Shown one piece after another: positions 1-61,313 of a stretch of DNA of 61,313 nucleotides. Source of the DNA: a virus. The notes beneath the pieces are model-generated. The model saw only the letters and a program-made list of their open reading frames with translations. It was not told the origin of the DNA and searched no databases. Where the stretch lies: positions 1-61,313 of IMG/VR virus record IMGVR_UViG_3300024431_000003. One strand, given 5' to 3'. The stretch's first letter is position 1; every line of letters begins with the position of its first letter. The translations under genes and the position numbers were made by a program.

Positions 1-126
1 ACATCATCAGCAGCAATGGAACACTCGCTGGTCAGAATGACAGAACTCCGGCTGGATTCACATCAGAGCTAGATCATCTGTGGCAGTTTGATCACTTCTT
101 TGATGCACTCGCTGTCGTAACAGATG
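1..126. repeat. Terminal direct repeat, left copy
   Basis: The first 126 bases are identical to 61186-61311; base 127 differs from 61312. The repeat lies inside a coding frame that continues without a break from the right end of the window into the left end. It is either an assembly overlap of a circular or permuted genome or a very short true terminal redundancy. The sequence alone cannot separate the two. Confidence 0.95.
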
Positions 127-1313
127 TCATCGCTCATCCAGGTAGGAACCTGACGAACATAGATAGCACAGCAGAGACACCGATCTATCTTGGAACGGCG
201 ACGGCTTCTGGTCTTCTGATAGACTCCACCATGATCAGTGTCAGCGGAGGTATCGTCACACTCGGTCCGTACCTGTTCGCGTTTGGAAACGACGGAGGTA
301 TCTCTTGGTCAAACGTCAATGACCCCACGACGTTAGATGCTACGGCGAACGTCACGCAACAGAAAGTCGTTGCAGGGAAACCTCTTCGCGGAGCAGGTCA
401 AGGTCCGGCCGGATTGTTCTGGTCGTTAGATGCACTGGTTCGTGCGACGTTCGTTGGAGGGGGAGTTGTCTGGCAGTTTGATACGCTCGCCAATGAGATC
501 AGCATTTTGAGCAGTCAGGGTGTCGTGGAGTACGATGGAACGTTCTTCTGGCCTGGAGTAGACAGATGGATGATGTTCAATGGTGTCGTACGCGATATCC
601 CGAATGACTTCAACGTCAATTACTTCTACGACAACTTGAACTTCAGTCAGCGACAGAAGGTCTTCGGGTTCAAGGTGCCTCGGTTCGGTGAGATCTGGTG
701 GTGCTATCCACGCGGCACTGCGACTGAGTGTACTCACGCGGTCATCTTCAACGTGAAGGAAGGATACTGGTATGACACTGAGCTTCCGTTGGACATAGGA
801 ATGGAACCATCTTCATCATTCCCTGGAAGGACTGCTGGAGTGTTCGCGAAGGTATATAACAAGCCATTCATGGTCGATGCTCAGAATGCCGGTACTTTCA
901 GCACACCTTTATATACACTCTGGCAGCATGAGACTGGAGTGGATCGTGTGCAGATGTCAACCATCAACCCGATAGAATCGTTCTTTGAAACGGCAGAGAT
1001 TGGAATGCCGGTCGACGATCAGCAGCCGAACAACAAGGAATTGAGAGTGGCACGGATAGAGCCGGACTTCGTTCAGGCTGGTCCCATGACGGTCAACGTC
1101 CGTGGTCGTGTCAATGCGAAGGCTCCGTTCATTGAAGATGCTGCGCAGACAATCGTAGAGACGGCATCGTCCGGGACAGAAGAGACTGTAAAGATGAAGA
1201 CCATTCGGCGACTGATGAGCTTCAAGTTTACGAGCAACGTCCAAGGCGGCAACTATGAGTTCGGTGAAACACTAGCTCACGTTGAACCGACAGGAGAAAG
1301 GTTAGAGTCATGA
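1..1313 (+). CDS. Tail nozzle/hub-like structural protein, 3' part (5' part at 60945-61313)
   Basis: This is the C-terminal part of a 517-residue protein whose ATG is at 60945. The frame is open from base 3, so the ATG at 231 is internal and not the start. The protein is rich in beta-strand, Gly and aromatic residues and has motifs such as FGNDGGISWSNVND and EGYWYDTELP, as seen in P22 gp10-like stabilisation/hub beta-propellers and in T7-like nozzle proteins. By position after fibres and adaptors it should be part of the short tail. It overlaps the next gene by 4 nt (ATGA). The structural call is fairly sure; assignment to gp10-like or nozzle type is inference. Confidence 0.7.
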   Translation, partial: IISSNGTLAGQNDRTPAGFTSELDHLWQFDHFFDALAVVTDVIAHPGRNLTNIDSTAETPIYLGTATASGLLIDSTMISVSGGIVTLGPYLFAFGNDGGISWSNVNDPTTLDATANVTQQKVVAGKPLRGAGQGPAGLFWSLDALVRATFVGGGVVWQFDTLANEISILSSQGVVEYDGTFFWPGVDRWMMFNGVVRDIPNDFNVNYFYDNLNFSQRQKVFGFKVPRFGEIWWCYPRGTATECTHAVIFNVKEGYWYDTELPLDIGMEPSSSFPGRTAGVFAKVYNKPFMVDAQNAGTFSTPLYTLWQHETGVDRVQMSTINPIESFFETAEIGMPVDDQQPNNKELRVARIEPDFVQAGPMTVNVRGRVNAKAPFIEDAAQTIVETASSGTEETVKMKTIRRLMSFKFTSNVQGGNYEFGETLAHVEPTGERLES

Positions 1314-1546
1314 TACTCGATCCGACATACATGGACGTCATTGAATGGACTGATGAGATGGCGAAGTTCACAGAGATCGGTAACGGTACGACACAGAAAT
1401 TGTTAGACCCTGCTGAGTGGCAGAGTTGGGCGATGAACTTAATTGGTGATCCGGATGAGATAGGTAGAGATGCTCCGGTCCCATATGATTTTGATGACTG
1501 GCGAAAGTGGGCGTTTGCTTTCTTTCTAACACAAGACTTGATGTAG
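1310..1546 (+). CDS. Hypothetical protein, 78 aa
   Basis: The ATG overlaps the stop of the nozzle/hub gene (ATGA), so the two are translationally coupled. The product is small, acidic and Trp-rich, with no signal peptide or membrane segment. I do not recognise a family. Its place between the tail hub and the internal virion proteins suggests a minor virion or assembly role, but nothing in the sequence proves it. Confidence 0.7.
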   Translation: MILDPTYMDVIEWTDEMAKFTEIGNGTTQKLLDPAEWQSWAMNLIGDPDEIGRDAPVPYDFDDWRKWAFAFFLTQDLM

Positions 1547-1564
1547 AACAAAGGTGGAACGGAT

Positions 1565-4039
1565 ATGACTTATAGAAAAGGTGGCGCGGTTCAGCTCGAA
1601 GGACCTGGAGCAGAGAAGCGAGGCAAAGAAATGACCGAGCAGATCGGAGCCATCGCTCAAGTCCCTGGAGGCCTTGAGATGCTGATGACGATCGCGGCTG
1701 AAGAGCTCGGTGGTCCGAAGGGTGGACAGACGAAACAACTTCGCCTCTACAATATGGGCGGAGAGGTCCATGGATATCAGCAAGGTGGTCTGTCGCAGAT
1801 CATGGATCAAGCGCAGAATGTTCAAGCAGCCGGTCGCGGTGATGACGAGATGCTCTTACACGTATCCCCTGAAGAGTATGAAGCGCTCACTGGGATGTGG
1901 GGAGAACCTGATATCAACCCGGATACAGGGATACCCGAGTATGGATTCCTGTCTAAGTTGTGGAAGGGAATTAAGAAGACAGTCAAGAAGATTGTCAAGT
2001 CTCCACTCTTTGCTTTCATTGCACCGATCGCGCTGAACATCTTTGCTCCAGGTCTAGGTTCAGCGATCGGTGGATGGCTCGGTGCTACCGGCAAAGTAGC
2101 CGCGACCATCGGAAATACTATTGTCCGCTCTGGCATCGGTGCGATCAGTGGCGGAAAAGCAGGTGCAATCTCTGGCGCGTTGAGCGGTCTGACTTCTGCC
2201 GGTGTCGGCGCCGACATCGGTAAGAAGCTCGGGCTGTCAGGTGCGACTGCGAGGATTGCCGGCGATGCGATCATGGGAGGCGTAGCAGGTGAAGGCACAG
2301 GAGTCGGGTTCAAACAAGGTGCGCTCGGTGCTGGGATGCAGTCGCTCATGGGAGATCCGATGCGCGCAATGGAGGAGAAGCTCACTGGTATCGGTAAGGA
2401 TATCTTCAGCCCACAAGGTGAGTTCGATGTTACTCCAGGTTCCATGACCCTTGATCCTAGTCAGCAGGATCCATTCGGCTTCGGATCTGAAACACTTCCG
2501 CAGACAACGCTGTCGGGAGCAGTGCTGGATAGTGGTGTTGGAGAAGTCTTAGATCCAAGTATGTGGGACAGAGCGAAGGGATGGATGGGAGAGCATCCGT
2601 GGCTCACAGCCGGAGGCGCAATCGCAGGAGCAGGAGCGCTCGGTCTGTTTGATACTCCGGGAGAACAAGGACCGCCGGACTTCTCGGCAGGACTGCCTCC
2701 AGGGTTCAATGACCCGTTGCCGAACCTGTCGTTTGACCGCGAGCAGATGCCGATCCAAGATTATTATAACTACGGTCGTGGAGAGGATGCCGGTGAAGCT
2801 CTGTTCTTCGGAAACAATGCTATCCCATCAACGACTCCTCCGGGAGCCGGTCCGCAAGCGTCCGCCGGTCCAGGTCCGGGAGGTCCGGGAGGTCCACAGC
2901 CGATAAGACTCAAAGGGATCTATGATAAGCTGAGGATTCCAAAGCTACAGGGAGAGGGTTGGACATACGATGAATCGACTGAGACAATGTATCCACCGGG
3001 GAGCTTCGGTCCTGTCGGTCAGTATGCTGCGATGGGTGGATACGTTCACGGCGGATACATCGATGAGTATGATCAAGGCGGATACGCTGAATACAAGCTC
3101 GGCGGTCTAGTTCGTAAGTATCAATCCGGCGGTCATGTTCGTGGACCGGGGACAGGTAGGAGTGATGATATCCCAGCAGTGTTGAGCGACGGTGAGTATG
3201 TGATAGACAGTGAGTCTGTCGCACTGCTCGGCGATGGTAGCACTGACGCCGGAGCGCGTCGTCTGGATGAGATGCGAGAGAAGCTCCGGAAGCACAAGGC
3301 GAAGAAGCTTGCGAAGGGAGGCTTCAGTGACGAAGCCAGAGAGCCGATGGAGTACATGGCGAAGGGTGGAAGGGCTAAGAAGAAGAAGTCTACGCGAGAA
3401 GCTAAGATCGCAGAGCTTATGAAGAAGGGTCTGTCTCGCCGGAATGCTACAGACTACGCTGATGGGTTCATAAAATCTAAAGATGGAAAGATGTACAACG
3501 TGAGGACGAACAAAGTAGTGGAGATGCAGGAGGGTGGATACGTTCCTCCGGATGAGAACCCGTACAAGAAAGGATCGGCGCGATACAAGATGTGGGAGCG
3601 CAAGTACGGCAAGAAGAAGGAAGAGAGCAAGGCTAAGGAGAAGACAGATCAGCTCACCACGAAAGAGACGGAGAGTCTCTTGGCGAAGGCAAGACGGTGG
3701 AAGAGCCGGACTGAACGTGAGCTTGAGAAGCTCGGCGAGAAGGCGGAAGGTGGAAACGTCAACAGGTCAGGGCTCCTAGCAATCAAGAGGCTCGCTTCTA
3801 AGCTGGAGTTCGCAATCACTTCCGGCAATAAGAAGCGAGTGAAGCAGATAGCAGACCAACTGAAGTCTCTGGATGGAGGTGGTGGAATTGAAGGCTTCGC
3901 TTACGGAGGTCTTGTAAGGAATCTTACAGACAACGACATCACGAATATTGCAGATGACCTTGGAGGGTTTAAGAATGATCGTGCGTTCATGCGCAAGTTC
4001 AAAGCGCGGATTAGAGAAGAATCTGCGAGGAGAGGATAA
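1565..4039 (+). CDS. Large virion protein with Gly-rich hydrophobic region and GG motifs
   Basis: This 824-residue protein starts at an ATG after a GGTGGA-type RBS. Residues about 125-270 are Gly/Ala-rich and hydrophobic with few charges, like membrane-active or ejection proteins. A Pro/Gly linker follows. The C-terminal 350 residues carry repeated xGG[YLHF]V motifs (GGYVHGGY, GGLVRKYQSGGHVRGPG) and the segment DDIPAVLSDGEYVID, which recurs in many phage tail and internal proteins, then a basic Lys-rich region. Its stop overlaps the next start (TAATG). By analogy with other podoviruses, the large proteins encoded after the hub are internal virion or ejection proteins; that role is inferred. 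Confidence 0.7.
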   Translation: MTYRKGGAVQLEGPGAEKRGKEMTEQIGAIAQVPGGLEMLMTIAAEELGGPKGGQTKQLRLYNMGGEVHGYQQGGLSQIMDQAQNVQAAGRGDDEMLLHVSPEEYEALTGMWGEPDINPDTGIPEYGFLSKLWKGIKKTVKKIVKSPLFAFIAPIALNIFAPGLGSAIGGWLGATGKVAATIGNTIVRSGIGAISGGKAGAISGALSGLTSAGVGADIGKKLGLSGATARIAGDAIMGGVAGEGTGVGFKQGALGAGMQSLMGDPMRAMEEKLTGIGKDIFSPQGEFDVTPGSMTLDPSQQDPFGFGSETLPQTTLSGAVLDSGVGEVLDPSMWDRAKGWMGEHPWLTAGGAIAGAGALGLFDTPGEQGPPDFSAGLPPGFNDPLPNLSFDREQMPIQDYYNYGRGEDAGEALFFGNNAIPSTTPPGAGPQASAGPGPGGPGGPQPIRLKGIYDKLRIPKLQGEGWTYDESTETMYPPGSFGPVGQYAAMGGYVHGGYIDEYDQGGYAEYKLGGLVRKYQSGGHVRGPGTGRSDDIPAVLSDGEYVIDSESVALLGDGSTDAGARRLDEMREKLRKHKAKKLAKGGFSDEAREPMEYMAKGGRAKKKKSTREAKIAELMKKGLSRRNATDYADGFIKSKDGKMYNVRTNKVVEMQEGGYVPPDENPYKKGSARYKMWERKYGKKKEESKAKEKTDQLTTKETESLLAKARRWKSRTERELEKLGEKAEGGNVNRSGLLAIKRLASKLEFAITSGNKKRVKQIADQLKSLDGGGGIEGFAYGGLVRNLTDNDITNIADDLGGFKNDRAFMRKFKARIREESARRG

Positions 4040-5100
4040 TGCCAGTCAATGATTTTCTATTTGAAGGAAGACCGCCACCATCGGTTTCAACGTATGGTCA
4101 GACTGTTGAGTCTATGCCGAAGTGGTTGTCTGATTATACACAAGGACTGATCGCTCGCGCGAATGCAATCGGCGCCGAAGGGTATCAACCCTACGGAGGC
4201 CCGAGGATCGCAGACTTCACTCCAGAGGAAGAACAAGCGTTCGGTATGGTTGAAGAGAACGTCGGTGCCTATCAACCGTATCTTGATCAGGCCGGAGGTG
4301 TCCTCGGCGGAGGACTCAGTCAGGCATTCGGTCAGCTCGGTGAAGGAACTCGTGGGTTCCCCGGAGCGGTCGGCGAGTACATGGATCCGTTCATCGGTCA
4401 CGTACTGGCTCGCCAGAATCAATTGGCGCAAAGACAGTTCCGGGAAGAGACTCTTCCAGGTGTCGGCGATGCGTTCACTCGTTCTGGTCACTTCGGTAGT
4501 GATCGGATGATGGAGATGGCTGGCCGAGCGACGCGTGACTTCAGTGAGAACCTCACTGCTCAGCAACTCGCGGCTCTGTCTGGAGCATACGGACAGGCCG
4601 GAGAACTGTACGGTGCGGACGCAGGACGCAATCTCCAGGCAGCGGGAATCGCCGGCGAACTCGGCATACAAGGGTCACGACAGTATGGAGCGCTCGGTGA
4701 GATGGCTTCCCGAATGGGATACGGTGATGCGGCTGCTATGGAAGCAATCGGTCGGACGCAACGTGGTATGGAGCAGGGAAGCTTGGATCTTGCTTACGGT
4801 GACTTCAGGCAGCAGCGCGACTATCCACGGAACACGATTGACTGGATGTCCAGTGTTATCCGCGGACTGCCGTACGACAGAGCGAGAACAGAACAGTCCT
4901 ATGGACCGATGGCTAATCTGTCTTATCAACCTTCTCAGGCCAGTCAGCTCGGAAGTCTGTTCGCTACCGGCATGGGAGTCTACGATCAATTCAGGAATCC
5001 GGGCGCGAAGGGCGGACTCGTACAGTATTACGAGGGAGGCTTCGCAGAGAAGGAAGCTGATCCTCCGTACTGGAAACCTCAAGATGGATGGGAGATGTAA
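4039..5100 (+). CDS. Internal virion protein candidate, 353 aa
   Basis: It is coupled to the preceding gene by TAATG. The body is Ala/Gly/Gln-rich and probably helical, with repeating GQAGELYG and GELGIQGSRQYG segments. The C-terminus carries the AKGGLVQYYEGGFAEKE motif block also found in its neighbours. There is no signal peptide or clear membrane span. Such proteins are common beside ejection proteins in short-tailed phages, but I cannot name a specific family. Confidence 0.65.
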   Translation: MPVNDFLFEGRPPPSVSTYGQTVESMPKWLSDYTQGLIARANAIGAEGYQPYGGPRIADFTPEEEQAFGMVEENVGAYQPYLDQAGGVLGGGLSQAFGQLGEGTRGFPGAVGEYMDPFIGHVLARQNQLAQRQFREETLPGVGDAFTRSGHFGSDRMMEMAGRATRDFSENLTAQQLAALSGAYGQAGELYGADAGRNLQAAGIAGELGIQGSRQYGALGEMASRMGYGDAAAMEAIGRTQRGMEQGSLDLAYGDFRQQRDYPRNTIDWMSSVIRGLPYDRARTEQSYGPMANLSYQPSQASQLGSLFATGMGVYDQFRNPGAKGGLVQYYEGGFAEKEADPPYWKPQDGWEM

Positions 5101-6545
5101 TGTCAATCAGTCAAGAAGATCTTACTGCATCACTGGCTGAAGTCTTCGGCGGCGGACCATCGTCCCCCGAAGGAATAGACTACGCCAGACGCGTGATGGA
5201 ACAGGGTTTGAAGAGTCCTGGGATCCCACGAGATGTCGTAGAAGATGTACGAGGTCAGCAAGAAGACATCCTCGGTGCGCTACAGCAAGCTCGCGAACGC
5301 ATCATGGAACAACGTGCTGTGAGCAAGTCAGAGAAGTGGTTCGCGCTCGCGGCCGGACTCGGCGCTCCTACGAAGGCAGGAGGGTTCGGTGAGACTGCTG
5401 CGAACGTCGCTGAACAGTTCCAGCCTCTTGCAGCACGACAGAGCGAGTTTGATATTGGACGTGATGAAACATTGTCTAAGCTGGATATCGCAGAGGCAGG
5501 AGTCTTCGGTCCCGTCCATACGCTTCAGGCTGAGTTTGATCAACTGGAGTATGAGCAGACGCAACTGAACATGCGACAGGCGATGAAGACCATCGCTCGT
5601 GGGACGACAGGAGCCGGTGGAGCAGCGCGCGAAGCAAGGATCCAAGACCTGATACACGGATGGGGATACAACAGACCTGACGCGGCAGCGCTCGTTGATG
5701 GCTTCGTTGACATTGAGATCGTAGAGGCGACTGGGATGGCTCGGTTGATCAATGAGATTGACCAGTCTGTTGTTGAAGTGCCGATTGGTTCGCTTGAAGG
5801 GTACTTTAAGAACAGCCCTCGTGATTACCAGACTCCGCCTGGAGGGACATCAACTCCGGGAGAACAAGATCTTAGAACTGATGCTGAGATAGAAGCGGAT
5901 ATCTACGTTGGCAATATGATCAAGGAAGGCAGATCGATGTGGTCGATGGCTGCGCTAGGAACAGGTCCGATCTCCAGCATCAAAGCCGGACTGTCATTCG
6001 CATCCAGCTTATTCGGTGGTCCGGTCGCAACGGAAACGCTCATCGCACGACAGGGTCTAGTTATGAGAACGAAGCACTTAGTTGGAATCCTCATCGCCAA
6101 TGATAGCGCTCGCATGTCTATACCTTTAATAGAGATGACAATGAAAGAAGCAGCAACGTCGCCGGAGCTCATGGACACTGGTCCGATGATGCAAGCAAGG
6201 ATGATCGAGCTTGACGGATTCCTGTACAATCAATACGTGAAGGCAAGACAGGATGCCGCCGATCCCAACATCGGACACAAGCTTCGCGTCAAACAACAGA
6301 CAGTCGCTGAAGCATTCGGTACGTTCCTGCGCGATCTTGGTGTCCCAAGAGACCTTCGGCGCCGAGGATTGATAGTCCCAAAAGATTACATGGATCCGAA
6401 GAACTTCCCGGGTGAACTGCCAGAACTACCAGACTCTCCGCCGAAGAACCTAGGAATGTCACAGGGAGCGTGGGATGCAATGACCCCACAGCAGAAGGCG
6501 AGGATAACATTTCTACAAGAACAACTAGATAGGGAGCGAGAGTGA
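5100..6545 (+). CDS. Internal virion protein candidate, 481 aa
   Basis: I chose the ATG at 5100, which overlaps the upstream stop as TAATG exactly as at 4039 and 8962; an in-frame ATG at 5088 is less likely. The protein is mainly helical and Gln/Glu-rich, with a short hydrophobic stretch near residues 290-310. It lies in the cluster of large proteins after the tail hub, so an internal virion or ejection function is inferred. No catalytic motif is visible. Confidence 0.65.
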   Translation: MSISQEDLTASLAEVFGGGPSSPEGIDYARRVMEQGLKSPGIPRDVVEDVRGQQEDILGALQQARERIMEQRAVSKSEKWFALAAGLGAPTKAGGFGETAANVAEQFQPLAARQSEFDIGRDETLSKLDIAEAGVFGPVHTLQAEFDQLEYEQTQLNMRQAMKTIARGTTGAGGAAREARIQDLIHGWGYNRPDAAALVDGFVDIEIVEATGMARLINEIDQSVVEVPIGSLEGYFKNSPRDYQTPPGGTSTPGEQDLRTDAEIEADIYVGNMIKEGRSMWSMAALGTGPISSIKAGLSFASSLFGGPVATETLIARQGLVMRTKHLVGILIANDSARMSIPLIEMTMKEAATSPELMDTGPMMQARMIELDGFLYNQYVKARQDAADPNIGHKLRVKQQTVAEAFGTFLRDLGVPRDLRRRGLIVPKDYMDPKNFPGELPELPDSPPKNLGMSQGAWDAMTPQQKARITFLQEQLDRERE

Positions 6546-8962
6546 TGGCTGCTAATATGGAAGATCTTCAGGCTGAACTTGACCAGATCAAAGCGAACGC
6601 TGAAGAGCGATCAGGATTGGTACAAGCAGCAGAAGACCGATCGAAGTTCCTTGATGATCCGGTGAATGAGTTCGGTCACGGGTTCACGATGGGGATATCT
6701 AACTCGCTCGGCATCCCCGTTGATATTGTCAATGGCATGTTGAACGCAGTGGGAATTCAAGTAGACCAGCCTCTGGGGAGTGGCGATAGCATCCATGATG
6801 TCATGGCTGAGCTTCAAGGCTATCCCGAAGGATTGGAGTCGGAGCCAACGACAGTCATTGAAGGTGCCGGTGAAGCACTCGGCGTCGCTGCTATCATGAC
6901 TCCGGCTATGCTTGCTCCGTTCATGGATGCTGCGTTTGATCCTAACCTGACTGACAGGCAGAACGTGGAGTATGCGAAGTTCAAAGGTTCAATGCCGAAC
7001 GAGTACCCTCGTGGTCGTGCTGCTCGGGCTGCGTTCTTACTGAAGCAGATCGGTCAGCGCATTGCGAAGACAGCAGTTGAACAGCCGAAGACCTTCATAG
7101 CGTCTGAGGCTGCTGCTTCGATGGCTGCTGGTGCTGCGATGGAGTACACTGAACAGCTAGGAGCCCGTCCAGCCGAACAGATGGCAGCGGGACTCGGTGC
7201 TGGAATGATTGCTGGTCTATCTCCTAGTGCTCTCCCTCGCATGGCGAAGAATGCCTGGAGATGGGGGATGAAGAACTTCAATCCCTTCCGTGAGTCTGGT
7301 GCGATGCCACGAGCAGCCGAACAGATGCAGTTGAGGGTGGAAGATCAACCCGGAGCAGCAGAAAAAGTAGCTGGGATGCTCGACGAGACTGGCAAGATCA
7401 AGCCAGAGATGGAAGGACTGACTCCTGCTCGTGTGACTGGTGAAGAGCGGCTCATGGCACAGGAAGCTCGCGTACTGGCAGACGATGCTGTGCTAGATAA
7501 GCAAGTGCGCGACGACCTCCTCTCTGCGATCAAACGCGCCGAGGGAGAACTTCGTAGTCTGTACGGTACTCCGCGCGGGAAACAGAACTGGGAACAGGCA
7601 GTCTTTCAACGTGTCGCGCCGGATGGAGTAGAGATCACTCCAGGTACGTCCGAAGAAATGCTGGATCAACTCTATAAATCCTTCAAGCCTTTATACGCTG
7701 AGTTCAAAGGATGGCCGATCGTACCTAACCTAGTCGGCACTCGCAGGACAACGCTAGAGACTATGATCTTGAACGTCCCACAGACGAACAGGATCATGGT
7801 TGAAGAGTCTACCCGTCTTAAAGTTGGGCGCAGACTAGAGAGTATGATGGACGGCTTGACCCGTCGCCTGAAGACTATGAAGGGAGCAGGTGATACGAAG
7901 GTCTGGGACAGTGGTGATATCCTGGCATTCCGTTCTGATCTGCGCGGGGAAGCTCGCCGAGCAAGTTCACGCGGCGATATAGAAGCGGCAGACCTCTTCC
8001 GGATCGCAGAAGAGAAGGTGAGCATGCTACTGAAGACTCAGCTCAAGCCTGAAGTGCTGCAAGAACTCCAGATCGTTGATTCGTACTATCGCAATTATAA
8101 GATCGCTGAGAACGCAGTGTTCCGTGGAGCAGCCGGAGATAAAGGATTGACACCGGATGGTCTGCTCGGCGCACTGAGGGGATCAGCATCTTCGAAGGGA
8201 GCATACGCCAGAGGTGAGCAACTTGAGCTTCGTTCACTCGCTGCGTCTGGTCGTCCCGTTGCCAAGTTGCTCAACGATCCTGAGCGGCTTCGTCGCAGCG
8301 TAGCGAACATGACAGATGAGGATCTGCTCAATACTCAGCAGGACTTCTTTGAAACAGTGCTGCAGAAGTCTACGATCACCGATAGTGATGGCTTGGAAGT
8401 GATCTCCGGCATGAAGCTGAAGAAGGTCTTGCAGACCCTGGATGAATCAGCGCGAGCAGTACGCATGGATGATGACGCCATCGGTAGAGCTAATGAGATC
8501 GCTGACCGTCTGATCATGGCACAACGAAAGTCTCCGGCTGCTGTCGCGCAACTATATGAAGATGGACCGGCAGATATCCTTCAGCTCATTGCAACGATCC
8601 TCGGTGCGAAGCACGGACAGAAAGTAGCAGGACGAGGAATGGGAAGCAGTTTAGTTCTCGCCGGATGGTTCGCTAAGAAAGCTCGTGTCATGTTAGAGAA
8701 GCTCACAACGAATCAGGCGCGGGTAATCCTAGCCAGAGCGCAGACTGACCCCGTACTCTATGGGAAGCTCCTGACGACACCGACTAGTGAGCGTGTCTTC
8801 CAGGATGAAGCGACGCAGTACCTGAAGGTCTTCCTTGCGAATGTAGCGCAGCGAACGATGAGGGAAGAGAAGCAAGCTCAAGAGCCGGACACGAAGGCAG
8901 AGTACCGCAAAGAACTTGAGCGTCTCCGCAAAGAAGCCGAGGCACTGGGACCGACCTTCTAA
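6545..8962 (+). CDS. Large internal virion protein, 805 aa
   Basis: The start is the ATG at 6545, overlapping the previous stop (TGATG); a GTG codon lies just before it. Residues about 110-230 hold two Ala/Gly/Met-rich hydrophobic stretches (GVAAIMTPAMLAPF and AAAMEYTEQLG-like), followed by long amphipathic helices with many Arg and Glu. This design, a membrane-prone N-terminal part and a long helical body, is typical of podovirus ejection proteins. The assignment is by architecture and position only. Confidence 0.65.
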   Translation: MAANMEDLQAELDQIKANAEERSGLVQAAEDRSKFLDDPVNEFGHGFTMGISNSLGIPVDIVNGMLNAVGIQVDQPLGSGDSIHDVMAELQGYPEGLESEPTTVIEGAGEALGVAAIMTPAMLAPFMDAAFDPNLTDRQNVEYAKFKGSMPNEYPRGRAARAAFLLKQIGQRIAKTAVEQPKTFIASEAAASMAAGAAMEYTEQLGARPAEQMAAGLGAGMIAGLSPSALPRMAKNAWRWGMKNFNPFRESGAMPRAAEQMQLRVEDQPGAAEKVAGMLDETGKIKPEMEGLTPARVTGEERLMAQEARVLADDAVLDKQVRDDLLSAIKRAEGELRSLYGTPRGKQNWEQAVFQRVAPDGVEITPGTSEEMLDQLYKSFKPLYAEFKGWPIVPNLVGTRRTTLETMILNVPQTNRIMVEESTRLKVGRRLESMMDGLTRRLKTMKGAGDTKVWDSGDILAFRSDLRGEARRASSRGDIEAADLFRIAEEKVSMLLKTQLKPEVLQELQIVDSYYRNYKIAENAVFRGAAGDKGLTPDGLLGALRGSASSKGAYARGEQLELRSLAASGRPVAKLLNDPERLRRSVANMTDEDLLNTQQDFFETVLQKSTITDSDGLEVISGMKLKKVLQTLDESARAVRMDDDAIGRANEIADRLIMAQRKSPAAVAQLYEDGPADILQLIATILGAKHGQKVAGRGMGSSLVLAGWFAKKARVMLEKLTTNQARVILARAQTDPVLYGKLLTTPTSERVFQDEATQYLKVFLANVAQRTMREEKQAQEPDTKAEYRKELERLRKEAEALGPTF

Positions 8963-11883
8963 TGTCAGCAAGAGCATCAGCAGTCGCTCAGGCGATACGT
9001 CGTCTTGAGCAGTACAGAGCCGGGAGAACCGTTCAGCCTGGAGTGTTCTCTACTCTGGACGAAGCGATCCTGGATGCTCCGTTTGAAGTAAACAGTGGGG
9101 ATCAGTGGCTGAACTACCTCAAGCCTGGACGTATGGTCAGACGCGAAGGTGTCCAGTTCCCATTGAAGAAAGAGGAGCTTGATTGGGCTGGCGAGTTCGG
9201 AATTGAAGATCTCATTGGTGGACAGGACAAGCTGACGAGGGAAGAGGTTCGTAATCTGATTCGCGGAAATCGGGCAGTCTTTGAGATAGACGTGGCGAGG
9301 GAAAGCTACGGAGACCGTCCGCACCATCTAATTCCACAATCTGATGACGCAGAGAAGGGACCGTTGGGTCGAGCGTACACAGACACGATACTCGCGGGAA
9401 ATGTTGAAGGCGATAAGCTCCTTGGTCTTAATCGCATCAGGCACGTTGACCCAGAATTCGGAACAGAGTATGGTGGAAGAGAGCGCTACCACCACACGTC
9501 CCCGGGAAGCACGTACGAAGAAAGTATTACTCGGTTGAGAGGACTTCAATCTGGAGGTCACTTCGGTCCGGATACACTTTCATGGTCACGCACAACGACT
9601 CATCTGTTACCGCAGAAGAGTTTTGAAATAGGAATACAAGATCCAAAGAGAGTACGGATCGTTGAGGAAATCCAATCAGACGTTAATCGTAGAGCAGCAC
9701 AGAAGATGTTCCACGATCCAAAGACCGGCAAGACTTACGAATCTGAGTGGGCAGTCGGTCAGGCAGACCTCGAGATAGAAGACATGATCCCCGAGCGCAG
9801 AGGGTATCTTGGGATAGACGATAGTATAGAACTTGAAGACACGATAGACGAACTCGCCAGGATCAATAAAGAAATTGAAGCGACGAGTCCCATCAATAAA
9901 GATAAGATGGCGGACATCCGTCACTTCCAACTGAATGAAGAGTTTGATAAGCTGGCGAACATCAAGGAGCGGCTTGAAGCCAAAGTGCAGAATGTTCCAT
10001 TTAAGAATCCGGGGGACTATGCTCAAATGGAACTGCGAAAGCAGTTGATGAACGCAGTGGATGAAGGAGAAGACTACCTTGCTCTCGCGCGCGGCAAAGA
10101 CCAGATAGAAAGGTACTCCAACATCAATCAAGGACAGATGCCAGCGAAGAGCGAAAAGGGTATGGTGAGAATGTACGACGAAGTCTATCGCGGCGAACTA
10201 GACAAGCTCGCGCGAAGGTATGGTGCCGTCGTAGAAGATATTGAGTTTGAAGTTGATGCCGGAACAGAGGTACGTCCACTCACAATGGCAGTTGAAGACT
10301 ACGAAGATCCAATTGACCTTATGCACTCTATGATTGACTACGTCCAGGAAGGTTCTAGCAAGACAGACGCGATAACTGGTATGGGAGACTTTGAACGCAT
10401 CGTCGCAGAAATGATAGATGATGTTCCTAGTGACGTTGCTGATTGGAGTTTGCTGGATGTGCCGCCGATGGAGCTACTGAATAGGAACTCTGCGATCCGT
10501 AGGTTCGTCCTCGAAAACTGGGAGGGTGTCGCTGCGGATGATCCGACTGCGATGGCACGATGGGCTGAGTTCAAGCCAGAGAACCAGATCAAGAACTTAA
10601 TAGAAGACTTCAGTATCGCGTACGATGAATACACAAATCTGATGGGAGCCGGAGGAAGGAGTGTATCTGTAAAGAGCTTCCCGGCAATGAAGCTGACCCC
10701 GGAAGTGAGGGAGAAGATCAAGCTGCTCGGCGTTCCTCAGTTCAAGAAGGGTGGACTCGTCAAGTATAGCGCTCAGGCATTTCAGATGGGAGGGCTCGCT
10801 GGTCTTAGACGGCCGAGCAAAGACTTCTACGAGATCATCCCATCCAAAGAATTCAGGGAGAGCCTGGACGAAGAAGGACTGGAGGAGCTGAAGAAGCTCA
10901 ACAAAGAACTGTCAGGTGGCGAGCAAGGTGAGTGGCTCCAAAAGTACCACGAGGAGCAGGAAGACTCGCGGAAGTACAATGAACTCAAGTATTGGACGGA
11001 CGCACTGAAGTTCATTCCGGCATACGCGGCCGGACAATGGAAGACCCTTGACCCAGAGACAGGGAAACCGAAGTGGCACTTCGGACACTCAGCTCCACCG
11101 TTTGAAATGGTAGAGATGGGCGTCATGACGATGGATGAATGGCAGGAGATGAAGGAGTTTGCCAACAAGAAGAACAAGGAAGATCCGTTTCATCCTGGCA
11201 TCATTGATGACCTGAAGGCAGTCGCCGCTCTACCGGCAATTATCGGCAACGTATTCGGCGGCGACTTCACTCCTCCCGCGTTCTCAATAGAGGGAGCGGA
11301 GCGAATGGAGCAGATGGCTCGTGGTCAGGAAGAAGAGTGGGGTCTTGATCGGCCGCAAGGTTTCCCTCAGCACTTGATGGGAGCGCTCGGTACGATGGTG
11401 GCTCAAGTTCCTACTCCTGCGTCTGTCACGAAGGGACTCGTAACGAAGGTAGATGATGTACTGTTGCCTCTGACCACTCGCATTCCACAAGTAGTGAAGA
11501 CAGCGACAGCAGCACCAAGAGCAATCGCTGGAGCCGGAGTAGAGTTCTTCAACCCCACGATCGTTCCATCACCGAAGAGCTACATGATGGGAGCAGGGTT
11601 CGGCGGAACACTCGGTACGGCAATGGAACCGTCAGATGAAGAATTTGAGCAGATGGAACAGCAACGTAATCAGATGCGGTTCTTTGAAGAGAACGCTATG
11701 CGTGTCACATCGCACGTGGAAACACACTGGGACGATATGAATTTAGAGGAGAAGGTAGAGTGGGTGAACTCACCATACAACGACGCCGTCTTTGGCGCAC
11801 TGTCCGATGACCAGTATAGGCAGATGATGCAAGACTTTGAAGAGGCTGGATTACTGGAGGAAGACAATGCCGAGCAAGAGTAA
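8962..11883 (+). CDS. Very large polyvalent-type virion protein, 973 aa
   Basis: It starts at ATG overlapping the upstream stop (TAATG). The N-terminal 400 residues carry segments seen in large phage polyvalent proteins: FPLKKEELDW, a GIQDPKRVRIVEEIQSD block and a Tyr/His-rich stretch. Around residue 600 lies FKKGGLVKYSAQAFQMGGLAG, the xGGxV type of motif shared by neighbours. The last 350 residues include a Trp-rich segment, a Gly/Pro-rich hydrophobic segment and an acidic tail. Polyvalent proteins are thought to be delivered with the DNA and to act early; that role is inferred here. It is the longest gene in the window. Confidence 0.65.
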   Translation: MSARASAVAQAIRRLEQYRAGRTVQPGVFSTLDEAILDAPFEVNSGDQWLNYLKPGRMVRREGVQFPLKKEELDWAGEFGIEDLIGGQDKLTREEVRNLIRGNRAVFEIDVARESYGDRPHHLIPQSDDAEKGPLGRAYTDTILAGNVEGDKLLGLNRIRHVDPEFGTEYGGRERYHHTSPGSTYEESITRLRGLQSGGHFGPDTLSWSRTTTHLLPQKSFEIGIQDPKRVRIVEEIQSDVNRRAAQKMFHDPKTGKTYESEWAVGQADLEIEDMIPERRGYLGIDDSIELEDTIDELARINKEIEATSPINKDKMADIRHFQLNEEFDKLANIKERLEAKVQNVPFKNPGDYAQMELRKQLMNAVDEGEDYLALARGKDQIERYSNINQGQMPAKSEKGMVRMYDEVYRGELDKLARRYGAVVEDIEFEVDAGTEVRPLTMAVEDYEDPIDLMHSMIDYVQEGSSKTDAITGMGDFERIVAEMIDDVPSDVADWSLLDVPPMELLNRNSAIRRFVLENWEGVAADDPTAMARWAEFKPENQIKNLIEDFSIAYDEYTNLMGAGGRSVSVKSFPAMKLTPEVREKIKLLGVPQFKKGGLVKYSAQAFQMGGLAGLRRPSKDFYEIIPSKEFRESLDEEGLEELKKLNKELSGGEQGEWLQKYHEEQEDSRKYNELKYWTDALKFIPAYAAGQWKTLDPETGKPKWHFGHSAPPFEMVEMGVMTMDEWQEMKEFANKKNKEDPFHPGIIDDLKAVAALPAIIGNVFGGDFTPPAFSIEGAERMEQMARGQEEEWGLDRPQGFPQHLMGALGTMVAQVPTPASVTKGLVTKVDDVLLPLTTRIPQVVKTATAAPRAIAGAGVEFFNPTIVPSPKSYMMGAGFGGTLGTAMEPSDEEFEQMEQQRNQMRFFEENAMRVTSHVETHWDDMNLEEKVEWVNSPYNDAVFGALSDDQYRQMMQDFEEAGLLEEDNAEQE

Positions 11884-12544
11884 GAAACAAGCGAAGTTCA
11901 TGCGAGCAGTTGCGCATGGATGGAAGCCAGATAGAATGAAGGGTCCGACCATAGCGGTCGCGAAGGAATTTGTAAACGCAGATAGGAGAAAGAAAGTGAA
12001 CGGGTATCAATTTGGTGGAATGGCAGGGATGATGAACAGGTTTCAAGGACAGAGAGGAGCCTTCGGTGGAAGAGACCCGAGAGCGATGCCGCCTCAGGGT
12101 GGAGGAGGAGCTCTTTCACAGGTCAGAGCTCAGGCTCAGGCTCAGAGAGGACAGGTAGGAATGAGGAACCCGCGTCAGCGCATGATGCCTCCAGGTCGTG
12201 GTCCTCGTGGTCCGGTCAGACCCGGGATGCGTGGTCGTGGTCCGGGAGGTCGTGGAGCGCTCGGTCAGATGCAGCAGCAGTTCCAACGTCAGCGCGGAGC
12301 CTTCGGTGGAAGAGACCCGAGAGCAATGCCGCCGAGAGCAATGCCAGCAGTGCCGCCTCAACGTGGTGGTGGAAAGTACGGTTCCCTGTTCCCGGGGAAA
12401 GGACCGAGACCAATGGTTCCTCCGAGTCCGCCGCGTGGATATCCCGGTGGAGGGAACCCGAACGTCGGCGGACGTAATCCGATCATGCGAGGAGCTCGCG
12501 CTCGCATCGGAGGCGGAGGACGCGGTCGAACTTCTCTGTACTAG
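11867..12544 (+). CDS. Low-complexity Arg/Gly/Pro-rich protein with PSKSKKQAKFM start
   Basis: The start at 11867 has a GGAGGAAG RBS and gives the N-terminus MPSKSKKQAKFMRAVAHGW, a signature of a widespread small phage protein family of unknown function. After about 45 residues it becomes disordered, with GRGP, RGG and PPRG runs and a duplicated QRGAFGGRDPRAMPP block. It overlaps the upstream gene by 17 nt. It is the last gene of the rightward unit. The composition suggests nucleic-acid binding or a virion-internal basic protein, which is inference. Confidence 0.7.
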   Translation: MPSKSKKQAKFMRAVAHGWKPDRMKGPTIAVAKEFVNADRRKKVNGYQFGGMAGMMNRFQGQRGAFGGRDPRAMPPQGGGGALSQVRAQAQAQRGQVGMRNPRQRMMPPGRGPRGPVRPGMRGRGPGGRGALGQMQQQFQRQRGAFGGRDPRAMPPRAMPAVPPQRGGGKYGSLFPGKGPRPMVPPSPPRGYPGGGNPNVGGRNPIMRGARARIGGGGRGRTSLY

Positions 12545-12824
12545 GCACAGGGAGGGAAGTTTACCAGATGGACAGCTTAATACTGCTCACTTTTTGGACA
12601 GCCACTAGGACGCCTGTAGAGGCTCTGGCTGGTCGTTCGGGTACTATGGGGATGTGTGGTGCAGGGTAGGCAGAACGCCGATTTGGGGGATGCTGGGACA
12701 GTGTGCTGGCGGAGGGTGCTGCGCGGGTACGTGCCACGCTGCCTGTAGGACCGCACAGCACCCGCTCCCCCGGCACCCGGTACAGGTGCCAAGCAGAGCG
12801 GTCGCGGACAGTACGCGGGTTCGA
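12545..12824. other. Convergent intergenic region with GC-rich stem-loops
   Basis: The rightward late unit and the leftward unit end here, and no gene is visible. Bases 12714-12726 pair with 12751-12763 (12 pairs and one C-A mismatch; core GGGTGCTG/CAGCACCC), and 12772-12777 pairs with 12785-12790 (GGCACC/GGTGCC, 7-nt loop). Neither is followed by a clear T tract, although a T5 run lies at 12592-12596. The motif GGACAGC occurs three times (near 12569, 12596 and 12831). A factor-dependent or bidirectional termination zone is plausible. Confidence 0.5.
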
Positions 12825-12956
12825 CTATGTGGACAGCCAGAATGTGAACGCGCAGATGAGATAGAGACCGAGCAAGGATAAGACGACTTCCCAGTCATCG
12901 ACCATAACCACGCCGATCAATGCGAAGATGCTCATGGCAATCAAGTTCTCATTCAT
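12825..12956 (-). CDS. Small membrane protein, 43 aa
   Basis: The start is chosen from a strong RBS (AAGGAGGG, 8 nt spacing). Two hydrophobic segments, about residues 5-20 and 24-41, flank a short acidic VDDW turn, so a two-pass hairpin in the inner membrane is likely. It is the last gene of the leftward unit, directly after the DUF1599 gene. The function is unknown; it could be a small holin-like or exclusion protein, but the sequence does not decide. Confidence 0.6.
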   Translation of the reverse strand: MNENLIAMSIFALIGVVMVDDWEVVLSLLGLYLICAFTFWLST

Positions 12957-12957
12957 A

Positions 12958-13329
12958 TCAGCCCTCCTTATCTTGGTCGACGTAGTCAGGTCCCGGCTCG
13001 CCGGACTGATCAAGATCAAGGATAGCATGTAGTCTGTCCGGCATCTGCATCGGTACGGTGTACGTCTCCATCAGTGTCAGCAGTGCGTATGCGATCAGGT
13101 CTTCAAGCGAGTCTCTTCCTTCTTCTAACTCAATGGTCGCCTTGAACAGATCAAACTGGAACTGCTCAGCTCCAGCTTCAACGCGACTATACTTGCGGTC
13201 CAGGTTGAAGAACGCACTGTATCCGCCGTGCGACTTCCAGCTTGAACCGTATGCTTCATCTTTCTTTATGATCGTCTGTACGATCTCGTCGGCTATCTTC
13301 TGTAGCCTTTCCTTCTCATGTGGCTTCAT
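12958..13329 (-). CDS. DUF1599 / nucleotide-modification-associated domain 1-like protein
   Basis: The 123-residue product contains the signature KKDEAYGSSWKSHGGYSAF followed by KYSRVEAG, typical of DUF1599 (Nmad1) proteins, which are found next to phage thymidylate-synthase-like genes. RBS GAGGAGGAAG precedes the ATG, and the start overlaps the thymidylate-synthase-like gene by 14 nt. Known Nmad proteins are predicted, from context, to take part in base modification or nucleotide metabolism; the reaction is not established. It is the last enzyme-like gene of the hypermodification cassette. Confidence 0.75.
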   Translation of the reverse strand: MKPHEKERLQKIADEIVQTIIKKDEAYGSSWKSHGGYSAFFNLDRKYSRVEAGAEQFQFDLFKATIELEEGRDSLEDLIAYALLTLMETYTVPMQMPDRLHAILDLDQSGEPGPDYVDQDKEG

Positions 13330-14323
13330 GGTTCTTCCTCCTCGTCATCCACTGAGTACATGCAAGAGACCAGTCCTGCGACGCGATGTTCTTGCACAGA
13401 TGCAACGCAGATTCCATATCGCCTCTCTTGTAACATCTCCAGGCATCGCGCATTGGATACGCGGTCTTGCTGAAGAATAGATCTTGGTACATAATCGGGT
13501 CATCCCAGTCATCACCGAAGAACCGATTCAGGTCTGTGTCCCAGATGTTCGTGGACTGATTGATGATGGCAGACGATGAGATGCGGCTCGGAGTGTATCC
13601 GTGACCGGCATAGTAATCCTGCTCACCATACGCGGCTCCCATGAACAACTTCTTGATCGTCGGGTTCTCCATGTAGTAGTGCCACGAATCGCTGATGTGA
13701 TAGTACAGTCCCATCTTGCATCCGATCTTCCGTGCCATGTATTCCTGAAGCACACTGAAGTGAACTGCGTTCGCACCGTAGCATCCCCAGATGATATCGT
13801 TGCTCCGACAACAGACTGTCATGTTCAGCTTCCCACCACGGATCTTGAAGTAGATGTGCGTGTTGCATGGGATGTCTCGCTTGTCCGCGTTGAGATCGGC
13901 GACCGGACTCCACATGTCAACCACTGCACGGCGACTGTCAGGGTTCTTGCGAAGTAGATTGGCAACACCAATCAACTGATCGATGCCTCTGCGCCATCGG
14001 TATCCATACGCTCCGTGGAATCTGCCATCATCTTCAGCGAACTGCGTGATGTTCTTACTGAACTGACCAATCCACTGTGCATCATCGCGTCCTTGCAACA
14101 TCCAGAGTGCTTCCATCAAGTGGAAGAATGGATTGGCATCACGCACGTCGCAGAACAGAACACGTCTCCACGGCTTTCGGTACACGGTAATGACTGGCTC
14201 CAGGTACTCGCGCGTCTCCTTGCCTTCGCGCGGAGTTATCTCGCACCAGTTATCATCGTTCAGGATAATCTGCGCTGCCTTCCTGAACGCTTCGTTCACG
14301 TTGTCAACGTCTATTAGCATCAT
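13316..14323 (-). CDS. Thymidylate synthase homologue, probable dUMP (hydroxymethyl) transferase
   Basis: This 335-residue protein has the thymidylate synthase core: DSRRAVVDMW, the catalytic Cys153 in DIPCNTH, CRSNDIIWGCYGANAVHFS and HISDSWHYY. Asn185 falls at or next to the position that reads the pyrimidine in TS, which favours dUMP over dCMP. In phages such homologues make either dTMP or 5-hydroxymethyl-dUMP. The kinase and HMUDK_hel-like neighbours make the hydroxymethylase reading more likely, so hmdU would replace some or all T in DNA. It starts at ATG with AAGGAG and is coupled to the upstream gene by ATGA. Which product it makes is inference. Confidence 0.85.
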   Translation of the reverse strand: MMLIDVDNVNEAFRKAAQIILNDDNWCEITPREGKETREYLEPVITVYRKPWRRVLFCDVRDANPFFHLMEALWMLQGRDDAQWIGQFSKNITQFAEDDGRFHGAYGYRWRRGIDQLIGVANLLRKNPDSRRAVVDMWSPVADLNADKRDIPCNTHIYFKIRGGKLNMTVCCRSNDIIWGCYGANAVHFSVLQEYMARKIGCKMGLYYHISDSWHYYMENPTIKKLFMGAAYGEQDYYAGHGYTPSRISSSAIINQSTNIWDTDLNRFFGDDWDDPIMYQDLFFSKTAYPMRDAWRCYKRGDMESALHLCKNIASQDWSLACTQWMTRRKNHEAT

Positions 14324-15189
14324 GTCGTACTCCTTTTGTATTTGGATCGTGGTCGACCCTCGTTTCTATACACTCGCATCCACTTGTCAAACTCGCACAA
14401 CGAATGCTCTATCTCGCGCATCTCCAGGGGAGGTACATGCTTCCCCCGGTACTTCGGCGACGTCTTCAGCATCTCCTGCATGAACTCGATGTACGGACCG
14501 GCTCCTTTGAACACGTTCTTCTGTGCGTCATTGCCGACGATCCGGTTGATGCCTCGCCTCGCTCCCGGTCCTAGGTTCGCCCACTTCTTTCTGTCGGGAG
14601 CCTTGTCTAGCATCCCGGGCTGATAGCGCATATCGCAGATGACTTCGTACGCTGTGAACATACCTTGCATCGGGTACGCTGATAGGATCTTCGTGCATCC
14701 TTCCATCGTGCCGTCGGCCATCATCTCCTCCCAGATCTTACGACGTCCACGCCACTGAACACCGAGCGCATCGCACACCAGATCTATCTTGGGTTCAGTG
14801 CGACCAGCGTTCGTGATGATGTATGCTCCGGTGAATATCTTCTTCCCCCGGTCTGCGTTCAGGTGCAAGATACGCTTCATCTTCGCGGGTCTGTTGTGCG
14901 TAGTCTTGCCGCGTGTCAGCAGGTCATACGTTGACGCAAGGTTGAACGCGCGGAACATGATCATGCTGTAGAGCTTGTCGGCTGGCATCAGATCCAGTAT
15001 GTCTATCCGCTCGTGGAACCTGATGGTCTCTGCATCTAGCTCACGGAATACGTTCGTGAACTTGTACTCCTGCAAGATCTTATCGTTCGTCCAAGGCCAA
15101 GGACGGTCAGCCTTCTTGTGGACGTAGATCTGGTGTCGCTCGTTGATCCACCAGTAGAACTTCGCGAGCCGTGAAGATGGCGTCTTCAT
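14320..15189 (-). CDS. HMUDK_hel-type helical partner of 5-hmdU DNA kinase
   Basis: The start at 15189 overlaps the kinase stop (ATGA) and has a GGGAG RBS. Diagnostic segments are WWINERHQIYVHKKA, PWPWTNDKILQEYKFTNVFR, ELDAETI, KIFTGAYI and LGPGARRGINRIVG, which I recognise from the helical domain (HMUDK_hel) found with 5-hmdU DNA kinases and base-hypermodification loci. The family is predicted to act on phosphorylated 5-hmdU in DNA, possibly as a glycosylase-like DNA-binding module. Here it is a separate 289-residue protein beside a separate kinase. The family match is strong by eye; the exact step is not known from sequence. Confidence 0.8.
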   Translation of the reverse strand: MKTPSSRLAKFYWWINERHQIYVHKKADRPWPWTNDKILQEYKFTNVFRELDAETIRFHERIDILDLMPADKLYSMIMFRAFNLASTYDLLTRGKTTHNRPAKMKRILHLNADRGKKIFTGAYIITNAGRTEPKIDLVCDALGVQWRGRRKIWEEMMADGTMEGCTKILSAYPMQGMFTAYEVICDMRYQPGMLDKAPDRKKWANLGPGARRGINRIVGNDAQKNVFKGAGPYIEFMQEMLKTSPKYRGKHVPPLEMREIEHSLCEFDKWMRVYRNEGRPRSKYKRSTT

Positions 15190-15734
15190 ATCCTGTTCTC
15201 CCATAGGAGCTCAATGATTTCCTTAGTCGGCTGGTCCATGTTCAGCACGACGGGATTCGCCTTGTCGTACACTGCTCGCTGGAGATATCGCATGTTCGCC
15301 CAGAAGAGCTTCTCCGTGTTCTCCGTGTTGAACGGCTTCGTATTTCCTGCTGCCTTCCTACGCTTGCGAACCCTGGAGATGCACGTTCGCAGTGGAGTAT
15401 CCAGGAATGCGAAGGCGAACGGCTGCTTCGTGCGGCGATGATGCACTAGGTTCTTCGCGTATCCGTTGCTGATGGTCAGTCCCTCATATATAACGTGACC
15501 GAGCTTGCAATACTTACCGATGCGACGGCGGATCTCATCTTGTGTTTTGATGGTGTCACATCCACCGCAGACGTTGTCGTACCGTCCGATGACATAGATG
15601 GGCTGAGCCCAATGGATTACAACGGCGACGACCTTCCCTTTCACAACGACGTCTCCATGGTCAAACTTCTCCATGAGCTCCCTGATGATGGTGGTCTTTC
15701 CGGCTCCACTCGTTCCGCGTATGTTTATGATCAT
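15186..15734 (-). CDS. P-loop kinase, putative 5-hydroxymethyl-dU DNA kinase
   Basis: The 182-residue protein begins with a beta-strand and the Walker A loop GTSGAGKTT (residues 7-15). It continues with the family segment IYVIGRYDNVCGGCDTIKTQDE, in which the paired Cys and the GGCDTI motif are characteristic of phage 5-hmdU-DNA-kinase-like proteins, then FLDTPLRTCISRVRKRR as a lid-like basic helix. These enzymes phosphorylate 5-hmdU in DNA, creating a leaving group for further substitution. It overlaps both neighbours by ATGA, so all three are one translational unit. A generic nucleotide kinase is the main alternative. Confidence 0.82.
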   Translation of the reverse strand: MIINIRGTSGAGKTTIIRELMEKFDHGDVVVKGKVVAVVIHWAQPIYVIGRYDNVCGGCDTIKTQDEIRRRIGKYCKLGHVIYEGLTISNGYAKNLVHHRRTKQPFAFAFLDTPLRTCISRVRKRRKAAGNTKPFNTENTEKLFWANMRYLQRAVYDKANPVVLNMDQPTKEIIELLWENRI

Positions 15735-16396
15735 ACTCGTTTCACTCCTTCTTTTAAGTCACTGATAGTTCCCTTGTATCCACTCCGATGGAGCGGTCTT
15801 GTTGCCACGAAGACAGGCTTCTGGAACAGGTGTACGTTATCAAAAATGAACGTGACAGGTCTGCGTCCCTTCGCCTCGTAGTCAATATCCTTATTCCACT
15901 TCGGCACTCCCCACTTCTTATCTATCTCCATACGAACATGACCGTGAGGGATGAAATAGTTCTTCGGATTGTACTTGGTCTTGTCCGTCAGCTTCCGCTT
16001 CGGCATGTAGATGTCGCCGAGGTTATTCTGTGGCGCTATCTTCTGGATCCATGCGTCACGATGATGCTCGTTCATGTACTGCCCGAGATCATAGTTGCTG
16101 TCAAAGACGTTGCTGATGCGAGCGAGGAACAGTAAGTAGCTGTCGCCGCATCCTACCTTCGGCGTGAATCCTGCGATGTACGTGTAGATCCAGTCGACGT
16201 TCGCTGTCCTCATGTAGTGCTTGCATGTTGACAGGGTAAGAACTCCGCCTTGCCAGTTGGGACCGGAGCGCGTCTGTTTGAAGATGCCGTCCTCCAGGTA
16301 GATTTGATGCTGCGGAAAGGTGCGGACGATGTCATCGTCATGCGCTTGGATGGTTCTCTTCTGACCCCATCCTTTGAACGATTGGTAATCTCTCAT
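15731..16396 (-). CDS. Nmad2-like nucleotide-modification-associated protein
   Basis: The start at 16396 has RBS GGAGGAAG; a longer frame upstream runs into the terminator hairpin and is rejected. The 221-residue protein has a core TLSTCKHYMRTANVDWIY, then GDSYLLFLARISNVF, NNLGDIYMP and HGHVRM. This order matches, from memory, Nmad2-type domains (TLATCK, GDWV, NIY). It also has a long N-terminal extension rich in aromatic residues. It is the first gene of the cassette, directly after a terminator. A role in tailoring the modified base or handling nucleotides is suggested by context only. Confidence 0.6.
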   Translation of the reverse strand: MRDYQSFKGWGQKRTIQAHDDDIVRTFPQHQIYLEDGIFKQTRSGPNWQGGVLTLSTCKHYMRTANVDWIYTYIAGFTPKVGCGDSYLLFLARISNVFDSNYDLGQYMNEHHRDAWIQKIAPQNNLGDIYMPKRKLTDKTKYNPKNYFIPHGHVRMEIDKKWGVPKWNKDIDYEAKGRRPVTFIFDNVHLFQKPVFVATRPLHRSGYKGTISDLKEGVKRV

Positions 16397-16407
16397 GTTC
16401 TTCCTCC

Positions 16408-16445
16408 AAAGAAAAGGGGAAGCGCATCCGAAGACACGCCTCCCC
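16408..16445 (-). terminator. Intrinsic terminator with UUCG tetraloop ahead of the hypermodification cassette
   Basis: Read on the minus strand, 16445-16416 folds into a 13-pair stem (some G-U pairs) closed by C(TTCG)G, followed at once by TTTTCTTT. This has all elements of a rho-independent terminator. It lies between the HTH gene (stop at 16465) and the RBS at about 16402-16408 of the Nmad2-like gene, so it ends or attenuates replication-operon transcription before the modification genes. Confidence 0.85.
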
Positions 16446-16464
16446 AATCCACGTCACGATAGCC

Positions 16465-16764
16465 TCAGAGATTGTAACGTCCGGCCTCATCCATGGACTT
16501 CGCCTTCAGCGAGCCAAAGAGTTTCCGGACAGACTTCTTGCTGATGCCAACAGAGTCAACGACCTCCATCACTGACGCGCCACTGCGCCGCTTCAACATC
16601 TTGGTCACCTTACCTTCGTGGACCGCAATGCTATTCGCGCGACCGTTGCCGTTCTTCTTCTTCGACGCCGCTTTCTTCGCAGTACGAGTGGCCTTCTTAC
16701 CGACCTTCTTGTTCACTGCTCTCTTACTTGACGCCTTCTTCTTACTTGCTTTCTTGGTAGCCAT
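16465..16764 (-). CDS. Possible in-frame internal gene: H1-like HTH protein, 99 aa
   Basis: Inside the preceding gene, AAGGAGGAAG lies 8 nt ahead of an in-frame ATG at 16764. The product begins MATKKASKKKASSK, and its start region ATGGCTACCAAGAAAGC is identical to that of the separate gene at 22115. It would yield the Lys/Ala tail plus HTH alone. The RBS bases also encode Arg-Arg-Lys in the long frame, so chance cannot be ruled out. Confidence 0.5.
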   Translation of the reverse strand: MATKKASKKKASSKRAVNKKVGKKATRTAKKAASKKKNGNGRANSIAVHEGKVTKMLKRRSGASVMEVVDSVGISKKSVRKLFGSLKAKSMDEAGRYNL

Positions 16765-17247
16765 CTTGGACTTCCTCCTTCGCTTGGGTTTCAGCCGGAC
16801 TTTCCCCGGCCACATCTTCCACTTTGAATCGTAACGCAGGAGAGCCGCTTGTGACGTATCTTCTGTGTCAGTGAATAGTGCGTGGAATATACACTTCACA
16901 GTTCCGAGCAATGAAGCGTGTTCACGATGCTTCGGCTGCTCTCCTGTGATTTCTTCAATGAAAGTACTCAGGTGACTGTAGCTCCAGCTTGCGACCTCCG
17001 CATACATATTGATGCTGAAGTCCGCGCATGGATCATCCATGAACAAGTTTATCGCTGGAGCTTTGTGACCCTGAACTTTGATGAAGTCATAGAACAACTC
17101 CATCGCTCTCTTGTCACCTATCCCCGGCCTGAACTTGATCCCACGATGGAGACACTGTTCCTGCGTCGGTACTCTCTTCTTGCGCTTCTTGCGCTTCACC
17201 TTCTCCTTAGTCGGTGTCGTCATCATCTTGTTTAACTTCTTCGTCAT
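16465..17247 (-). CDS. Fusion-like protein: unknown N-terminal domain plus H1-like linker and HTH
   Basis: The ATG overlaps the helicase stop (ATGA) and is preceded by GAGGAGG. Residues 1-160 form an unrecognised domain with a basic start; residues 161-210 are a Lys/Ala histone-H1-like linker (KKASKKKASSKRA); residues 211-260 form an HTH-like unit ending SISKKSVRKLFGSL-type. The HTH part resembles the small protein at 29213-29413. An internal ATG with a strong RBS at 16764 may give a separate short product. DNA binding is likely from the tail and HTH; the first domain's role is unknown. Confidence 0.7.
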   Translation of the reverse strand: MTKKLNKMMTTPTKEKVKRKKRKKRVPTQEQCLHRGIKFRPGIGDKRAMELFYDFIKVQGHKAPAINLFMDDPCADFSINMYAEVASWSYSHLSTFIEEITGEQPKHREHASLLGTVKCIFHALFTDTEDTSQAALLRYDSKWKMWPGKVRLKPKRRRKSKMATKKASKKKASSKRAVNKKVGKKATRTAKKAASKKKNGNGRANSIAVHEGKVTKMLKRRSGASVMEVVDSVGISKKSVRKLFGSLKAKSMDEAGRYNL

Positions 17248-18656
17248 AGTTTATACCTCCTCTTCAGTGCCTTCAGAAGATCCCGCTGAGTCCTACTCCT
17301 TCCATCAAGCACATCAAGCATCACATCATCCACTGTATCTTCAGCGACCAGATGGTATGCGATGACACTGTGTTCCTGACCGTCTCGCCAGACACGCTGA
17401 TAGAACTGCTCGTACGTGTCCAGGTCAAAGGTCAGTCCGTAGTATAACACGTTCCTTCCACCGTACTGAAAGTTCAGCCCGTGACTCATCGACTGTATCT
17501 GACCAACGAGAGTCGTGAGACGACCTTCGTCCCAATCTTTTTTCAAATCCTTCTTGTGTTTGCGCGAACCTTTGTACCGGGGGATCTTCAATCCAGCCCG
17601 GTTCATCATCTCTATGTCATGTTCAAACTCCGTGGCAATGAGCAGAGGCTGACCCTGTAGTTCATCTATCAGTTCGCCGAGTGCCTGTACCTTCCGCTCA
17701 TGTATCATGGTCCAGTTCTTATGCCGGTCATGGTAGATGGCTCCGTTCGCCGCCTGACGTAGCTTGGCAGTCGCGACGGCTGCGTTCGCTGCGATGAGCG
17801 TCTTGCCTTTCCATTCTGCAATGAACTCCTTCTCCAGTTCATCGTACACTCTGCGCGGTCCAGGCGGAAGCTTGACCACCAGATCAAAGAACTCAATCGG
17901 CGTCTTGTTATCACGCTCGGCTCGGTGGATGCGCGGAGCGATAGCTTCCTGGATCTCTTCTGCCGCTCCCTCACGTATGACGTAGTCGTATCCCTTGTAT
18001 CCGGCCGGATTGAAGTACCTGTTCCTGAACCCTGTGATCGTGCTGCCAAGACAACGACCCTGATCCACGATGTACATCTGAGGCCAGAGATTCAGGTAGC
18101 TCTTCGGGATCGGTGTTCCCGTGAGGATGTAACGTCGCTTGAAGCTTGGGATCATCCTACAGATTGCGCTGAACGCATTCTTCTGAAGGTGCTTCCCTCC
18201 TGTCTTGGTCTTCTTCCGTCGGCGCCGAATCCTACCGTTGCGAAACTTACTGCTCTCATCCACCACGAACATATCTATCTGCTCTGTCTTGAACTTCTTA
18301 CTGAACTTCTCCTTGAGCCACCAGAGATTTTCGTAGTTGACAATGTACACGTCAGCATCCATATCCCACGCGTCTAGTCGGCGAGCTTCACTGCCGGTCA
18401 TCACCGAGTACGACAGGTCAAGGTCGCTGAACTTTTCTATCTCCTCCGGCCAGACGTCCTCACATATGTTGACGCTCGCAGTGACCAGCAACTTGTGAGC
18501 CAGTCCTTCCTCCTTGAGGATCTGGAATGCTTCCAGTGTTGTGATGGTCTTGCCTCTGCCCGGATCCCAGAACAATCCAGCGAAGGATAGCTTCAGCATC
18601 CATTCAATCCCTTCCAGTTGCGGTCCTCTAGGCGAGAAGCTTATTTCTGAGCTCAT
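17244..18656 (-). CDS. SF2 (SNF2-like) DNA helicase
   Basis: The 470-residue protein has Walker A DPGRGKT (Lys36), motif II VVDESSKF, motif III LTGTPIPKSY and motif VI YQRVWRDGQEHSV, the standard set of SNF2-type phage helicases. It is a DNA translocase or helicase in the replication/recombination module, together with the VRR-NUC and RecB-like nucleases and PolA. Such SNF2-helicase/VRR-NUC/PolA sets are common in phages. The gene overlaps the VRR-NUC gene by 29 nt and the following gene by ATGA. Confidence 0.9.
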   Translation of the reverse strand: MSSEISFSPRGPQLEGIEWMLKLSFAGLFWDPGRGKTITTLEAFQILKEEGLAHKLLVTASVNICEDVWPEEIEKFSDLDLSYSVMTGSEARRLDAWDMDADVYIVNYENLWWLKEKFSKKFKTEQIDMFVVDESSKFRNGRIRRRRKKTKTGGKHLQKNAFSAICRMIPSFKRRYILTGTPIPKSYLNLWPQMYIVDQGRCLGSTITGFRNRYFNPAGYKGYDYVIREGAAEEIQEAIAPRIHRAERDNKTPIEFFDLVVKLPPGPRRVYDELEKEFIAEWKGKTLIAANAAVATAKLRQAANGAIYHDRHKNWTMIHERKVQALGELIDELQGQPLLIATEFEHDIEMMNRAGLKIPRYKGSRKHKKDLKKDWDEGRLTTLVGQIQSMSHGLNFQYGGRNVLYYGLTFDLDTYEQFYQRVWRDGQEHSVIAYHLVAEDTVDDVMLDVLDGRSRTQRDLLKALKRRYKL

Positions 18657-18945
18657 TGGCTTCCTCCTTCCCTATGATCTTGTGCGTTTCAAATCCGAGG
18701 GCTCTGAACTCCGCTCGGTAGTAGTCCTGGAGCTTTTCCCCGCGTCGTTTCTTCTTGGCTCCCTTGCGCTTGAACTCAATGATAACAGTTCGCGCTCCGG
18801 GTCCGAAGCAGAACCTATCAGGGAATCCCCGCTTGATCTTGTCGCCCTTAATTGTAATCCATCCAGCATCCTCTATCTCCTTTACGAAGTCATCCTCGAC
18901 GACCCACTCTAACCACTCGTCTTTGCTTTCTTCCATTCGTGACAT
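18628..18945 (-). CDS. VRR-NUC domain nuclease
   Basis: This 105-residue single-domain protein has the compact PD-(D/E)XK core: GFPDR (Asp43) and VIIEFKRKG (Glu57, Lys59), with a C-terminal helix RAEFRALGF. VRR-NUC proteins of this size occur in phage replication modules beside an SNF2-like helicase and may process branched DNA. RBS GGGAGG sets the start. It overlaps the RecB-like gene by 37 nt and the helicase gene by 29 nt. Confidence 0.9.
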   Translation of the reverse strand: MSRMEESKDEWLEWVVEDDFVKEIEDAGWITIKGDKIKRGFPDRFCFGPGARTVIIEFKRKGAKKKRRGEKLQDYYRAEFRALGFETHKIIGKEEANELRNKLLA

Positions 18946-19643
18946 GGTCCAGGCCTCCCGTTCTCAAGCTTCTTATCGCTGCGCATAGGACAGCCTCCAT
19001 ACTTTTGACAGGCTGCTCCAGGGTTCGACGGCCACTTGCGATCGCTCAGCATAGCCTTCGCTCGCTTCACCCATCGGTCCCAGAGTTCGCGGCTATCTTT
19101 TGGAGTGTAGTCCTGTCCTTCTATCTCACCGTGATCGCTGAACCATAACTCAACACGAATGCTCTTCGCTTCAGGGTAGTAGAACTGACTCATCGCCGCG
19201 TACAGATCCATCTGTGCCTGAGCTATGTTCACACGTCCTGTCTTCAGGTCAACGATCAGCAGTTCTTCATCGTCCTCAAAGTAATGGTGAGCATCAAGCT
19301 TCGCTCGCAGCCACGCTCCCTTCCAATCTCTTGGGTGAGTGTGTTGTAGATCTTCAGTCAGCGTCCAGTCCATCTCTGGATTGCCGCCGAGCTTCGCTAA
19401 GTTATTGATCTCCTTCTTCAACCCTGCAAGATCGTCAGGCATTCCTGTGACGTTCCCCTTCAGCTTCTCCTCAAACAATTTGTGAATGCGTATGCCACGA
19501 TCCATCGCTCTGTTCTTTGGCGCACGATACTTCAGTATGCTTTCGAGCAGATACTGATACGCGCACCCTCTCCACTTGTTATACCTGGAGATGGACCAGA
19601 AGTTTGGAATCCTCGTACCCTTTGGAATTCTTACTCTCTTCAT
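18909..19643 (-). CDS. PD-(D/E)XK exonuclease, RecB/Cas4-like
   Basis: The start at 19643 overlaps the polymerase stop (ATGA). The 244-residue protein shows GIRIHKLFEEKL (His54), AWLRAKLDAHH (Asp117), LIVDLKTGR (Asp132, Lys134) and QAQMDLYA, the RecB-nuclease motifs. Four Cys, one at residue 27 and three near the C-terminus, fit the Fe-S cluster layout of Cas4/AddB enzymes. It probably resects or recycles DNA for recombination-linked replication. There are no CRISPR genes nearby, so a stand-alone phage Cas4-like role is meant. Confidence 0.85.
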   Translation of the reverse strand: MKRVRIPKGTRIPNFWSISRYNKWRGCAYQYLLESILKYRAPKNRAMDRGIRIHKLFEEKLKGNVTGMPDDLAGLKKEINNLAKLGGNPEMDWTLTEDLQHTHPRDWKGAWLRAKLDAHHYFEDDEELLIVDLKTGRVNIAQAQMDLYAAMSQFYYPEAKSIRVELWFSDHGEIEGQDYTPKDSRELWDRWVKRAKAMLSDRKWPSNPGAACQKYGGCPMRSDKKLENGRPGPCHEWKKAKTSG

Positions 19644-21508
19644 CGGATGTCCCTGTGTTTTTTCATTCTTGCCCAAGATCGTACACCGATCTCACCATCG
19701 GATAGCATTGGCAACTTGAACTTCACGTCTTCCATCGCCTCCCTCATCCGATCCATTTCTGCCAGCGCATGTTCCTTCGGCACACTGCAAACGAGTTCGT
19801 CGTGTACCTGTAGCACGATGCGTCCGTGCTGCATGTTCTCCCAGACGTTGATCATACCTTGCTTCGTGCAGTCAGCGGCACTGCCTTGAATTTTCGTGTT
19901 GAGCATCTTGTATTCAAACGTTCGCTTCTCCCTCCCTCCGTCGGCCGTCTCAACGTAGATGGGTTCTTCGCAGTAGTACTCGCGTCCTCCCCATGTATAA
20001 AACGGTTCGCCGTTCTTTGCCAGAGCGCGCAGTTCACGCATCACCTTTGAGATCCCCGGGACCGCGCGGAGTACTGCCTTCTTCAGCGTTCGCGCTGCCG
20101 TCTTCTCTAGCTCCAGGCGAGCGGCGAGCTTCGCGATCCCCATCCCGTAGATGATGCCGAAGTTCGTTTGCTTGATGTGCTTCCGTGGGAAGTTCATGCC
20201 TGTATCCTGCGCCACTAAGAACCTCACAGCATCGTGCGCATCCATCGTCGGATCCTCGTGGTACATGGCAAGGAACGCTCCCTCTTCAAAGTGCGCGAGG
20301 ATGCGAAGCTCCTGCTGATTGTAATCGCGTCTCAGGAAGACGTGTCCTTCATCCGGCTCAAAGTAATCACGGAGCCCAATGAAGTTCACTCCCTGCTTCT
20401 TCAGCAAGACCTGGAGCTTCTGCAAGATCTTCCAGTGCGGTGAACCGTCAACTGACGAAGGCACGTTTTGAAAGTTCGGGTCACTACTACTGAGCCGACC
20501 AGTCCGCGCTCCTTTGCCTTTGCCTCCACCGTACTCGTCCGACGACCGGACAGTGTTGAACGATGGCTGAATGTACCTGTCATTGATCTCACCGATGTCC
20601 AGCCAGTTCTGCAGGAACGTGCCGATGTACGTTTGACAGGTGCCGTAGATCGCAAGCATCTCAAGCAACTTGGGATCGGTGCAGTTCGCTTCCAGCACTG
20701 CTCGAGCGGTACTCACCTTCCCTGTCTTAGTCTTAACGATGTGGCTCAGCAAGTCGTTCTTGATCAGTGCGTCTGCGAGCTGAGGTCCGCTGCTCGGGTT
20801 GAACTTCATGCCGAGTCGGCGCTGAATGGATCGCTCCATATTGTTCTTCACCTTTATATACGCACCGATCTCACGCTTGAGCTTCGGCAGTCGTACTCGG
20901 ATACCATGCTGCTCCATGTGAAGCTTGATGGGGATCAGCTTCATCTCTCGCTCGTACGCTTCAGGCATGTATCTGATCACTTCCTTTTCCCATAGCTTGA
21001 ACAGACCCATCGTGCGATGAACGTCTCCCTTCGCATACGGACTGACGATAGAGCCGGGAGCCTTGCAGATGTACTCTCCCCATCGTGTCTTCCGCCGCTT
21101 CGCTTCGGGTACGTTCTCAAGGATCCAGTTCTTCAGCATGTTCTGTTCTTCCGGCGGCTCACCGAGCCACTCTTCAGCCTGAGGCTTGAGTGATAGCGTC
21201 AATGCTCGTGGTTCATTTAGAAACGCAAGACGAAGCGTATCATGATAAGGCTTGTTGACTTCAATGCCGTCTTGCGCCATGACCTCCAGGTCGAAGTCAG
21301 CGTTGTGAAACACTGGCGTATGATCTCGTATTACTTTCTTCACCTCTCTAACTGCTTGTGCTTTCGTGCAGTTGTTTCCTGATGGATGACCGAACGCTAG
21401 ATACTTCTTCGTTCGGCCGTACTTGATCGCATACCCGACGGCTCGTGGTGGATACTCCGGCCGCGAACGTATCGGGTGCGTCTCTGCGTCAATCGCTGCT
21501 AGGCTCAT
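19640..21508 (-). CDS. DNA polymerase I-type (family A) with 3'-5' exonuclease
   Basis: The 622-residue protein has exo motifs AIDAETHP (Asp7, Glu9), HNADFD and YAKGD, and polymerase motifs A (RRDYNQQELR, near residue 395), B (KQTNFGIIYG, near 447) and C (QVHDELV, near 569). It lacks the 5'-3' exonuclease domain, as is usual in phages. The residue equivalent to E. coli Phe762 is Phe, the state often linked to virulent phages. It is the replicative polymerase. GGAGGG precedes the ATG, which overlaps the upstream stop (ATGA). Confidence 0.95.
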   Translation of the reverse strand: MSLAAIDAETHPIRSRPEYPPRAVGYAIKYGRTKKYLAFGHPSGNNCTKAQAVREVKKVIRDHTPVFHNADFDLEVMAQDGIEVNKPYHDTLRLAFLNEPRALTLSLKPQAEEWLGEPPEEQNMLKNWILENVPEAKRRKTRWGEYICKAPGSIVSPYAKGDVHRTMGLFKLWEKEVIRYMPEAYEREMKLIPIKLHMEQHGIRVRLPKLKREIGAYIKVKNNMERSIQRRLGMKFNPSSGPQLADALIKNDLLSHIVKTKTGKVSTARAVLEANCTDPKLLEMLAIYGTCQTYIGTFLQNWLDIGEINDRYIQPSFNTVRSSDEYGGGKGKGARTGRLSSSDPNFQNVPSSVDGSPHWKILQKLQVLLKKQGVNFIGLRDYFEPDEGHVFLRRDYNQQELRILAHFEEGAFLAMYHEDPTMDAHDAVRFLVAQDTGMNFPRKHIKQTNFGIIYGMGIAKLAARLELEKTAARTLKKAVLRAVPGISKVMRELRALAKNGEPFYTWGGREYYCEEPIYVETADGGREKRTFEYKMLNTKIQGSAADCTKQGMINVWENMQHGRIVLQVHDELVCSVPKEHALAEMDRMREAMEDVKFKLPMLSDGEIGVRSWARMKKHRDIR

Positions 21509-21711
21509 TCAAGTTCCCTCCTGATCTCTTCGCCTCGGATACCGTTGTATCTCTGCGTCAATCGCTTGAGGAAGGTTCCTCTTGGTTTTCTTCGCTCGTT
21601 CTCCAACTCTAATGCAAAGATTACCTCTTCGGCATTCATGTCCGCGAGGCACTCGTTGAGCGTAGTCCAATTCTTCACAGCCTTCGCGACGAATCGTTTT
21701 CTTACTTCCAT
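21505..21711 (-). CDS. Small helical protein preceding DNA polymerase, 68 aa
   Basis: Two ATGs follow AGGAGG; the second, at 21711, has usable spacing (6 nt) and is chosen. The product is charged and helical (VRKRFVAKAVKNWTTLNEC), ending in GEEIRRELE, and is coupled to the polymerase by ATGA. I do not recognise the family; the coupling suggests a polymerase or replisome accessory. Its leader holds the structured RNA element at 21732-21808. Confidence 0.7.
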   Translation of the reverse strand: MEVRKRFVAKAVKNWTTLNECLADMNAEEVIFALELENERRKPRGTFLKRLTQRYNGIRGEEIRRELE

Positions 21712-21731
21712 GCTCATCCTCCTAAAGAAAT

Positions 21732-21808
21732 GAGACCGGCCCGACTTTCACGGGCAGTGTCATTGTCCCGGACTAAGGGTGACAAAGTCCTAGGCTGACA
21801 GCGATCTC
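21732..21808 (-). promoter_or_regulatory. 77-nt structured leader, cloverleaf-like, before the polymerase genes
   Basis: On the minus strand GAGATCG pairs with CGGTCTC to close a 77-nt unit. Inside are TGTCA/TGACA, GGACT/AGTCC interleaved with TTGTC/GACAA (a possible pseudoknot), and a 5-bp hairpin GCCCG-TGAAAGT-CGGGC just before the closing strand. Length, 7-bp closing stem and 3' 5-bp/7-nt arm recall tRNA, but the arm lacks the TTC-type loop and the anticodon arm is irregular. It sits between two genes, 15 nt ahead of the RBS, so translational or attenuation control is plausible. Confidence 0.5.
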
Positions 21809-21818
21809 AATTAGTTTA

Positions 21819-22115
21819 CTACCGACCGAACTTACGGAACTGACGGTCACAAGTTTCCGCCATCTGACGGACTCCTGATGCCTGTCGTTTGCGTTCCTTA
21901 CCGGAGTCGGCGATTGCCTTCCCCATGTACCCAGACGCGATCATCGTGCGCATGAAGCGTTCGATGCGTTCTTGGTTCGGCTCATACGGAGGCAACTTCT
22001 TCCGCGCACTACGAGTCCTCTCGCGCTTCTTGCCATCCTTGTTCTTCACCGCTGTCTTCTTGCTTGACGCCTTCTTACTTGCGGTCTTCTTCTTTCCTGC
22101 TTTCTTGGTAGCCAT
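21819..22115 (-). CDS. H1-like basic protein, 98 aa
   Basis: The N-terminal 40 residues are Lys/Ala/Ser-rich (MATKKAGKKKTASKKASS), like bacterial histone-H1 tails. The remainder contains a conserved-looking NQERIERFMRTMIASGYMGKAI segment. Its start region matches that of the internal start at 16764. AAAGGAG precedes the ATG. It follows the ssDNA-binding gene and probably binds nucleic acid; no enzymatic motif is seen. Confidence 0.7.
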   Translation of the reverse strand: MATKKAGKKKTASKKASSKKTAVKNKDGKKRERTRSARKKLPPYEPNQERIERFMRTMIASGYMGKAIADSGKERKRQASGVRQMAETCDRQFRKFGR

Positions 22116-22128
22116 CTTTCGTTCTCCT

Positions 22129-22944
22129 TTAACTTACACGTGAACGGCGACGCGTCTTCTTCGCTGCCTTCTTTGAAGTCTTCTTCTTAGACTTCTTCTT
22201 CTTGGCTCGCTTGCCGTTCCCCTTCTCATACCCTGACACATCGTAGGGTTCCATGAGTACTTCTCTTGCTTCCTTTCGCTTGCCGAACGGTCCGGCCAGA
22301 AGCTTCTCAGGTACTTCCTCCAGGAAGGAGAAGATCAGCTTCTGGTAATCCGCATGCTCGTCCATCTCCAGGCGCGTGATGACAGCGTAGCATGGAAGCT
22401 CTGCTGCCTTCGTCAACCCTTTGATGTACTTATTGAACGCGGCTCCGGACGTCACGGGTACTTCTATGAAGAACAGATCGCCATCCAAGTCGTCGACGTG
22501 CATACATGCAAGACGGTTCTTGTCACTGCATGCTTTCCCGCGACCGCGACCACTCGCCCACTCATTCGCCCAACAATCAGCGCAGACTTCCGCTTGCTGA
22601 TCAGGAGCGTCAGGGTGAGGAGCGATGTTGTTCGCGTTCGGCTTCAATGCGAAACACGCTGGCGGAACCGGATTGTCTTCGTCGTAGTCTTGGTCAAAGT
22701 ACAACTTCGCCACGACATGATCAACAATCACTACGTCAATAGATTCCCCAAGATCTGCACCTTGGAAGCTGAACTGACCGTTCCTTTTCAGCGTCACTCT
22801 GTTTCCGCTGCCGACTGGTGTCCGCTCGCTTTCCTCCGCCGCGTCTTCCTTCAACTGGTCGCGCCAGTTTGCAGGTAGAGTTGACTTCCGGATCGCGACG
22901 GTCTTGCCCGTCTTCTTCTTGCTTGTCTTCTTTTTTCTAGCCAC
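22129..22944 (-). CDS. Putative single-stranded-DNA-binding protein with Lys-rich ends
   Basis: The start is GTG at 22944 with AGGAGGAAG. The 271-residue protein has basic tails at both ends (KKKTSKKKTGK; KSKKKTSKKAAKKTRRRS) around a folded centre. In the middle are CFALKPNA, then paired Cys (EVCADC) and RGRGKACSDKNRLACM, a layout I associate with ssDNA-binding proteins of phage replication modules. Its place beside PolA and the 129-residue partner supports this. The call is by family resemblance and context. Confidence 0.65.
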   Translation of the reverse strand: MARKKKTSKKKTGKTVAIRKSTLPANWRDQLKEDAAEESERTPVGSGNRVTLKRNGQFSFQGADLGESIDVVIVDHVVAKLYFDQDYDEDNPVPPACFALKPNANNIAPHPDAPDQQAEVCADCWANEWASGRGRGKACSDKNRLACMHVDDLDGDLFFIEVPVTSGAAFNKYIKGLTKAAELPCYAVITRLEMDEHADYQKLIFSFLEEVPEKLLAGPFGKRKEAREVLMEPYDVSGYEKGNGKRAKKKKSKKKTSKKAAKKTRRRSRVS

Positions 22945-22964
22945 TTTGTCTTCCTCCTATAGGA

Positions 22965-23354
22965 CTATCGTTTTCTTGTACGGAAGTTGACCGACGTGTA
23001 GATCTCCACTCCGGCTGGCTTCTTGCGTTGAGCAAGTAACTCCCGATACGCTTCAGCACTGACACGGTTCTGAAACAGTTCCATATGACCAGTGCGTTTG
23101 ACATAGGCATCCAGCGCACGACGGTCAGACACACGAACATGATCACGCTCTTCAACGTAACCTGTTGCGACCCTTCCCTTCGCACCCTCAATACCTTCCT
23201 TGCCGAACTTGTGCAATGCTTCGGCCTCAATTTTAGTGATGTCTGCCTTGACGTCGTTCACCTTGTCAAGCAGTGCATCACGTTTCATCTTCAGCTTATA
23301 GTGAGCGTCGACAAACCAGTTGACGTTCCTCACCACTCGTTTCTTCTTAGCCAT
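22965..23354 (-). CDS. Conserved replication-module protein, 129 aa
   Basis: It contains IEAEALHKFGKEGIEGAKG, RVATGYVEERDHVRV, DAYVKRTG and LFQNRVSAEAYRELL, segments typical of a phage family that lies next to SSB-like genes. The N-terminal half is a likely coiled coil. The function of the family is unknown to me; a DNA-metabolism accessory role is inferred from context. GGAGGAAG precedes the ATG. Confidence 0.75.
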   Translation of the reverse strand: MAKKKRVVRNVNWFVDAHYKLKMKRDALLDKVNDVKADITKIEAEALHKFGKEGIEGAKGRVATGYVEERDHVRVSDRRALDAYVKRTGHMELFQNRVSAEAYRELLAQRKKPAGVEIYTSVNFRTRKR

Positions 23355-23373
23355 GATACTTCCTCCATCATCG

Positions 23374-23673
23374 TCATGTGATTATGGCATTGTCCTTCCG
23401 CTTGTACACGAAAAGAATCGGTACTGCCAAGATGTAACTGAGGTATTCATATCCTCGCGGGATGTTATCCCCTTGTCGGAGTATGGTTACATCAATCTTC
23501 TGCATCGGCAGGTTCATCGGTGACACTTCACAGAAGACAACCATCTCCCCTTTCGGGGGGACGGCGCCGACGTGAATTACTTTCGCTCCCTCAGGCATCT
23601 CAACGTACCCTTTGATCTTGTCATCGGGTGCTTGTCGTTCAGATGACTGTAACGGATAGGCCTCAATCTTCAC
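23374..23673 (-). CDS. DUF7352-like small protein, 99 aa
   Basis: AGGAGG abuts an ATG at 23679 with no spacing, so the GTG at 23673 is the better start. The core VEMPEGAKVIHVGAV followed by a beta-strand with a hydrophobic motif (MVVFCEV) matches DUF7352-type phage proteins. The C-terminus has a hydrophobic stretch (YILAVPILFVY) that could associate with a membrane. Function unknown. Confidence 0.65.
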   Translation of the reverse strand: MKIEAYPLQSSERQAPDDKIKGYVEMPEGAKVIHVGAVPPKGEMVVFCEVSPMNLPMQKIDVTILRQGDNIPRGYEYLSYILAVPILFVYKRKDNAIIT

Positions 23674-23896
23674 TCTCATCCTCCTTCGGCCATAGGGTTT
23701 CGGAAAGGACTAGACTCGCTAGTGTTTCGTCCTTCCATATTTCATCGCTACCTGTTATCAGGACAGCGACACCATTGCGATGAACCACTTTGCCCAGAGA
23801 GCAATGAAGATCATCCTGCTCAGCAACATCCCCGATACGAATTTCCGTATCCTCGGGAAGCGAACTGAGTACTTGCGTCAGCTCCTTGACGTTCAT
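23663..23896 (-). CDS. Hypothetical protein, 77 aa
   Basis: The start at 23896 has GAGGAGGG and overlaps the upstream stop (TGATG). It begins MNVKELTQVLSSLPEDTEI, a small fold seen in phage proteins in which a helix is followed by PEDTEIRIGD. The remainder is beta-rich and acidic. Its function is not known. It overlaps the DUF7352-like gene by 11 nt. Confidence 0.7.
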   Translation of the reverse strand: MNVKELTQVLSSLPEDTEIRIGDVAEQDDLHCSLGKVVHRNGVAVLITGSDEIWKDETLASLVLSETLWPKEDESED

Positions 23897-24174
23897 CAGC
23901 AGCCCTCCTCTGGTGCGACAACGACCCTCACTGCGATACATGCCCGGTCTTTGTCCAGGTAAGCTATCTCACCCGTCCTCAGGTTGGACACGCAGATCTT
24001 GCCGCTATACTTACGTTCCTCCGGTCGGTACGACCCGCACACTGCGTTGACCATGAACAGGTCAGTCGCTGCATGCTTGTCGTGGAACGGACGTGCGAAA
24101 CGCAAAGGAGTTCCCGCCTTGAATGTTTCAAGCGGACTGTACTTCACACTGTCTTCACTGCTGATGATCCTCAC
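23896..24174 (-). CDS. Hypothetical protein, GTG start, 92 aa
   Basis: A GTG at 24174 overlaps the upstream stop (GTGA) and is preceded by GAGGAGG, so it is preferred to the ATG at 24192. The protein is beta-rich, with PLRFARPFHDKHAATDLFMV and SGKICVSNLRTGEIAYLD, resembling small barrel proteins. No family was recognised. Confidence 0.65.
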   Translation of the reverse strand: MRIISSEDSVKYSPLETFKAGTPLRFARPFHDKHAATDLFMVNAVCGSYRPEERKYSGKICVSNLRTGEIAYLDKDRACIAVRVVVAPEEGC

Positions 24175-24398
24175 GCTTCCTCCTCGCCGCAATAATGCAC
24201 GGCAATCAGTTGAGCAGCCTTCGTCTTGATGACATGAGGGACGCCGTCTCCATAGCGATCATGGATGTAGTCGCAAGCGTAGTCGTAGATGCTATCTCTA
24301 AGACCTTCCTGCTCTTCGTCCTCCATACCATCAGCGAGGTCAGGGATGACACCTTCTATCTTCGGCCGAACGAGGTCGGCTATCTGTTGTGGTGTCAT
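24171..24398 (-). CDS. Hypothetical acidic helical protein, 75 aa
   Basis: It starts at ATG overlapping the upstream stop (ATGA), with GAGGAGGAA. The sequence is acidic and helical (MTPQQIADLVRPKIEGVI; DSIYDYACDYIHDRYGDG). Nothing in it identifies a function. It belongs to the densely coupled small-gene cluster. Confidence 0.65.
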   Translation of the reverse strand: MTPQQIADLVRPKIEGVIPDLADGMEDEEQEGLRDSIYDYACDYIHDRYGDGVPHVIKTKAAQLIAVHYCGEEEA

Positions 24399-24703
24399 GA
24401 CTGTTCCTCCTCGCAGATGAAGCCGAGCAGCGCACCGAGCGAAGCGTACTCACGCGTCACACTTTTGAAGTACCGAACTGCGCGGTCAATGCACGACTGG
24501 CGTGAGCTGAACTTAGTGGGGAGGTCATACATATCCTCCTCATAGACCAGCGTCATTTCCCACTCGCATACTTCTGCTCTGTCAAAAGCATAGCAGTCCG
24601 GATCCATCTTCGGAACAGCTTCGCCGTAGTCTTCCACGTTGAACTCTTCTGTGGCTGCTACCTGCATGAACATCATCATCGTCATTGCTATTAGCATCTT
24701 CAC
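24395..24703 (-). CDS. Putative exported small Cys-containing protein, 102 aa
   Basis: The GTG at 24703 overlaps the upstream stop (GTGA) and has AGGAG at 7 nt. The N-terminus MKMLIAMTMMMFMQVAATEE is a Met-rich signal-peptide-like stretch with a likely cleavage after Ala-Thr. The mature part is acidic, with four Cys that could form disulfides in the periplasm. It may modify the host envelope, which is inference. Confidence 0.65.
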   Translation of the reverse strand: MKMLIAMTMMMFMQVAATEEFNVEDYGEAVPKMDPDCYAFDRAEVCEWEMTLVYEEDMYDLPTKFSSRQSCIDRAVRYFKSVTREYASLGALLGFICEEEQS

Positions 24704-24966
24704 TTGTTTTCTCCTGTCCTCTTGAACGCACCAGTCATTGAACTGATAGCATCCTTCGCGGACTTAGTATCCCAGCCGTATACATCCACGAGGATCTCAT
24801 AGACCTCGCTGACAAGGGAGTCGCCGAGTCGGGCACGATTGCCTGTATCAGCCTTGCAGAAGCACTCAGTGAGAGCCAGTGCGGTCTCGCCGAGCTTCTG
24901 CTTGAAGTGTCCACCGTTCGCCATGCGCTTCAGGTATCCACCCGTCCTAGTTTGCGTCGTCATCAT
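24700..24966 (-). CDS. Hypothetical protein, 88 aa
   Basis: AGGAGAACA precedes two ATGs. The product is mixed-charge with a Gly-rich start (RTGGYLKRMANGGHFKQKLG) and a helical C-terminal half. No motif is recognised. It is coupled to the downstream exported-protein gene by GTGA. Confidence 0.6.
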   Translation of the reverse strand: MMTTQTRTGGYLKRMANGGHFKQKLGETALALTECFCKADTGNRARLGDSLVSEVYEILVDVYGWDTKSAKDAISSMTGAFKRTGENK

Positions 24967-24973
24967 TGTTCTC

Positions 24974-25351
24974 CTAGTTTGCCTGTAAGAATCCGCCCTT
25001 GATCAACTGACCAATCACGGTCGTATCTATTGACAGTCCGCCGATCTGCTTGTTCAGCATCCTGCGCGTCACACTGCCAATCCCATGCTTCTTCTCCAGC
25101 TTCTCATGCTCGAGCAAGATGCGCTCGCGCTGGCTTCCCTTCTGTGCAGTCTTGCCCGTCAAGATCAGAGGCGTGTCAGGACTCATTCTCTTGCCGTGCT
25201 TCGTGCCGTTCAACTTCTTCGCTGATGCATCCATGTCCACATCGGCGGCGAGCTCGTACTTTAGATTGCTCTCCTTCAATGCAGCAAGTATCGGACGCAT
25301 CTGCGTTTCGCGCATACCCGTTATCGTTATCGTGTATGTGATCTTCATCAT
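24974..25351 (-). CDS. Hypothetical protein with possible C-terminal helical DNA-binding region, 125 aa
   Basis: It begins with a beta-strand run (KITYTITITGMRETQ) followed by a helix, then a basic middle (KHGKRMSPDTPLILTGK) and a C-terminal part GIGSVTRRMLNKQIG that could be HTH-like. The layout hints at a two-domain regulator, but no family is recognised. RBS GAGGAAGAG. Confidence 0.6.
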   Translation of the reverse strand: MMKITYTITITGMRETQMRPILAALKESNLKYELAADVDMDASAKKLNGTKHGKRMSPDTPLILTGKTAQKGSQRERILLEHEKLEKKHGIGSVTRRMLNKQIGGLSIDTTVIGQLIKGGFLQAN

Positions 25352-25560
25352 CTCTTCCTCTTAGGTGCGTGTCGTGGGTTATCAATCATGAACTCCATCC
25401 GCGATTGCAGACGGTCAATGAGTCCAAGACGCCATCGCTTATCCGCGACTGAGCGTCCCCTCCAGTGTGCGAGCCCTCCATAACAGGCTGCGCACACTCC
25501 GAGGTGATGATAGCGAACGTCGTTCTTACAGTTGTCTATCAAACACTTCTTCCTTCCCAT
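25348..25560 (-). CDS. Small zinc-finger-like protein, 70 aa
   Basis: It has CLIDNCKND, then HHLGVCAACYGG, giving four Cys in CX4C/CX2C pairs, as in a common phage small zinc-binding family with a following helix (LAHWRGRSVADKR). RBS GAGGAGGAAG. A nucleic-acid or protein-binding role is likely; the target is unknown. Confidence 0.7.
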   Translation of the reverse strand: MGRKKCLIDNCKNDVRYHHLGVCAACYGGLAHWRGRSVADKRWRLGLIDRLQSRMEFMIDNPRHAPKRKR

Positions 25561-25584
25561 CGTACTTCCTCCTCGTCATCGTCA

Positions 25585-25992
25585 TCAGTAACATCCGTCC
25601 TCGTCAAACCGAACGGCTGATACTATGTGAGCGTGACCATCCTCGAATGCTTCCAAGGCTAAGTCCCTGCTCACGTACTCTGCCTTCGCTTCCGGTGTAT
25701 CGATGCTGATCCAATACACTGGTCCCTCGGCGTTATTGTAGATCTCTTGGATCTCCCGTTCCACCAGACGCGGGATCGCTCTTACGAGCGACCCAGACGT
25801 CCACCTTGCGCAGTCACAGTCCATCTGGTCCACACTGAGGGACACCATACCGTCTCTCTGTGCTGCCACCACAGACGCCACAAGCTCCGATCGGCGGCCG
25901 ATGTCACTGGTGTCTCCCTGTAGGAAGTGACCGCACTGCTGGAGCGCCCTCTTGGTGTGCGCGTACCAGGACTTCCTCTTCGCGTCACACAT
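25585..25992 (-). CDS. Hypothetical protein, 135 aa
   Basis: CAGGAG precedes the ATG, which overlaps the zinc-ribbon gene by 8 nt. It contains a Cys-rich N-terminal region (MCDAKRK; CDCARW) and a beta/alpha C-terminal half ending in RFDEDGCY. No recognised family. Confidence 0.6.
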   Translation of the reverse strand: MCDAKRKSWYAHTKRALQQCGHFLQGDTSDIGRRSELVASVVAAQRDGMVSLSVDQMDCDCARWTSGSLVRAIPRLVEREIQEIYNNAEGPVYWISIDTPEAKAEYVSRDLALEAFEDGHAHIVSAVRFDEDGCY

Positions 25993-26284
25993 GGGAGTCT
26001 CCTGTCAGCGCGTCATCTATCCGGGCATCGCGCGCATCTTCTAGCTGACACTCGCGGCACTCCGGACACTGATCACCTTCGTCCTTGACGTACTCATCTC
26101 CACAGGACTTGCACATCGGAACGTCCTCCATGACACCGTTGTCCGCGTCAGTACCGCACGACGGACAGTATCCGGTGTACTCCGGCGGCTCTTCTCTGTT
26201 GCCTACGAACGTGCAGACGACAGCAACATCAGCGTCACTGCCTTCCCATCCGCACTCGCATCGTACTCGTCTTGAGTTTTCCAT
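25985..26284 (-). CDS. Multiple zinc-ribbon protein, about 99 aa
   Basis: Four CxxC-type pairs are visible: CECGW, CPSCG, CKSCG and CPECREC, which should fold as two zinc ribbons. Three tandem ATGs occur; the third (26284) has the best spacing from GGAG. A scaffold or nucleic-acid-binding role is possible. It lies in the unknown small-gene cluster. Confidence 0.65.
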   Translation of the reverse strand: MENSRRVRCECGWEGSDADVAVVCTFVGNREEPPEYTGYCPSCGTDADNGVMEDVPMCKSCGDEYVKDEGDQCPECRECQLEDARDARIDDALTGDSHV

Positions 26285-26286
26285 CA

Positions 26287-26526
26287 TCATTCTCCATCAT
26301 CATCGTTGGTGAACTTCACTAAGCCGAAGTTCATTGACGCAAGCATCTCGCCAATAAAAGAACTCAACTGGTCCACTGCATCTACCTCCGAGTCGGCGAA
26401 GCAATAGCGATCGCCGTCTTGGTCTAAGACCTCCCAGTCTTTCGTTCCACTTGCTTCAGGGAATCGTGCTTTGACTTCGTCGGACGTCTCTTGCACAATA
26501 TAATCAATCTGCACTTGAATCCGCAT
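26287..26526 (-). CDS. Hypothetical acidic protein, 79 aa
   Basis: GGGAGG precedes the ATG. The product is mostly beta-strand then helix (IQVQIDYIVQET; DAVDQLSSFIGEMLASM), very acidic at the end. It overlaps the upstream gene by 23 nt. Function unknown. Confidence 0.6.
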   Translation of the reverse strand: MRIQVQIDYIVQETSDEVKARFPEASGTKDWEVLDQDGDRYCFADSEVDAVDQLSSFIGEMLASMNFGLVKFTNDDDGE

Positions 26527-26806
26527 GACGGGGTCCTCCCATGTACAGGTACTCGGCGCCGATCACGCTGGCATAGTACTCCATGCTCCATACGTTGTCG
26601 CCTGTACCACGGACGCAGACCTTCCCTTGCGAACTACACTTGTGCGGAGGGCTGAGCCATGTGATCTCCACGCGCTCACCATCACTGGTGTGAGCGTAGT
26701 CGCCGACCTTCAACTTCTTCTGCGTCTCTGTGTCAACAAGAGTCCAGCCATCGCTGGATGCGTACCGACCATCGTCGGCGAGTGGTGCTAGTATCATCGT
26801 CTTCAT
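26504..26806 (-). CDS. Hypothetical protein, 100 aa
   Basis: The ATG at 26806 is chosen because AGGAG lies 7 nt ahead; ATGs further upstream lack spacing. The sequence has beta-barrel-like segments (KVGDYAHTSDGERVEITWL; KVCVRGTGDNVWSMEYY), as in small KOW/SH3-type proteins. This is a suggestion, not an identification. Confidence 0.6.
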   Translation of the reverse strand: MKTMILAPLADDGRYASSDGWTLVDTETQKKLKVGDYAHTSDGERVEITWLSPPHKCSSQGKVCVRGTGDNVWSMEYYASVIGAEYLYMGGPRHADSSAD

Positions 26807-26816
26807 TATCATGCTC

Positions 26817-27059
26817 CTAGTCGTTGGTGATGGCACGGATGTTCATCTTGTGTGCCGTGATGCGGTCCAGCAGGTAGTGGAGTTCTTGCTCTGATCCCTT
26901 CGCACGAACCTCTCTATGCTTGCTGACCGCAAAGTCTTGCTGATCCTTACGGAACGTCACGCGTCTGTTCAGCAGGTCAATCAAGTCCTGTACTGTCAGC
27001 TCACCGAAGCGTTCATAAGGTGCGTCTCCTTCGTCGTACATACGTTGCGTCGTACTCAT
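26817..27059 (-). CDS. Hypothetical helical protein, 80 aa
   Basis: AAGGAGAACGAC precedes the ATG. The protein is helical and charged (VQDLIDLLNRRVTFRKDQ; HYLLDRITAHKM). No motif is recognised. It overlaps the 27056-27430 gene by 4 nt. Confidence 0.6.
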   Translation of the reverse strand: MSTTQRMYDEGDAPYERFGELTVQDLIDLLNRRVTFRKDQQDFAVSKHREVRAKGSEQELHYLLDRITAHKMNIRAITND

Positions 27060-27430
27060 GTCGTTCTCCTTGTCATCGTCATCATCGCATCCATTTCAAG
27101 ATGCATCTGTTGGTTCACGTAGAACTGGATCCAATCGTACAGGTCACAGGCATCCACATCAAAGCGTTCAGCGACGTGGTCTACTGTCGTATGCTCTGCG
27201 TCCTCCCAGTTCTTCGCCCATGCAGGTCCAGACCATTCTCCGTCATCGTACTGACGGTCGCAGCCCTCGGCCTCCCACCATCCTTCAGTACGGATGGCGA
27301 AGAGACGGAGGTAGCTGCGCACGGCAGTCAGGTTCCATACATCGTTCACGTCTGGGCCTGACACGTTCGGTTCGTCCTGATGCTCGTGCATGAACTGGCT
27401 CTGTCGTGCGTTGCTGTCGGCGATATCCAT
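27056..27430 (-). CDS. Hypothetical acidic Trp-rich protein, 124 aa
   Basis: The start lacks a strong RBS and lies just after the upstream stop (TGATATG), suggesting coupling. The protein is Asp/Trp-rich (GWWEAEGCDRQYDDGEW) with a Met-rich C-terminus. Function unknown; acidic small early proteins in phages sometimes mimic DNA or bind host enzymes, but nothing here proves it. Confidence 0.55.
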   Translation of the reverse strand: MDIADSNARQSQFMHEHQDEPNVSGPDVNDVWNLTAVRSYLRLFAIRTEGWWEAEGCDRQYDDGEWSGPAWAKNWEDAEHTTVDHVAERFDVDACDLYDWIQFYVNQQMHLEMDAMMTMTRRTT

Positions 27431-27431
27431 A

Positions 27432-27773
27432 TCAGTACCCGATGGAGTAGCGTTTAATGCTCTTCGCTACACTCTCGCTCACCAGTGGGAGCAACTGATT
27501 GTAGATCCGCAGACAGGTTCCTAGATAGTACAGACCGAACGTTCCGGTACATGCCTGTCCAAAGAACTCGTCGACCTCTGCTTGGTTCTCCAGGTACACG
27601 ACCGTCTTGAACGGCGAGCGGTCAATCAACTCTACGATGTGTAGTGTGCCATCATCGTAAGGTGTATCTCGGCTGTCGTCGGCGTGTATGTGGTCTTCGT
27701 AGCTACCATACTCGCAGCTATGAAGTTCCTCTAGCGCACTGCTGCGCATCTTTATCTTCACAGGATATGTCAT
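27432..27773 (-). CDS. Hypothetical protein, 113 aa
   Basis: AAGGAG is followed by three tandem ATGs; the third (27773) has the best spacing. The start lies inside the end of the RHH-like gene. It shows an acidic middle (HIHADDSRDTPYDDG) and a beta-rich C-terminal half. No family was recognised. Confidence 0.55.
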   Translation of the reverse strand: MTYPVKIKMRSSALEELHSCEYGSYEDHIHADDSRDTPYDDGTLHIVELIDRSPFKTVVYLENQAEVDEFFGQACTGTFGLYYLGTCLRIYNQLLPLVSESVAKSIKRYSIGY

Positions 27774-27900
27774 CATCATTCTCCTTAGCTTCTACTTCGT
27801 TTAATAGCATTTCAACGGCTCGGCTCCGCGGATACTGTCTACCGTAGAGTGCTTCCAGTCGTTCATGCGTTCCCTTGTTTACACAGATCGTGCGTGACAT
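27718..27900 (-). CDS. Putative ribbon-helix-helix-like protein, 60 aa
   Basis: AGGAGG precedes GTG-ATG-ATG; the second ATG (27900) is preferred. SRTICVNKGTHERLEALY followed by RSRAVEMLLNEVEAK fits the beta-alpha-alpha pattern of RHH/CopG DNA-binding proteins. It overlaps the next gene by about 56 nt in another frame. A transcription regulator role is inferred. Confidence 0.5.
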   Translation of the reverse strand: MSRTICVNKGTHERLEALYGRQYPRSRAVEMLLNEVEAKENDDDISCEDKDAQQCARGTS

Positions 27901-27909
27901 CATCACCTC

Positions 27910-28101
27910 CTATGGCATGTCACAGAGGACGTCGCCGTTGAAAGTTACTGGACCAGTCCACTCGGCACCATCGCCATCGCAGTGAACATAGTAACAGTTC
28001 TCTTCTACCGACCGGATCGTTGCCATAACATCTGGCGTTCCTAGCACGTTGTTCGCTAGTACCTTGATCCGGTCTCCTACCTTCTTCTTTGCTTCCGTCA
28101 T
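27910..28101 (-). CDS. Small beta-barrel-like protein, 63 aa
   Basis: AGGAG is followed by three tandem ATGs; the third is preferred. The sequence KKVGDRIKVLANNVLG, then ATIRSVEENCYYVHCDGDG, resembles small SH3/KOW-like barrels. No family assignment is made. Confidence 0.6.
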   Translation of the reverse strand: MTEAKKKVGDRIKVLANNVLGTPDVMATIRSVEENCYYVHCDGDGAEWTGPVTFNGDVLCDMP

Positions 28102-28110
28102 CATCATCTC

Positions 28111-28353
28111 CTAGAATTCAAACGTCCGCTTGTTCGCAGCGAAATCTGCGCTGCCCATCTGGTGATCTTCACCGTTCACAATGTAGCTGATCCAGAGCTT
28201 GCTGTACCTGTCCCACCATGAGACACGTCGGTAACCTCCGGCGACATACGTTTCGCTGTCGTCTAGCTCAGCCAGTTCTTCCTCTGTTATATCTACCGGC
28301 ATTTCATACCACCGATCCGTTCCGTTCCAGTTCTTCCTAGTTAGCATTGTCAT
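28111..28353 (-). CDS. Hypothetical protein, 80 aa
   Basis: GGAAGGAG precedes three tandem ATGs; the third, at 28353, is chosen. The protein is acidic with Trp/Tyr-rich beta segments (YRRVSWWDRYSKLWISYIV). Its start overlaps the end of the 53-residue zinc protein. Function unknown. Confidence 0.6.
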   Translation of the reverse strand: MTMLTRKNWNGTDRWYEMPVDITEEELAELDDSETYVAGGYRRVSWWDRYSKLWISYIVNGEDHQMGSADFAANKRTFEF

Positions 28354-28498
28354 CATCATCTCCTTCCAGGAACAGGTCGCGCTGAGTTGCGCTCCTGTCA
28401 CACGTCATGCAGACGTAGTCCTTGCCGGACTCGTCCCATGTAATTTCCCCGTCACACTTGGGGTCCACGCAATCTTGCGGCTCAAGTTGGATTGCCAT
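28337..28498 (-). CDS. Small zinc-binding-like protein, 53 aa
   Basis: A short gene starts at 28498, overlapping the upstream stop as TAATG with AGGAG ahead. It has DCVDPKC and YVCMTCD, four Cys in CX4C/CX2C spacing like the 25348-25560 protein, and an acidic tail (EGDDDDNAN). The coupling at both ends and the zinc pattern support it as a real gene. Confidence 0.65.
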   Translation of the reverse strand: MAIQLEPQDCVDPKCDGEITWDESGKDYVCMTCDRSATQRDLFLEGDDDDNAN

Positions 28499-28680
28499 TA
28501 CAGATCTCCTACTTTGCCCATCAGGTCGTCAGCCGCATCTATCTTCTCGATCATCTTGTTGTGCTGCGTCACGGTGACGCCGTCGTACTTGCGTTCCCGC
28601 TCCAGACCGTTCCGGTAGCTTTGCAAAGCATCCATCAGTACCTTCTCTTCTCCTGCGTACAGTTTAAGAGTTATCATCAT
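28498..28680 (-). CDS. Hypothetical helical protein, 60 aa
   Basis: AGGAGAACG precedes two ATGs. The sequence (LKLYAGEEKVLMDALQSYRN; KMIEKIDAADDLMGKV) is a simple helical hairpin. It is coupled to the zinc protein through TAATG. Function unknown. Confidence 0.6.
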   Translation of the reverse strand: MMITLKLYAGEEKVLMDALQSYRNGLERERKYDGVTVTQHNKMIEKIDAADDLMGKVGDL

Positions 28681-28777
28681 CGTTCTCCTTCGTCATCATT
28701 ACAGGTATCAGCATCTGTGCGCCGAACCAAAGTATAAACACAATCTCAATCACACTCATTGCTGTTATCGGTTGCAT
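28664..28777 (-). CDS. Small membrane protein, 37 aa
   Basis: The ATG overlaps the upstream stop (TAATG) and GGAGGG lies about 9 nt ahead. One hydrophobic span (VIEIVFILWFGAQMLIPVM) and an acidic tail (KENDDDNS) indicate a single-pass membrane peptide. It overlaps the next gene by 17 nt. Small single-span proteins in early phage clusters often act on host membranes; that is inference. Confidence 0.55.
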   Translation of the reverse strand: MQPITAMSVIEIVFILWFGAQMLIPVMMTKENDDDNS

Positions 28778-28998
28778 TAGTTGAGCCCTCCGGTCGTCGG
28801 AAGGTACGTCAGTCCGTGTCCTAGCAACTTTGCCTCTTCGTATCCGTGTTCCGCTTCTGCTAACCAGAGCGGAGCCGCGTCACCATCAGTACGATGGAAC
28901 GGAGTCTTGCCGTGTTTCTGTTGCGGTCGTTGTTCGCAGATCACCATCATGTCTAACCATGCCTGTCTGCTCGCGTCGTTACTTGGTTGAGTCATCAT
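28777..28998 (-). CDS. Hypothetical protein, about 74 aa
   Basis: GGGAGC is followed by four tandem ATGs; the third or fourth is best spaced. Contains PFHRTDGDAAPLWLAEAEHG and a C-terminal Gly-rich segment. Its stop is coupled to the 37-residue membrane protein. No family recognised. Confidence 0.55.
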   Translation of the reverse strand: MMTQPSNDASRQAWLDMMVICEQRPQQKHGKTPFHRTDGDAAPLWLAEAEHGYEEAKLLGHGLTYLPTTGGLN

Positions 28999-29009
28999 CA
29001 TCATGCTCC

Positions 29010-29138
29010 CTAGATTGGATACGTGGACCAGCGTTGCTGGCGTTCAAAGATCTCACGGAGTTCGCGTTCGTCTTGCTGCGCCTCCAAGAGTGCGTCGTCG
29101 TACTGTGGTATCTCTACCAGTTTCTTTTCGTTGCTCAT
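29010..29138 (-). CDS. Small acidic helical protein, 42 aa
   Basis: AAGGAGAACGAC gives a standard RBS for the ATG at 29138. The product (MSNEKKLVEIPQYDDALLEA then QQDERELREIFERQQRW) is a charged single helix. It fills the space between the HTH gene and its neighbour. Function unknown. Confidence 0.6.
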   Translation of the reverse strand: MSNEKKLVEIPQYDDALLEAQQDERELREIFERQQRWSTYPI

Positions 29139-29212
29139 GTCGTTCTCCTTTCATCATCATCATAGTTAAAGGTTCCAACACCTCACATCTCCTATCGCTC
29201 ACTCACTCAGGT

Positions 29213-29413
29213 CTACGAAACGTAGTAGCCTTGATAATCTCCAGGCTTCGCCTTCAGCTCACGCAGCAGTATGCGAACAGACTTCTTGCAGATGTCAAGT
29301 GCATCCACTGCTTCAAAGACAGACACACCATCTTTGCGTTTCAGAAGTTTGCGCAGTGCTGGGATGTTACTGCTGATTGCGTTCTCTCTCGTTGTCGTTG
29401 TTGTCTTACTCAT
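29213..29413 (-). CDS. Small HTH protein, 66 aa
   Basis: AAGGAG precedes the ATG. Residues 20-60 (LRKLLKRKDGVSVFEAVDAL then CKKSVRILLRELKAK) form an HTH-like unit that closely resembles the C-terminal domain of the 16465-17247 protein (VTKMLKRRSG, SKKSVRKLFGSLKAK). It is a likely DNA-binding regulator; targets unknown. Confidence 0.6.
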   Translation of the reverse strand: MSKTTTTTRENAISSNIPALRKLLKRKDGVSVFEAVDALDICKKSVRILLRELKAKPGDYQGYYVS

Positions 29414-29499
29414 GTCGTACTCCTTATCATCGTTGTTGAAGCGAGCGCTTCTAAATGCAGACGGCAGTAGTGAGGGCTCAGTTCAGCCCGATTGGTTTC

Positions 29500-29757
29500 T
29501 TAGTTGCCTAAGACTTGGGTCTTCGTGTCGTACATTACCTTGCCGATCTCGTCGGTGTCGGTGTACTGCCATACACACAGAGTCCGTCCGGCCACCAGAT
29601 CGTGGACCGCGACGTTATGAGAAGGCTCGCTGTAGTTATCAGCCACGCTGCGATAGAATGCTTCCATCGCCTCGTCTAGATCTCTGAAGCCAGTCCTTGT
29701 CTCAGGGTACTCCGGGTCTTGCGTTTCCAACTCATACCTTTCACTTTCGTATGTCAT
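29500..29757 (-). CDS. Hypothetical protein, 85 aa
   Basis: The ATG at 29757 has GGAG at 8 nt and is preferred to an ATG at 29814. The product is acidic with a helix-rich first half (ESERYELETQDPEYPETRT) and a beta-rich second half. It is the first gene downstream of the 30.2 kb promoter candidate. No family recognised. Confidence 0.6.
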   Translation of the reverse strand: MTYESERYELETQDPEYPETRTGFRDLDEAMEAFYRSVADNYSEPSHNVAVHDLVAGRTLCVWQYTDTDEIGKVMYDTKTQVLGN

Positions 29758-30238
29758 TAGCTTTACTCCGCTGCCTGTTCGCAGCATTGTTCCGCCGTCT
29801 GCATATAGGAACACTCGCTATGCGTTCCGCTACTAACTGTCTTCGTGGTCTGTCGTTGCCTCGTACACTGTTCTCGCGTCCAATCATGGTCGGCTCAGCC
29901 GTCAGCAACGACGCGCGTCCTCACACTGCCACGTCGTCGTCAATTTTAGTAGCGCACGGCTCCGCCAGAGTTAGTGGCATCCCGTGCTCCGATCTTGGTA
30001 AGGTACTTTGCCTGGACTCAGTTTGCTTTGGATGCTCCGGAGAGACTGACACCGCACACTTGCTCTAAGTTTCGCTGTACCACGTTCTCGGTAGAGAACT
30101 GTTCGCCATCGGTCCGACAATATACAGTGCCGTTCTGTTTCCGAATTTGAATACGCTGGATCTCTGGGCGCAATGCAGACCGATCGCCAGTGGGCGTCTG
30201 TTGGGTGCCAAATTTGGGTCGGTGCTGTGCATGCCCAT

Positions 30239-30268
30239 ATAATAAGGTGTATTACGGGTGCTTGTAAA
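30239..30268 (-). promoter_or_regulatory. Leftward sigma70-type promoter candidate
   Basis: On the minus strand TTTACA (30268-30263) and TATTAT (30244-30239) are separated by 18 nt, each one base from consensus. It would drive the leftward small-gene and replication cluster, with an RNA start near 30232 and a leader of about 470 nt before the first gene at 29757. Confidence 0.55.
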
Positions 30269-30278
30269 GGACCCGTAA
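30252..30278. repeat. Perfect 8-bp palindrome over the promoter
   Basis: TTACGGGT (30252-30259) and ACCCGTAA (30271-30278) form inverted arms separated by 11 nt that contain the -35 hexamer of the promoter candidate. This is the expected layout for a repressor or activator operator. A TGTATTAC octamer occurs at 30248, 30284 and again at 36361. Confidence 0.6.
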
Positions 30279-30312
30279 CACGTTGTATTACAAAGGAAAA
30301 AAGGGAGAAATC

Positions 30313-30339
30313 TGCCTGTTTTGGGGTCGGGTACAGGCA
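30313..30339 (-). repeat. Inverted repeat, weak terminator candidate
   Basis: TGCCTGT (30313-30319) and ACAGGCA (30333-30339) form a 7-bp stem with a 13-nt loop just downstream of the stop at 30380. On the minus strand a T6 run follows only 10 nt after the stem, so it is not a canonical terminator, but it could end the 36-30 kb transcript. Confidence 0.4.
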
Positions 30340-30379
30340 AACCACGGTTTGGACACTTATTGGACAGTCGGCGTTCGAG

Positions 30380-30685
30380 CTATGTATGGAGCGAAACGGC
30401 CGACTCAATCGCGTCGTCGTCAGTACACCATGAGATCTTCGTGCGTCCATCGTGTCCGTGTATCTTTATGATCTCTTCAGCGTTCGGATAGACCGCGACG
30501 CTCGTGTACTCAGTGAGCCAACTGATGACGCACTGACCGTTCGTGAACCGAACTCCTTCAGCTACTATCCCCGTCCCCGACACTCCCGTCTCGTCCTCCT
30601 CCCTCACCAGCAGGAACCGGGTCAGCCTCGGCTCTTTCTGTCGCTTCGTTCCAGCTACCTCGTACGTCTGTGTGTCCTCCGTCAT
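30380..30685 (-). CDS. Conserved hypothetical phage protein, 101 aa
   Basis: AAGGAGAACGGGC precedes the ATG. The sequence FLLVREEDETGVSGTGIVAE, then VRFTNGQCVISWL and KIHGHDGRTKISW matches a small phage protein pattern I have seen in many genomes, of unknown function. Its first 128 nt lie inside the gene at 30558-30779 in another frame. Confidence 0.7.
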   Translation of the reverse strand: MTEDTQTYEVAGTKRQKEPRLTRFLLVREEDETGVSGTGIVAEGVRFTNGQCVISWLTEYTSVAVYPNAEEIIKIHGHDGRTKISWCTDDDAIESAVSLHT

Positions 30686-30779
30686 GCCCGTTCTCCTTGC
30701 TACAGTGTATGGATGCTCCGCTCACTACATAGACCGTCGTGCATTGTGGCACGATGTCGCCGTTCGTATTCCTAACCAT
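30558..30779 (-). CDS. Small CX..GHxGxH protein, 73 aa
   Basis: CAGGAGAACGCA precedes the ATG, which overlaps the sulfotransferase-like gene. The N-terminal 40 residues contain IHCSKENGHDGGH, a Cys/His pattern common in small phage proteins; the rest is Gly/Asp-rich and lies over the next gene. Whether the whole overlapping tail is used is uncertain. Confidence 0.55.
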   Translation of the reverse strand: MVRNTNGDIVPQCTTVYVVSGASIHCSKENGHDGGHTDVRGSWNEATERAEADPVPAGEGGGRDGSVGDGDSS

Positions 30780-31383
30780 TGCGTTCTCCTGTCGTTGTTG
30801 GTGCTGCGTTCCATAACCTTATGTCTTCCGCATAGAACTCGTTCAGTTCATCTAGTCGGTACGTCACCGTCGGCTTCTCTTCTATCGTCTTATTACTATG
30901 TGGAAGCGTGAGTCCATGGATCTTACCGATACCCTCCAGGCGGATCCAGATAGGGTTCTTCACTTTACTATACAGTTCACTCTGAGGCTGCCATGCGAAC
31001 GCATGAGCGCTGTTCCCTATCTTCGCGTTGAACCACTCTTCCCCATCGTCATCAAGCACTGCGTCAATCGTCTCTTCAAACGGTGGACGTCCAATCGTTT
31101 TGAAGTTCGTTACCGGGTCGCGTGAGTTGATGCCTTCAGCGAGCAGGATGTACGCCGAAGCGATGCGCTTGATGGGGTCACGGATGATGCAGACTGCCGT
31201 GTCCGGCGCTTCCGTCAACTCAACAGCAGATACTCCAAGCTTCTTCACAAGGAAGTAGAGAGACGTACTCCCTGACCTCGGCGCTGCTCCAATGTTGAAC
31301 TCGCCCTGACTGATGTGATAATACTGTGGGATGTAGAACCCTTTGATACATGGTGGTCCCTTCGTTCGTTTGCCGTCTGTCAT
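30772..31383 (-). CDS. Sulfotransferase-family protein, 203 aa
   Basis: The ATG at 31383 has GGAGG at 9 nt and overlaps the upstream stop (ATGA). It has the PAPS-binding 5'-phosphosulfate loop APRSGSTSLYFL (residues 34-45) and the 3'-phosphate motif IIRDPIKRIASAYI (66-79), the two signatures of sulfotransferases. It would transfer sulfate from PAPS to an unknown acceptor, for example a surface polysaccharide, a small molecule or a modified base. It is shorter than many family members but has both motifs. Substrate is not predictable. Confidence 0.75.
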   Translation of the reverse strand: MTDGKRTKGPPCIKGFYIPQYYHISQGEFNIGAAPRSGSTSLYFLVKKLGVSAVELTEAPDTAVCIIRDPIKRIASAYILLAEGINSRDPVTNFKTIGRPPFEETIDAVLDDDGEEWFNAKIGNSAHAFAWQPQSELYSKVKNPIWIRLEGIGKIHGLTLPHSNKTIEEKPTVTYRLDELNEFYAEDIRLWNAAPTTTGERNG

Positions 31384-31517
31384 TGTTCCCATCCTCCGCT
31401 GCCACGATCTTCCAATTCCTCAATCCTCCAGGTCAGTTGCTTGATGCTGGCAGTGTTGACCATGATGGTCACCAACGAACCGAGTACGAACAGCGATTGG
31501 AATAGTTCCCACCACAT
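31380..31517 (-). CDS. Small membrane-anchored protein, 45 aa
   Basis: A short gene starts at 31517 after AAAGGAGACATGAT and ends coupled to the sulfotransferase-like gene (ATGA). One hydrophobic segment (LFQSLFVLGSLVTIMV) is followed by a charged helix (LTWRIEELEDRG). It looks like a single-span membrane peptide; function unknown. Confidence 0.55.
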   Translation of the reverse strand: MWWELFQSLFVLGSLVTIMVNTASIKQLTWRIEELEDRGSGGWEQ

Positions 31518-31518
31518 A

Positions 31519-31980
31519 TCATGTCTCCTTTGATTCCAGGTCGTGCTTTGTTTCGTACTGTTGGTTCTGCACAGTACCGTACTGATCGACGTGACCTGGA
31601 TGTCCAGGTGTCATCATCTGAGTACGCAAGATAGAGTTCCTAAAGATCAACTCGACCATTGCTACATGATCCTTCACGCGGATGGCACTGTACTCAGCCA
31701 GCAGTTCAAGCTTCGTCATCTCCTTCTCGCGCTCTATCATCTTCAGTTCGGCTTCGGCTGCTACCTTGACAAGTGTGTTCGCTATGCCAAGCTCTATCTT
31801 CAACCTGTCGCGGTCCTTGTTCGCTAATCCAAGGTCGTCACGGAGGCTGCTCAACTGCTTGGTCTGCGAGTCGTTCGCCTCCACCAGTTCATGGAACTGC
31901 TTCACTGCATCCTGCGTCAGTGCGCCGTCGAGCGCTGCCTTCTGGATCATTGTGTCTAACTGCTCTGTCAACTTGTTCAT
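31519..31980 (-). CDS. Coiled-coil protein, 153 aa
   Basis: GAGGAAGCACC precedes the ATG, coupled by ATGA to the preceding small gene. Residues 35-105 are a strongly heptad-like coiled coil (LSSLRDDLGLANKDRDRL), with a C-terminal Pro/Gln/His-rich tail. No enzymatic motif. An oligomeric scaffold or host-interaction protein is possible. Confidence 0.65.
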   Translation of the reverse strand: MNKLTEQLDTMIQKAALDGALTQDAVKQFHELVEANDSQTKQLSSLRDDLGLANKDRDRLKIELGIANTLVKVAAEAELKMIEREKEMTKLELLAEYSAIRVKDHVAMVELIFRNSILRTQMMTPGHPGHVDQYGTVQNQQYETKHDLESKET

Positions 31981-32126
31981 GGTGCTTCCTCTTCGTTCAG
32001 GTTATCTAACATCTCATTGAGCTTCCTTATCTCTGCTTCCGCTTCTTCAAGTAGACCAATGAGGTCTCGGTACATGGACACGGCATTCGTAGGGAGATAC
32101 TCTGGCCTCCATAGATGTCTGTCCAT
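31977..32126 (-). CDS. Small helical protein, 49 aa
   Basis: The ATG overlaps the cupin-like gene stop (TGATG) with GGGGGA upstream, and its stop overlaps the next ATG (ATGA). The product (MDRHLWRPEYLPTNAVSMYR then LEEAEAEIRKLNEML) has a short coiled coil. Coupling on both sides supports it; function unknown. Confidence 0.6.
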   Translation of the reverse strand: MDRHLWRPEYLPTNAVSMYRDLIGLLEEAEAEIRKLNEMLDNLNEEEAP

Positions 32127-32758
32127 CACGTCAGCCGGTCCCCCGGCACCACGTCTCTATCGTACGTCGCCCATTTCCGGTGAGGAATGAACGCATTATC
32201 TTTCGGCCAGAATCCCCAGTCCCTCTTCAGTGGTCCGGTCAGGATGATGGTCCGGAATGTATTCGCCGGCTTCAATACGAAGTGTCGGTGTGTCGCTCGC
32301 CGAAAGTGCGGCAGGAACGCGCGGACCTTGCGTATCCGTCTCCTCCAGTACGTCGGGTGATCTCCAGGTCGGCGCTGACGCCAGTCGTACCACGGAAACG
32401 GGCTCGGTATCTGTTCCTCCACCGTTTCATAGTACGTGGTGAACGGTATCGTGATGAACCACCACGGATGGTCATGCACTGCGCTGTCGTCGTCACCCTG
32501 ATAGAACGTGTGAAGCCTGATGTGGAACCACTTGAACCAGAACATCCGTCGGTCCAGGTAGAGACGGTAATACGTGTTCCCCGCTATCGTGTGCTTCACC
32601 ATGTACTCAGGGCTCGGTCGCTCCTGCATGTACTCGTTCCCCGATACCGGGAACCAGACCTGATCGTGCAAGAAGCCTATCTTCCTCTTGTACGTTCCCT
32701 TCGGCCAGTCACTGACGGTTTCAACGTGGCTCCTACTCTTCTCTGATAATAGTGCCAT
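32126..32758 (-). CDS. Cupin-like (RmlC-type) protein, 210 aa
   Basis: GGAGAGG precedes the ATG at 32758. The core YLDRRMFWFKWFHIRLHTF followed by HDHPWWFITIPF is the pattern of a phage/bacterial cupin-like family, in which the HDHP motif is a metal or ligand site. Later His residues (RRATHRHFVLKP) complete a barrel. Such proteins bind sugars, metals or act as epimerase-like enzymes. Here it neighbours the sulfotransferase-like and HAD genes; a shared small-molecule or glycan task is a guess. Confidence 0.65.
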   Translation of the reverse strand: MALLSEKSRSHVETVSDWPKGTYKRKIGFLHDQVWFPVSGNEYMQERPSPEYMVKHTIAGNTYYRLYLDRRMFWFKWFHIRLHTFYQGDDDSAVHDHPWWFITIPFTTYYETVEEQIPSPFPWYDWRQRRPGDHPTYWRRRIRKVRAFLPHFRRATHRHFVLKPANTFRTIILTGPLKRDWGFWPKDNAFIPHRKWATYDRDVVPGDRLT

Positions 32759-33434
32759 CACGCCTCTCCAGTTCGTTCAGTTGTATCAGGTACTCTACCA
32801 TCCCCGTCACGTCCTTCGCGTTGATAAATGGTGTGACGTACCCGCTCCACTCATGTAAGTACACGTGAGACTTCACTACGATGCCATCGTTGTCGGCTAC
32901 CTCCACGTCGTATCCCTCGCGCTCATGGTTCTGCATGAACGTGATCTGGCAGTTGAGCCACTCATACTTCACAGAGCCTCGCTTGTCAGCCAGTCGCGCG
33001 TCTTCCTTCAGTGCTGCTGTGACGTGTTCCTCTTCATCGGCGTCATCAATGCCGTTCATTATCTCGTTGACGAATCCCGCTGTCCAGGGACGGAAGCATC
33101 GCATCTCTATGATGCTCGGGAACGTGCCGTTGAAGCAGATGCATCGGTCGTCAATGGTCAGCCACGCTGGAGGCTTCTGCGTCGGGAAGCCTATGACGTC
33201 CCAGTATTCAAAGGTATGATCACGCAGCCACGCTCGCATCGCATCAACGCCTCCGGGTTCCTTGCTCCGGCTGCTGTATATCACCGGATCGAAGTCCTCC
33301 ATCTCGTAGAGCAATCCCAGCCAATCTATCGCTCCCTTCACTGGTGGATCCGGGATGATGTCCGCTCCCTTCCATCCGCTGATGTAAGAGTGTATCACTC
33401 CGTCAAAGTCTATACAGATTATCTTCTTAGTCAT
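32733..33434 (-). CDS. HAD-superfamily hydrolase with C-terminal extension, 233 aa
   Basis: The nucleophile motif IICIDFDGVIHSY (Asp9, Asp11), VIYSSRSKEPGG and LTIDDRCICF near residue 95 are typical of small phage HAD phosphatases. The last 90 residues form a separate beta-rich extension not usual in the family. RBS GAGGAAG. It may dephosphorylate nucleotides or sugars; substrate unknown. It overlaps the cupin-like gene by 26 nt. Confidence 0.8.
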   Translation of the reverse strand: MTKKIICIDFDGVIHSYISGWKGADIIPDPPVKGAIDWLGLLYEMEDFDPVIYSSRSKEPGGVDAMRAWLRDHTFEYWDVIGFPTQKPPAWLTIDDRCICFNGTFPSIIEMRCFRPWTAGFVNEIMNGIDDADEEEHVTAALKEDARLADKRGSVKYEWLNCQITFMQNHEREGYDVEVADNDGIVVKSHVYLHEWSGYVTPFINAKDVTGMVEYLIQLNELERRDGTIIREE

Positions 33435-33733
33435 GGTCTTCCTCCTCGTTTGATATCTACTTCAATTCTTTCTAGCGACACGGGAGACAGATCAAATGTT
33501 CTGTTCAAAACGTTCGCCAATGTTACGTCACGCGTCTGCATCATGCTCCGTGCGAGCGCTCTTGCCATCTGACAGCCGAGGTCCCTCGTGTGTTCCGTTG
33601 CTATTCCGTACGTCTTATACTTGTAGATCGTCGGATGCGCTATGCTCTGCAGTGCAACTCCATCTCCTCCAGGCAGTGCCGCGCTCACCGCGACAGCGAC
33701 CGCTCCTTGAATGAACCTCCTACGTGTCGTCAT
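33431..33733 (-). CDS. Protein with twin-arginine signal peptide, 100 aa
   Basis: The ATG at 33733 gives MTTRRRFIQGAVAVAVSAAL, a clear Tat-type signal (RRRFIQG followed by a hydrophobic stretch). An ATG four codons earlier is also possible. The mature part is basic and unrecognised, with helical segments ending in SLERIEVDIKRGGRP. A folded protein exported across the inner membrane is suggested, unusual for a small phage protein. Confidence 0.6.
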   Translation of the reverse strand: MTTRRRFIQGAVAVAVSAALPGGDGVALQSIAHPTIYKYKTYGIATEHTRDLGCQMARALARSMMQTRDVTLANVLNRTFDLSPVSLERIEVDIKRGGRP

Positions 33734-33878
33734 CTTCGTACTCATCTATTGCCTTGTTCAAGAACACTCGTAGCATCATAACCAGTGCGCGAGCCAGTCG
33801 CTCTATTTCGCTGTCCGCTTCCCAGTCCAGGGAGTTCCTCGTTTCAATCAGCGCTTCTTTACTGATAATCTCTTCCAT
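33720..33878 (-). CDS. Small acidic protein, 52 aa
   Basis: GAGGAGGAAG precedes the ATG at 33878, which overlaps the primase-helicase stop (TGATG). The sequence is acidic and helical (MEEIISKEALIETRNSLDWE). It has no recognised motif. Coupling to the helicase gene suggests co-expression. Confidence 0.65.
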   Translation of the reverse strand: MEEIISKEALIETRNSLDWEADSEIERLARALVMMLRVFLNKAIDEYEDDDT

Positions 33879-35866
33879 CAGGTCTTCCTCCTCCTCGTTG
33901 CCTTGCCTATCGGCGTGAGTTTCTTTTCGTAGTTCGCTGCCCACTCACGGTTCCTTCCCACCCTCTCCTTCCAATACTCTATATTCTTTATCGCGAACAG
34001 CTTCACCTGTCTGCCGTCGTGCATCTTCACCGGACTACTGTTGCGCACGGCACCGAGCGTCGTCAACGCACCACTGAGCGTCACTCTTATGTTCCCACGC
34101 TTCAGGTCCTCCGGTATCCAGTGGAGCATCTGCTCGATGCTGAACACGTCACGCTTCAATGCTTCCTTCGCCAGACCTACATCACCAACGACGGTCGCTA
34201 TCGCCACGATCGGGTCAAGTAGCAGGTCAGAAACCCACTGCTGGAGGCTGGTCATTGCTGCGTCTTGCATCTGCTTCTTCTCTGTTGTTTCCGGAGCGGC
34301 TGCGCGCGGATTGAACTGGGAGCAGTCCACTGAGTTCACAAGGTAGTACATGAACGCGCTCGGTCCTCCTTCCTTCTTCCTCCAGGCGTCCAGATGGTTC
34401 CAGAACTTCATCGGCCGTTCCCTGTCCAGCTTGCCAACGAAGAACCGTCGGTCGTTCTGGTCTAGGATGATCGCGTCTGGCTTGTTACTGGTGAACATCA
34501 GGTTCGCGCAGTTCGGTAGCTTGAAGGTCGGCACGTACTTCTCGTTGATGGTGATGGTGTCACCCGTGATGATGTGCTTCAGCATTCCGCTCTCCGCCTT
34601 GCTGCGCATCTGCATGACCTCTTCCCCGAGGATGAACTGCTTGTTCCGCATCCATACGAAGCTGTCGTCATGCAGTTCCACCGATGTGATGACGTTGCTG
34701 TTCAACCCGTAGATGTCACGCATCACGTCACCGATGAAGGTCTTGCCGGTTCCCTGTTCAATGCTCCAGATGAGTACACTGCTGAACATCTTCACTCCCG
34801 GGTTCTGTATCGGGTATGCCAGCCACTGAAGCAGCCAATCCCAGTTGTCAATCGTCTTGATGACGTCCAGGAACTCTTTGCAGTTCCCTCGCTTCGGTTC
34901 AGCTCCCCATCCAGGCCAGTCGTTCAGCTCGCCGTTGATAAACTGCGCTTCGCCTGGAGCATAGGTCATGCGATCAACCTTCCGCATGTGAGGCCACTGA
35001 GTCCACTCGTCTATCGCGGCTATCTGCTTCCCGCTCTCGCTCAGTATCTTGATGTGACCGTAGTTACGCTTCAGTCTGCCGATGTCACCGTAGAGGATAC
35101 GATCGTACGTTGAATAGTATGTCTGCGTGTCCTTGATATATACAAGGTCATCGTTCAGGTTCGTCATCTGCGCACTGTTGTCCGCCTCATAGCACTCTAA
35201 CTTCTGGTATGCGTTCACTCCCCTCGCCACTAGGAAGTCATCTAACTTGCTCAGTCCCTCCGTCATCTGTAAGTAGCGGATGAACACTCGCGCTCCACGC
35301 TTCGTCAGCATCATTGTGAGCGCATCAAGTGCCTTCGCTACGTTGTCGTTCGTGTACATATCCCCATCGTAACAGATCTCAATCTCGCGGTCCTTCAGTT
35401 CAAACCAGTCCCAGTCCGGGATCACCTTCATATGCCACTTCTTCGCCGTGAACGACCAGACTCCACCGAGAGCGATGCACGGCAATCCCATGTTCGTCGC
35501 GCATGCTGCCTTCTTTTCGCCTTCAGTAATGATGATGCGAATGCTCGGGTCCGCGCATACCTTCTTCCAGTCAATGAGCGGAGGCAGATAGAGCCTCGGT
35601 ATCGTCTTCTCTTCCTGGATGTACTTCGGTTGATTGGTTTCCGTGATTGGAAAGAGCTTCCATCGCGTGTAGTTCAAAGGGTTTCCGGCCGGATCAAAGT
35701 ACGGTATCTCGTAGGAGACAGCGTCTTCAACTGCCGTTGCATCGTACGTCTGTGCCTTGGATAACATCTCGCCGTATCGCAGCTTTCGGACGGTCGTTGG
35801 TTTACCTAGTCCGCTGCGATCGAGATCGTCCTTGCGCAATACGCGCATGACCTCTTTCTGTGACAT
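33878..35866 (-). CDS. Primase-helicase, DUF3854 TOPRIM-like plus DUF5906 SF3-type helicase
   Basis: The N-terminal half has the TOPRIM-like pair IIITEGEKKAACATN (near residue 115) and EICYDGDMYTND. The C-terminal half has Walker A WSIEQGTGKT (near residue 370), FILGEEV as Walker B and MFTSNKPDAIILDQNDRRFF as the SF3 motif C with arginine finger. This two-domain layout is that of phage primase-helicases that unwind DNA and synthesise primers. It pairs with PolA as the core replisome. It has an AGAGAG RBS; it is the second gene of the leftward unit starting at the divergent region. Confidence 0.85.
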   Translation of the reverse strand: MSQKEVMRVLRKDDLDRSGLGKPTTVRKLRYGEMLSKAQTYDATAVEDAVSYEIPYFDPAGNPLNYTRWKLFPITETNQPKYIQEEKTIPRLYLPPLIDWKKVCADPSIRIIITEGEKKAACATNMGLPCIALGGVWSFTAKKWHMKVIPDWDWFELKDREIEICYDGDMYTNDNVAKALDALTMMLTKRGARVFIRYLQMTEGLSKLDDFLVARGVNAYQKLECYEADNSAQMTNLNDDLVYIKDTQTYYSTYDRILYGDIGRLKRNYGHIKILSESGKQIAAIDEWTQWPHMRKVDRMTYAPGEAQFINGELNDWPGWGAEPKRGNCKEFLDVIKTIDNWDWLLQWLAYPIQNPGVKMFSSVLIWSIEQGTGKTFIGDVMRDIYGLNSNVITSVELHDDSFVWMRNKQFILGEEVMQMRSKAESGMLKHIITGDTITINEKYVPTFKLPNCANLMFTSNKPDAIILDQNDRRFFVGKLDRERPMKFWNHLDAWRKKEGGPSAFMYYLVNSVDCSQFNPRAAAPETTEKKQMQDAAMTSLQQWVSDLLLDPIVAIATVVGDVGLAKEALKRDVFSIEQMLHWIPEDLKRGNIRVTLSGALTTLGAVRNSSPVKMHDGRQVKLFAIKNIEYWKERVGRNREWAANYEKKLTPIGKATRRRKT

Positions 35867-35868
35867 GA

Positions 35869-36177
35869 CTAGGCTCTCTTCTTAGTTGCTATGCGCCTCT
35901 TCCGTGGTTTCTTCATGGTTCGCTCGGTGATGAACTCATCCATCCGGTTCCGTATGAGTTCCTGAACACTTACTCCATCGAACTCCGCTATCGCCTTCAG
36001 TATGAGTATGCTCCTCGCTTCGAGATACAATGGATACTGTGTCTTGGTGCGCAAGGGAACCGCTTCAGCTACGCGCAGAGCCTCGCGGAACTTTGGCTCG
36101 GCTGTCTTGAGCCGGTCTTTCTGCTCTTGCTCTCGTAGTTCTTCACGCCAGTTGTCACTCGCTCTTGCCTGTTTCAT
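35869..36177 (-). CDS. First leftward gene: basic protein with possible RHH, 102 aa
   Basis: The ATG at 36177 has GAGGAGGAG and is preferred over longer frames that would run into the regulatory region. The product is highly charged; residues 55-90 (YLEARSILILKAIAEFDGVS) resemble a ribbon-helix-helix or ParD-like segment, followed by a Lys/Arg tail (RKRRIATKKRA). Being first in the leftward unit next to the iteron array, it may be its regulator or an origin-binding protein, which is inference. Confidence 0.6.
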   Translation of the reverse strand: MKQARASDNWREELREQEQKDRLKTAEPKFREALRVAEAVPLRTKTQYPLYLEARSILILKAIAEFDGVSVQELIRNRMDEFITERTMKKPRKRRIATKKRA

Positions 36178-36314
36178 GGTACTCCTCCTCGGGTATGTAC
36201 TGGTGTTATCGGCCAGATGTGCGGCCGGATGCGTAGTATATAGGCTACCCCGATCTGATGGCAAGTGACTAATTTTACAGGGTATCTTGCCGAGCGCTCA
36301 ATGCCGCGCGACAC

Positions 36315-36512
36315 GATACGATGCTCATACGCCGATACGGATCATACGCTTGATCTGCATTGTATTACAGTCTGCGCAGTACCCTTGACAGTACATGGTG
36401 TACTACTACTCTTTCAACTAACTATAGTACCTCTATAAGTATAAGTAGCGTATCAGCGTATGAGTAGTATTACCGGCACTCCCAGTCGTATCGTCATCGT
36501 ATCGTTCGTATC
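36315..36512. repeat. Mirror-image array of nine (G/C)ATACG hexamers
   Basis: GATACG or CATACG occurs at 36315, 36326, 36334 and 36343 on the plus strand, and in the opposite orientation (CGTATC or CGTATG) at 36449, 36457, 36487, 36498 and 36507. Spacing is mostly 8-11 nt, about one helical turn. The 16-mer CTCATACGCCGATACG (36324-36339) pairs with CGTATCAGCGTATGAG (36449-36464), 15 of 16 positions matching. This is typical of operator clusters or replication iterons. Confidence 0.75.
36385..36413 (+). promoter_or_regulatory. Weak rightward promoter candidate
   Basis: TTGACA at 36385-36390 is a perfect -35; at 16-17 nt spacing the -10 would be TACTCT or ACTCTT, poor matches. It sits between the two hexamer clusters, so activator-dependent late transcription would fit. 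The assignment is tentative. Confidence 0.35.
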
Positions 36513-36599
36513 GCATTGCTGCGCGCCCTCGCACGGTACATCATTCTTGCCCAAGGAGAGCGGGTCACTCAACAGTTCCACTCCGCTGCAATGAGTCAA
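36453..36599 (-). CDS. Possible TTG-start small protein, 48 aa
   Basis: GAGGAGGAAG lies 7 nt ahead of a TTG at 36599 on the minus strand, the same RBS form as many leftward genes. The 48-residue frame (MTHCSGVELLSDPLSLGKND) ends within the hexamer array. No family or coding bias supports it beyond the RBS, so it may be a chance frame in regulatory DNA. Confidence 0.25.
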   Translation of the reverse strand: MTHCSGVELLSDPLSLGKNDVPCEGAQQCDTNDTMTIRLGVPVILLIR

Positions 36600-36700
36600 C
36601 GGTACTTCCTCCTCGTTGTCGCACAGTGAGCTTCGGCTCACGTCGAGTTCCCGCTGGACAGTGGTCTGCTCTCCCCTTCATTCAACTGGGAACTCAATGC

Positions 36701-37387
36701 GTGACACGCAAGAAGACATCGAAGAAGGCAGCGAAGAAGCGCAAGTCGGCGCCGAGCGCCGGTCGGAACACTTCGCGCGCGAGGCAGAAGAAGAAGGTCG
36801 TCAAGAAGGCGAGGACGAAGGCAACGAAAGCGGAGAGGAGAGCGTCACGACCACAGAACAGAAAGCCTCAGACGAACGGCTCAGCTCACGGCGAGATCGT
36901 GGACCTGTTCCCATGCGAAACGAACATCACGGACATGACCCCGAAGCAACTGCACGAGCTGAAGATGGCGTTCTGCCGGACCTACGCTACGAGAGGCATC
37001 ATCCGAGACGCTTGCATAGCGAGCGGCATCTCCAGGCAGACGTACTATCGGTGGAGGAAGAAGGACGAATCCTTTCACGATGCTTGCGTGATGGCAGAGG
37101 AGATGTCTGCCGACCTTATAGAAGGCGAGGCGATGCGGAGAGCGGTGGATGGCTACGACAAGCCGGTCATCTATCAGGGGGAGATCACCGACACGTACAC
37201 GGAGTACAGCGACAGCCTCATGTCCATGCTCTTACGAGGGAACAAGAAAGAGAAGTACAAGGAGCGCACCGAACACAGTGGAGCAATCGGCAGACCTATG
37301 ACCTTGGACACCGAGACGAAGGAGGACGTCGTGGCAAGCATACTGAGCATGATCAAGAACAAGCCGGACCCGGAGGTGACGAGATGA
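36701..37387 (+). CDS. terS: Terminase small subunit with H1-like N-terminal tail
   Basis: I chose the GTG at 36701 (product 228 residues), as no in-frame ATG lies near the start of the basic tail. Residues 1-70 are Lys/Ala/Arg-rich (TRKKTSKKAAKKRKSA). Then comes a HTH (IIRDACIASGISRQTYYRW), EGEAMRRAVDG and YSDSLMSMLLRG, the standard pattern of HTH-type small terminases that recognise the packaging site. TerL follows after five small genes. The tail is unusual and may bind DNA non-specifically. Confidence 0.75.
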   Translation: MTRKKTSKKAAKKRKSAPSAGRNTSRARQKKKVVKKARTKATKAERRASRPQNRKPQTNGSAHGEIVDLFPCETNITDMTPKQLHELKMAFCRTYATRGIIRDACIASGISRQTYYRWRKKDESFHDACVMAEEMSADLIEGEAMRRAVDGYDKPVIYQGEITDTYTEYSDSLMSMLLRGNKKEKYKERTEHSGAIGRPMTLDTETKEDVVASILSMIKNKPDPEVTR

Positions 37388-37503
37388 CGTGTCCGACGTG
37401 CGGAAGAACGAAGTATCATTGGGGAGGATGCGCGGATCAGAACGCTCTGCTCGGCTATCCTTATGGGAAGCACCCGATACCATATCCGAGGAGACGAGCA
37501 TGA
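37384..37503 (+). CDS. Small zinc-knuckle-like protein, 39 aa
   Basis: GGAGG precedes an ATG that overlaps the TerS stop (ATGA); its stop overlaps the next ATG. MTCPTCGRTKYHWGGC supplies three Cys and a His for zinc, with a Pro/Tyr-rich tail. Coupling at both ends supports it as a gene. Function unknown. Confidence 0.65.
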   Translation: MTCPTCGRTKYHWGGCADQNALLGYPYGKHPIPYPRRRA

Positions 37504-37856
37504 AGAAGCTACTGATACTCGGAGCGCTGCTCCTGTCACCGCTCGTCCTGGCTGTCGGGGAGAAGACGTTCACGTTCACTCCGCCGACGGAGTACGAGGA
37601 TGGGACGCCGCTGCCTCAGTCTGCGATAGAGTCGTATGACATAGAGTGTGACGGCTCACTGCTGGTGAACCTGCTGAACATACCTTTGAACCGCGAGGAG
37701 TACGTGGCTCCTCCGGGGACCTTCGCTGTCGGGACGCATGCGTGTCAAGCGTTCACCATCACAACGGAGGGAGAGCGCTCGGGTCCGAGTAACACCGTAA
37801 ATTTTACTGTCGACCCGGGAGTACCGGGTCCTCCAATCAACTTTGTCGTTCAGTGA
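37500..37856 (+). CDS. Exported FnIII-like small protein, 118 aa
   Basis: GAGGAGACGAGC precedes the ATG at 37500. The signal peptide MKKLLILGALLLSPLVLA is clear. The mature part has beta-strand segments with SAIESYDIECDG and YVAPPGTFAVGTHAC, like a fibronectin type III or Ig-like domain. It may act in the periplasm or at the cell surface, for example in superinfection exclusion; this is inferred. Confidence 0.7.
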   Translation: MKKLLILGALLLSPLVLAVGEKTFTFTPPTEYEDGTPLPQSAIESYDIECDGSLLVNLLNIPLNREEYVAPPGTFAVGTHACQAFTITTEGERSGPSNTVNFTVDPGVPGPPINFVVQ

Positions 37857-37895
37857 CACCAAGGAAACGAAGCGGATGCTCGTTCTTCAGATGAC

Positions 37896-38054
37896 ATGAC
37901 AACGAAGGCTATACTGCCGAGGAGACAGGGAACGGGGAAGCACCGAACCGTCGGCATGAGTGAAGAGACACCTGAGTTCAAGGCTCGGGTGAAGAAGAAC
38001 CGAAGACGCAACAAGCTCGCGAAGAAAGCGAAGCAAGCGAATAGGAGGAAGTGA
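37896..38054 (+). CDS. Small very basic protein, 52 aa
   Basis: The frame ends in TGATG overlap with the next gene. No strong RBS is seen at 37896; an internal ATG at 37956 would give 32 residues. The C-terminus is Lys/Arg/Ala-rich (RVKKNRRRNKLAKKAKQANR), like the H1-type tails elsewhere in this genome. Moderate confidence that some product is made. Confidence 0.45.
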   Translation: MTTKAILPRRQGTGKHRTVGMSEETPEFKARVKKNRRRNKLAKKAKQANRRK

Positions 38055-38680
38055 TGCAAGAGGAAGAGACGACAGCAGTAGAACAGGCACCCGAGTACGA
38101 ACCGTCCGAGCAAGACATAGCGGCGGGAGTGTGTCCGGAGTGCAAGGGAACGGGAGGACACCATCACATGAACTGTGAGCATCTGAAGAAGGAGGATGGA
38201 GCAGACCTGCATGGTCTGGGTGAGCAGAGTGAGCTTCCGGATGGTCACTACGATGAGGAGAGGACAACGAGCGCGAAGCTTCCGCCGAGCGCGGAGGCGT
38301 TGATGGGGAGTGACATGCTCTGGCTGATAGCGAAGCTCTGTCATGAAGTGAACCGACAGTTCTGTGCCGGAGTGACCCAGGACTTCAGTCACAAGCCGTG
38401 GGATGACGCTCCAGCATGGCAACGTCAGAGCGTGTACTCCGGCGTCGTTCACTACCTGGAGAACCCGGGACTGACACCAGAGCAGAGCCATCAAGCGTGG
38501 CTCGACTATAAGGTGGCGGATGGATGGACGTTCGGCAACACGAAGAACGCGGCTGCGAAGACGCATCCGAACCTCGTGCCGTTCGCTCAGCTTCATATCC
38601 ACGAGAGAGCGAAGGATGCTCTCTTCACGGCTATCTGCAAGACGATGCTCGGAAGCGTGATAGCAGAGGACGAAGGATGA
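38054..38680 (+). CDS. RyR-domain protein with zinc-knuckle-like N-terminus, 208 aa
   Basis: AGGAGGAAGTG precedes the ATG at 38054. Near residue 26 is a CPECKGTGGHH motif. From residue 100 the protein has CHEVNRQFC, KPWDDAPAWQRQSVYSGV, NPGLTPEQSHQAWL, DGWTFG and HPNLVPFAQL, the features of the RyR domain found in phages and bacteria. RyR domains are thought to bind ligands or nucleotides; in phages their role is unclear. It lies between TerS and TerL. Confidence 0.8.
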   Translation: MQEEETTAVEQAPEYEPSEQDIAAGVCPECKGTGGHHHMNCEHLKKEDGADLHGLGEQSELPDGHYDEERTTSAKLPPSAEALMGSDMLWLIAKLCHEVNRQFCAGVTQDFSHKPWDDAPAWQRQSVYSGVVHYLENPGLTPEQSHQAWLDYKVADGWTFGNTKNAAAKTHPNLVPFAQLHIHERAKDALFTAICKTMLGSVIAEDEG

Positions 38681-38802
38681 TGTGGTTCATCACAACGAGT
38701 TACTCGTACGTGAATCCGCGCGGAGTGATGGAGCATGTCAGCTTCGTTGCTAGGTTCCCTCGTGCCGCGTGGATATACTGGAGACTGATGCGCAATGCCT
38801 GA
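38677..38802 (+). CDS. Small aromatic basic protein, 41 aa
   Basis: The ATG overlaps the RyR-gene stop (ATGATG) and its stop overlaps the TerL start by 8 nt. The sequence (MWFITTSYSYVNPRGVMEHV) is aromatic with a basic amphipathic C-terminus. Coupling on both sides suggests translation; function unknown. Confidence 0.55.
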   Translation: MMWFITTSYSYVNPRGVMEHVSFVARFPRAAWIYWRLMRNA

Positions 38803-40357
38803 CCTCGCTCAATTCAGCGCGTTCGATTACAGAGCTATCCCGAAGATAGACCTGGACGCGTTGCCGAAGGCTCTCGTGCAGTACAAGACAGACCTGCTCG
38901 CATTCAGCGAGGAGGAGTTACTCTACCTTCGGTGGCGTATGATGTGGAAGTCGCTCGCACGACAGAAGCAACTGCCACCGAAGGAGTTTGAGGAACTAGA
39001 GAAAACGATTTGGGGAATCCGGAGTGGACGAGGCTTCGGCAAAACACTAGCGGCGGCGAACTGGCTCGGTGGAGAGGCGGCAGAATTGCCTGGACTATAC
39101 GCGATAGTCGCTCCGACACATGACGACGTTCGCTATACATGCTTTGAAGGACCGACAGGCCTCTACTCTGTGATTCCCCACTCTCTCATCGCTGACACGA
39201 ACAGTCAGCTCCCGTCATGCACACTATGGAACGGCTCATTCATACGTGGCTTCGCCGGCGATACTCCGGAACGATTACGTGGACCTCAGCATCACAAGGC
39301 ATGGTGTGATGAGATCGCTTCGTGGAAGTACCCTCAGGATGCGTGGGACAACCTCTGGTTCGGCCTTCGTCTCGGTGATAACCCTCAGGTCCTCTGGACC
39401 GGAACACCGAAGCCGACGCCGTTCATGCGCCGACTGGTCGCTGATGTGAACAGTGTCACCGTCGTCGGCAGCACCTACGAGAACCGCGAGAACCTGACGA
39501 AGGTCTTCTTCCAGAACGTGGCGAAGTACGAGGGGACGAAGGTCGGGCGTCAGGAACTATGGGGTGAGATACTGGATCCTGAAGAAGAAGGCATAGTGAA
39601 GCGTAGTCAGTGGAGACTATGGCCGACGAAGAAGCCTCTGCCGAAGTTCACGGTCATCATCATGTCGCTGGACACTGCGTTCAGTGAACGACAGCACGAC
39701 AAGAAGAAGCAGGAGAACGACCCGACAGCGTGTTCAGTGTGGGGATTGTTCATGTACAAGAAGGAGAGCCACGTCATGCTCCTGGATTGCTGGGAGGAGT
39801 GGCTTGGATTACCTGAGCTCATCAAGAGAGTGAAGCGAGAACGTCGGTTGACGTACGGAGACAGTGATGAGCCGCTCCTGCGACCGAAGGGTATCCGTGC
39901 GAAGAACAAGCCGAAGCATCAAGGCAAGAAGGTTGACATGATACTCATCGAGGAGAAGGCGAGTGGTATCAGCCTGAGACAGAGCCTCGCTGTTGAGGAC
40001 GTCCTCACTCACGGATACAATCCAGGCAAAGCAGACAAGCTCACGCGTCTACATCTGACCTCACCGATGTGGGCGCATGGTCGTGTCTGGGCTGTTGAGA
40101 GCGACAGCGTACCTGATACTCCGAAGACGTACATGGATCCACTGATCACTCAGGTCTGTTCGTTCATCGGGGAGGGAAGCATTGAGCGCGATGACCTGCT
40201 GGACACCACGACCCAAGTGATGCGCGTCTTCATGGATGAGTACATCGGAGCGCTGACTATCAAGAAGGATCCGGTGGAAATGAAGAGGCAAGAGGCTCGG
40301 ATGAGAGCAGAGAAAGCTAAGAGAGCCGCGAAGGGAGGGAACCCGTATGACGGTTGA
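38795..40357 (+). CDS. terL: Terminase large subunit
   Basis: The 520-residue protein has an ATPase with Walker A RSGRGFGKT (residues 76-84), Walker B KAWCDEIASW and the coupling motif WTGTPKP, and a nuclease with IIMSLDTAF, ILIEEKASG and DDLLDTTTQVM. It drives DNA packaging through the portal encoded two genes downstream. It has a GGAG-type RBS and overlaps both neighbours by 8-11 nt. Confidence 0.95.
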   Translation: MPDLAQFSAFDYRAIPKIDLDALPKALVQYKTDLLAFSEEELLYLRWRMMWKSLARQKQLPPKEFEELEKTIWGIRSGRGFGKTLAAANWLGGEAAELPGLYAIVAPTHDDVRYTCFEGPTGLYSVIPHSLIADTNSQLPSCTLWNGSFIRGFAGDTPERLRGPQHHKAWCDEIASWKYPQDAWDNLWFGLRLGDNPQVLWTGTPKPTPFMRRLVADVNSVTVVGSTYENRENLTKVFFQNVAKYEGTKVGRQELWGEILDPEEEGIVKRSQWRLWPTKKPLPKFTVIIMSLDTAFSERQHDKKKQENDPTACSVWGLFMYKKESHVMLLDCWEEWLGLPELIKRVKRERRLTYGDSDEPLLRPKGIRAKNKPKHQGKKVDMILIEEKASGISLRQSLAVEDVLTHGYNPGKADKLTRLHLTSPMWAHGRVWAVESDSVPDTPKTYMDPLITQVCSFIGEGSIERDDLLDTTTQVMRVFMDEYIGALTIKKDPVEMKRQEARMRAEKAKRAAKGGNPYDG

Positions 40358-40697
40358 ACAACTGATCTGTCCTGATTGCGGTGACGAGCATGAAGGTGAT
40401 GTAGAGATGGGAGAGATTGAGTTCTGCGAACTGCATGACGGCGAGATACGGATGGCTCTCATTCAGCGTGGCTTCGGGGAGGACCTGGAGCTTGATAAGG
40501 AAGAGCGAAGGGATCGGTTCCTTGATGGTCATCCTGACGCGCTCGTAGCTATCAAGAACCGTCTGGTCATGGGATGCCTCCAGACGTTCGGCGGCGACAT
40601 GATACTCTCGAACAATGGATGCCCGGTCTGCGTGTTTCATAGTGTGATTGAACAGGCTGCGGACGGGGTCGCAGTGGAACGGACGAGGAAGAACTGA
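40347..40697 (+). CDS. Zinc-ribbon-like protein, 116 aa
   Basis: GGGAGGGAA precedes the ATG. Two CxxC pairs are present: LICPDCGDEH at the N-terminus and NNGCPVCVFH near residue 90, with a helical middle. It overlaps TerL by 11 nt and the next gene by 1 nt. Probably a zinc-stabilised small protein; role unknown. Confidence 0.65.
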   Translation: MTVEQLICPDCGDEHEGDVEMGEIEFCELHDGEIRMALIQRGFGEDLELDKEERRDRFLDGHPDALVAIKNRLVMGCLQTFGGDMILSNNGCPVCVFHSVIEQAADGVAVERTRKN

Positions 40698-41320
40698 TGG
40701 CTAAACTCGCCGGCCTCAAACGGTTCATCCCGCTCCCTCCGAAGCATGAGGAGCTGAAGCGACTGAGGAAGCTCCAGGAGAAGTACATCACGAGCCTGGA
40801 CAAGGATCAGCTCGGAGCTCTGGAGAGCCATCTCATTGGACCATACGAGAGCATGGAGTTCGGATACACGGGAGGATACGGCACAGAGGAACTCGCACAG
40901 AGAATGGATGCCATCATCTCCGGAGCTCCACGAATGAAAGACCCGATGACGGTGTACCGTGGTTCATCCCGGAGGAGAATGATACCGGAGAACGAGTACC
41001 CGCTCACAACGACCATTGATCCCACTCACGCGGAAACGTATGCCGAAGGATGGGCAGGAGACCGAGGTCTGTTCAATGAGATTGAAGTACCTGCGGATGC
41101 TCCGGCTCTGGCGATACCTGATGAGAAAACGCTTCGCAGACTGACTGGAGAATTGCCTCCGTTCGGTGACGAGATGGAGATCCTGCTACCGAAGAGTGAT
41201 CTTGATCTATTGAAGAAGTACGAACATGGAGAAGCGTGGCCGATGGAGCCTGAACGATTCATAGAATATGAGAAGGTCCGATACAAATCACCATACAAGG
41301 CAGAAGGAGGTCTGGTGTAA
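40697..41320 (+). CDS. Putative ADP-ribosyltransferase (R-S-E class), 207 aa
   Basis: The motif order fits ART toxins and phage ARTs: TVYRG (Arg88), YPLTTTIDPTHAETYA (Thr104-106 at the STS position) and FGDEMEILLP (Glu159-x-Glu161). The spacing of about 55 residues between the last two is normal. The C-terminus ends KAEGGLV, the xGGxV tag seen in virion proteins, so it may be packaged. It lies between TerL and the portal and is coupled by TGATG/TAATG. If active it would modify host proteins early in infection; activity is inferred. Confidence 0.65.
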   Translation: MAKLAGLKRFIPLPPKHEELKRLRKLQEKYITSLDKDQLGALESHLIGPYESMEFGYTGGYGTEELAQRMDAIISGAPRMKDPMTVYRGSSRRRMIPENEYPLTTTIDPTHAETYAEGWAGDRGLFNEIEVPADAPALAIPDEKTLRRLTGELPPFGDEMEILLPKSDLDLLKKYEHGEAWPMEPERFIEYEKVRYKSPYKAEGGLV

Positions 41321-43905
41321 TGGCAGTTCCACAAGACGAAGTATTTGAGCCGGTCCCCGACAAGGTAACTGACACTGATGATGGCGGAGCCATCGTACAG
41401 ATCAGTGACGAGGAAGGTACTAACAAGACATATGAGTTCTACGATAACATCGTTGAGATGTTGCCGGAGGATGAACTGACGCGGCTCGCCACGCGATTGC
41501 AGAAGAGCATTGACAACGATAAGAAGTCACGCGAGCGTCGCGATAAGGAATACGCCGAAGCGATCAAACGCACGGGACTCGGGAAGGAAGCTCCAGGTGG
41601 CGCGGAGTTCACCGGAGCATCACGAGTAGTCCATCCGATGCTGACCGATGCTGCCGTGGACTACTCTGCTCGTGCGATCAAGGAATTGATGCCACCGAAC
41701 GGTCCAGTGAAGTCGTACATACCTGGAGAGCATACGAGTCCGGACCGATTGAAGAAGGCTGATCGCGTCAAGGACTATATGAACTGGCAGTTCCTGAAGC
41801 AGATGAAAGCCTTCCGTCCAGAGCTTGAGCAGCTACTTCCTCAGCTCGCTCTGTCGGGGTCTCAGTACATGCGACTGACGCCTGACTGGTCCAGAAAGAA
41901 GACACGTCCGGTTCCGCAGTACATTCCGCAAGACCTGATCTACATTCCGTACTCGGCGAGCAACTTCTACACGGCAGAGCGACAGACCTACGCCGAGCCG
42001 GTCACTCAGCTTGAGTTTGAAGACCGAGTGAAGGATGGCATGTACCGTGATATCATGCCGCTCGTTCACGCGCAGCTACCGGAAGAGACCGAAGCACAGA
42101 AGGCAACGGACAAGATAGAAGGGAAGGACAGATACGACTACTATAATGAAGACGGTCTGCGCATAGTATTTGAGATCAACCTGTTCGTTGACATGGAGGG
42201 AGACAGCGAAGGAGACGGCGTCGCTCCGTACCTAGTGAGCATTGATCAGCCGACGAATAAGATCGTCGCGGTCATACGCAACTGGGAACAGGATGATGAA
42301 TACTTCGAACGGATGCAGTGGATCATTGAGTTTCCGTTCATTCCTTGGCGCGGAGCGTACTCTGTCGGTCTCGGTCAGATGATTGGTAGCCTATCGGGTG
42401 CGGCGACAGGTGCGCTCCGAGCCCTTTTAGATAGCGCTCACGTGAACAACATCCCGACGGCCATCCGGCTGAGAGGTGCGAACTTCATGGGTCAGAGTAA
42501 GACTGAGATCCAGGCAACGCAGATCGCAGAGATAGACGGAGGGATTGCCGGCGATGACATCCGGAAGCTACTCATGCCTCTGCCGTTCAATCCGCCGTCA
42601 CCGACTCTGTTCTCACTGCTCGGGTTCCTTGTTGATGCAGGGAAGGGAATGGTTCGTACTACGTTTGAACAGCTAGGCAGTCAGAGTCCGAACATGCCTG
42701 TCGGCACTACCCTCGCGATGATTGAAGAGGGGATGCAGGTCATGTCGGCCATCCATCTCCGAACGTATCACGCGATGAGCATGGTCATTGAGGTACTGTA
42801 TCGCATCAATAAGATGTACCTCACTGATGACGAAGTGGTAGATGAGCTCGGTGAAGTCCTGGCGTATCGTGAAGACTTCCAGGGACCGATGGATGTCGTG
42901 CCGACTGCTGACCCGCAAGTCTTCAGTGATGTTCAACGGCTCGCTCAGCTTCAGATTGTTTCGGAGCGAGCAGCCGCGATGCCTGATCTTTACAATCAGC
43001 GAGCCGTTGAGAAGAGGCTGCTTGAGCGTACGAAGATACCGAATCCGGATGAGTTGCTCATACCGGAAGATGTACCACAGAACCAGAACGCAGTGAATGA
43101 GAATGCAGCAATGAGTCTCGCTCGCCCGGTCGCTGCGTTCCCAGAGCAAGATCACCTCGGGCATCTCCAGGTTCATCTGGACTACCTGCTGAGCAAGGAG
43201 TTCGGGCAGAACCCCGTCATCTCACCGTCATTCATGCCAGCAGTTCTCGCGCACATCAAGGAACACATGGTTCTCTGGTATGTGAACTCCAACTATGAAC
43301 TGTTGATGCAAGCATCAGAGACCGACGAGGAAGGGATGGCATTGATCATGCAAGACCAGGACCCGAAGACGCGCAAGGAGTTGGACAAGACGCTCGCGGC
43401 TGCGTCACCGATGGTCATGGAGCGCTCCGGCGAAGTGTTTGAAGCTCTGCCGCAGATCATCCAGCAGACCATGGAAGCGATGCAGCAGTTCGCTCCGCAG
43501 CCTCCGCCGATACCGATTGATCCGAACGCTCAGGCAGAGACGCAGCGGAAGACGCAGCAGGATGCAATGAAGGCTGAGGCTGAAGCTCGCAAGGATGAGA
43601 CCAAACGTAATGAGCTCGATAAGAAGGAAGGCATCGAGTTCGCTAAACTTTCCGCGGACGAACGCGAACAGTCCGTCGTAACGGCACGTGAACAAGCGAA
43701 GATGGCTTCTGACAGGTCTGCTCGGCTTGAAGAGCTACTCGTGAAGGAACGTGCTGAGGACGAACGTATCGCTACTCAATTAGAGTCTGATGAGCGCAGA
43801 AATACTCAGGACAACCTGACGGCGCTCACTATCTCTGCCGCTGAATTGGAGGCTGGAAACAAGTCGAACCTCAGCACCGGAACGGGAATTAATCCCTCGG
43901 GTTGA
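41320..43905 (+). CDS. Portal protein
   Basis: The 861-residue protein shows the podovirus portal signature LGKEAPGGAEFTGASRVVHP, followed by MLTDAAVDYSARAIKELMP and DYMNWQFLKQM. The C-terminal 200 residues are long charged helices (the barrel region). It forms the dodecameric vertex through which TerL packages DNA. It starts at TAATG overlap with the ART gene. Confidence 0.92.
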   Translation: MAVPQDEVFEPVPDKVTDTDDGGAIVQISDEEGTNKTYEFYDNIVEMLPEDELTRLATRLQKSIDNDKKSRERRDKEYAEAIKRTGLGKEAPGGAEFTGASRVVHPMLTDAAVDYSARAIKELMPPNGPVKSYIPGEHTSPDRLKKADRVKDYMNWQFLKQMKAFRPELEQLLPQLALSGSQYMRLTPDWSRKKTRPVPQYIPQDLIYIPYSASNFYTAERQTYAEPVTQLEFEDRVKDGMYRDIMPLVHAQLPEETEAQKATDKIEGKDRYDYYNEDGLRIVFEINLFVDMEGDSEGDGVAPYLVSIDQPTNKIVAVIRNWEQDDEYFERMQWIIEFPFIPWRGAYSVGLGQMIGSLSGAATGALRALLDSAHVNNIPTAIRLRGANFMGQSKTEIQATQIAEIDGGIAGDDIRKLLMPLPFNPPSPTLFSLLGFLVDAGKGMVRTTFEQLGSQSPNMPVGTTLAMIEEGMQVMSAIHLRTYHAMSMVIEVLYRINKMYLTDDEVVDELGEVLAYREDFQGPMDVVPTADPQVFSDVQRLAQLQIVSERAAAMPDLYNQRAVEKRLLERTKIPNPDELLIPEDVPQNQNAVNENAAMSLARPVAAFPEQDHLGHLQVHLDYLLSKEFGQNPVISPSFMPAVLAHIKEHMVLWYVNSNYELLMQASETDEEGMALIMQDQDPKTRKELDKTLAAASPMVMERSGEVFEALPQIIQQTMEAMQQFAPQPPPIPIDPNAQAETQRKTQQDAMKAEAEARKDETKRNELDKKEGIEFAKLSADEREQSVVTAREQAKMASDRSARLEELLVKERAEDERIATQLESDERRNTQDNLTALTISAAELEAGNKSNLSTGTGINPSG

Positions 43906-43958
43906 TCTGGAGTATCGAGAGTTTACAGTCATCATTTTAATGTAACAGGAGAACGACC

Positions 43959-44126
43959 ATGTATGCACGACAGCACTACGTCCTCGCGACGACAGGTAAG
44001 CTCGGCCAGAAGATAGATGGCAAGGGTGCGCCGAAAAGCGGTTCCTCCACTCACGCATCGCATGGGAAGTCCATGAAGAGCGGGGGAAGTGGATCGTACG
44101 GAAGAAAAGGATCGAGCCGAGCATAG
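43959..44126 (+). CDS. Small basic Ser/Gly-rich protein, 55 aa
   Basis: CAGGAGAACGACC gives a strong RBS for ATG 43959. The product (MYARQHYVLATTGKLGQKID then KSMKSGGSGSYGRKGSS) is basic and probably disordered. It lies right after the portal gene, so it may be a small head-assembly or internal protein. Function unknown. Confidence 0.6.
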   Translation: MYARQHYVLATTGKLGQKIDGKGAPKSGSSTHASHGKSMKSGGSGSYGRKGSSRA

Positions 44127-44157
44127 ATACTTGCTCGCTCGTATATAAAGGTGTACG

Positions 44158-44355
44158 ATGCAGATTGAATTGGAACTCTACCTGAGGAAACTCAAGGATA
44201 TGCAAGTTGAGATGGCAGATGCCGCACTCCGACAGCCGAATGAGAAGTCTGAATTCGGATACGGACAGGCGTCAGGAAAGTATCAAGGCTTGTTACTCGC
44301 CGAGCAGTTGTTGATGAATGTGATTGAGGAAATAGCGAATGAACCAGACAAGTAA
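44158..44355 (+). CDS. Hypothetical helical protein, 65 aa
   Basis: AAAGGTGT precedes the ATG. The sequence is helical (QIELELYLRKLKDMQVEMAD) with a short Gly-rich loop (GYGQASGKYQG). It overlaps the GroES-like gene by 17 nt, suggesting coupling. No family recognised. Confidence 0.6.
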   Translation: MQIELELYLRKLKDMQVEMADAALRQPNEKSEFGYGQASGKYQGLLLAEQLLMNVIEEIANEPDK

Positions 44356-44812
44356 TCTCTCACTGGCTGATGTCGGAGCGGAAGACCAGCATACGAAGAG
44401 GATATCTCTAGCGTATGAATCTATCGATCAAGCGTTCCCAGACGTTGATCCCGGCTTGAGGCCTTTCGGGTCCAAGGTACTGGTGCAGATCAGGACCCCT
44501 ATGAAGAGAACACGAGGCGGGATTGTAATTCCAGAAGAATCCCGCGATACAGAGTTATGGAACACTCAAGTATCCAAAGTCATAACGCTAGGACCAGTCG
44601 CGTTCCGCGATCGAGATACCCTGAAAGAGTGGCCCGAGGGTCAGTGGGTTCAACCTGGAGCCTTCGTTCGATGCCCGAAGTATGGCGGAGATCGTTGGGA
44701 GGTTCCAGTTCCTAATTCCCAAGATGCAGCGTTGTTCTGCTTGTTCAACGACCTGGAACTTGGTGGAGAAATTACAGGCGACCCGTTAGAGATGGTCGCC
44801 TTCTTGAAGTGA
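44339..44812 (+). CDS. GroES-like co-chaperonin, 157 aa
   Basis: After 40 N-terminal residues, the Cpn10 fold is visible: PFGSKVLVQIRTP, RTRGGIVIPEESRD, ITLGPVAF and PGAFVRCPKYGGDRWEV, corresponding to the strands and mobile loop of GroES. Like T4 gp31, it may replace host GroES so that the capsid protein can fold in GroEL. It sits in the head module just before scaffold and capsid, which supports that role. The mobile-loop assignment to RGGIVIPEESRD is by eye. Confidence 0.8.
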   Translation: MNQTSNLSLADVGAEDQHTKRISLAYESIDQAFPDVDPGLRPFGSKVLVQIRTPMKRTRGGIVIPEESRDTELWNTQVSKVITLGPVAFRDRDTLKEWPEGQWVQPGAFVRCPKYGGDRWEVPVPNSQDAALFCLFNDLELGGEITGDPLEMVAFLK

Positions 44813-44835
44813 CGCAGACTGAAGGAGTCTAGACA

Positions 44836-45849
44836 ATGGCACAGGAAGACAAAAAAGACGACGACCTAGTTATGGTCGGCGATGGCGTCGATAAGGAGGA
44901 TCAAGTAATGATCCCCGCAGACGACGATGAAGACGGTGGTGAGGGATCCGGAGAAGACGAAGACGGTGAACTCGCGGCGGGAAGTGATGACCAACGACTC
45001 GGTGGAGGTGAAGCAGTAGACGACGAGAAGATTGCTGCTCGTAGGACAGAGCGCAAGACGCGTCGTCAGCGGCAGAAGGATGCAAGGGATCGCGATCAAC
45101 GCGAACTAGGATTCCTTCGTAGTCGCAATGAGCAGGTCGAGAAGCAACTCGGTGAGTTATCTCGTCGTGTGGACGCGAGCGAAAATGCTTCTATCGATGG
45201 TCGTATCTCGCAGATAGATCGGGCGATTGAAAGTGCTGAAGATGTGTATGCGAAGGCGATGGACGCGGGAGAAGGGAAGGACGCTGTAGAAGCTCAGCGC
45301 ATCCGTGACGGACTGCGAGATCAGAAGAACTACCTCACTCAGTACAAGGAGCAAGGCGGAGCAAGATCACAGGCTGAAGCCGAAGGACCAGATCCAATGC
45401 TCGTAGAGCAGGTGCGAACGTGGCACGAACGGAATACATGGTTTGACTTCGGACGTCGGGATGAAGACTCTGCTATCGCTGGTGCGATCGACGATATGTT
45501 GATGCGTGATGGTTATGACCCAAGGACGCCAGAGTATTATGATGAGTTGGACAAGCGTGTCGGAAGACGTCTACCTCATCTAGCGCAAGGCGGAGGCAAA
45601 GGGAACGGGATAGACGACGATGATGACCTGGATGATACGGGTGATCAACGAGGAGGGGAAAGGAAACCTGGAGGACCGAGATTCCGCGTCGGCGGTAAAG
45701 AACGTCCTCTGAGAAGTAATGAAGTCCACATCAGCCGTGAACGTCGTGAAGCGATGGAAGAGGCGGGTGTCTGGGAAGATCCGGTACTCAGGAAGAAGTA
45801 TCTAAAACGATACTCCGAATGGGACCGCGAGCATGCTTCAGACGCATAG
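44836..45849 (+). CDS. Scaffolding protein, 337 aa
   Basis: AAGGAG precedes the ATG. The N-terminal 70 residues are highly acidic (PADDDEDGGEGSGEDED), the middle is a charged coiled coil (RRTERKTRRQRQKDARDRD) and the C-terminal part is basic, typical of scaffolding proteins encoded just before the capsid gene. It would guide procapsid assembly and then leave. Confidence 0.8.
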   Translation: MAQEDKKDDDLVMVGDGVDKEDQVMIPADDDEDGGEGSGEDEDGELAAGSDDQRLGGGEAVDDEKIAARRTERKTRRQRQKDARDRDQRELGFLRSRNEQVEKQLGELSRRVDASENASIDGRISQIDRAIESAEDVYAKAMDAGEGKDAVEAQRIRDGLRDQKNYLTQYKEQGGARSQAEAEGPDPMLVEQVRTWHERNTWFDFGRRDEDSAIAGAIDDMLMRDGYDPRTPEYYDELDKRVGRRLPHLAQGGGKGNGIDDDDDLDDTGDQRGGERKPGGPRFRVGGKERPLRSNEVHISRERREAMEEAGVWEDPVLRKKYLKRYSEWDREHASDA

Positions 45850-45885
45850 TGTGGACAGCAATCCACTGAATGAGAGGGTTAGAAA

Positions 45886-46503
45886 ATGAGTGACAGTAGA
45901 GTAGGTAAACCAAGCACGAGACGGAAGAAAGCTCCGAGTAAAGTACGGAAGAGTCGTGCGGCCTCTGATCGTAAGAGTGCCGAGACAGTAAGAGTACTAT
46001 CAGACGAAGAGCGTTTGGATGAGTTTCGTAAATCTTTTTTCCAGTCTGTACTCCCGGATCTTCCTACAATTCCGGGATACCATGTTTGCTGGTTGACAAC
46101 CACAAATCCCAGAGACTCGATTCCATCTCGAGTGCGTCTAGGTTACGCGCCAGTCAAGAGTGAAGACATTCCCGGATGGGAACATGCTACGCTCAAAGGC
46201 GGCGAGTGGGCAGGATGTATCGGTGTGAACGAGATGATCGCATTCAAGCTTCCCATGCACTTGTATGAAGCTTACATGCGTGAAGCGCATCATTCGCAAC
46301 CTCTGTACGAGGAGCAGAAGCTTTCATCGGTCATTGACGTGATCAGAGAAGAGGCAGCAGCAGCCGCGAAGAGTGGCTCTCGTGGGATTAGGTTTGAGCT
46401 AGAAGAAGGCATGGAAGAACTGGGACAGGTCCTGGAGCCGGGATCCTTCGCTGAGAATTTGGGAGAAGTCCCAGAAGGCGAAGGGGAAGCGGCGACAGGT
46501 TAA
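45886..46503 (+). CDS. Conserved head-region protein, 205 aa
   Basis: After a basic 40-residue tail it shows PDLPTIPGYHVCWLTTTNPR, RLGYAPVKSEDIPGWEH and NEMIAFKLPMHLYEAYM, a set I have seen in other podovirus head modules between scaffold and capsid. The function is not known to me; a head-assembly or minor capsid role is likely from position. A-rich acidic C-terminus. Confidence 0.7.
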   Translation: MSDSRVGKPSTRRKKAPSKVRKSRAASDRKSAETVRVLSDEERLDEFRKSFFQSVLPDLPTIPGYHVCWLTTTNPRDSIPSRVRLGYAPVKSEDIPGWEHATLKGGEWAGCIGVNEMIAFKLPMHLYEAYMREAHHSQPLYEEQKLSSVIDVIREEAAAAAKSGSRGIRFELEEGMEELGQVLEPGSFAENLGEVPEGEGEAATG

Positions 46504-46529
46504 TCAATCTGTATCAGGAGTAATAAGCA

Positions 46530-47087
46530 ATGAGTCTTCTCGCTGCTCCGTTCGGATTGCGACCATCGTACAGTCCTTCTGGGGCTGTTCGTCCGGGTCC
46601 ACTTGGCACTATCGTCTCTGCTCACCCTGCGACTATTTTTCAGTATGAGCCGATTCAGATAAATGCCGCTGGATTCATAGTCGGTGCCGCTGCCGGTGCA
46701 AGAGCCATAGGTTCTTTCATGGGAGTGGAGTGGGATGATGTCGAAGGACGTCATCGTGTCTCCAATCGGTGGATAGCCAACACGGTCGCTACGAACATTC
46801 GTGCCTATTACATCCAAGGTCAAGATCAAGTTGTATATGAGATTCAGGCAAACGCCGGTCTCGTTCAAGCTGACATCGGTCAGCAATACAACTGGACTGC
46901 ACTCGCAGGATCTACGATCACTGGCTTGTCCAGTGTCGCCTTGGATACGGCAACTGCTGGTGCCAACGCTGGTCTGCGAATCTTGGGTCTCAATCCAGGT
47001 CCGGACAATGAACTGACGGATGCATTTCCGATTGTTCTTGTTCAGATCTCTGAGCATCAACTAGTCGCTGACCAAGCTTCAATCTAA
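46530..47087 (+). CDS. Capsid-associated (decoration-like) protein, 185 aa
   Basis: CAGGAG precedes the ATG. The protein begins PFGLRPSYSPSGAVRPG and is beta-rich with Gly/Ala stretches (GFIVGAAAGARAIGSFMGV; YEIQANAGLVQADIGQQYNW), like proteins found directly before gpT-like capsid genes. A capsid-decoration or structural role is inferred. Confidence 0.7.
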   Translation: MSLLAAPFGLRPSYSPSGAVRPGPLGTIVSAHPATIFQYEPIQINAAGFIVGAAAGARAIGSFMGVEWDDVEGRHRVSNRWIANTVATNIRAYYIQGQDQVVYEIQANAGLVQADIGQQYNWTALAGSTITGLSSVALDTATAGANAGLRILGLNPGPDNELTDAFPIVLVQISEHQLVADQASI

Positions 47088-47100
47088 GGAGGACTAGACT

Positions 47101-48015
47101 ATGGCTGTTCCAATGCGCAGCACTGACTTCAGGTCAGTAGTAGAGCCCATCTTGAACGAGGTTTTCGATGGCATCTACAATCAAAGAGCCGATGAATGGA
47201 AGGCATGCTTTGTGGAACGTCCGGGTATCCCCCGTTCGTACCATGAAGAGCCTGTCCTTTACGGGTTCGGGGCTGCTCCAGAGCTCCCCGATGGTCTGCC
47301 GGTAACTTATCAATCCGGTGGAGTGCTCTTCATCCAGCGTTATGTCTATCGAGTGTATGGACTCGCCTTCGCCTTGACGAAAGTCTTGGTGGAAGACGGT
47401 GATCATATCAAGATCGGCACGATCTACGCTGAGCATCTCGCTCAGTCCATGATCGAAACGAAGGAGACGTTGACCGCCAACATCTTCAATCGTGCCTTCA
47501 ATGGTGCGTTTGTCGGTGGCGACGGTGTCTCTCTAGTCAACGCTGCTCACCCGATCGCTAACGGAACGTTCAGTAACTTGCTCTCAACGTCTGCTGCTCT
47601 ATCGCAGACGTCCCTGGAGCAGATGCTGATTCAGGTCCGGAACGCGGTCGACAACAACGGTAAACGAATCCGGTTGACGCCGAAGAAGATTGTGGCTGGT
47701 CCCAGTCAGGTCTTCCAGGCTGAAGTTCTGCTGAAGAGCGTTCTTCGTGCCGGAACCGCGAACAACGACATCAACCCGGTCAAGTCCATGGGTCTGTTGA
47801 GTGACGGTCAGGCTAATCTTAGCCGGATCACCTCAACGACTGCATGGTGGATCGGTACTGATGCTCCTCGCGGTCTTCAGTTGCTCATGCGACGCAAGAT
47901 GGAGAAGTCAATGGAAGGCGACTTCGAAACTGATTCCATGCGTTACAAGGCGACGGAGCGGTATTGGCCGTCATGGACCGATCCTCGGACGGTCTTCGGT
48001 ACTCCGGGTCTGTAA
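47101..48015 (+). CDS. Major capsid protein, Mu gpT-like
   Basis: AAGGAGG precedes the ATG. The 304-residue protein has gpT-type features: NIFNRAFNGAFVGGDGVSL, NAAHPIANGTFSN, LTPKKIVAGPSQVF and the C-terminal RYWPSWTDPRTVFGTPGL. Such capsid proteins have the HK97 fold. It is followed by tandem hairpins that probably set its high expression. Confidence 0.88.
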   Translation: MAVPMRSTDFRSVVEPILNEVFDGIYNQRADEWKACFVERPGIPRSYHEEPVLYGFGAAPELPDGLPVTYQSGGVLFIQRYVYRVYGLAFALTKVLVEDGDHIKIGTIYAEHLAQSMIETKETLTANIFNRAFNGAFVGGDGVSLVNAAHPIANGTFSNLLSTSAALSQTSLEQMLIQVRNAVDNNGKRIRLTPKKIVAGPSQVFQAEVLLKSVLRAGTANNDINPVKSMGLLSDGQANLSRITSTTAWWIGTDAPRGLQLLMRRKMEKSMEGDFETDSMRYKATERYWPSWTDPRTVFGTPGL

Positions 48016-48041
48016 GATCGGAGAGTAAGTAAAAAGAGGGT

Positions 48042-48093
48042 GGGAGCCCAACGTGAACGGGCTCCCTAACTCCTCCGGACGTGAAACGGAGGA
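48042..48093 (+). terminator. Tandem hairpins after the capsid gene
   Basis: GGGAGCCC (48042-48049) pairs with GGGCTCCC (48059-48066), and TCCTCCG (48071-48077) pairs with CGGAGGA (48087-48093). Both 9-nt loops contain ACGTGAA. No U tract follows, so they may act as weak terminators, RNA-stability elements or a protein site that keeps capsid mRNA abundant. Confidence 0.7.
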
Positions 48094-48113
48094 ACCAACT
48101 TTAGGAGAACGAA

Positions 48114-48809
48114 ATGGCATTACGAGATAGCATTATTACGAACTTCGGAAACGGTCTAACTAACCGTCCCGATGACAGCCTCTTCCAAGCGATGGCGATG
48201 TTGGATCCAACTCGTCATCACACGTACATGGAAGACTTTGACTATTACCTCGCCGCCGATTGGGTGGTCACTGAGGTAGGAGTCGCGACTCAGGCACTGG
48301 CAGACGCTGATGGTGGCGTTCTGTTGATTACGAACGCAGCAGCGGACAACGATTCGTCCTTCTCCAATAAGGTCGGAGAAGCTTGGGTGATTGAAGCAAG
48401 CCGGAAGTCTTACTTCCGAGCAAGGTTAGCGATCAACGAAGTGCTTCAGTCTGAATTTATTGCCGGTCTACAGATTACTGATACGAGTCCGCTCGCGGTC
48501 TCCGATGGTATCTGGTTCCAGAGTGATGACGGTGACGCCAGCCTGGACATCCATCACGCTATCGGTAGCGTCGTGACTGAGGACTTGGCGATCGCCACTC
48601 TTGTGGACGATACATTCCTCACGATGGAATGGTACTGGGATGGAATCTCGCGGTTCTATTACGGTGTCAACGGCATTCCACTCGGCTTCTTGGAACCGGC
48701 GAATCCGGTCACGACTGAGCTGACCGTCAGCTTCGGTGTACAGAATGGCGAAGCAGTAGCCAAGACGATGAGTCTGGATTATATCTTCGCAGCGAAAGAG
48801 AGGGCATAA
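48114..48809 (+). CDS. Structural protein, LamG/jelly-roll-like, 231 aa
   Basis: TAGGAGAACGAA precedes the ATG. Beta-rich sequence with MEDFDYYLAADWVVTE, SRKSYFRARLAINEV, and FLTMEWYWDGISRFYYGV suggests a jelly-roll or concanavalin-like domain. It lies directly after the capsid gene. A capsid-associated role is likely; exact position in the virion is unknown. Confidence 0.65.
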   Translation: MALRDSIITNFGNGLTNRPDDSLFQAMAMLDPTRHHTYMEDFDYYLAADWVVTEVGVATQALADADGGVLLITNAAADNDSSFSNKVGEAWVIEASRKSYFRARLAINEVLQSEFIAGLQITDTSPLAVSDGIWFQSDDGDASLDIHHAIGSVVTEDLAIATLVDDTFLTMEWYWDGISRFYYGVNGIPLGFLEPANPVTTELTVSFGVQNGEAVAKTMSLDYIFAAKERA

Positions 48810-48811
48810 TC

Positions 48812-49447
48812 ATGAGACCCGTCATTCAATCTAGACAACTGGACTTAGCGGATCCCAATGGGATCTTCGAGGATCAGCAGATTGGTGGTGCGGGAAACCT
48901 TGTACTTGATGGTGCCTTCGTAACTGATGGTGTCGCATTCTTGGATGTTCAGAGACAAGTAATACTTGATTCTGCTGGCAACTTGAGTGCGATCACCTTC
49001 ACTATCACAGGCACGGATGAACAAGGTCGCACTATCAGCGAGGCCATCGCAGGTCCGAACGCTGGATCCGTTGCGACATCTCTGGACTTCTTCACGGTGA
49101 CGCAGATCGCGGTTTCGGCTGCTGTCGGCACTGACGTGGACGGTGGAACGAATGGACTAGGAGGTTCAATTCCTATCCCCATTGATCAGTATCTCAATCC
49201 GACTAACATCGGTCTGGCGGTCACGGTCACAGGGACGGTGGATGTTACCGTTCAGCATACGTTCGATGATGTCTTCAGCGATGATCCGTCTACTCTCTTT
49301 GCGTGGTTCGATCACCCGACACTGGTGAACGTCGTCGCGAACGGAGATGGAAACTTAGCTTTTCCACCGAAGGCAGTTCGGCTCTTTACTAACTCAGGCG
49401 TCGGAACAGCAGGGTTCAGCCTGATTCAAGCAGGAGCAGTCTCATGA
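48812..49447 (+). CDS. Beta-rich structural protein, 211 aa
   Basis: GAGAGGG precedes the ATG. The product has repeated beta-strand motifs (AITFTITGTDEQGRTISEAI; IGLAVTVTGTVDVTVQHTF) as in capsid-associated or head-completion proteins. It overlaps the next gene by ATGA. Function inferred from position. Confidence 0.6.
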   Translation: MRPVIQSRQLDLADPNGIFEDQQIGGAGNLVLDGAFVTDGVAFLDVQRQVILDSAGNLSAITFTITGTDEQGRTISEAIAGPNAGSVATSLDFFTVTQIAVSAAVGTDVDGGTNGLGGSIPIPIDQYLNPTNIGLAVTVTGTVDVTVQHTFDDVFSDDPSTLFAWFDHPTLVNVVANGDGNLAFPPKAVRLFTNSGVGTAGFSLIQAGAVS

Positions 49448-49986
49448 GCATCGCGCAAGATATGTCAGGCAGAACTGTCGATCCGACGTTGCGTCTGTTG
49501 GCTAATCCGGATCTTCTACAGAAGCGGATTGATCAATTGGATGCTGCTACGGCGAAGGCTCAGGCTGTCATCGACAGAGTTGGTCCCATTGAGGACTTGG
49601 AGAAAGTCAGAGCTCAGGCAGACGCTGAACTCGCAAAGCAGAAGGAGATAACAAAGGAAGCGCATGAAGAATGCGAACGGCTGATATCCGAGGCGAATGA
49701 ACAGGCAACGCAAATCCGTGAACGAGCGGATGTCAGTGCATCGGAGACAGTATCCAAGGCGAATAGCCTTGCGAAGCAAGCAGAAGCGATCAGCGCTGGC
49801 GCGAAGCAAGAAGCGTCAGTAGCGAACCGAGAGATGACGGTCTTATCCGCTCGGAAGAGCGAGTATGATCATAAAGACACCGCACTCCAGCAGAGAGCTG
49901 ATGCACTTGACATTCAAGAGCAGGAGCTTACAGGGGAAAAGACGAGGCTCGCAGATTTGCGCGACCTCATTCAAAAAGCTCTCTGA
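49444..49986 (+). CDS. Coiled-coil structural protein, 180 aa
   Basis: It is coupled by ATGA. Residues 25-150 are Ala/Glu/Gln-rich heptads (KAQAVIDRVGPIEDLEKV; EAHEECERLISEANEQATQ), a long trimeric- or dimeric-type coiled coil. It lies between capsid-associated proteins and the first fibre, so it may be a fibre-linking or assembly protein; unproven. Confidence 0.65.
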   Translation: MSIAQDMSGRTVDPTLRLLANPDLLQKRIDQLDAATAKAQAVIDRVGPIEDLEKVRAQADAELAKQKEITKEAHEECERLISEANEQATQIRERADVSASETVSKANSLAKQAEAISAGAKQEASVANREMTVLSARKSEYDHKDTALQQRADALDIQEQELTGEKTRLADLRDLIQKAL

Positions 49987-49994
49987 GGTAGCCT

Positions 49995-51245
49995 ATGACT
50001 GCTCAGTCAGGATTAGGATTCGCCGGGATTGTTGCCATCAACATCCCTGATGATGGTGCGACCGGCGAAGTCCTTACTAAACTCACTCCCGATAACTACG
50101 ACTACGACTGGGCTGCCGGGGGAGGAGGCGGAGCTCCAGCCGATGCTGAGTATGTAGTCATCTCTCTGGATCCCACGCTCACCGACGAGCGTGTTCTTAC
50201 AGCAGGAGCCGACATTGACATCGTTGATGGTGGAGCGGGTGGAGCCGTCACCATCAGTGTCACTCCAGGAGCTTTCGGCGATGTCTTCAAGGTCGGCACT
50301 CCGGTCGATAATCAGGTTGGTGTTTGGACAGGCGACGGCACGATAGAAGGCACGGTCAATCTCACTGCTGTTGACGGTGTGAGGTTCGACTTAATAGTTA
50401 CGACACCAGCACCCGACGCTCTGGATGAGCGAGGGTACATGATCGTCAATACCAATTCGGTCTCCAACCCGGATGGATGGTCGATTGTACCGGGAGTGCC
50501 GGGACTGTTTGATGGTGAACTTATCATCAGTGACGAACCGACCGATGTTGTCAACAACCTCAATGTTCGGTTCCTTAAAAACAACGCAACGACATTCGGT
50601 ATTGGTGCTCGCGTTCCCATCAACTCTACATTCGGAGCAACAGCAGCCGGAGCGCTTGCGTTCTTCATGCCGCAAGACACGACTGGACGCGAGGAAACTA
50701 AGATTTCCTTCGTCGGCTTCGTTGGTGGCACTGGACACGAAGGCGTTTTCAGCATCGAAGGATTTGCATACGGTGACGCCGGTCTGCAATTCCATCGGCT
50801 TGCCCACTTCGTCATTGATGCTGACTACCGGACACACGTTGATATTCTTGGAATTTTATCCGTAGAAACGGAGACAGTCCTTGCGGGTGATTTAGCGTGT
50901 ATGGGACATACCGCAGCAGATGGTCTACAACTGATAGGACAGGGCTCAGTCAACGATGTAACCATCTTCAACGATCTCGCCGTTGCGGTCATTGAGATCC
51001 CGACTGGCACTACTGAGGTGAACTTCGCAGGAACGGTGAGGATTGTAACAGGCTTTCTTCAGACTACGACAGTCACGGATGCACTACTGAATGATATCAC
51101 TGATCCGGTCAATACGAATGCCGACAAGATTCAAGGAGCGCAACTTTATAACTCCTCACAAGACGTTCCGGTCTGGGCTGTCGGTGCGGCTGATGGTGAT
51201 GTCTGGGTGGACGGTGCTGGTACGACCGTCAACACTCCGGTATAG
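49995..51245 (+). CDS. Tail-fibre-like protein, 416 aa
   Basis: The N-terminal 130 residues carry DERVLTAGADIDIVDGG and VGTPVDNQVGVWTGDGTIEG, which recur almost unchanged in the 804-residue fibre. The remainder is Gly/Thr-rich beta repeats ending with a short cap-like DGDVWVDGAGTTVNTP. It is probably a fibre or spike subunit; the shared module may be the attachment part. Confidence 0.7.
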   Translation: MTAQSGLGFAGIVAINIPDDGATGEVLTKLTPDNYDYDWAAGGGGGAPADAEYVVISLDPTLTDERVLTAGADIDIVDGGAGGAVTISVTPGAFGDVFKVGTPVDNQVGVWTGDGTIEGTVNLTAVDGVRFDLIVTTPAPDALDERGYMIVNTNSVSNPDGWSIVPGVPGLFDGELIISDEPTDVVNNLNVRFLKNNATTFGIGARVPINSTFGATAAGALAFFMPQDTTGREETKISFVGFVGGTGHEGVFSIEGFAYGDAGLQFHRLAHFVIDADYRTHVDILGILSVETETVLAGDLACMGHTAADGLQLIGQGSVNDVTIFNDLAVAVIEIPTGTTEVNFAGTVRIVTGFLQTTTVTDALLNDITDPVNTNADKIQGAQLYNSSQDVPVWAVGAADGDVWVDGAGTTVNTPV

Positions 51246-51254
51246 GAAAACGAT

Positions 51255-51569
51255 ATGGCAAGACCAGAACAAGAAGGAATCAAATGGTGGAAGTGCTGCC
51301 CGACTTGTCTGTGGGCTGCGAACACGAAGAATGCTGACAATGACAATCCGAAGTGTCCGAACTGTAATAACCCGAATCTCGATGTCTGCACAGACTTTGA
51401 AGTATTCAGGGAACTGAGATACGATGTTTCTGTTCGCAACGACAGACAGCAAGTCGTGGCAGATCAAGTGCGACAGGATGCAGGTCGACCACCAGCACCA
51501 CCAGATACAGTGAACACACAGAATCAGGGTTTCAACTACGGATCAGGTCCAAGACCTTTTCCACCATAG
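51255..51569 (+). CDS. Zinc-ribbon virion-module protein, 104 aa
   Basis: Two CxxC pairs, CCPTCLW and CPNCNN, form a zinc ribbon in the first 45 residues; the last 30 residues are Pro/Gly-rich and disordered. It lies in the structural region between a fibre and the GG-motif protein. A virion-associated role is possible. Confidence 0.65.
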   Translation: MARPEQEGIKWWKCCPTCLWAANTKNADNDNPKCPNCNNPNLDVCTDFEVFRELRYDVSVRNDRQQVVADQVRQDAGRPPAPPDTVNTQNQGFNYGSGPRPFPP

Positions 51570-51578
51570 GAGAAAGAG

Positions 51579-52043
51579 ATGGAAGGTTTCAAGCAAGGCG
51601 CACAGACAGGCGGACTAGTGTCCCATGGAAAGACGATGGGATTCAAGCATGGCGGACAGGTGAAGCAGTCTCCGCAGTTTTTACAGAAGACCAGCACGAT
51701 GAAGCAGAAGCCGACAGGCGAGCAACGAACGCAGCCGTCTAGTGAAGACGACAAGGCGCTCGGCGGAAAGTCTACGCTCATGCCTGGATACAACGAAGGT
51801 GGATACGTCAAGTGCAAGCACGGCGGAAAGATGGCGTACAAGAAAGGCGGCAAGTATTACATGAAGAAAGGTGGGAAGATGATTCCGTACGCGCACGGTG
51901 GAAAGGTCGCATCGGCTGCTCACAAGACTCACACGATGCCTGATCGTAGTCAGGGTGAGGGAGTTCAGCCAGCGCAACGCGGAGCGAAGATGGTCGGCAA
52001 GGGTGGAAAGACTGGCGCTCACAAGTATCTCCATAAGAACTAA
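51579..52043 (+). CDS. GG-motif repeat basic protein, 154 aa
   Basis: At least seven xGG[LQYK][VM] motifs occur (TGGLV, HGGQV, EGGYV, HGGKM, KGGKM, HGGKV) in a Lys/Gly-rich, probably disordered chain. The same motif is found in the large internal proteins at 1565-12544. AGGAGAAAGAG precedes the ATG. Likely an internal virion protein or assembly tag carrier; unproven. Confidence 0.7.
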   Translation: MEGFKQGAQTGGLVSHGKTMGFKHGGQVKQSPQFLQKTSTMKQKPTGEQRTQPSSEDDKALGGKSTLMPGYNEGGYVKCKHGGKMAYKKGGKYYMKKGGKMIPYAHGGKVASAAHKTHTMPDRSQGEGVQPAQRGAKMVGKGGKTGAHKYLHKN

Positions 52044-52054
52044 GGAGCGGGTAG

Positions 52055-53128
52055 ATGGCAACATCAGGAACAGTCGGCCAGACGGTCTTTGAAACGAGGA
52101 AGGTGATAGACCATGCCTTCCGTCGTTGCAAAGTTCCGCCTCAGGCTATCACTCCGGAACATATAGACACGGCTCTGGATCTGCTGTGGTTGAATCTGTC
52201 TTCGCTGTCTTCGTACGGAATCCCTCTCTGGGTTCTTGAGAAGACTATCTTGCCCATCTACAGAGGTGAGCGGTCAGTTCCGTTACCAGTCGGAAGCGTT
52301 GACGTGCAGAGTATGAACCTTCGTGATCTCAACCGAACGCTCGGTACGAACAGCGCGAGTGAGGGAGTTGCGGACAATGCCTTTGACACTGATCTGACGA
52401 CAGCGTGTGTCCAGGTAGCTCCGGCTGGAAATATTCAGGTGGACTTCGGTGCTGACAATCAAACTCAGGTCGATACATTCGGTATCTTCTTCAATGCGAC
52501 TGCGACGTGGGACATTATCATTCAAGGATCGCAGGATGGAGTGTCTTATACGGACCTCTATACGAACGCGACTCTCGCAGCCGTCGCCGGAGACTGGTTC
52601 TGGGTAGATTTGGAGCAGCAAATCCCGTTCAGGTTCTTCCGACTGCTCGCTCAAGGTACAACAGTCCTCAATGTAGCTGAATTCTTCCTTGGAAACACTG
52701 CAAATGAAGTTCCAATGCCGAAAATCAGCCTGGACTCGTACTCGAACCTCCCGGATAAGCAGTTTCTGAGCCGTCCGACGGAGTATTGGTTTGATAAATC
52801 AGCAGCCGCGCAAGGTGGAAGGATGATTGCGACGGTCTGGCCTCCTCCGGACACTGAATTCACGTTCTTTCAGTACGTTCTCTACATCAAACGTCAGATT
52901 CAGGACGTCGGCACGATGCAGCAGGAGATTGAAGTGCCGCAACGATGGTATGAGTTCGTGATTACGGACTTATCGCGGAAGCTCGTGCGTGAAATACCTG
53001 AAGCGGACATCAGTCGCCTTCCTATTCTGGACCAAGACTTCATGATTGAGTCTAAGAACGCTTGGACCGGAGAGGATGACGGTTCTCCAGTGCGGATTAC
53101 CCCAAGGATCGGAGTCTACACGCGATGA
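52055..53128 (+). CDS. Head-tail adaptor (tail tubular A-like) with discoidin-like insertion
   Basis: The N-terminal part (AFRRCKVPPQAITPEHI; LWLNLSSLSSYGIPLWVLEK) and the C-terminal part (RWYEFVITDLSRKLVREIPE) match podovirus adaptor/tail tubular proteins. Between them, residues about 105-225 form an extra beta-domain (NAFDTDLTTACVQV; GSQDGVSYTDLY; FRFFRLLAQG) with the look of an F5/8-type (discoidin) carbohydrate-binding fold. Such a decoration could touch the host surface. AAGGAG precedes the ATG. Confidence 0.7.
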   Translation: MATSGTVGQTVFETRKVIDHAFRRCKVPPQAITPEHIDTALDLLWLNLSSLSSYGIPLWVLEKTILPIYRGERSVPLPVGSVDVQSMNLRDLNRTLGTNSASEGVADNAFDTDLTTACVQVAPAGNIQVDFGADNQTQVDTFGIFFNATATWDIIIQGSQDGVSYTDLYTNATLAAVAGDWFWVDLEQQIPFRFFRLLAQGTTVLNVAEFFLGNTANEVPMPKISLDSYSNLPDKQFLSRPTEYWFDKSAAAQGGRMIATVWPPPDTEFTFFQYVLYIKRQIQDVGTMQQEIEVPQRWYEFVITDLSRKLVREIPEADISRLPILDQDFMIESKNAWTGEDDGSPVRITPRIGVYTR

Positions 53129-53490
53129 GTCTATTTATAGATCCTTCTGGCTCGTCATCTTTCGGAATTGGCATCTGTGCGCGATGCAGCCGAAAGATGA
53201 AGCTGGAAGATCTATACGATGACCCGAATGCTCCGGGTCTCAAAGTATGCCTGGACGATCTGGATGACTTTGATCCGTATCGTCTTGCAGCGCGACCAAC
53301 TGAGGAGATCAATCTTCTGTATGTTCGGCCGGATAGACAGTTGACTGACCTCGGTAGTGATCCGACGACTACACTACTATATACGCGCAGCACAAGCGGG
53401 AACGACACGAACATTCGAATAACAGAGTCTGGCGATTATCGTGAAATTGAACAGGCACCAGATGGCGGAATTCCGCCGTGGACACTCTAG
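53125..53490 (+). CDS. Small Cys-containing structural-module protein, 121 aa
   Basis: It overlaps the adaptor by ATGA. It contains GIGICARCSRKMKLEDL and DPNAPGLKVCLDDLDDFDPY, a pattern common in podovirus head-tail regions, in which two Cys pairs bind zinc. The C-terminal half is beta-rich. A connector or assembly role is probable but unproven. Confidence 0.7.
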   Translation: MSLFIDPSGSSSFGIGICARCSRKMKLEDLYDDPNAPGLKVCLDDLDDFDPYRLAARPTEEINLLYVRPDRQLTDLGSDPTTTLLYTRSTSGNDTNIRITESGDYREIEQAPDGGIPPWTL

Positions 53491-53500
53491 GAGTTAACAG

Positions 53501-55915
53501 ATGGCGATCAAGATTACAGATCTAGGACCTGCGACACTTCCGCTCGGGGGGACTGAACAACTTGAAATCGTCCAGGACGGTGATAGTAGAAGAGTATCGG
53601 CTGACGATCTAGCATCATCAGCAGCCGGATTGGACGCAACGTTCGTCACGGTAACTGCGAACCCGAATCTACCGAACGAGCGGATACTGACTGCTGGGAC
53701 TAACGTCAGCATCGTTGATGATGGACCCGGATTGCCCATCACGATCAGTGTATCTATCCCAGATCAGAATCCGTTCGCTACTCCACTCGGCGTCTTGGGT
53801 GATATCAATACGGCGACTCCTCCGGTAGCTGAAGCGATCACGGCTCTGTTGGAGTTACGTGATCTCGCAGACGTCAACATCATCGGCTCGCTTGGTTACA
53901 ACGGCGACAATCATCTTGTGATGCAGAATGAAATGCGCGGCGGAGACATACGATTACAGATGCGGGATGCAAGTGGAAACCAATTCTTTGCGTTCATATC
54001 TGATCCGGACGGTGCGTTCAACCTTCGCCATGGAGCTACCGATCAGACTTGCATCATCTCAGTCGGCACTGCTCTGGGAGGAATCTTTGTCCCGAATGCT
54101 GTCACGGGTTCAGGTCTTAATGGAAGAGTCAGAACTCCCCCTGATCATGCTGCTGTTGAAATAGAATGGGAGTTTGATACTAGCACAGATATGGGAACTG
54201 CTCCAGACCTGCAAGACCTCAGGATGAACAACGTCAATCCTGCGTCGGTGACAGAGATTGCCGTCAATCAAAGTGATGTGGCTGGACAGGTCTTCGATTT
54301 ATTCTGGGGTGCGGAATTAGTATCTGGCGATAAGATATTCATCATTCAACCGAACAGCCAGGACAACTGGATACAACTTGAATTGACTGGTGTCCCGGTT
54401 GATCAAGGAGTGTATTGGACTATCCCAGTAAGCGTGATATCCAACGGAACTATCTTTGACAGCGGAAGATTGTGTCGTGCGTATTTCTCTCTCGTCAGTC
54501 TTGGACAAGGTGGTGGTGGCGTCGCAGATCCACTGATCATCGGTTCGATCAACTTGACCAGTGCGTTATCTGTATCGAGTACCGGATCTCCGTACGACAA
54601 CGTTCCGCTTAACATAGGTGCAAATCTGACCGGCACGATGCCGATGACGCAGATGTCTCGTCAGAACATTCAAACGAAGCCTAGTGCATTCGGCTTCAAT
54701 GCTACGCTGTTCATCAACATCAATGGTTCCGGTACAAGTGGATCCGATACGATCATCGGCGGTTTGAACAGTGCGCAACTTGAAGTTGCGTTCGGCGTCG
54801 CGGTCAGGATGCAGCATGGTCTTTCGTCTGCGGTCGTAGCTGAAACTAACTCGCCATCAGCGGGAGGCTTCTTGGTCAACAATACATTGACCGGAGGTGG
54901 ACTGGAGCGTGTTCTGACCATAGGTGATCTCGGTGGTGGTGGTGGCGACGTATCCAAAGTCGGTACTCCGGTCAATGATCAACTCGGTGTTTGGACTGGT
55001 GACGGTACACTTGAAGGTGATCCTGATCTTACTTGGGATGGGAACTGGCTCGTACTGACTAATTTTCCCAGCGGAGTTCGGATAGAAGACGGTGGAGCGC
55101 TGAGGCTACTCGCTGACGGAGCTCCAGACAACGCTTCGTTTCAGGTGGACATCAACAGCGACCTCGTCACTACCTTTTCGGCAGGAGTGACGGTGTGGCT
55201 GATCTCTGGTGGCCGCGATATACGAATAGGTGATTCCACTTTCGCTGATTACTTTCAAATGCAGCACGATGGAACCTTTATAAACTTCAGCGCTATCAAC
55301 ACGACTGGCCTGAAGATCAACGATATTCCTTTGTACCTGGAAGAACGAACTGCCGTGGCAGCAGACGCGACTAACTACGGTCAACTCTGGGTGAGAGATG
55401 ATGCCTTTGACCAGAGCTTAAGATTCCGAACTGCGAGTGGACTTGATTTTTCTATTGCTGCCATCAACGAGTCAGATGTAAATGACAATACGATTCTTGT
55501 TGCGGGAGTTAGCTTTGTTGAAATCCTAGTCTCTCAACCGAAACAAAATCAGAAGTATGTCTATCAAGCTTCGCTTCAGGTTAGCTCACCAGCAGCAGAT
55601 GACATTGCTATAGAGATGGTCATTGACACACTCGCTACTTTCAGTGGAATGGTATCTTGGACGGGTGGTGGAGGCTCAGGTCAAGAGCGGCTTCACTCAG
55701 CCATAGGTGAGGTCATAACGAATATCGTTAACATCTCCACCGATGGATCAGTTAGTCCTGATGGAACATTCATCACCATCGTTGGCTGCTTGATCAATGG
55801 TAATCAGTCAACCACTACAATGTCTGTTCGGGTAGCGAAGCAGTTAGACACCGGAGCAGATGCTTTCGTGTATCTAGGCTCCGGGCATTCGTGGAGAGCA
55901 GTGCAGTCATTTTAA
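53501..55915 (+). CDS. Large tail fibre protein, 804 aa
   Basis: AGGAGTTAACAG precedes the ATG. The start (IKITDLGPATLPLGGTEQLE) and NERILTAGTNVSIVDDG are fibre shaft-type repeats, and VGTPVNDQLGVWTGDGTLEG matches the 416-residue fibre. Near residue 625, LEERTAVAADATNYGQLWVR is a collar motif seen in many phage fibres. The C-terminal 130 residues form a possible receptor-binding head. Trimeric fibre is the expected form. Confidence 0.8.
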   Translation: MAIKITDLGPATLPLGGTEQLEIVQDGDSRRVSADDLASSAAGLDATFVTVTANPNLPNERILTAGTNVSIVDDGPGLPITISVSIPDQNPFATPLGVLGDINTATPPVAEAITALLELRDLADVNIIGSLGYNGDNHLVMQNEMRGGDIRLQMRDASGNQFFAFISDPDGAFNLRHGATDQTCIISVGTALGGIFVPNAVTGSGLNGRVRTPPDHAAVEIEWEFDTSTDMGTAPDLQDLRMNNVNPASVTEIAVNQSDVAGQVFDLFWGAELVSGDKIFIIQPNSQDNWIQLELTGVPVDQGVYWTIPVSVISNGTIFDSGRLCRAYFSLVSLGQGGGGVADPLIIGSINLTSALSVSSTGSPYDNVPLNIGANLTGTMPMTQMSRQNIQTKPSAFGFNATLFININGSGTSGSDTIIGGLNSAQLEVAFGVAVRMQHGLSSAVVAETNSPSAGGFLVNNTLTGGGLERVLTIGDLGGGGGDVSKVGTPVNDQLGVWTGDGTLEGDPDLTWDGNWLVLTNFPSGVRIEDGGALRLLADGAPDNASFQVDINSDLVTTFSAGVTVWLISGGRDIRIGDSTFADYFQMQHDGTFINFSAINTTGLKINDIPLYLEERTAVAADATNYGQLWVRDDAFDQSLRFRTASGLDFSIAAINESDVNDNTILVAGVSFVEILVSQPKQNQKYVYQASLQVSSPAADDIAIEMVIDTLATFSGMVSWTGGGGSGQERLHSAIGEVITNIVNISTDGSVSPDGTFITIVGCLINGNQSTTTMSVRVAKQLDTGADAFVYLGSGHSWRAVQSF

Positions 55916-55946
55916 CGGCGAAAGCCTTAACCAAGAGGAAGTAGAA

Positions 55947-56216
55947 ATGAACGGACAACAGAAAATGAATCTTGAACTACCGCAGATTTTACAAGCGGCA
56001 CGAGCAGGTCTCACCCTGTTGAACACTCCTGGAGCGGTCAGCGTTCCAAGTCAGATGGCTATCACTGGTGATGTTCAGATATTGAATGCGCTACTCACGG
56101 CAATCGTTCAGCAGCAAGTCATGGTCGTCAACGCTCCACCACTTCCGGTCCAGCCGGAAGATGCCGGTGATGATGAACTGAAGCCTGAGCTGAAGGCAGT
56201 CGGCGAAGAGGAATAA
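55947..56216 (+). CDS. Hypothetical acidic protein, 89 aa
   Basis: AGGAAGTAGAA precedes the ATG. The first 60 residues are helical (QKMNLELPQILQAARAGLTL), the last 25 acidic (AGDDELKPELKAVGEEE). It lies between the fibre and lysis-like genes. No family recognised. Confidence 0.6.
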   Translation: MNGQQKMNLELPQILQAARAGLTLLNTPGAVSVPSQMAITGDVQILNALLTAIVQQQVMVVNAPPLPVQPEDAGDDELKPELKAVGEEE

Positions 56217-56220
56217 GGAA

Positions 56221-56580
56221 ATGGCAACAGTGAAAGAGCGCGGGATTCGCATTGGGATCAATCAGATCGTGACTTATGCGACGCTCGTTCCTATCTTCTG
56301 GTTCGTCGTTCAGCCTGTCTTGGTGAATGCTCTGGCGGAAGAGATGCAGGGTACGATCAAGCAGACTGTCGCAGCCGAGGTCGCTCCGATTAGCCTTGCG
56401 TTCGTCGCTCTTTTGCAACGGGACATCAACGCCACGAAGAAAGATATTGCGGCGTTGAAGTTCCGTGAACGTCAGGCAGTAGATTGGACAGCCGAGGATG
56501 CTGCGTACTTAGTAGATCTGGACATTCAGTTGGATGCGTTGGAAGAAGCGAAGGCAGCACTACAGGCGAACACGACGTGA
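56221..56580 (+). CDS. Membrane protein with coiled coil, 119 aa
   Basis: One hydrophobic segment (IVTYATLVPIFWFVVQPVLV) near residues 16-36 is followed by a long helix (AALKFRERQAVDWTAEDAAY). This layout, one N-terminal span and a periplasmic or cytoplasmic coiled coil, is like Rz-type spanins or small phage membrane proteins. It precedes the DUF5675 and holin-like genes, so a lysis role is possible. Confidence 0.6.
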   Translation: MATVKERGIRIGINQIVTYATLVPIFWFVVQPVLVNALAEEMQGTIKQTVAAEVAPISLAFVALLQRDINATKKDIAALKFRERQAVDWTAEDAAYLVDLDIQLDALEEAKAALQANTT

Positions 56581-57068
56581 TGCTGATCACACTTGAAAGA
56601 CATTCTTATGGACCGAAGGCTACTGAGGGCTATCTTATGGTCGGCGATCATCGTCTGGCTACTATTGAACGTCCTTGGATTGCTCATGATTCTCCAGGTG
56701 GTATGCCTTTCAAATCCTGCATCCCAGACGGAGAGTATCTGCTCCAGCCGTTCACTCGGTCTCGTGGATCTAAAGTCTATCGTCTCTTCGGAAAGGAGTA
56801 CGGAGTCTATCACAACGAGTCCAGGATGCTTCTTGAAAAGGGAGGTCGGTACGCTATTCTCATTCACATAGGAAATTGGGTCACGGACATAGTGGGATGC
56901 ATCGCGCCTGGAATGCGTCATGCGATAATGAGGAACCCGAAGACTGATCGTCAAGAGCGAGCGGTCTCAAGCAGTGGTGAAGCAATGCGTATCATCACTG
57001 GACAGCTAGGTGATGAAGAACATAACCTATCTATTCGTTCTAAGTGTGGTACAGGAGAAGCAAGATGA
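56580..57068 (+). CDS. DUF5675-family protein, possible cell-wall enzyme
   Basis: The ATG at 56580 overlaps the upstream stop (TGATG). The 162-residue protein shows LERHSYGPKATEGYLMVGDH, TIERPW, SCIPDGEYLLQP and ILIHIGNWVTDIVGCIAPG, the DUF5675 pattern. The HIGN...GCI end resembles L,D-transpeptidase active sites, but this family is not proven to be an enzyme. Its neighbours are a holin-like protein and a lipoprotein, so it may be the lysis or wall-modifying protein; no classical endolysin was recognised in the window. Confidence 0.75.
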   Translation: MLITLERHSYGPKATEGYLMVGDHRLATIERPWIAHDSPGGMPFKSCIPDGEYLLQPFTRSRGSKVYRLFGKEYGVYHNESRMLLEKGGRYAILIHIGNWVTDIVGCIAPGMRHAIMRNPKTDRQERAVSSSGEAMRIITGQLGDEEHNLSIRSKCGTGEAR

Positions 57069-57301
57069 ATACGAATACACTCGTAGGAGCTTTAATCGCG
57101 GCATTGATTCTGTTCGGATCAACCGTCGTGACGTTGTTTGCCAGCAATCCAGAACTGACGTTCGCCGATCTAACGACAGCGACGTGGGTGTCGATCCTCG
57201 GTGGTGCGGCAGTAGCGTTCTTCAAAGACTATCAGGCGATATCCACCCGACGTCTGGTAAACAAAGTCACAGGATCGGGTGATGGAGGAGGTACGTTATG
57301 A
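57065..57301 (+). CDS. Holin-like membrane protein, 78 aa
   Basis: CAGGAGAAGCAAG precedes the ATG, which overlaps the upstream stop (ATGA). Two hydrophobic stretches (LVGALIAALILFGSTVVTL; WVSILGGAAVAFF) are followed by a basic tail (STRRLVNKVTGSGDGGG). Size, membrane pattern and place next to the DUF5675 gene fit a class II-type holin. Assignment is by these features only. Confidence 0.65.
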   Translation: MNTNTLVGALIAALILFGSTVVTLFASNPELTFADLTTATWVSILGGAAVAFFKDYQAISTRRLVNKVTGSGDGGGTL

Positions 57302-57720
57302 AGTATCTAGTACAGACGCGTCAGCTCTTCGCGTTCTATTGTCTGCTCTTACTGATCGGGCTGGAAGGATGTGCTGCATCTAACCCGCTCGCTCAGGCAG
57401 AGACGGTCGAACAGAAGGCGTATGCCGCGTATGGATCATTCGTAATCGCCGAGGAGCAAGCTGCGAAGCTGGTCTCCAGTGGTCAACTGACTAACAGTCA
57501 GAAGATCAGTATCGGTAGAGCGGATCAACGAGCGAAGGCAGTCGTAGATGATTTGATTGCGGCAGTCCTGGAGTTCGAAACGATCAAGGATGAATACAAG
57601 AGGTTCGGTACTGGTGAACAACGATACATCAACGCTATGAACAACCTCAACAACTGGACTGAACGACTTGTCCCGCTCATCAACAACTTACTAGCGTCAA
57701 CTCGAGGAGCTGAACAATGA
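57298..57720 (+). CDS. Lipoprotein, 140 aa
   Basis: The signal peptide ends in the lipobox LEGCAAS (Cys near residue 25), so the protein should be lipid-anchored. The rest is helical (VEQKAYAAYGSFVIAEEQ). Overlap by ATGA with both neighbours links it to the lysis-like genes; an outer spanin or membrane-associated structural role is possible. Confidence 0.7.
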   Translation: MKYLVQTRQLFAFYCLLLLIGLEGCAASNPLAQAETVEQKAYAAYGSFVIAEEQAAKLVSSGQLTNSQKISIGRADQRAKAVVDDLIAAVLEFETIKDEYKRFGTGEQRYINAMNNLNNWTERLVPLINNLLASTRGAEQ

Positions 57721-58121
57721 ATCCAATCCAACTAATCTTGATCGCACTGCGCGGTCTGTCAGTGCTGACTAGCAGTCCAGCACTCGGCGGAGGTTCAAGC
57801 GTCAAGCTTCAGGAGACATCTAAGCTCCTAGCCTTCCTTGGCGAGTTACTTGAACGCGGCGATGAAGCTCACACCGAACTGACTGAGTTCGCAGAGTCCA
57901 TCAAACGAATGGCCGACGAGAACAGAGCTCCGACTCCATCAGAGTGGGAAGCTATGGAAGCTCGGAGTAACGCAGCCCATGACATCATTCAGGGAGCTAT
58001 GCGTGAAGCTGAAGCTGAAGAGGCTGCGAGTGAGCCGGAGCCGGAGCCGACGCCTGAGCCTGAGTCCCGACGAGGACTTGAGCCGACGTCAGAACCTGAG
58101 CCGGATCCGAACGAAGCATAA
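57717..58121 (+). CDS. Hypothetical protein with Glu/Pro tail, 134 aa
   Basis: It is coupled by ATGA. The N-terminal 95 residues are helical (LLAFLGELLERGDEAHTEL) and the tail is a Glu-Pro repeat (SEPEPEPTPEPE), probably extended. Such tails occur in phage structural or lysis-region proteins. No family recognised. Confidence 0.6.
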   Translation: MNPIQLILIALRGLSVLTSSPALGGGSSVKLQETSKLLAFLGELLERGDEAHTELTEFAESIKRMADENRAPTPSEWEAMEARSNAAHDIIQGAMREAEAEEAASEPEPEPTPEPESRRGLEPTSEPEPDPNEA

Positions 58122-58133
58122 GGAGCTAGACCG

Positions 58134-58778
58134 ATGCCTACTGCAATGACATTCAATTCTCTTCAGGATGACCTGAGGGACTACCTTGAGCGCGGATCTT
58201 CCGTTGACCCGACAGTGTTTGATCAGCTCCCCCGTTTGATCAACCTCGGGGAACGTGACCTCGCTCGTGCGCTGAAGATACAGGGTTTCATCAACGTCGT
58301 GTCTAGCACGATGGCGATAGGAACTTCTGTCTATCAGAAGCCAGATCGTTGGAGAGATACAGTAAGCATCAACTTCGGCGTGGGAGCGACGGAGATTCGT
58401 ACTCCGTTGTTCCCGCGTTCTTACGAGTACTGTCGGCTATACCATCCTGACGAGGACTTAACTTCGCAGCCGAAGTTCTACGCGGACTACGATTACTTCA
58501 ATTATCTGTTCAGTCCGACGCCGGATGCAGCATATCCATTTGAACTGCTGTACTACGAGCTTCCGCCGCTTCTTGACAACACGAACCAGACGAACTGGTC
58601 GACAGACTATGCGCCGAACGCACTGCTCCACGCTTGTCTGCTCCAGGCAACAAGATTCTTGAAGAACGATGAGCGAGTTCCATTGTGGCAATCAACGTAT
58701 GACCGCGACTTGGGATTACTCAATGGTGAAGACTTACAGAAGATCATAGATAGGTCTTCCACTAGGAAGGAGGCATAG
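58134..58778 (+). CDS. Head-tail adaptor/connector-like protein, 214 aa
   Basis: AAGGAGCTAGACCG precedes the ATG. Sequence LPRLINLGERDLARALKI near the N-terminus, FPRSYEYCRLYHP and the beta-strand/YYELPPLLDNTNQTNW segment match SU10-type adaptor proteins of podoviruses. It would link portal and tail. It lies just before the last fibre and the hub gene. Confidence 0.7.
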   Translation: MPTAMTFNSLQDDLRDYLERGSSVDPTVFDQLPRLINLGERDLARALKIQGFINVVSSTMAIGTSVYQKPDRWRDTVSINFGVGATEIRTPLFPRSYEYCRLYHPDEDLTSQPKFYADYDYFNYLFSPTPDAAYPFELLYYELPPLLDNTNQTNWSTDYAPNALLHACLLQATRFLKNDERVPLWQSTYDRDLGLLNGEDLQKIIDRSSTRKEA

Positions 58779-58779
58779 C

Positions 58780-60942
58780 ATGACATATTCAGAAGTCTTT
58801 GGCGGAGGAACTATCAATCCCGCACAGAGGACGTATCTATCACTCGTCACTGCTGTTGACGTCACGCTTAACTGGCCGACTAATACAGTCGCGACGGATG
58901 ACGTAGCAGCAGACATCATTGATGTCGATGCGACGCAGCCTGGAGTAGACATATCTCTAAGCGATGCGCGACAGGTATCCAACGGATTCACTTCGTTGTT
59001 TGTCAACGTCGGTTCGCAAGAGTTCCAGGTTCTGGATGCGCTCGGTGCGACTATTGTTAGTCCGGCGATTGGAACTGCATGGTTCATCTACCTGACTGAC
59101 AACACTACAGAAGATGGAACGTGGGCGACCTTCCAACTCGGCGCGACGGTATCTGTTGCAGATGCAGCAGCCCTCGCGGGAGCGGGTATCAAAGCGATTA
59201 CGACTTCGCTTAATCAATCCATCCCTCCCACGTTGACATCGGTCACGCCGATCAATTGGGCAGATGCGAATCGTGCGCTGTTCACCGTCTGGACTGGCGG
59301 AGTCGGTGTACTCAATCTTCCTACTGTCGCGTCTGTCGGTAGTGATTGGTTCGGTCTTGTGCGCAACGAGGGTTCAGGTATCCTCACGGTCACTCCTGCC
59401 GCCGGAACGATAGATGGCGCAGCAACGCTCGTGATGAACCCTGGAGATTCGGTCTTCGTTGTCACTGATGGGTTTGACTGGTTCACCATTGGGCTCGGTG
59501 GAAGTACGACCGTCGGCTTTGACTATGTTTCCATTGACATCTCTGGATCCGGCGACTTCATTCTATCTGGCGTTCAACTCAATCGTATCTCATATAACTT
59601 CGTTGGAGCTTTGACCGGCAACCGAAAGGTCGTAGTTCCAAATACGATTCAACAGTATTGGATGGACAACAGTACGACTGGAGCATTCACACTTGAGATT
59701 GCAACAGCGGCTCAAGTCACTCCTGTCCAGATTACGCAGAACAACAGGTCTATCTTCTACTGCGATGGAACAGATGTGGTTGATGCCGAGACAGGTACGT
59801 TCACTCCTCCCATCAGCATCGGTCAAGGTGGTACATCTGCAACGAACGCATCTGATGCGATGGACAACCTCGGTGTCGGTCGTGATGTTCTTACTCCCGC
59901 ACTCGGCGGTCTAGCTGGAGGCGGAGACTTAGGATCTGATCTTAGTCTGGTGTTGGACACTGACAATCTCACGGTTGAGTTGACGATAGATCTAGCGGCG
60001 GATACGATTGCATTCTTTGATGATGATGCTGCTGCCATGCGCAAGACTCCGCTATCTAACATTGCCGCGCTCACCATTGAGGAAGAAGGAGTTCCGCTGG
60101 CAACACTGGCGAACACCCTTGACTTCGTAGGTGGCATCGTCACTGCGTCTGGAGCCGGAGCAACGAAGACCATCTCTATTCCAATTCCTGCAGGATCAAC
60201 GATCAGTCATCTTCTGCGCGCTGATGGTGCGGGAGGATGGATAGATGCTGGAGCAGCGGCTCTGCTTGATGGAGGCGGAAACTTAACACTCGGCGGTGAT
60301 CTTGCGATCAATGCAGGAGCGAACGGTATCCTCATCGGTGCGTCTGGCAATATAGGAGCCATCGTCGAGGGTGCTGGCACGATTACTCACATTCGCACTG
60401 ACGTCGCGTGGAGGTTTGAAGAGCCTGTCTTCTTACAGGAGCGTGGTTCATTCGATGCTTCTGTTCCTGGATTTGGTCAGTTCTTTGTTGACAACAACGT
60501 GCAGCAAGATCTCTACTTCGTGGATGACACTGGTCTTCAGAGGCCGATCATCTCTCCAGTCTTGACGTTCACGCTTAACTGGTCTGTAGGCTTTTCTGAT
60601 TCTAATATCAATACTTACAGTTACATTCGCATCGGCGACCTTGTCTGCTTCTGGTTGGTCACTTCGAACTTGGGTAACTCTAACGCTAACTCCTGCGGAA
60701 CGAGCGATGGTATTCCTTCGTTGATCCGACCTGACTCTATTAGATATTGTCAGGGTCCGATTGTTGATAATGCTTCATCGATAGTCATGGCACAGATAGT
60801 AATCAACCCAGACGGAACGCTTGACGCCTTCGCTCCTGACCTTGCTGGTTCTGATCCGCCAGACTACGGAAACGACTGGACGACGTCTGGAGTCAAGGGT
60901 CCGGTCGCCGGACAGACATTCGTGTACAGCATAACGGATTAA
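58780..60942 (+). CDS. Tail fibre protein, 720 aa
   Basis: AAGGAGGCATAGC precedes the ATG. The N-terminal 150 residues (MTYSEVFGGGTINPAQRTYL) are a virion-attachment-type domain seen in podovirus fibres. Shaft-like Gly/Thr repeats follow, and LQERGSFDASVPGFGQFFV near residue 555 resembles the collar of the 804-residue fibre. The last 110 residues are a beta-rich tip with Cys, probably receptor-binding. Confidence 0.8.
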   Translation: MTYSEVFGGGTINPAQRTYLSLVTAVDVTLNWPTNTVATDDVAADIIDVDATQPGVDISLSDARQVSNGFTSLFVNVGSQEFQVLDALGATIVSPAIGTAWFIYLTDNTTEDGTWATFQLGATVSVADAAALAGAGIKAITTSLNQSIPPTLTSVTPINWADANRALFTVWTGGVGVLNLPTVASVGSDWFGLVRNEGSGILTVTPAAGTIDGAATLVMNPGDSVFVVTDGFDWFTIGLGGSTTVGFDYVSIDISGSGDFILSGVQLNRISYNFVGALTGNRKVVVPNTIQQYWMDNSTTGAFTLEIATAAQVTPVQITQNNRSIFYCDGTDVVDAETGTFTPPISIGQGGTSATNASDAMDNLGVGRDVLTPALGGLAGGGDLGSDLSLVLDTDNLTVELTIDLAADTIAFFDDDAAAMRKTPLSNIAALTIEEEGVPLATLANTLDFVGGIVTASGAGATKTISIPIPAGSTISHLLRADGAGGWIDAGAAALLDGGGNLTLGGDLAINAGANGILIGASGNIGAIVEGAGTITHIRTDVAWRFEEPVFLQERGSFDASVPGFGQFFVDNNVQQDLYFVDDTGLQRPIISPVLTFTLNWSVGFSDSNINTYSYIRIGDLVCFWLVTSNLGNSNANSCGTSDGIPSLIRPDSIRYCQGPIVDNASSIVMAQIVINPDGTLDAFAPDLAGSDPPDYGNDWTTSGVKGPVAGQTFVYSITD

Positions 60943-60944
60943 TC

Positions 60945-61313
60945 ATGCCTGAACTTCCAATCAAAATAAGATCGATGCCCGGTATCAAGCGGGACGGGAC
61001 AGTTCTTGAAGGTGAGAACTACATTGACGGTCAGTGGTGTCGGTTTCAGCGTGGACGTCCGCGGAAGATAGGTGGATACCAGTCTATCAGCAGCACTGTT
61101 CCAGAACTTGCGCGAGGCATGACAAGCTTCAGCGCGAACGGTCAGCGATACCTTCATATCGGTGGTAAGAGTCAGATCAACCAGTACATCATCAGCAGCA
61201 ATGGAACACTCGCTGGTCAGAATGACAGAACTCCGGCTGGATTCACATCAGAGCTAGATCATCTGTGGCAGTTTGATCACTTCTTTGATGCACTCGCTGT
61301 CGTAACAGATGAC
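60945..61313 (+). CDS. Tail nozzle/hub-like structural protein, 5' part
   Basis: The ATG at 60945 follows the fibre stop by 2 nt. The start MPELPIKIRSMPGIKRDGT and NYIDGQWCRFQRGRPRKIGG are the opening segments of a podovirus hub/nozzle family. The frame runs off the right end and resumes at base 3 of the window, giving 517 residues in all. The last two window bases differ by one from the left copy, which changes a Val codon and may be a contig-end error. Confidence 0.75.
   Translation, partial: MPELPIKIRSMPGIKRDGTVLEGENYIDGQWCRFQRGRPRKIGGYQSISSTVPELARGMTSFSANGQRYLHIGGKSQINQYIISSNGTLAGQNDRTPAGFTSELDHLWQFDHFFDALAVVTDD
61186..61311. repeat. Terminal direct repeat, right copy
   Basis: This is identical to bases 1-126. 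Together with the in-frame gene across the junction it shows that the contig closes on itself at about 61,185 bp. Confidence 0.95.

Follow-up and report, generated by a model that had tools for sequence, protein, structure and literature searches.

The DNA analysed here (the window, 61,313 nucleotides) is the complete record of an uncultivated phage, with a 126-bp end repeat. To our knowledge, the final base of the known kinase-type thymidine hypermodifications is always derived from an amino acid or amine. A leftward five-gene operon (minus strand, 16396 to 12958) raises the question of which base is formed by a phage that carries the kinase of such a pathway and in which no known transferase was detected. 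The genes, in the order NM2, KIN, HEL, TS and a DUF1599-like gene (Table 1), probably represent a stripped-down version of the phage thymidine-hypermodification pathway, the most likely end product being 5-phosphomethyl-dU or an adduct made by the co-inherited NM2. If this is true, loss of the transferase from a phage that retains the kinase would imply a DNA base of a new kind, which might be phosphorylated and stable.

Table 1 Features of the cassette and its surroundings in the window
Feature	Length (aa)	Position	Strand	Match or location
NM2, Nmad2-like	221	15731..16396	-	5' of KIN
KIN, 5-hmdU DNA kinase	182	15186..15734	-	PF18748 2.7e-11; P-loop GTSGAGKTT
HEL, HMUDK_hel / aGPT-Pplase1	289	14320..15189	-	PF18723 5.2e-51
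TS homologue, predicted dUMP 5-hydroxymethylase	335	13316..14323	-	PF00303 1.6e-22
DUF1599-like small protein	123	12958..13329	-	phrog_1485 2.4e-8; motif resemblance
P6, Lys-rich protein		16465..17247	-	Directly upstream of cassette; kept in all three sister genomes
Family A DNA polymerase		19640..21508	-	PF00476 1.1e-61

A conserved operon

The cassette is real and conserved. A second complete relative (G001) contains the same five genes in identical order with 69-80% identity, and the dN/dS values of the cassette genes between the two phages are about 0.11-0.20, so the arrangement is not due to chance. An earlier reading of the DNA, made from the sequence alone, had described five overlapping leftward genes joined by ATGA couplings. 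The five genes stand, and ATGA overlaps couple NM2/KIN, KIN/HEL and HEL/TS, whereas TS and the DUF1599-like gene share a 14-nt overlap. NM2 starts with the ATG at 16396, preceded by the ribosome site GGAGGAA, and HEL probably starts at 15189, as its orthologues do, instead of at the longer ATG at 15204. The upstream protein P6, which had no family match above cut-off, possibly belongs to the same transcription unit. The Family A DNA polymerase adjoins the core in most relatives in the neighbourhood map and is predicted to incorporate hmdUTP.

Profile searches supported the family labels given earlier to KIN, HEL and TS, while those of Nmad2 and DUF1599 fell below the family thresholds. The DUF1599 label was not upheld, as PF07659 matched neither the window nor five related records at E<=10, leaving the motif resemblance and the PHROG match. 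The gene nevertheless belongs to the conserved HEL-TS core, a relative of its product being found near HEL in 61 of 81 HEL loci. For NM2 there was no Pfam, PHROG or NCBIfam match, and PF18753 (Nmad2) gave nothing at E<=10 in a search that recovered three true members. A remote similarity to true Nmad2 proteins was found with hhalign (probability 62%, E 7.6e-5, 43 columns), and the motifs TL[AST]TCK and GD.IY are common to both; the protein is described here as Nmad2-like. An AlphaFold2 model of NM2 from five sequences had a pLDDT of 32 and was unusable for fold comparison. It is possible that NM2 is a finishing enzyme or an accessory protein. NM2 was seen only in the window phage and G001. Sister genome G002 has lost NM2 jointly with KIN and carries a TAGT glycosyltransferase in their place.

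Predicted formation and phosphorylation of hmdU

The TS homologue matched phrog_5131 at 8e-100, and its best solved relative was the CMP hydroxymethylase MilA (1.7e-21, compared to 3.7e-15 for the best thymidylate synthase in the PDB). Aligned with SPO1 gp29 and with ThyA of E. coli, TS has PCN instead of PCH and has lost the segment containing Trp80/Trp83 of ThyA, both as in gp29, and the two share a GxYGAN insertion. The canonical ThyA signature (PCH, Trp80/Trp83) was not found in TS in this alignment. The catalytic Cys153 and Asn185, an Asn typical of dUMP users, are kept. The thymidylate-synthase homologue recognised earlier is thus confirmed at the family level and carries a signature which predicts the dUMP-hydroxymethylase type of SPO1 gp29, not ThyA.

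The sequence-only reading had also recognised a P-loop kinase with GTSGAGKTT and GGCDTI. Both motifs are present and conserved, and KIN scored 43.8 bits with PF18748, above the cut-off of 27. Its P-loop, G.D and EG motifs are invariant when aligned with the M6-like, PaMx11, Pam3 and Sonora kinases. HEL, as noted earlier, is of the HMUDK_hel type; it is all-helical and carries the conserved helix-hairpin-helix-like LGPGARRGINRIVG.

An ordinary explanation would be that the DNA is unmodified, with TS working as a usual thymidylate synthase and KIN supplying nucleotides as a dNMP kinase. PF00303 and generic P-loop kinase families do match these proteins, and NCBIfam offers for TS only models named thymidylate synthase, all below cut-off. 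We nevertheless consider this explanation very improbable: TS lacks the signature residues of ThyA and has those of SPO1 gp29, KIN exceeds the cut-off for 5-hmdU kinases, and the family of HEL is known from hypermodified phages. At the sequence level, the reading in which hmdU is formed and then phosphorylated is well supported: TS is of the hydroxymethylase type, KIN scores above the threshold for 5-hmdU kinases, and HMUDK_hel is present. In the proposed pathway, TS would make 5-hydroxymethyl-dUMP from dUMP, after which 5-hmdU would enter the DNA through the phage polymerase, replacing some or all of T. HEL, with its helical, DNA-glycosylase-like predicted fold, would present the hmdU base, and KIN would phosphorylate the presented base in DNA to 5-phosphomethyl-dU. 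It is known that a 5-HMUDK phosphorylates 5hmU in DNA using ATP (PMC6457204).

Absence of ADDT and the end product

Most likely the pathway would end at 5-phosphomethyl-dU, or NM2 would make an adduct from it, and the product would not be a glycine-derived base, because the amino acid:DNA transferase (ADDT, PF18724 / aGPT-Pplase2), the usual enzyme of the next step, is indeed absent. The Pfam profile detected no ADDT in the whole window genome or in G001, while four reference phages were positive. An expanded HMM run without filters gave a best E of 3.9 in the window and nothing in G001, and the best hhalign probability in the window was 2.3%, compared to 94.5% for a divergent true ADDT. The earlier observation that the locus has no transferase therefore holds across the whole window genome, and ADDT is absent from G001 as well. 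Profiles based on SN1 and Pam3 likewise found no radical-SAM (rSAM) gene, as had been noted before, and no PLP finishing enzyme among the six-frame ORFs of at least 50 aa in the window. Homology of a sulfotransferase-like ORF to the ST24 genes of other cassettes found no support in hhalign (probability 5.4%). Since the ADDT used by relatives is missing from the whole genome, the final base is probably undescribed. A finishing enzyme of an unfamiliar family could be among the many unannotated small genes.

Whole-record searches with PF18724 and the expanded HMM found ADDT in 34 of 37 kinase-type records. A small ADDT profile misses the divergent ADDTs of most IMG/VR kinase loci, which these two recover. 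That an ADDT-less kinase cassette is unique to the window phage and G001 is contradicted by three IMG/VR contigs (L134, L135 and L141). Like the window they have KIN-HEL-TS, and no ADDT was detected in their records, which reach 46.7 kb and are possibly partial; they differ in being a separate lineage without NM2. Such cassettes are rare and occur in at least two lineages.

It could be argued that the thymidine is of the conventional amino-acid-derived kind, glycine or another amine being added to 5-PmdU by an unrecognisably divergent transferase or by NM2 replacing ADDT. The escape of divergent ADDTs from the small profile makes divergence a real risk. NM2, moreover, is gained or lost together with KIN and occupies the slot 5' of the kinase that is filled by ADDT in P26218, Pam3, Sonora, SN1 and most IMG/VR kinase loci. 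However, three search methods agree on the absence of an ADDT-like protein from the window, hhalign detected no relation between NM2 and ADDT, and the rSAM and PLP finishing genes are not detected either; we regard this explanation as rather unlikely.

Less likely still is that 5-PmdU is a reactive intermediate only, lost through non-enzymatic displacement by water or amines of the cell, or reduced back to T, with mixed bases as discussed for phiW-14. In that phage, hypermodification is reported for only about half of the thymines (PMC5977210). The three contigs of the unrelated lineage favour this explanation, as they show that the kinase can persist without a known transferase. Against it, the retention of ADDT by almost all kinase phages implies that enzymatic transfer matters, and the association with NM2 would be left unexplained. 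One published result counts against the preferred pathway: transcription in vitro from a template with phosphorylated hmU reached only 37% of the normal level (PMC6457204), an argument against dense phosphorylation of the genome.

HEL, its partners and related loci

The AlphaFold2 model of HEL (pLDDT 94.3) matched the 5-PmdU glycinyltransferase 8z2n in Foldseek with a probability of 1.0 and, less strongly, an 8-oxoG DNA glycosylase (0.69), the structural match being marginal (E 0.08, TM 0.46). The resemblance of this predicted fold to both enzymes leads us to infer a role for HEL in presenting the base to enzymes that can replace one another. A kinship of HEL and ADDT may be suggested by the fold comparison. 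By sequence it was not significant in hhalign (probability 7.6%, E 0.0046), although one HEL matches the ADDT profile at E 0.015.

HEL is widespread, and TS is its usual neighbour among the 81 loci. Most partners of HEL are glycosyltransferases or methyltransferases and few are kinases, and in the HEL tree the kinase partnership switches at least 7 times. The HMUDK_hel identity is thus retained, but a purely kinase-specific domain is ruled out, despite a name taken from the kinase. A kinase-HEL fusion in ViI was also rejected, the kinase there being a separate 220-aa gene; a weak match to PHROG 800 is the remaining evidence for such fusions. The comparative pattern gives HMUDK_hel a testable role, that of one hmdU-presenting module used in common by catalytic partners that can be exchanged, and if the role is true, listing the neighbours of HEL in metagenomes could reveal new DNA bases. 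We propose only tentatively that 5-phosphomethyl-deoxyuridine is itself a finished, negatively charged base, or is turned into an adduct by NM2 as a new finishing class, and that HMUDK_hel is a general base-presenting subunit for kinases, glycosyltransferases and methyltransferases.

Among known systems, the M6/YuA-type locus (Sphaerotilus phage SN1, Pseudomonas phage M6) likewise has separate, adjoining KIN and HEL with a TS/hydroxymethylase gene close by, the window proteins being 32% (HEL) and about 40% (TS) identical to its own. M6-type loci also have ADDT, rSAM, a PLP enzyme and Nmad5, whereas the ADDT, rSAM and PLP profiles find none in the window, which has NM2 and the DUF1599-like gene instead. 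The PaMx11/Abidjanvirus locus shares the KIN-HEL-TS order (kinase 35% identical) and differs in having ADDT (gp46, solved as 5-PmdU glycinyltransferase), an FAD oxidoreductase and an acetyltransferase. The minimal locus of Rhodoferax phage P26218, with kinase and TS near PolA, is likewise a compact cassette but contains ADDT and no HEL, the reverse of the window phage. HTVC023P-type pelagiphages, for which the accessible part of the publication mentions no kinase, unlike the window cassette, have a TS and aG/PT-PPlase1 (HEL) pair near PolA that resembles the TS and HEL of the window (PMC9599517).

Cassette, genome and the predicted hydroxymethylase

The sequence-only reading described five leftward overlapping genes with ATGA couplings, and this arrangement stands: three of the four junctions are ATGA overlaps and the fourth is an overlap of 14 nt. 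Of its family labels, those of the kinase (KIN), the HMUDK_hel protein (HEL) and the thymidylate synthase homologue (TS) were matched by Pfam, while the Nmad2-like protein (NM2) and the small protein were unmatched. NM2 does remotely resemble true Nmad2 proteins, which were collected via a motif pattern and checked with PF18753; the small protein fails the DUF1599 profile and is here called DUF1599-like.

The 61,313-bp genome is complete or nearly so, since positions 61186-61311 repeat the opening 126 bases and one gene spans the end junction. The entire cassette is also present in a related genome, G001 (IMGVR_UViG_3300009136_000004, 63.8 kb), which is essentially complete too, as its ends overlap by 1.6 kb (91.7% identity). 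All five cassette genes, including NM2, gave dN/dS values of about 0.11-0.20 between the two genomes (Nei-Gojobori).

Features of the window
Feature	Position	Strand	Length (aa)	Match
Five-gene cassette	16396 to 12958	minus		overlapping genes
NM2		minus	221	no Pfam match
KIN		minus	182	HMUDK_HMUD1 (5-hmdU DNA kinase), 2.7e-11, over Pfam cut-off
HEL		minus	289	HMUDK_hel, 5.2e-51 (Pfam)
TS		minus	335	thymidylate synthase, 1.6e-22 (Pfam)
DUF1599-like protein		minus	123	no Pfam match
Early protein	16465-17247	minus		
Early protein	21819-22115	minus		
Early protein	22129-22944	minus		
Early protein	29213-29413	minus		
Sulfotransferase-like ORF	30772-31392	minus	206	motifs GAAPRSGSTSLYFL, CIIRDPIKRIASAY; none in Pfam or PHROG
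ORF	32126-32761	minus		phrog_4786 ('cysteine dioxygenase'), 7e-22
ORF	32733-33434	minus		phrog_23773/phrog_1238, 5e-28 / 5e-13
Small terminase, genuine	36626-37387			phrog_4044, 4.9e-32
Virion gene block protein	40697-41320	plus	207	ADP-ribosyltransferase PF03496, E 0.0095, weak, under cut-off

In an alignment that includes SPO1 gp29 (annotated as dUMP hydroxymethylase) and ThyA of E. coli, TS has PCN where ThyA has PCH, lacks both ThyA tryptophans, shares a GxYGAN insertion with SPO1 gp29 and retains the Asn typical of dUMP users. Its top solved relative, above all thymidylate synthases, is the CMP hydroxymethylase MilA. By sequence TS is of the hydroxymethylase type, and the signature residues together with MilA predict 5-hydroxymethyl-dUMP as its product. 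Host or phage kinases and a family A polymerase would carry this nucleotide into DNA, where HEL would present the hmdU base and KIN would phosphorylate it.

A kinase without ADDT

In SN1 (M6-like), Pam3, Sonora, P26218 and PaMx11 the kinase is accompanied by a gene for the amino acid:DNA transferase ADDT, whereas in the window it is not. PaMx11 gp46, ADDT by Pfam, has been solved as a 5-phosphomethyl-dU (5-PmdU) glycinyltransferase. In Sonora, a DUF3489-like protein lies directly upstream of ADDT. The lack of an amino-acid transferase, noted earlier at the locus, holds window-wide: neither PF18724 nor an expanded HMM with filters off found ADDT in the window or G001, and hhalign of 92 window ORFs against the ADDT alignment reached a top probability of 2.3%, compared to 94.5% for a divergent true ADDT.

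A kinase without ADDT is rare but not unique, as 34 of 37 kinase-type IMG/VR records are ADDT-positive (33 by PF18724 and L171 by the expanded HMM) and L134, L135 and L141 gave no match with either. These three hold KIN-HEL-TS only, with neither ADDT nor NM2; they form a separate lineage and are a further place to seek a phosphorylated DNA base.

After phosphorylation 5-PmdU may be final, NM2 may make an adduct, or displacement may be non-enzymatic. A 5-HMUDK enzyme phosphorylates 5hmU DNA in vitro, and transcription from the phosphorylated template is poor (PMC6457204). The M6 kinase reportedly acts on the dinucleotide TG, and a preference for TG or TC is seen at the resistant sites of DNA from phages of this kind (PMC6449724), so phosphorylation in the window phage may be partial.

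RefSeq (NC_007809, NC_015296, NC_028770 and others) and PHROG 800 label the 5-hmdU DNA kinase 'terminase small subunit'.

Module exchange and the partners of HEL

A second relative, G002 (63 kb, end match of 107 bp), is a sister genome, with identities of 95% (major capsid), 82% (terminase), 71% (HEL) and 74% (TS); the HEL tree groups it with the window and G001 at full support. KIN and NM2 are absent from G002, where a TAGT glycosyltransferase sits between HEL and TS instead. Of the 77 ORFs common to the window and G001 (coding strands), 14, mostly small, are not in G002. Because the cassette genes missing are exactly KIN and NM2, NM2 behaves, in this one swap among three genomes, as a member of the kinase module, and the invariant core consists of HEL, TS and the DUF1599-like gene. 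The 206-aa sulfotransferase-like ORF tracks with the kinase module, being kept in G001 (68%) and missing from G002, and is a second candidate finishing enzyme.

IMG/VR contains at least 563 HEL loci by profile search, and the 80 most similar were compared together with the window. TS lies within 5 kb of HEL in 71 of these 81 neighbourhoods and the DUF1599-like gene in 61; the percentages are not population frequencies as the sample is biased to relatives of the window sequence. The commonest adjoining genes are TAGT (PF20691), other glycosyltransferases (often with radical SAM) and SAM methyltransferases, and only nine loci have the kinase. When kinase presence is mapped onto the HEL tree, branches with good support impose a minimum of seven changes.

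The HEL model (AlphaFold2, 47 sequences) is all helical, with pLDDT 94.3. Its top Foldseek match in the PDB is the 5-PmdU glycinyltransferase (8z2n/8z2m, probability 1.0/0.98, TM about 0.45, E 0.08-0.2); next comes Tm1821, an 8-oxoguanine DNA glycosylase (probability 0.69). These likenesses are suggestive only, being distant and with E-values above 0.001. From these matches, from LGPGARRGINRIVG, which resembles a helix-hairpin-helix, and from the exchange of partners, we infer that HEL would recognise hmdU in DNA and present it to whichever enzyme is plugged in.

The pathway type is already known, and the TS and aGPT-PPlase1 pair is reported for pelagiphages (PMC9599517). In the literature covered we found no account of a complete kinase-type cassette without ADDT or of the NM2 and KIN for TAGT swap, nor a precedent for the HEL partner survey; parts of this may already appear in the main pathway papers.

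A Methyltransf_23 SAM methyltransferase is the sole HEL-adjoining partner in L038, L040, L043, L047, L050, L057, L070, L073, L082, L084-L086 and L091; these HEL-TS cassettes form one clade on the HEL tree and their product could be a methylated hydroxymethyluracil. Small sulfotransferase-like genes lie between HEL and TS in L016, L017 and L080 (L017: Sulfotransfer_3, E 8e-4, under the Pfam cut-off), a hint that other phages may have sulfated DNA bases.

Several early proteins of the window, those in the table, either end in a long tail rich in Lys and Ala or have a C-terminal domain in common, the latter being the case for 16465-17247 and 29213-29413. Both adjacent ORFs at 32126-33434 are kept in G001, the phrog_4786 one in G002 too, and the 207-aa protein is in G001 and was not found in G002.
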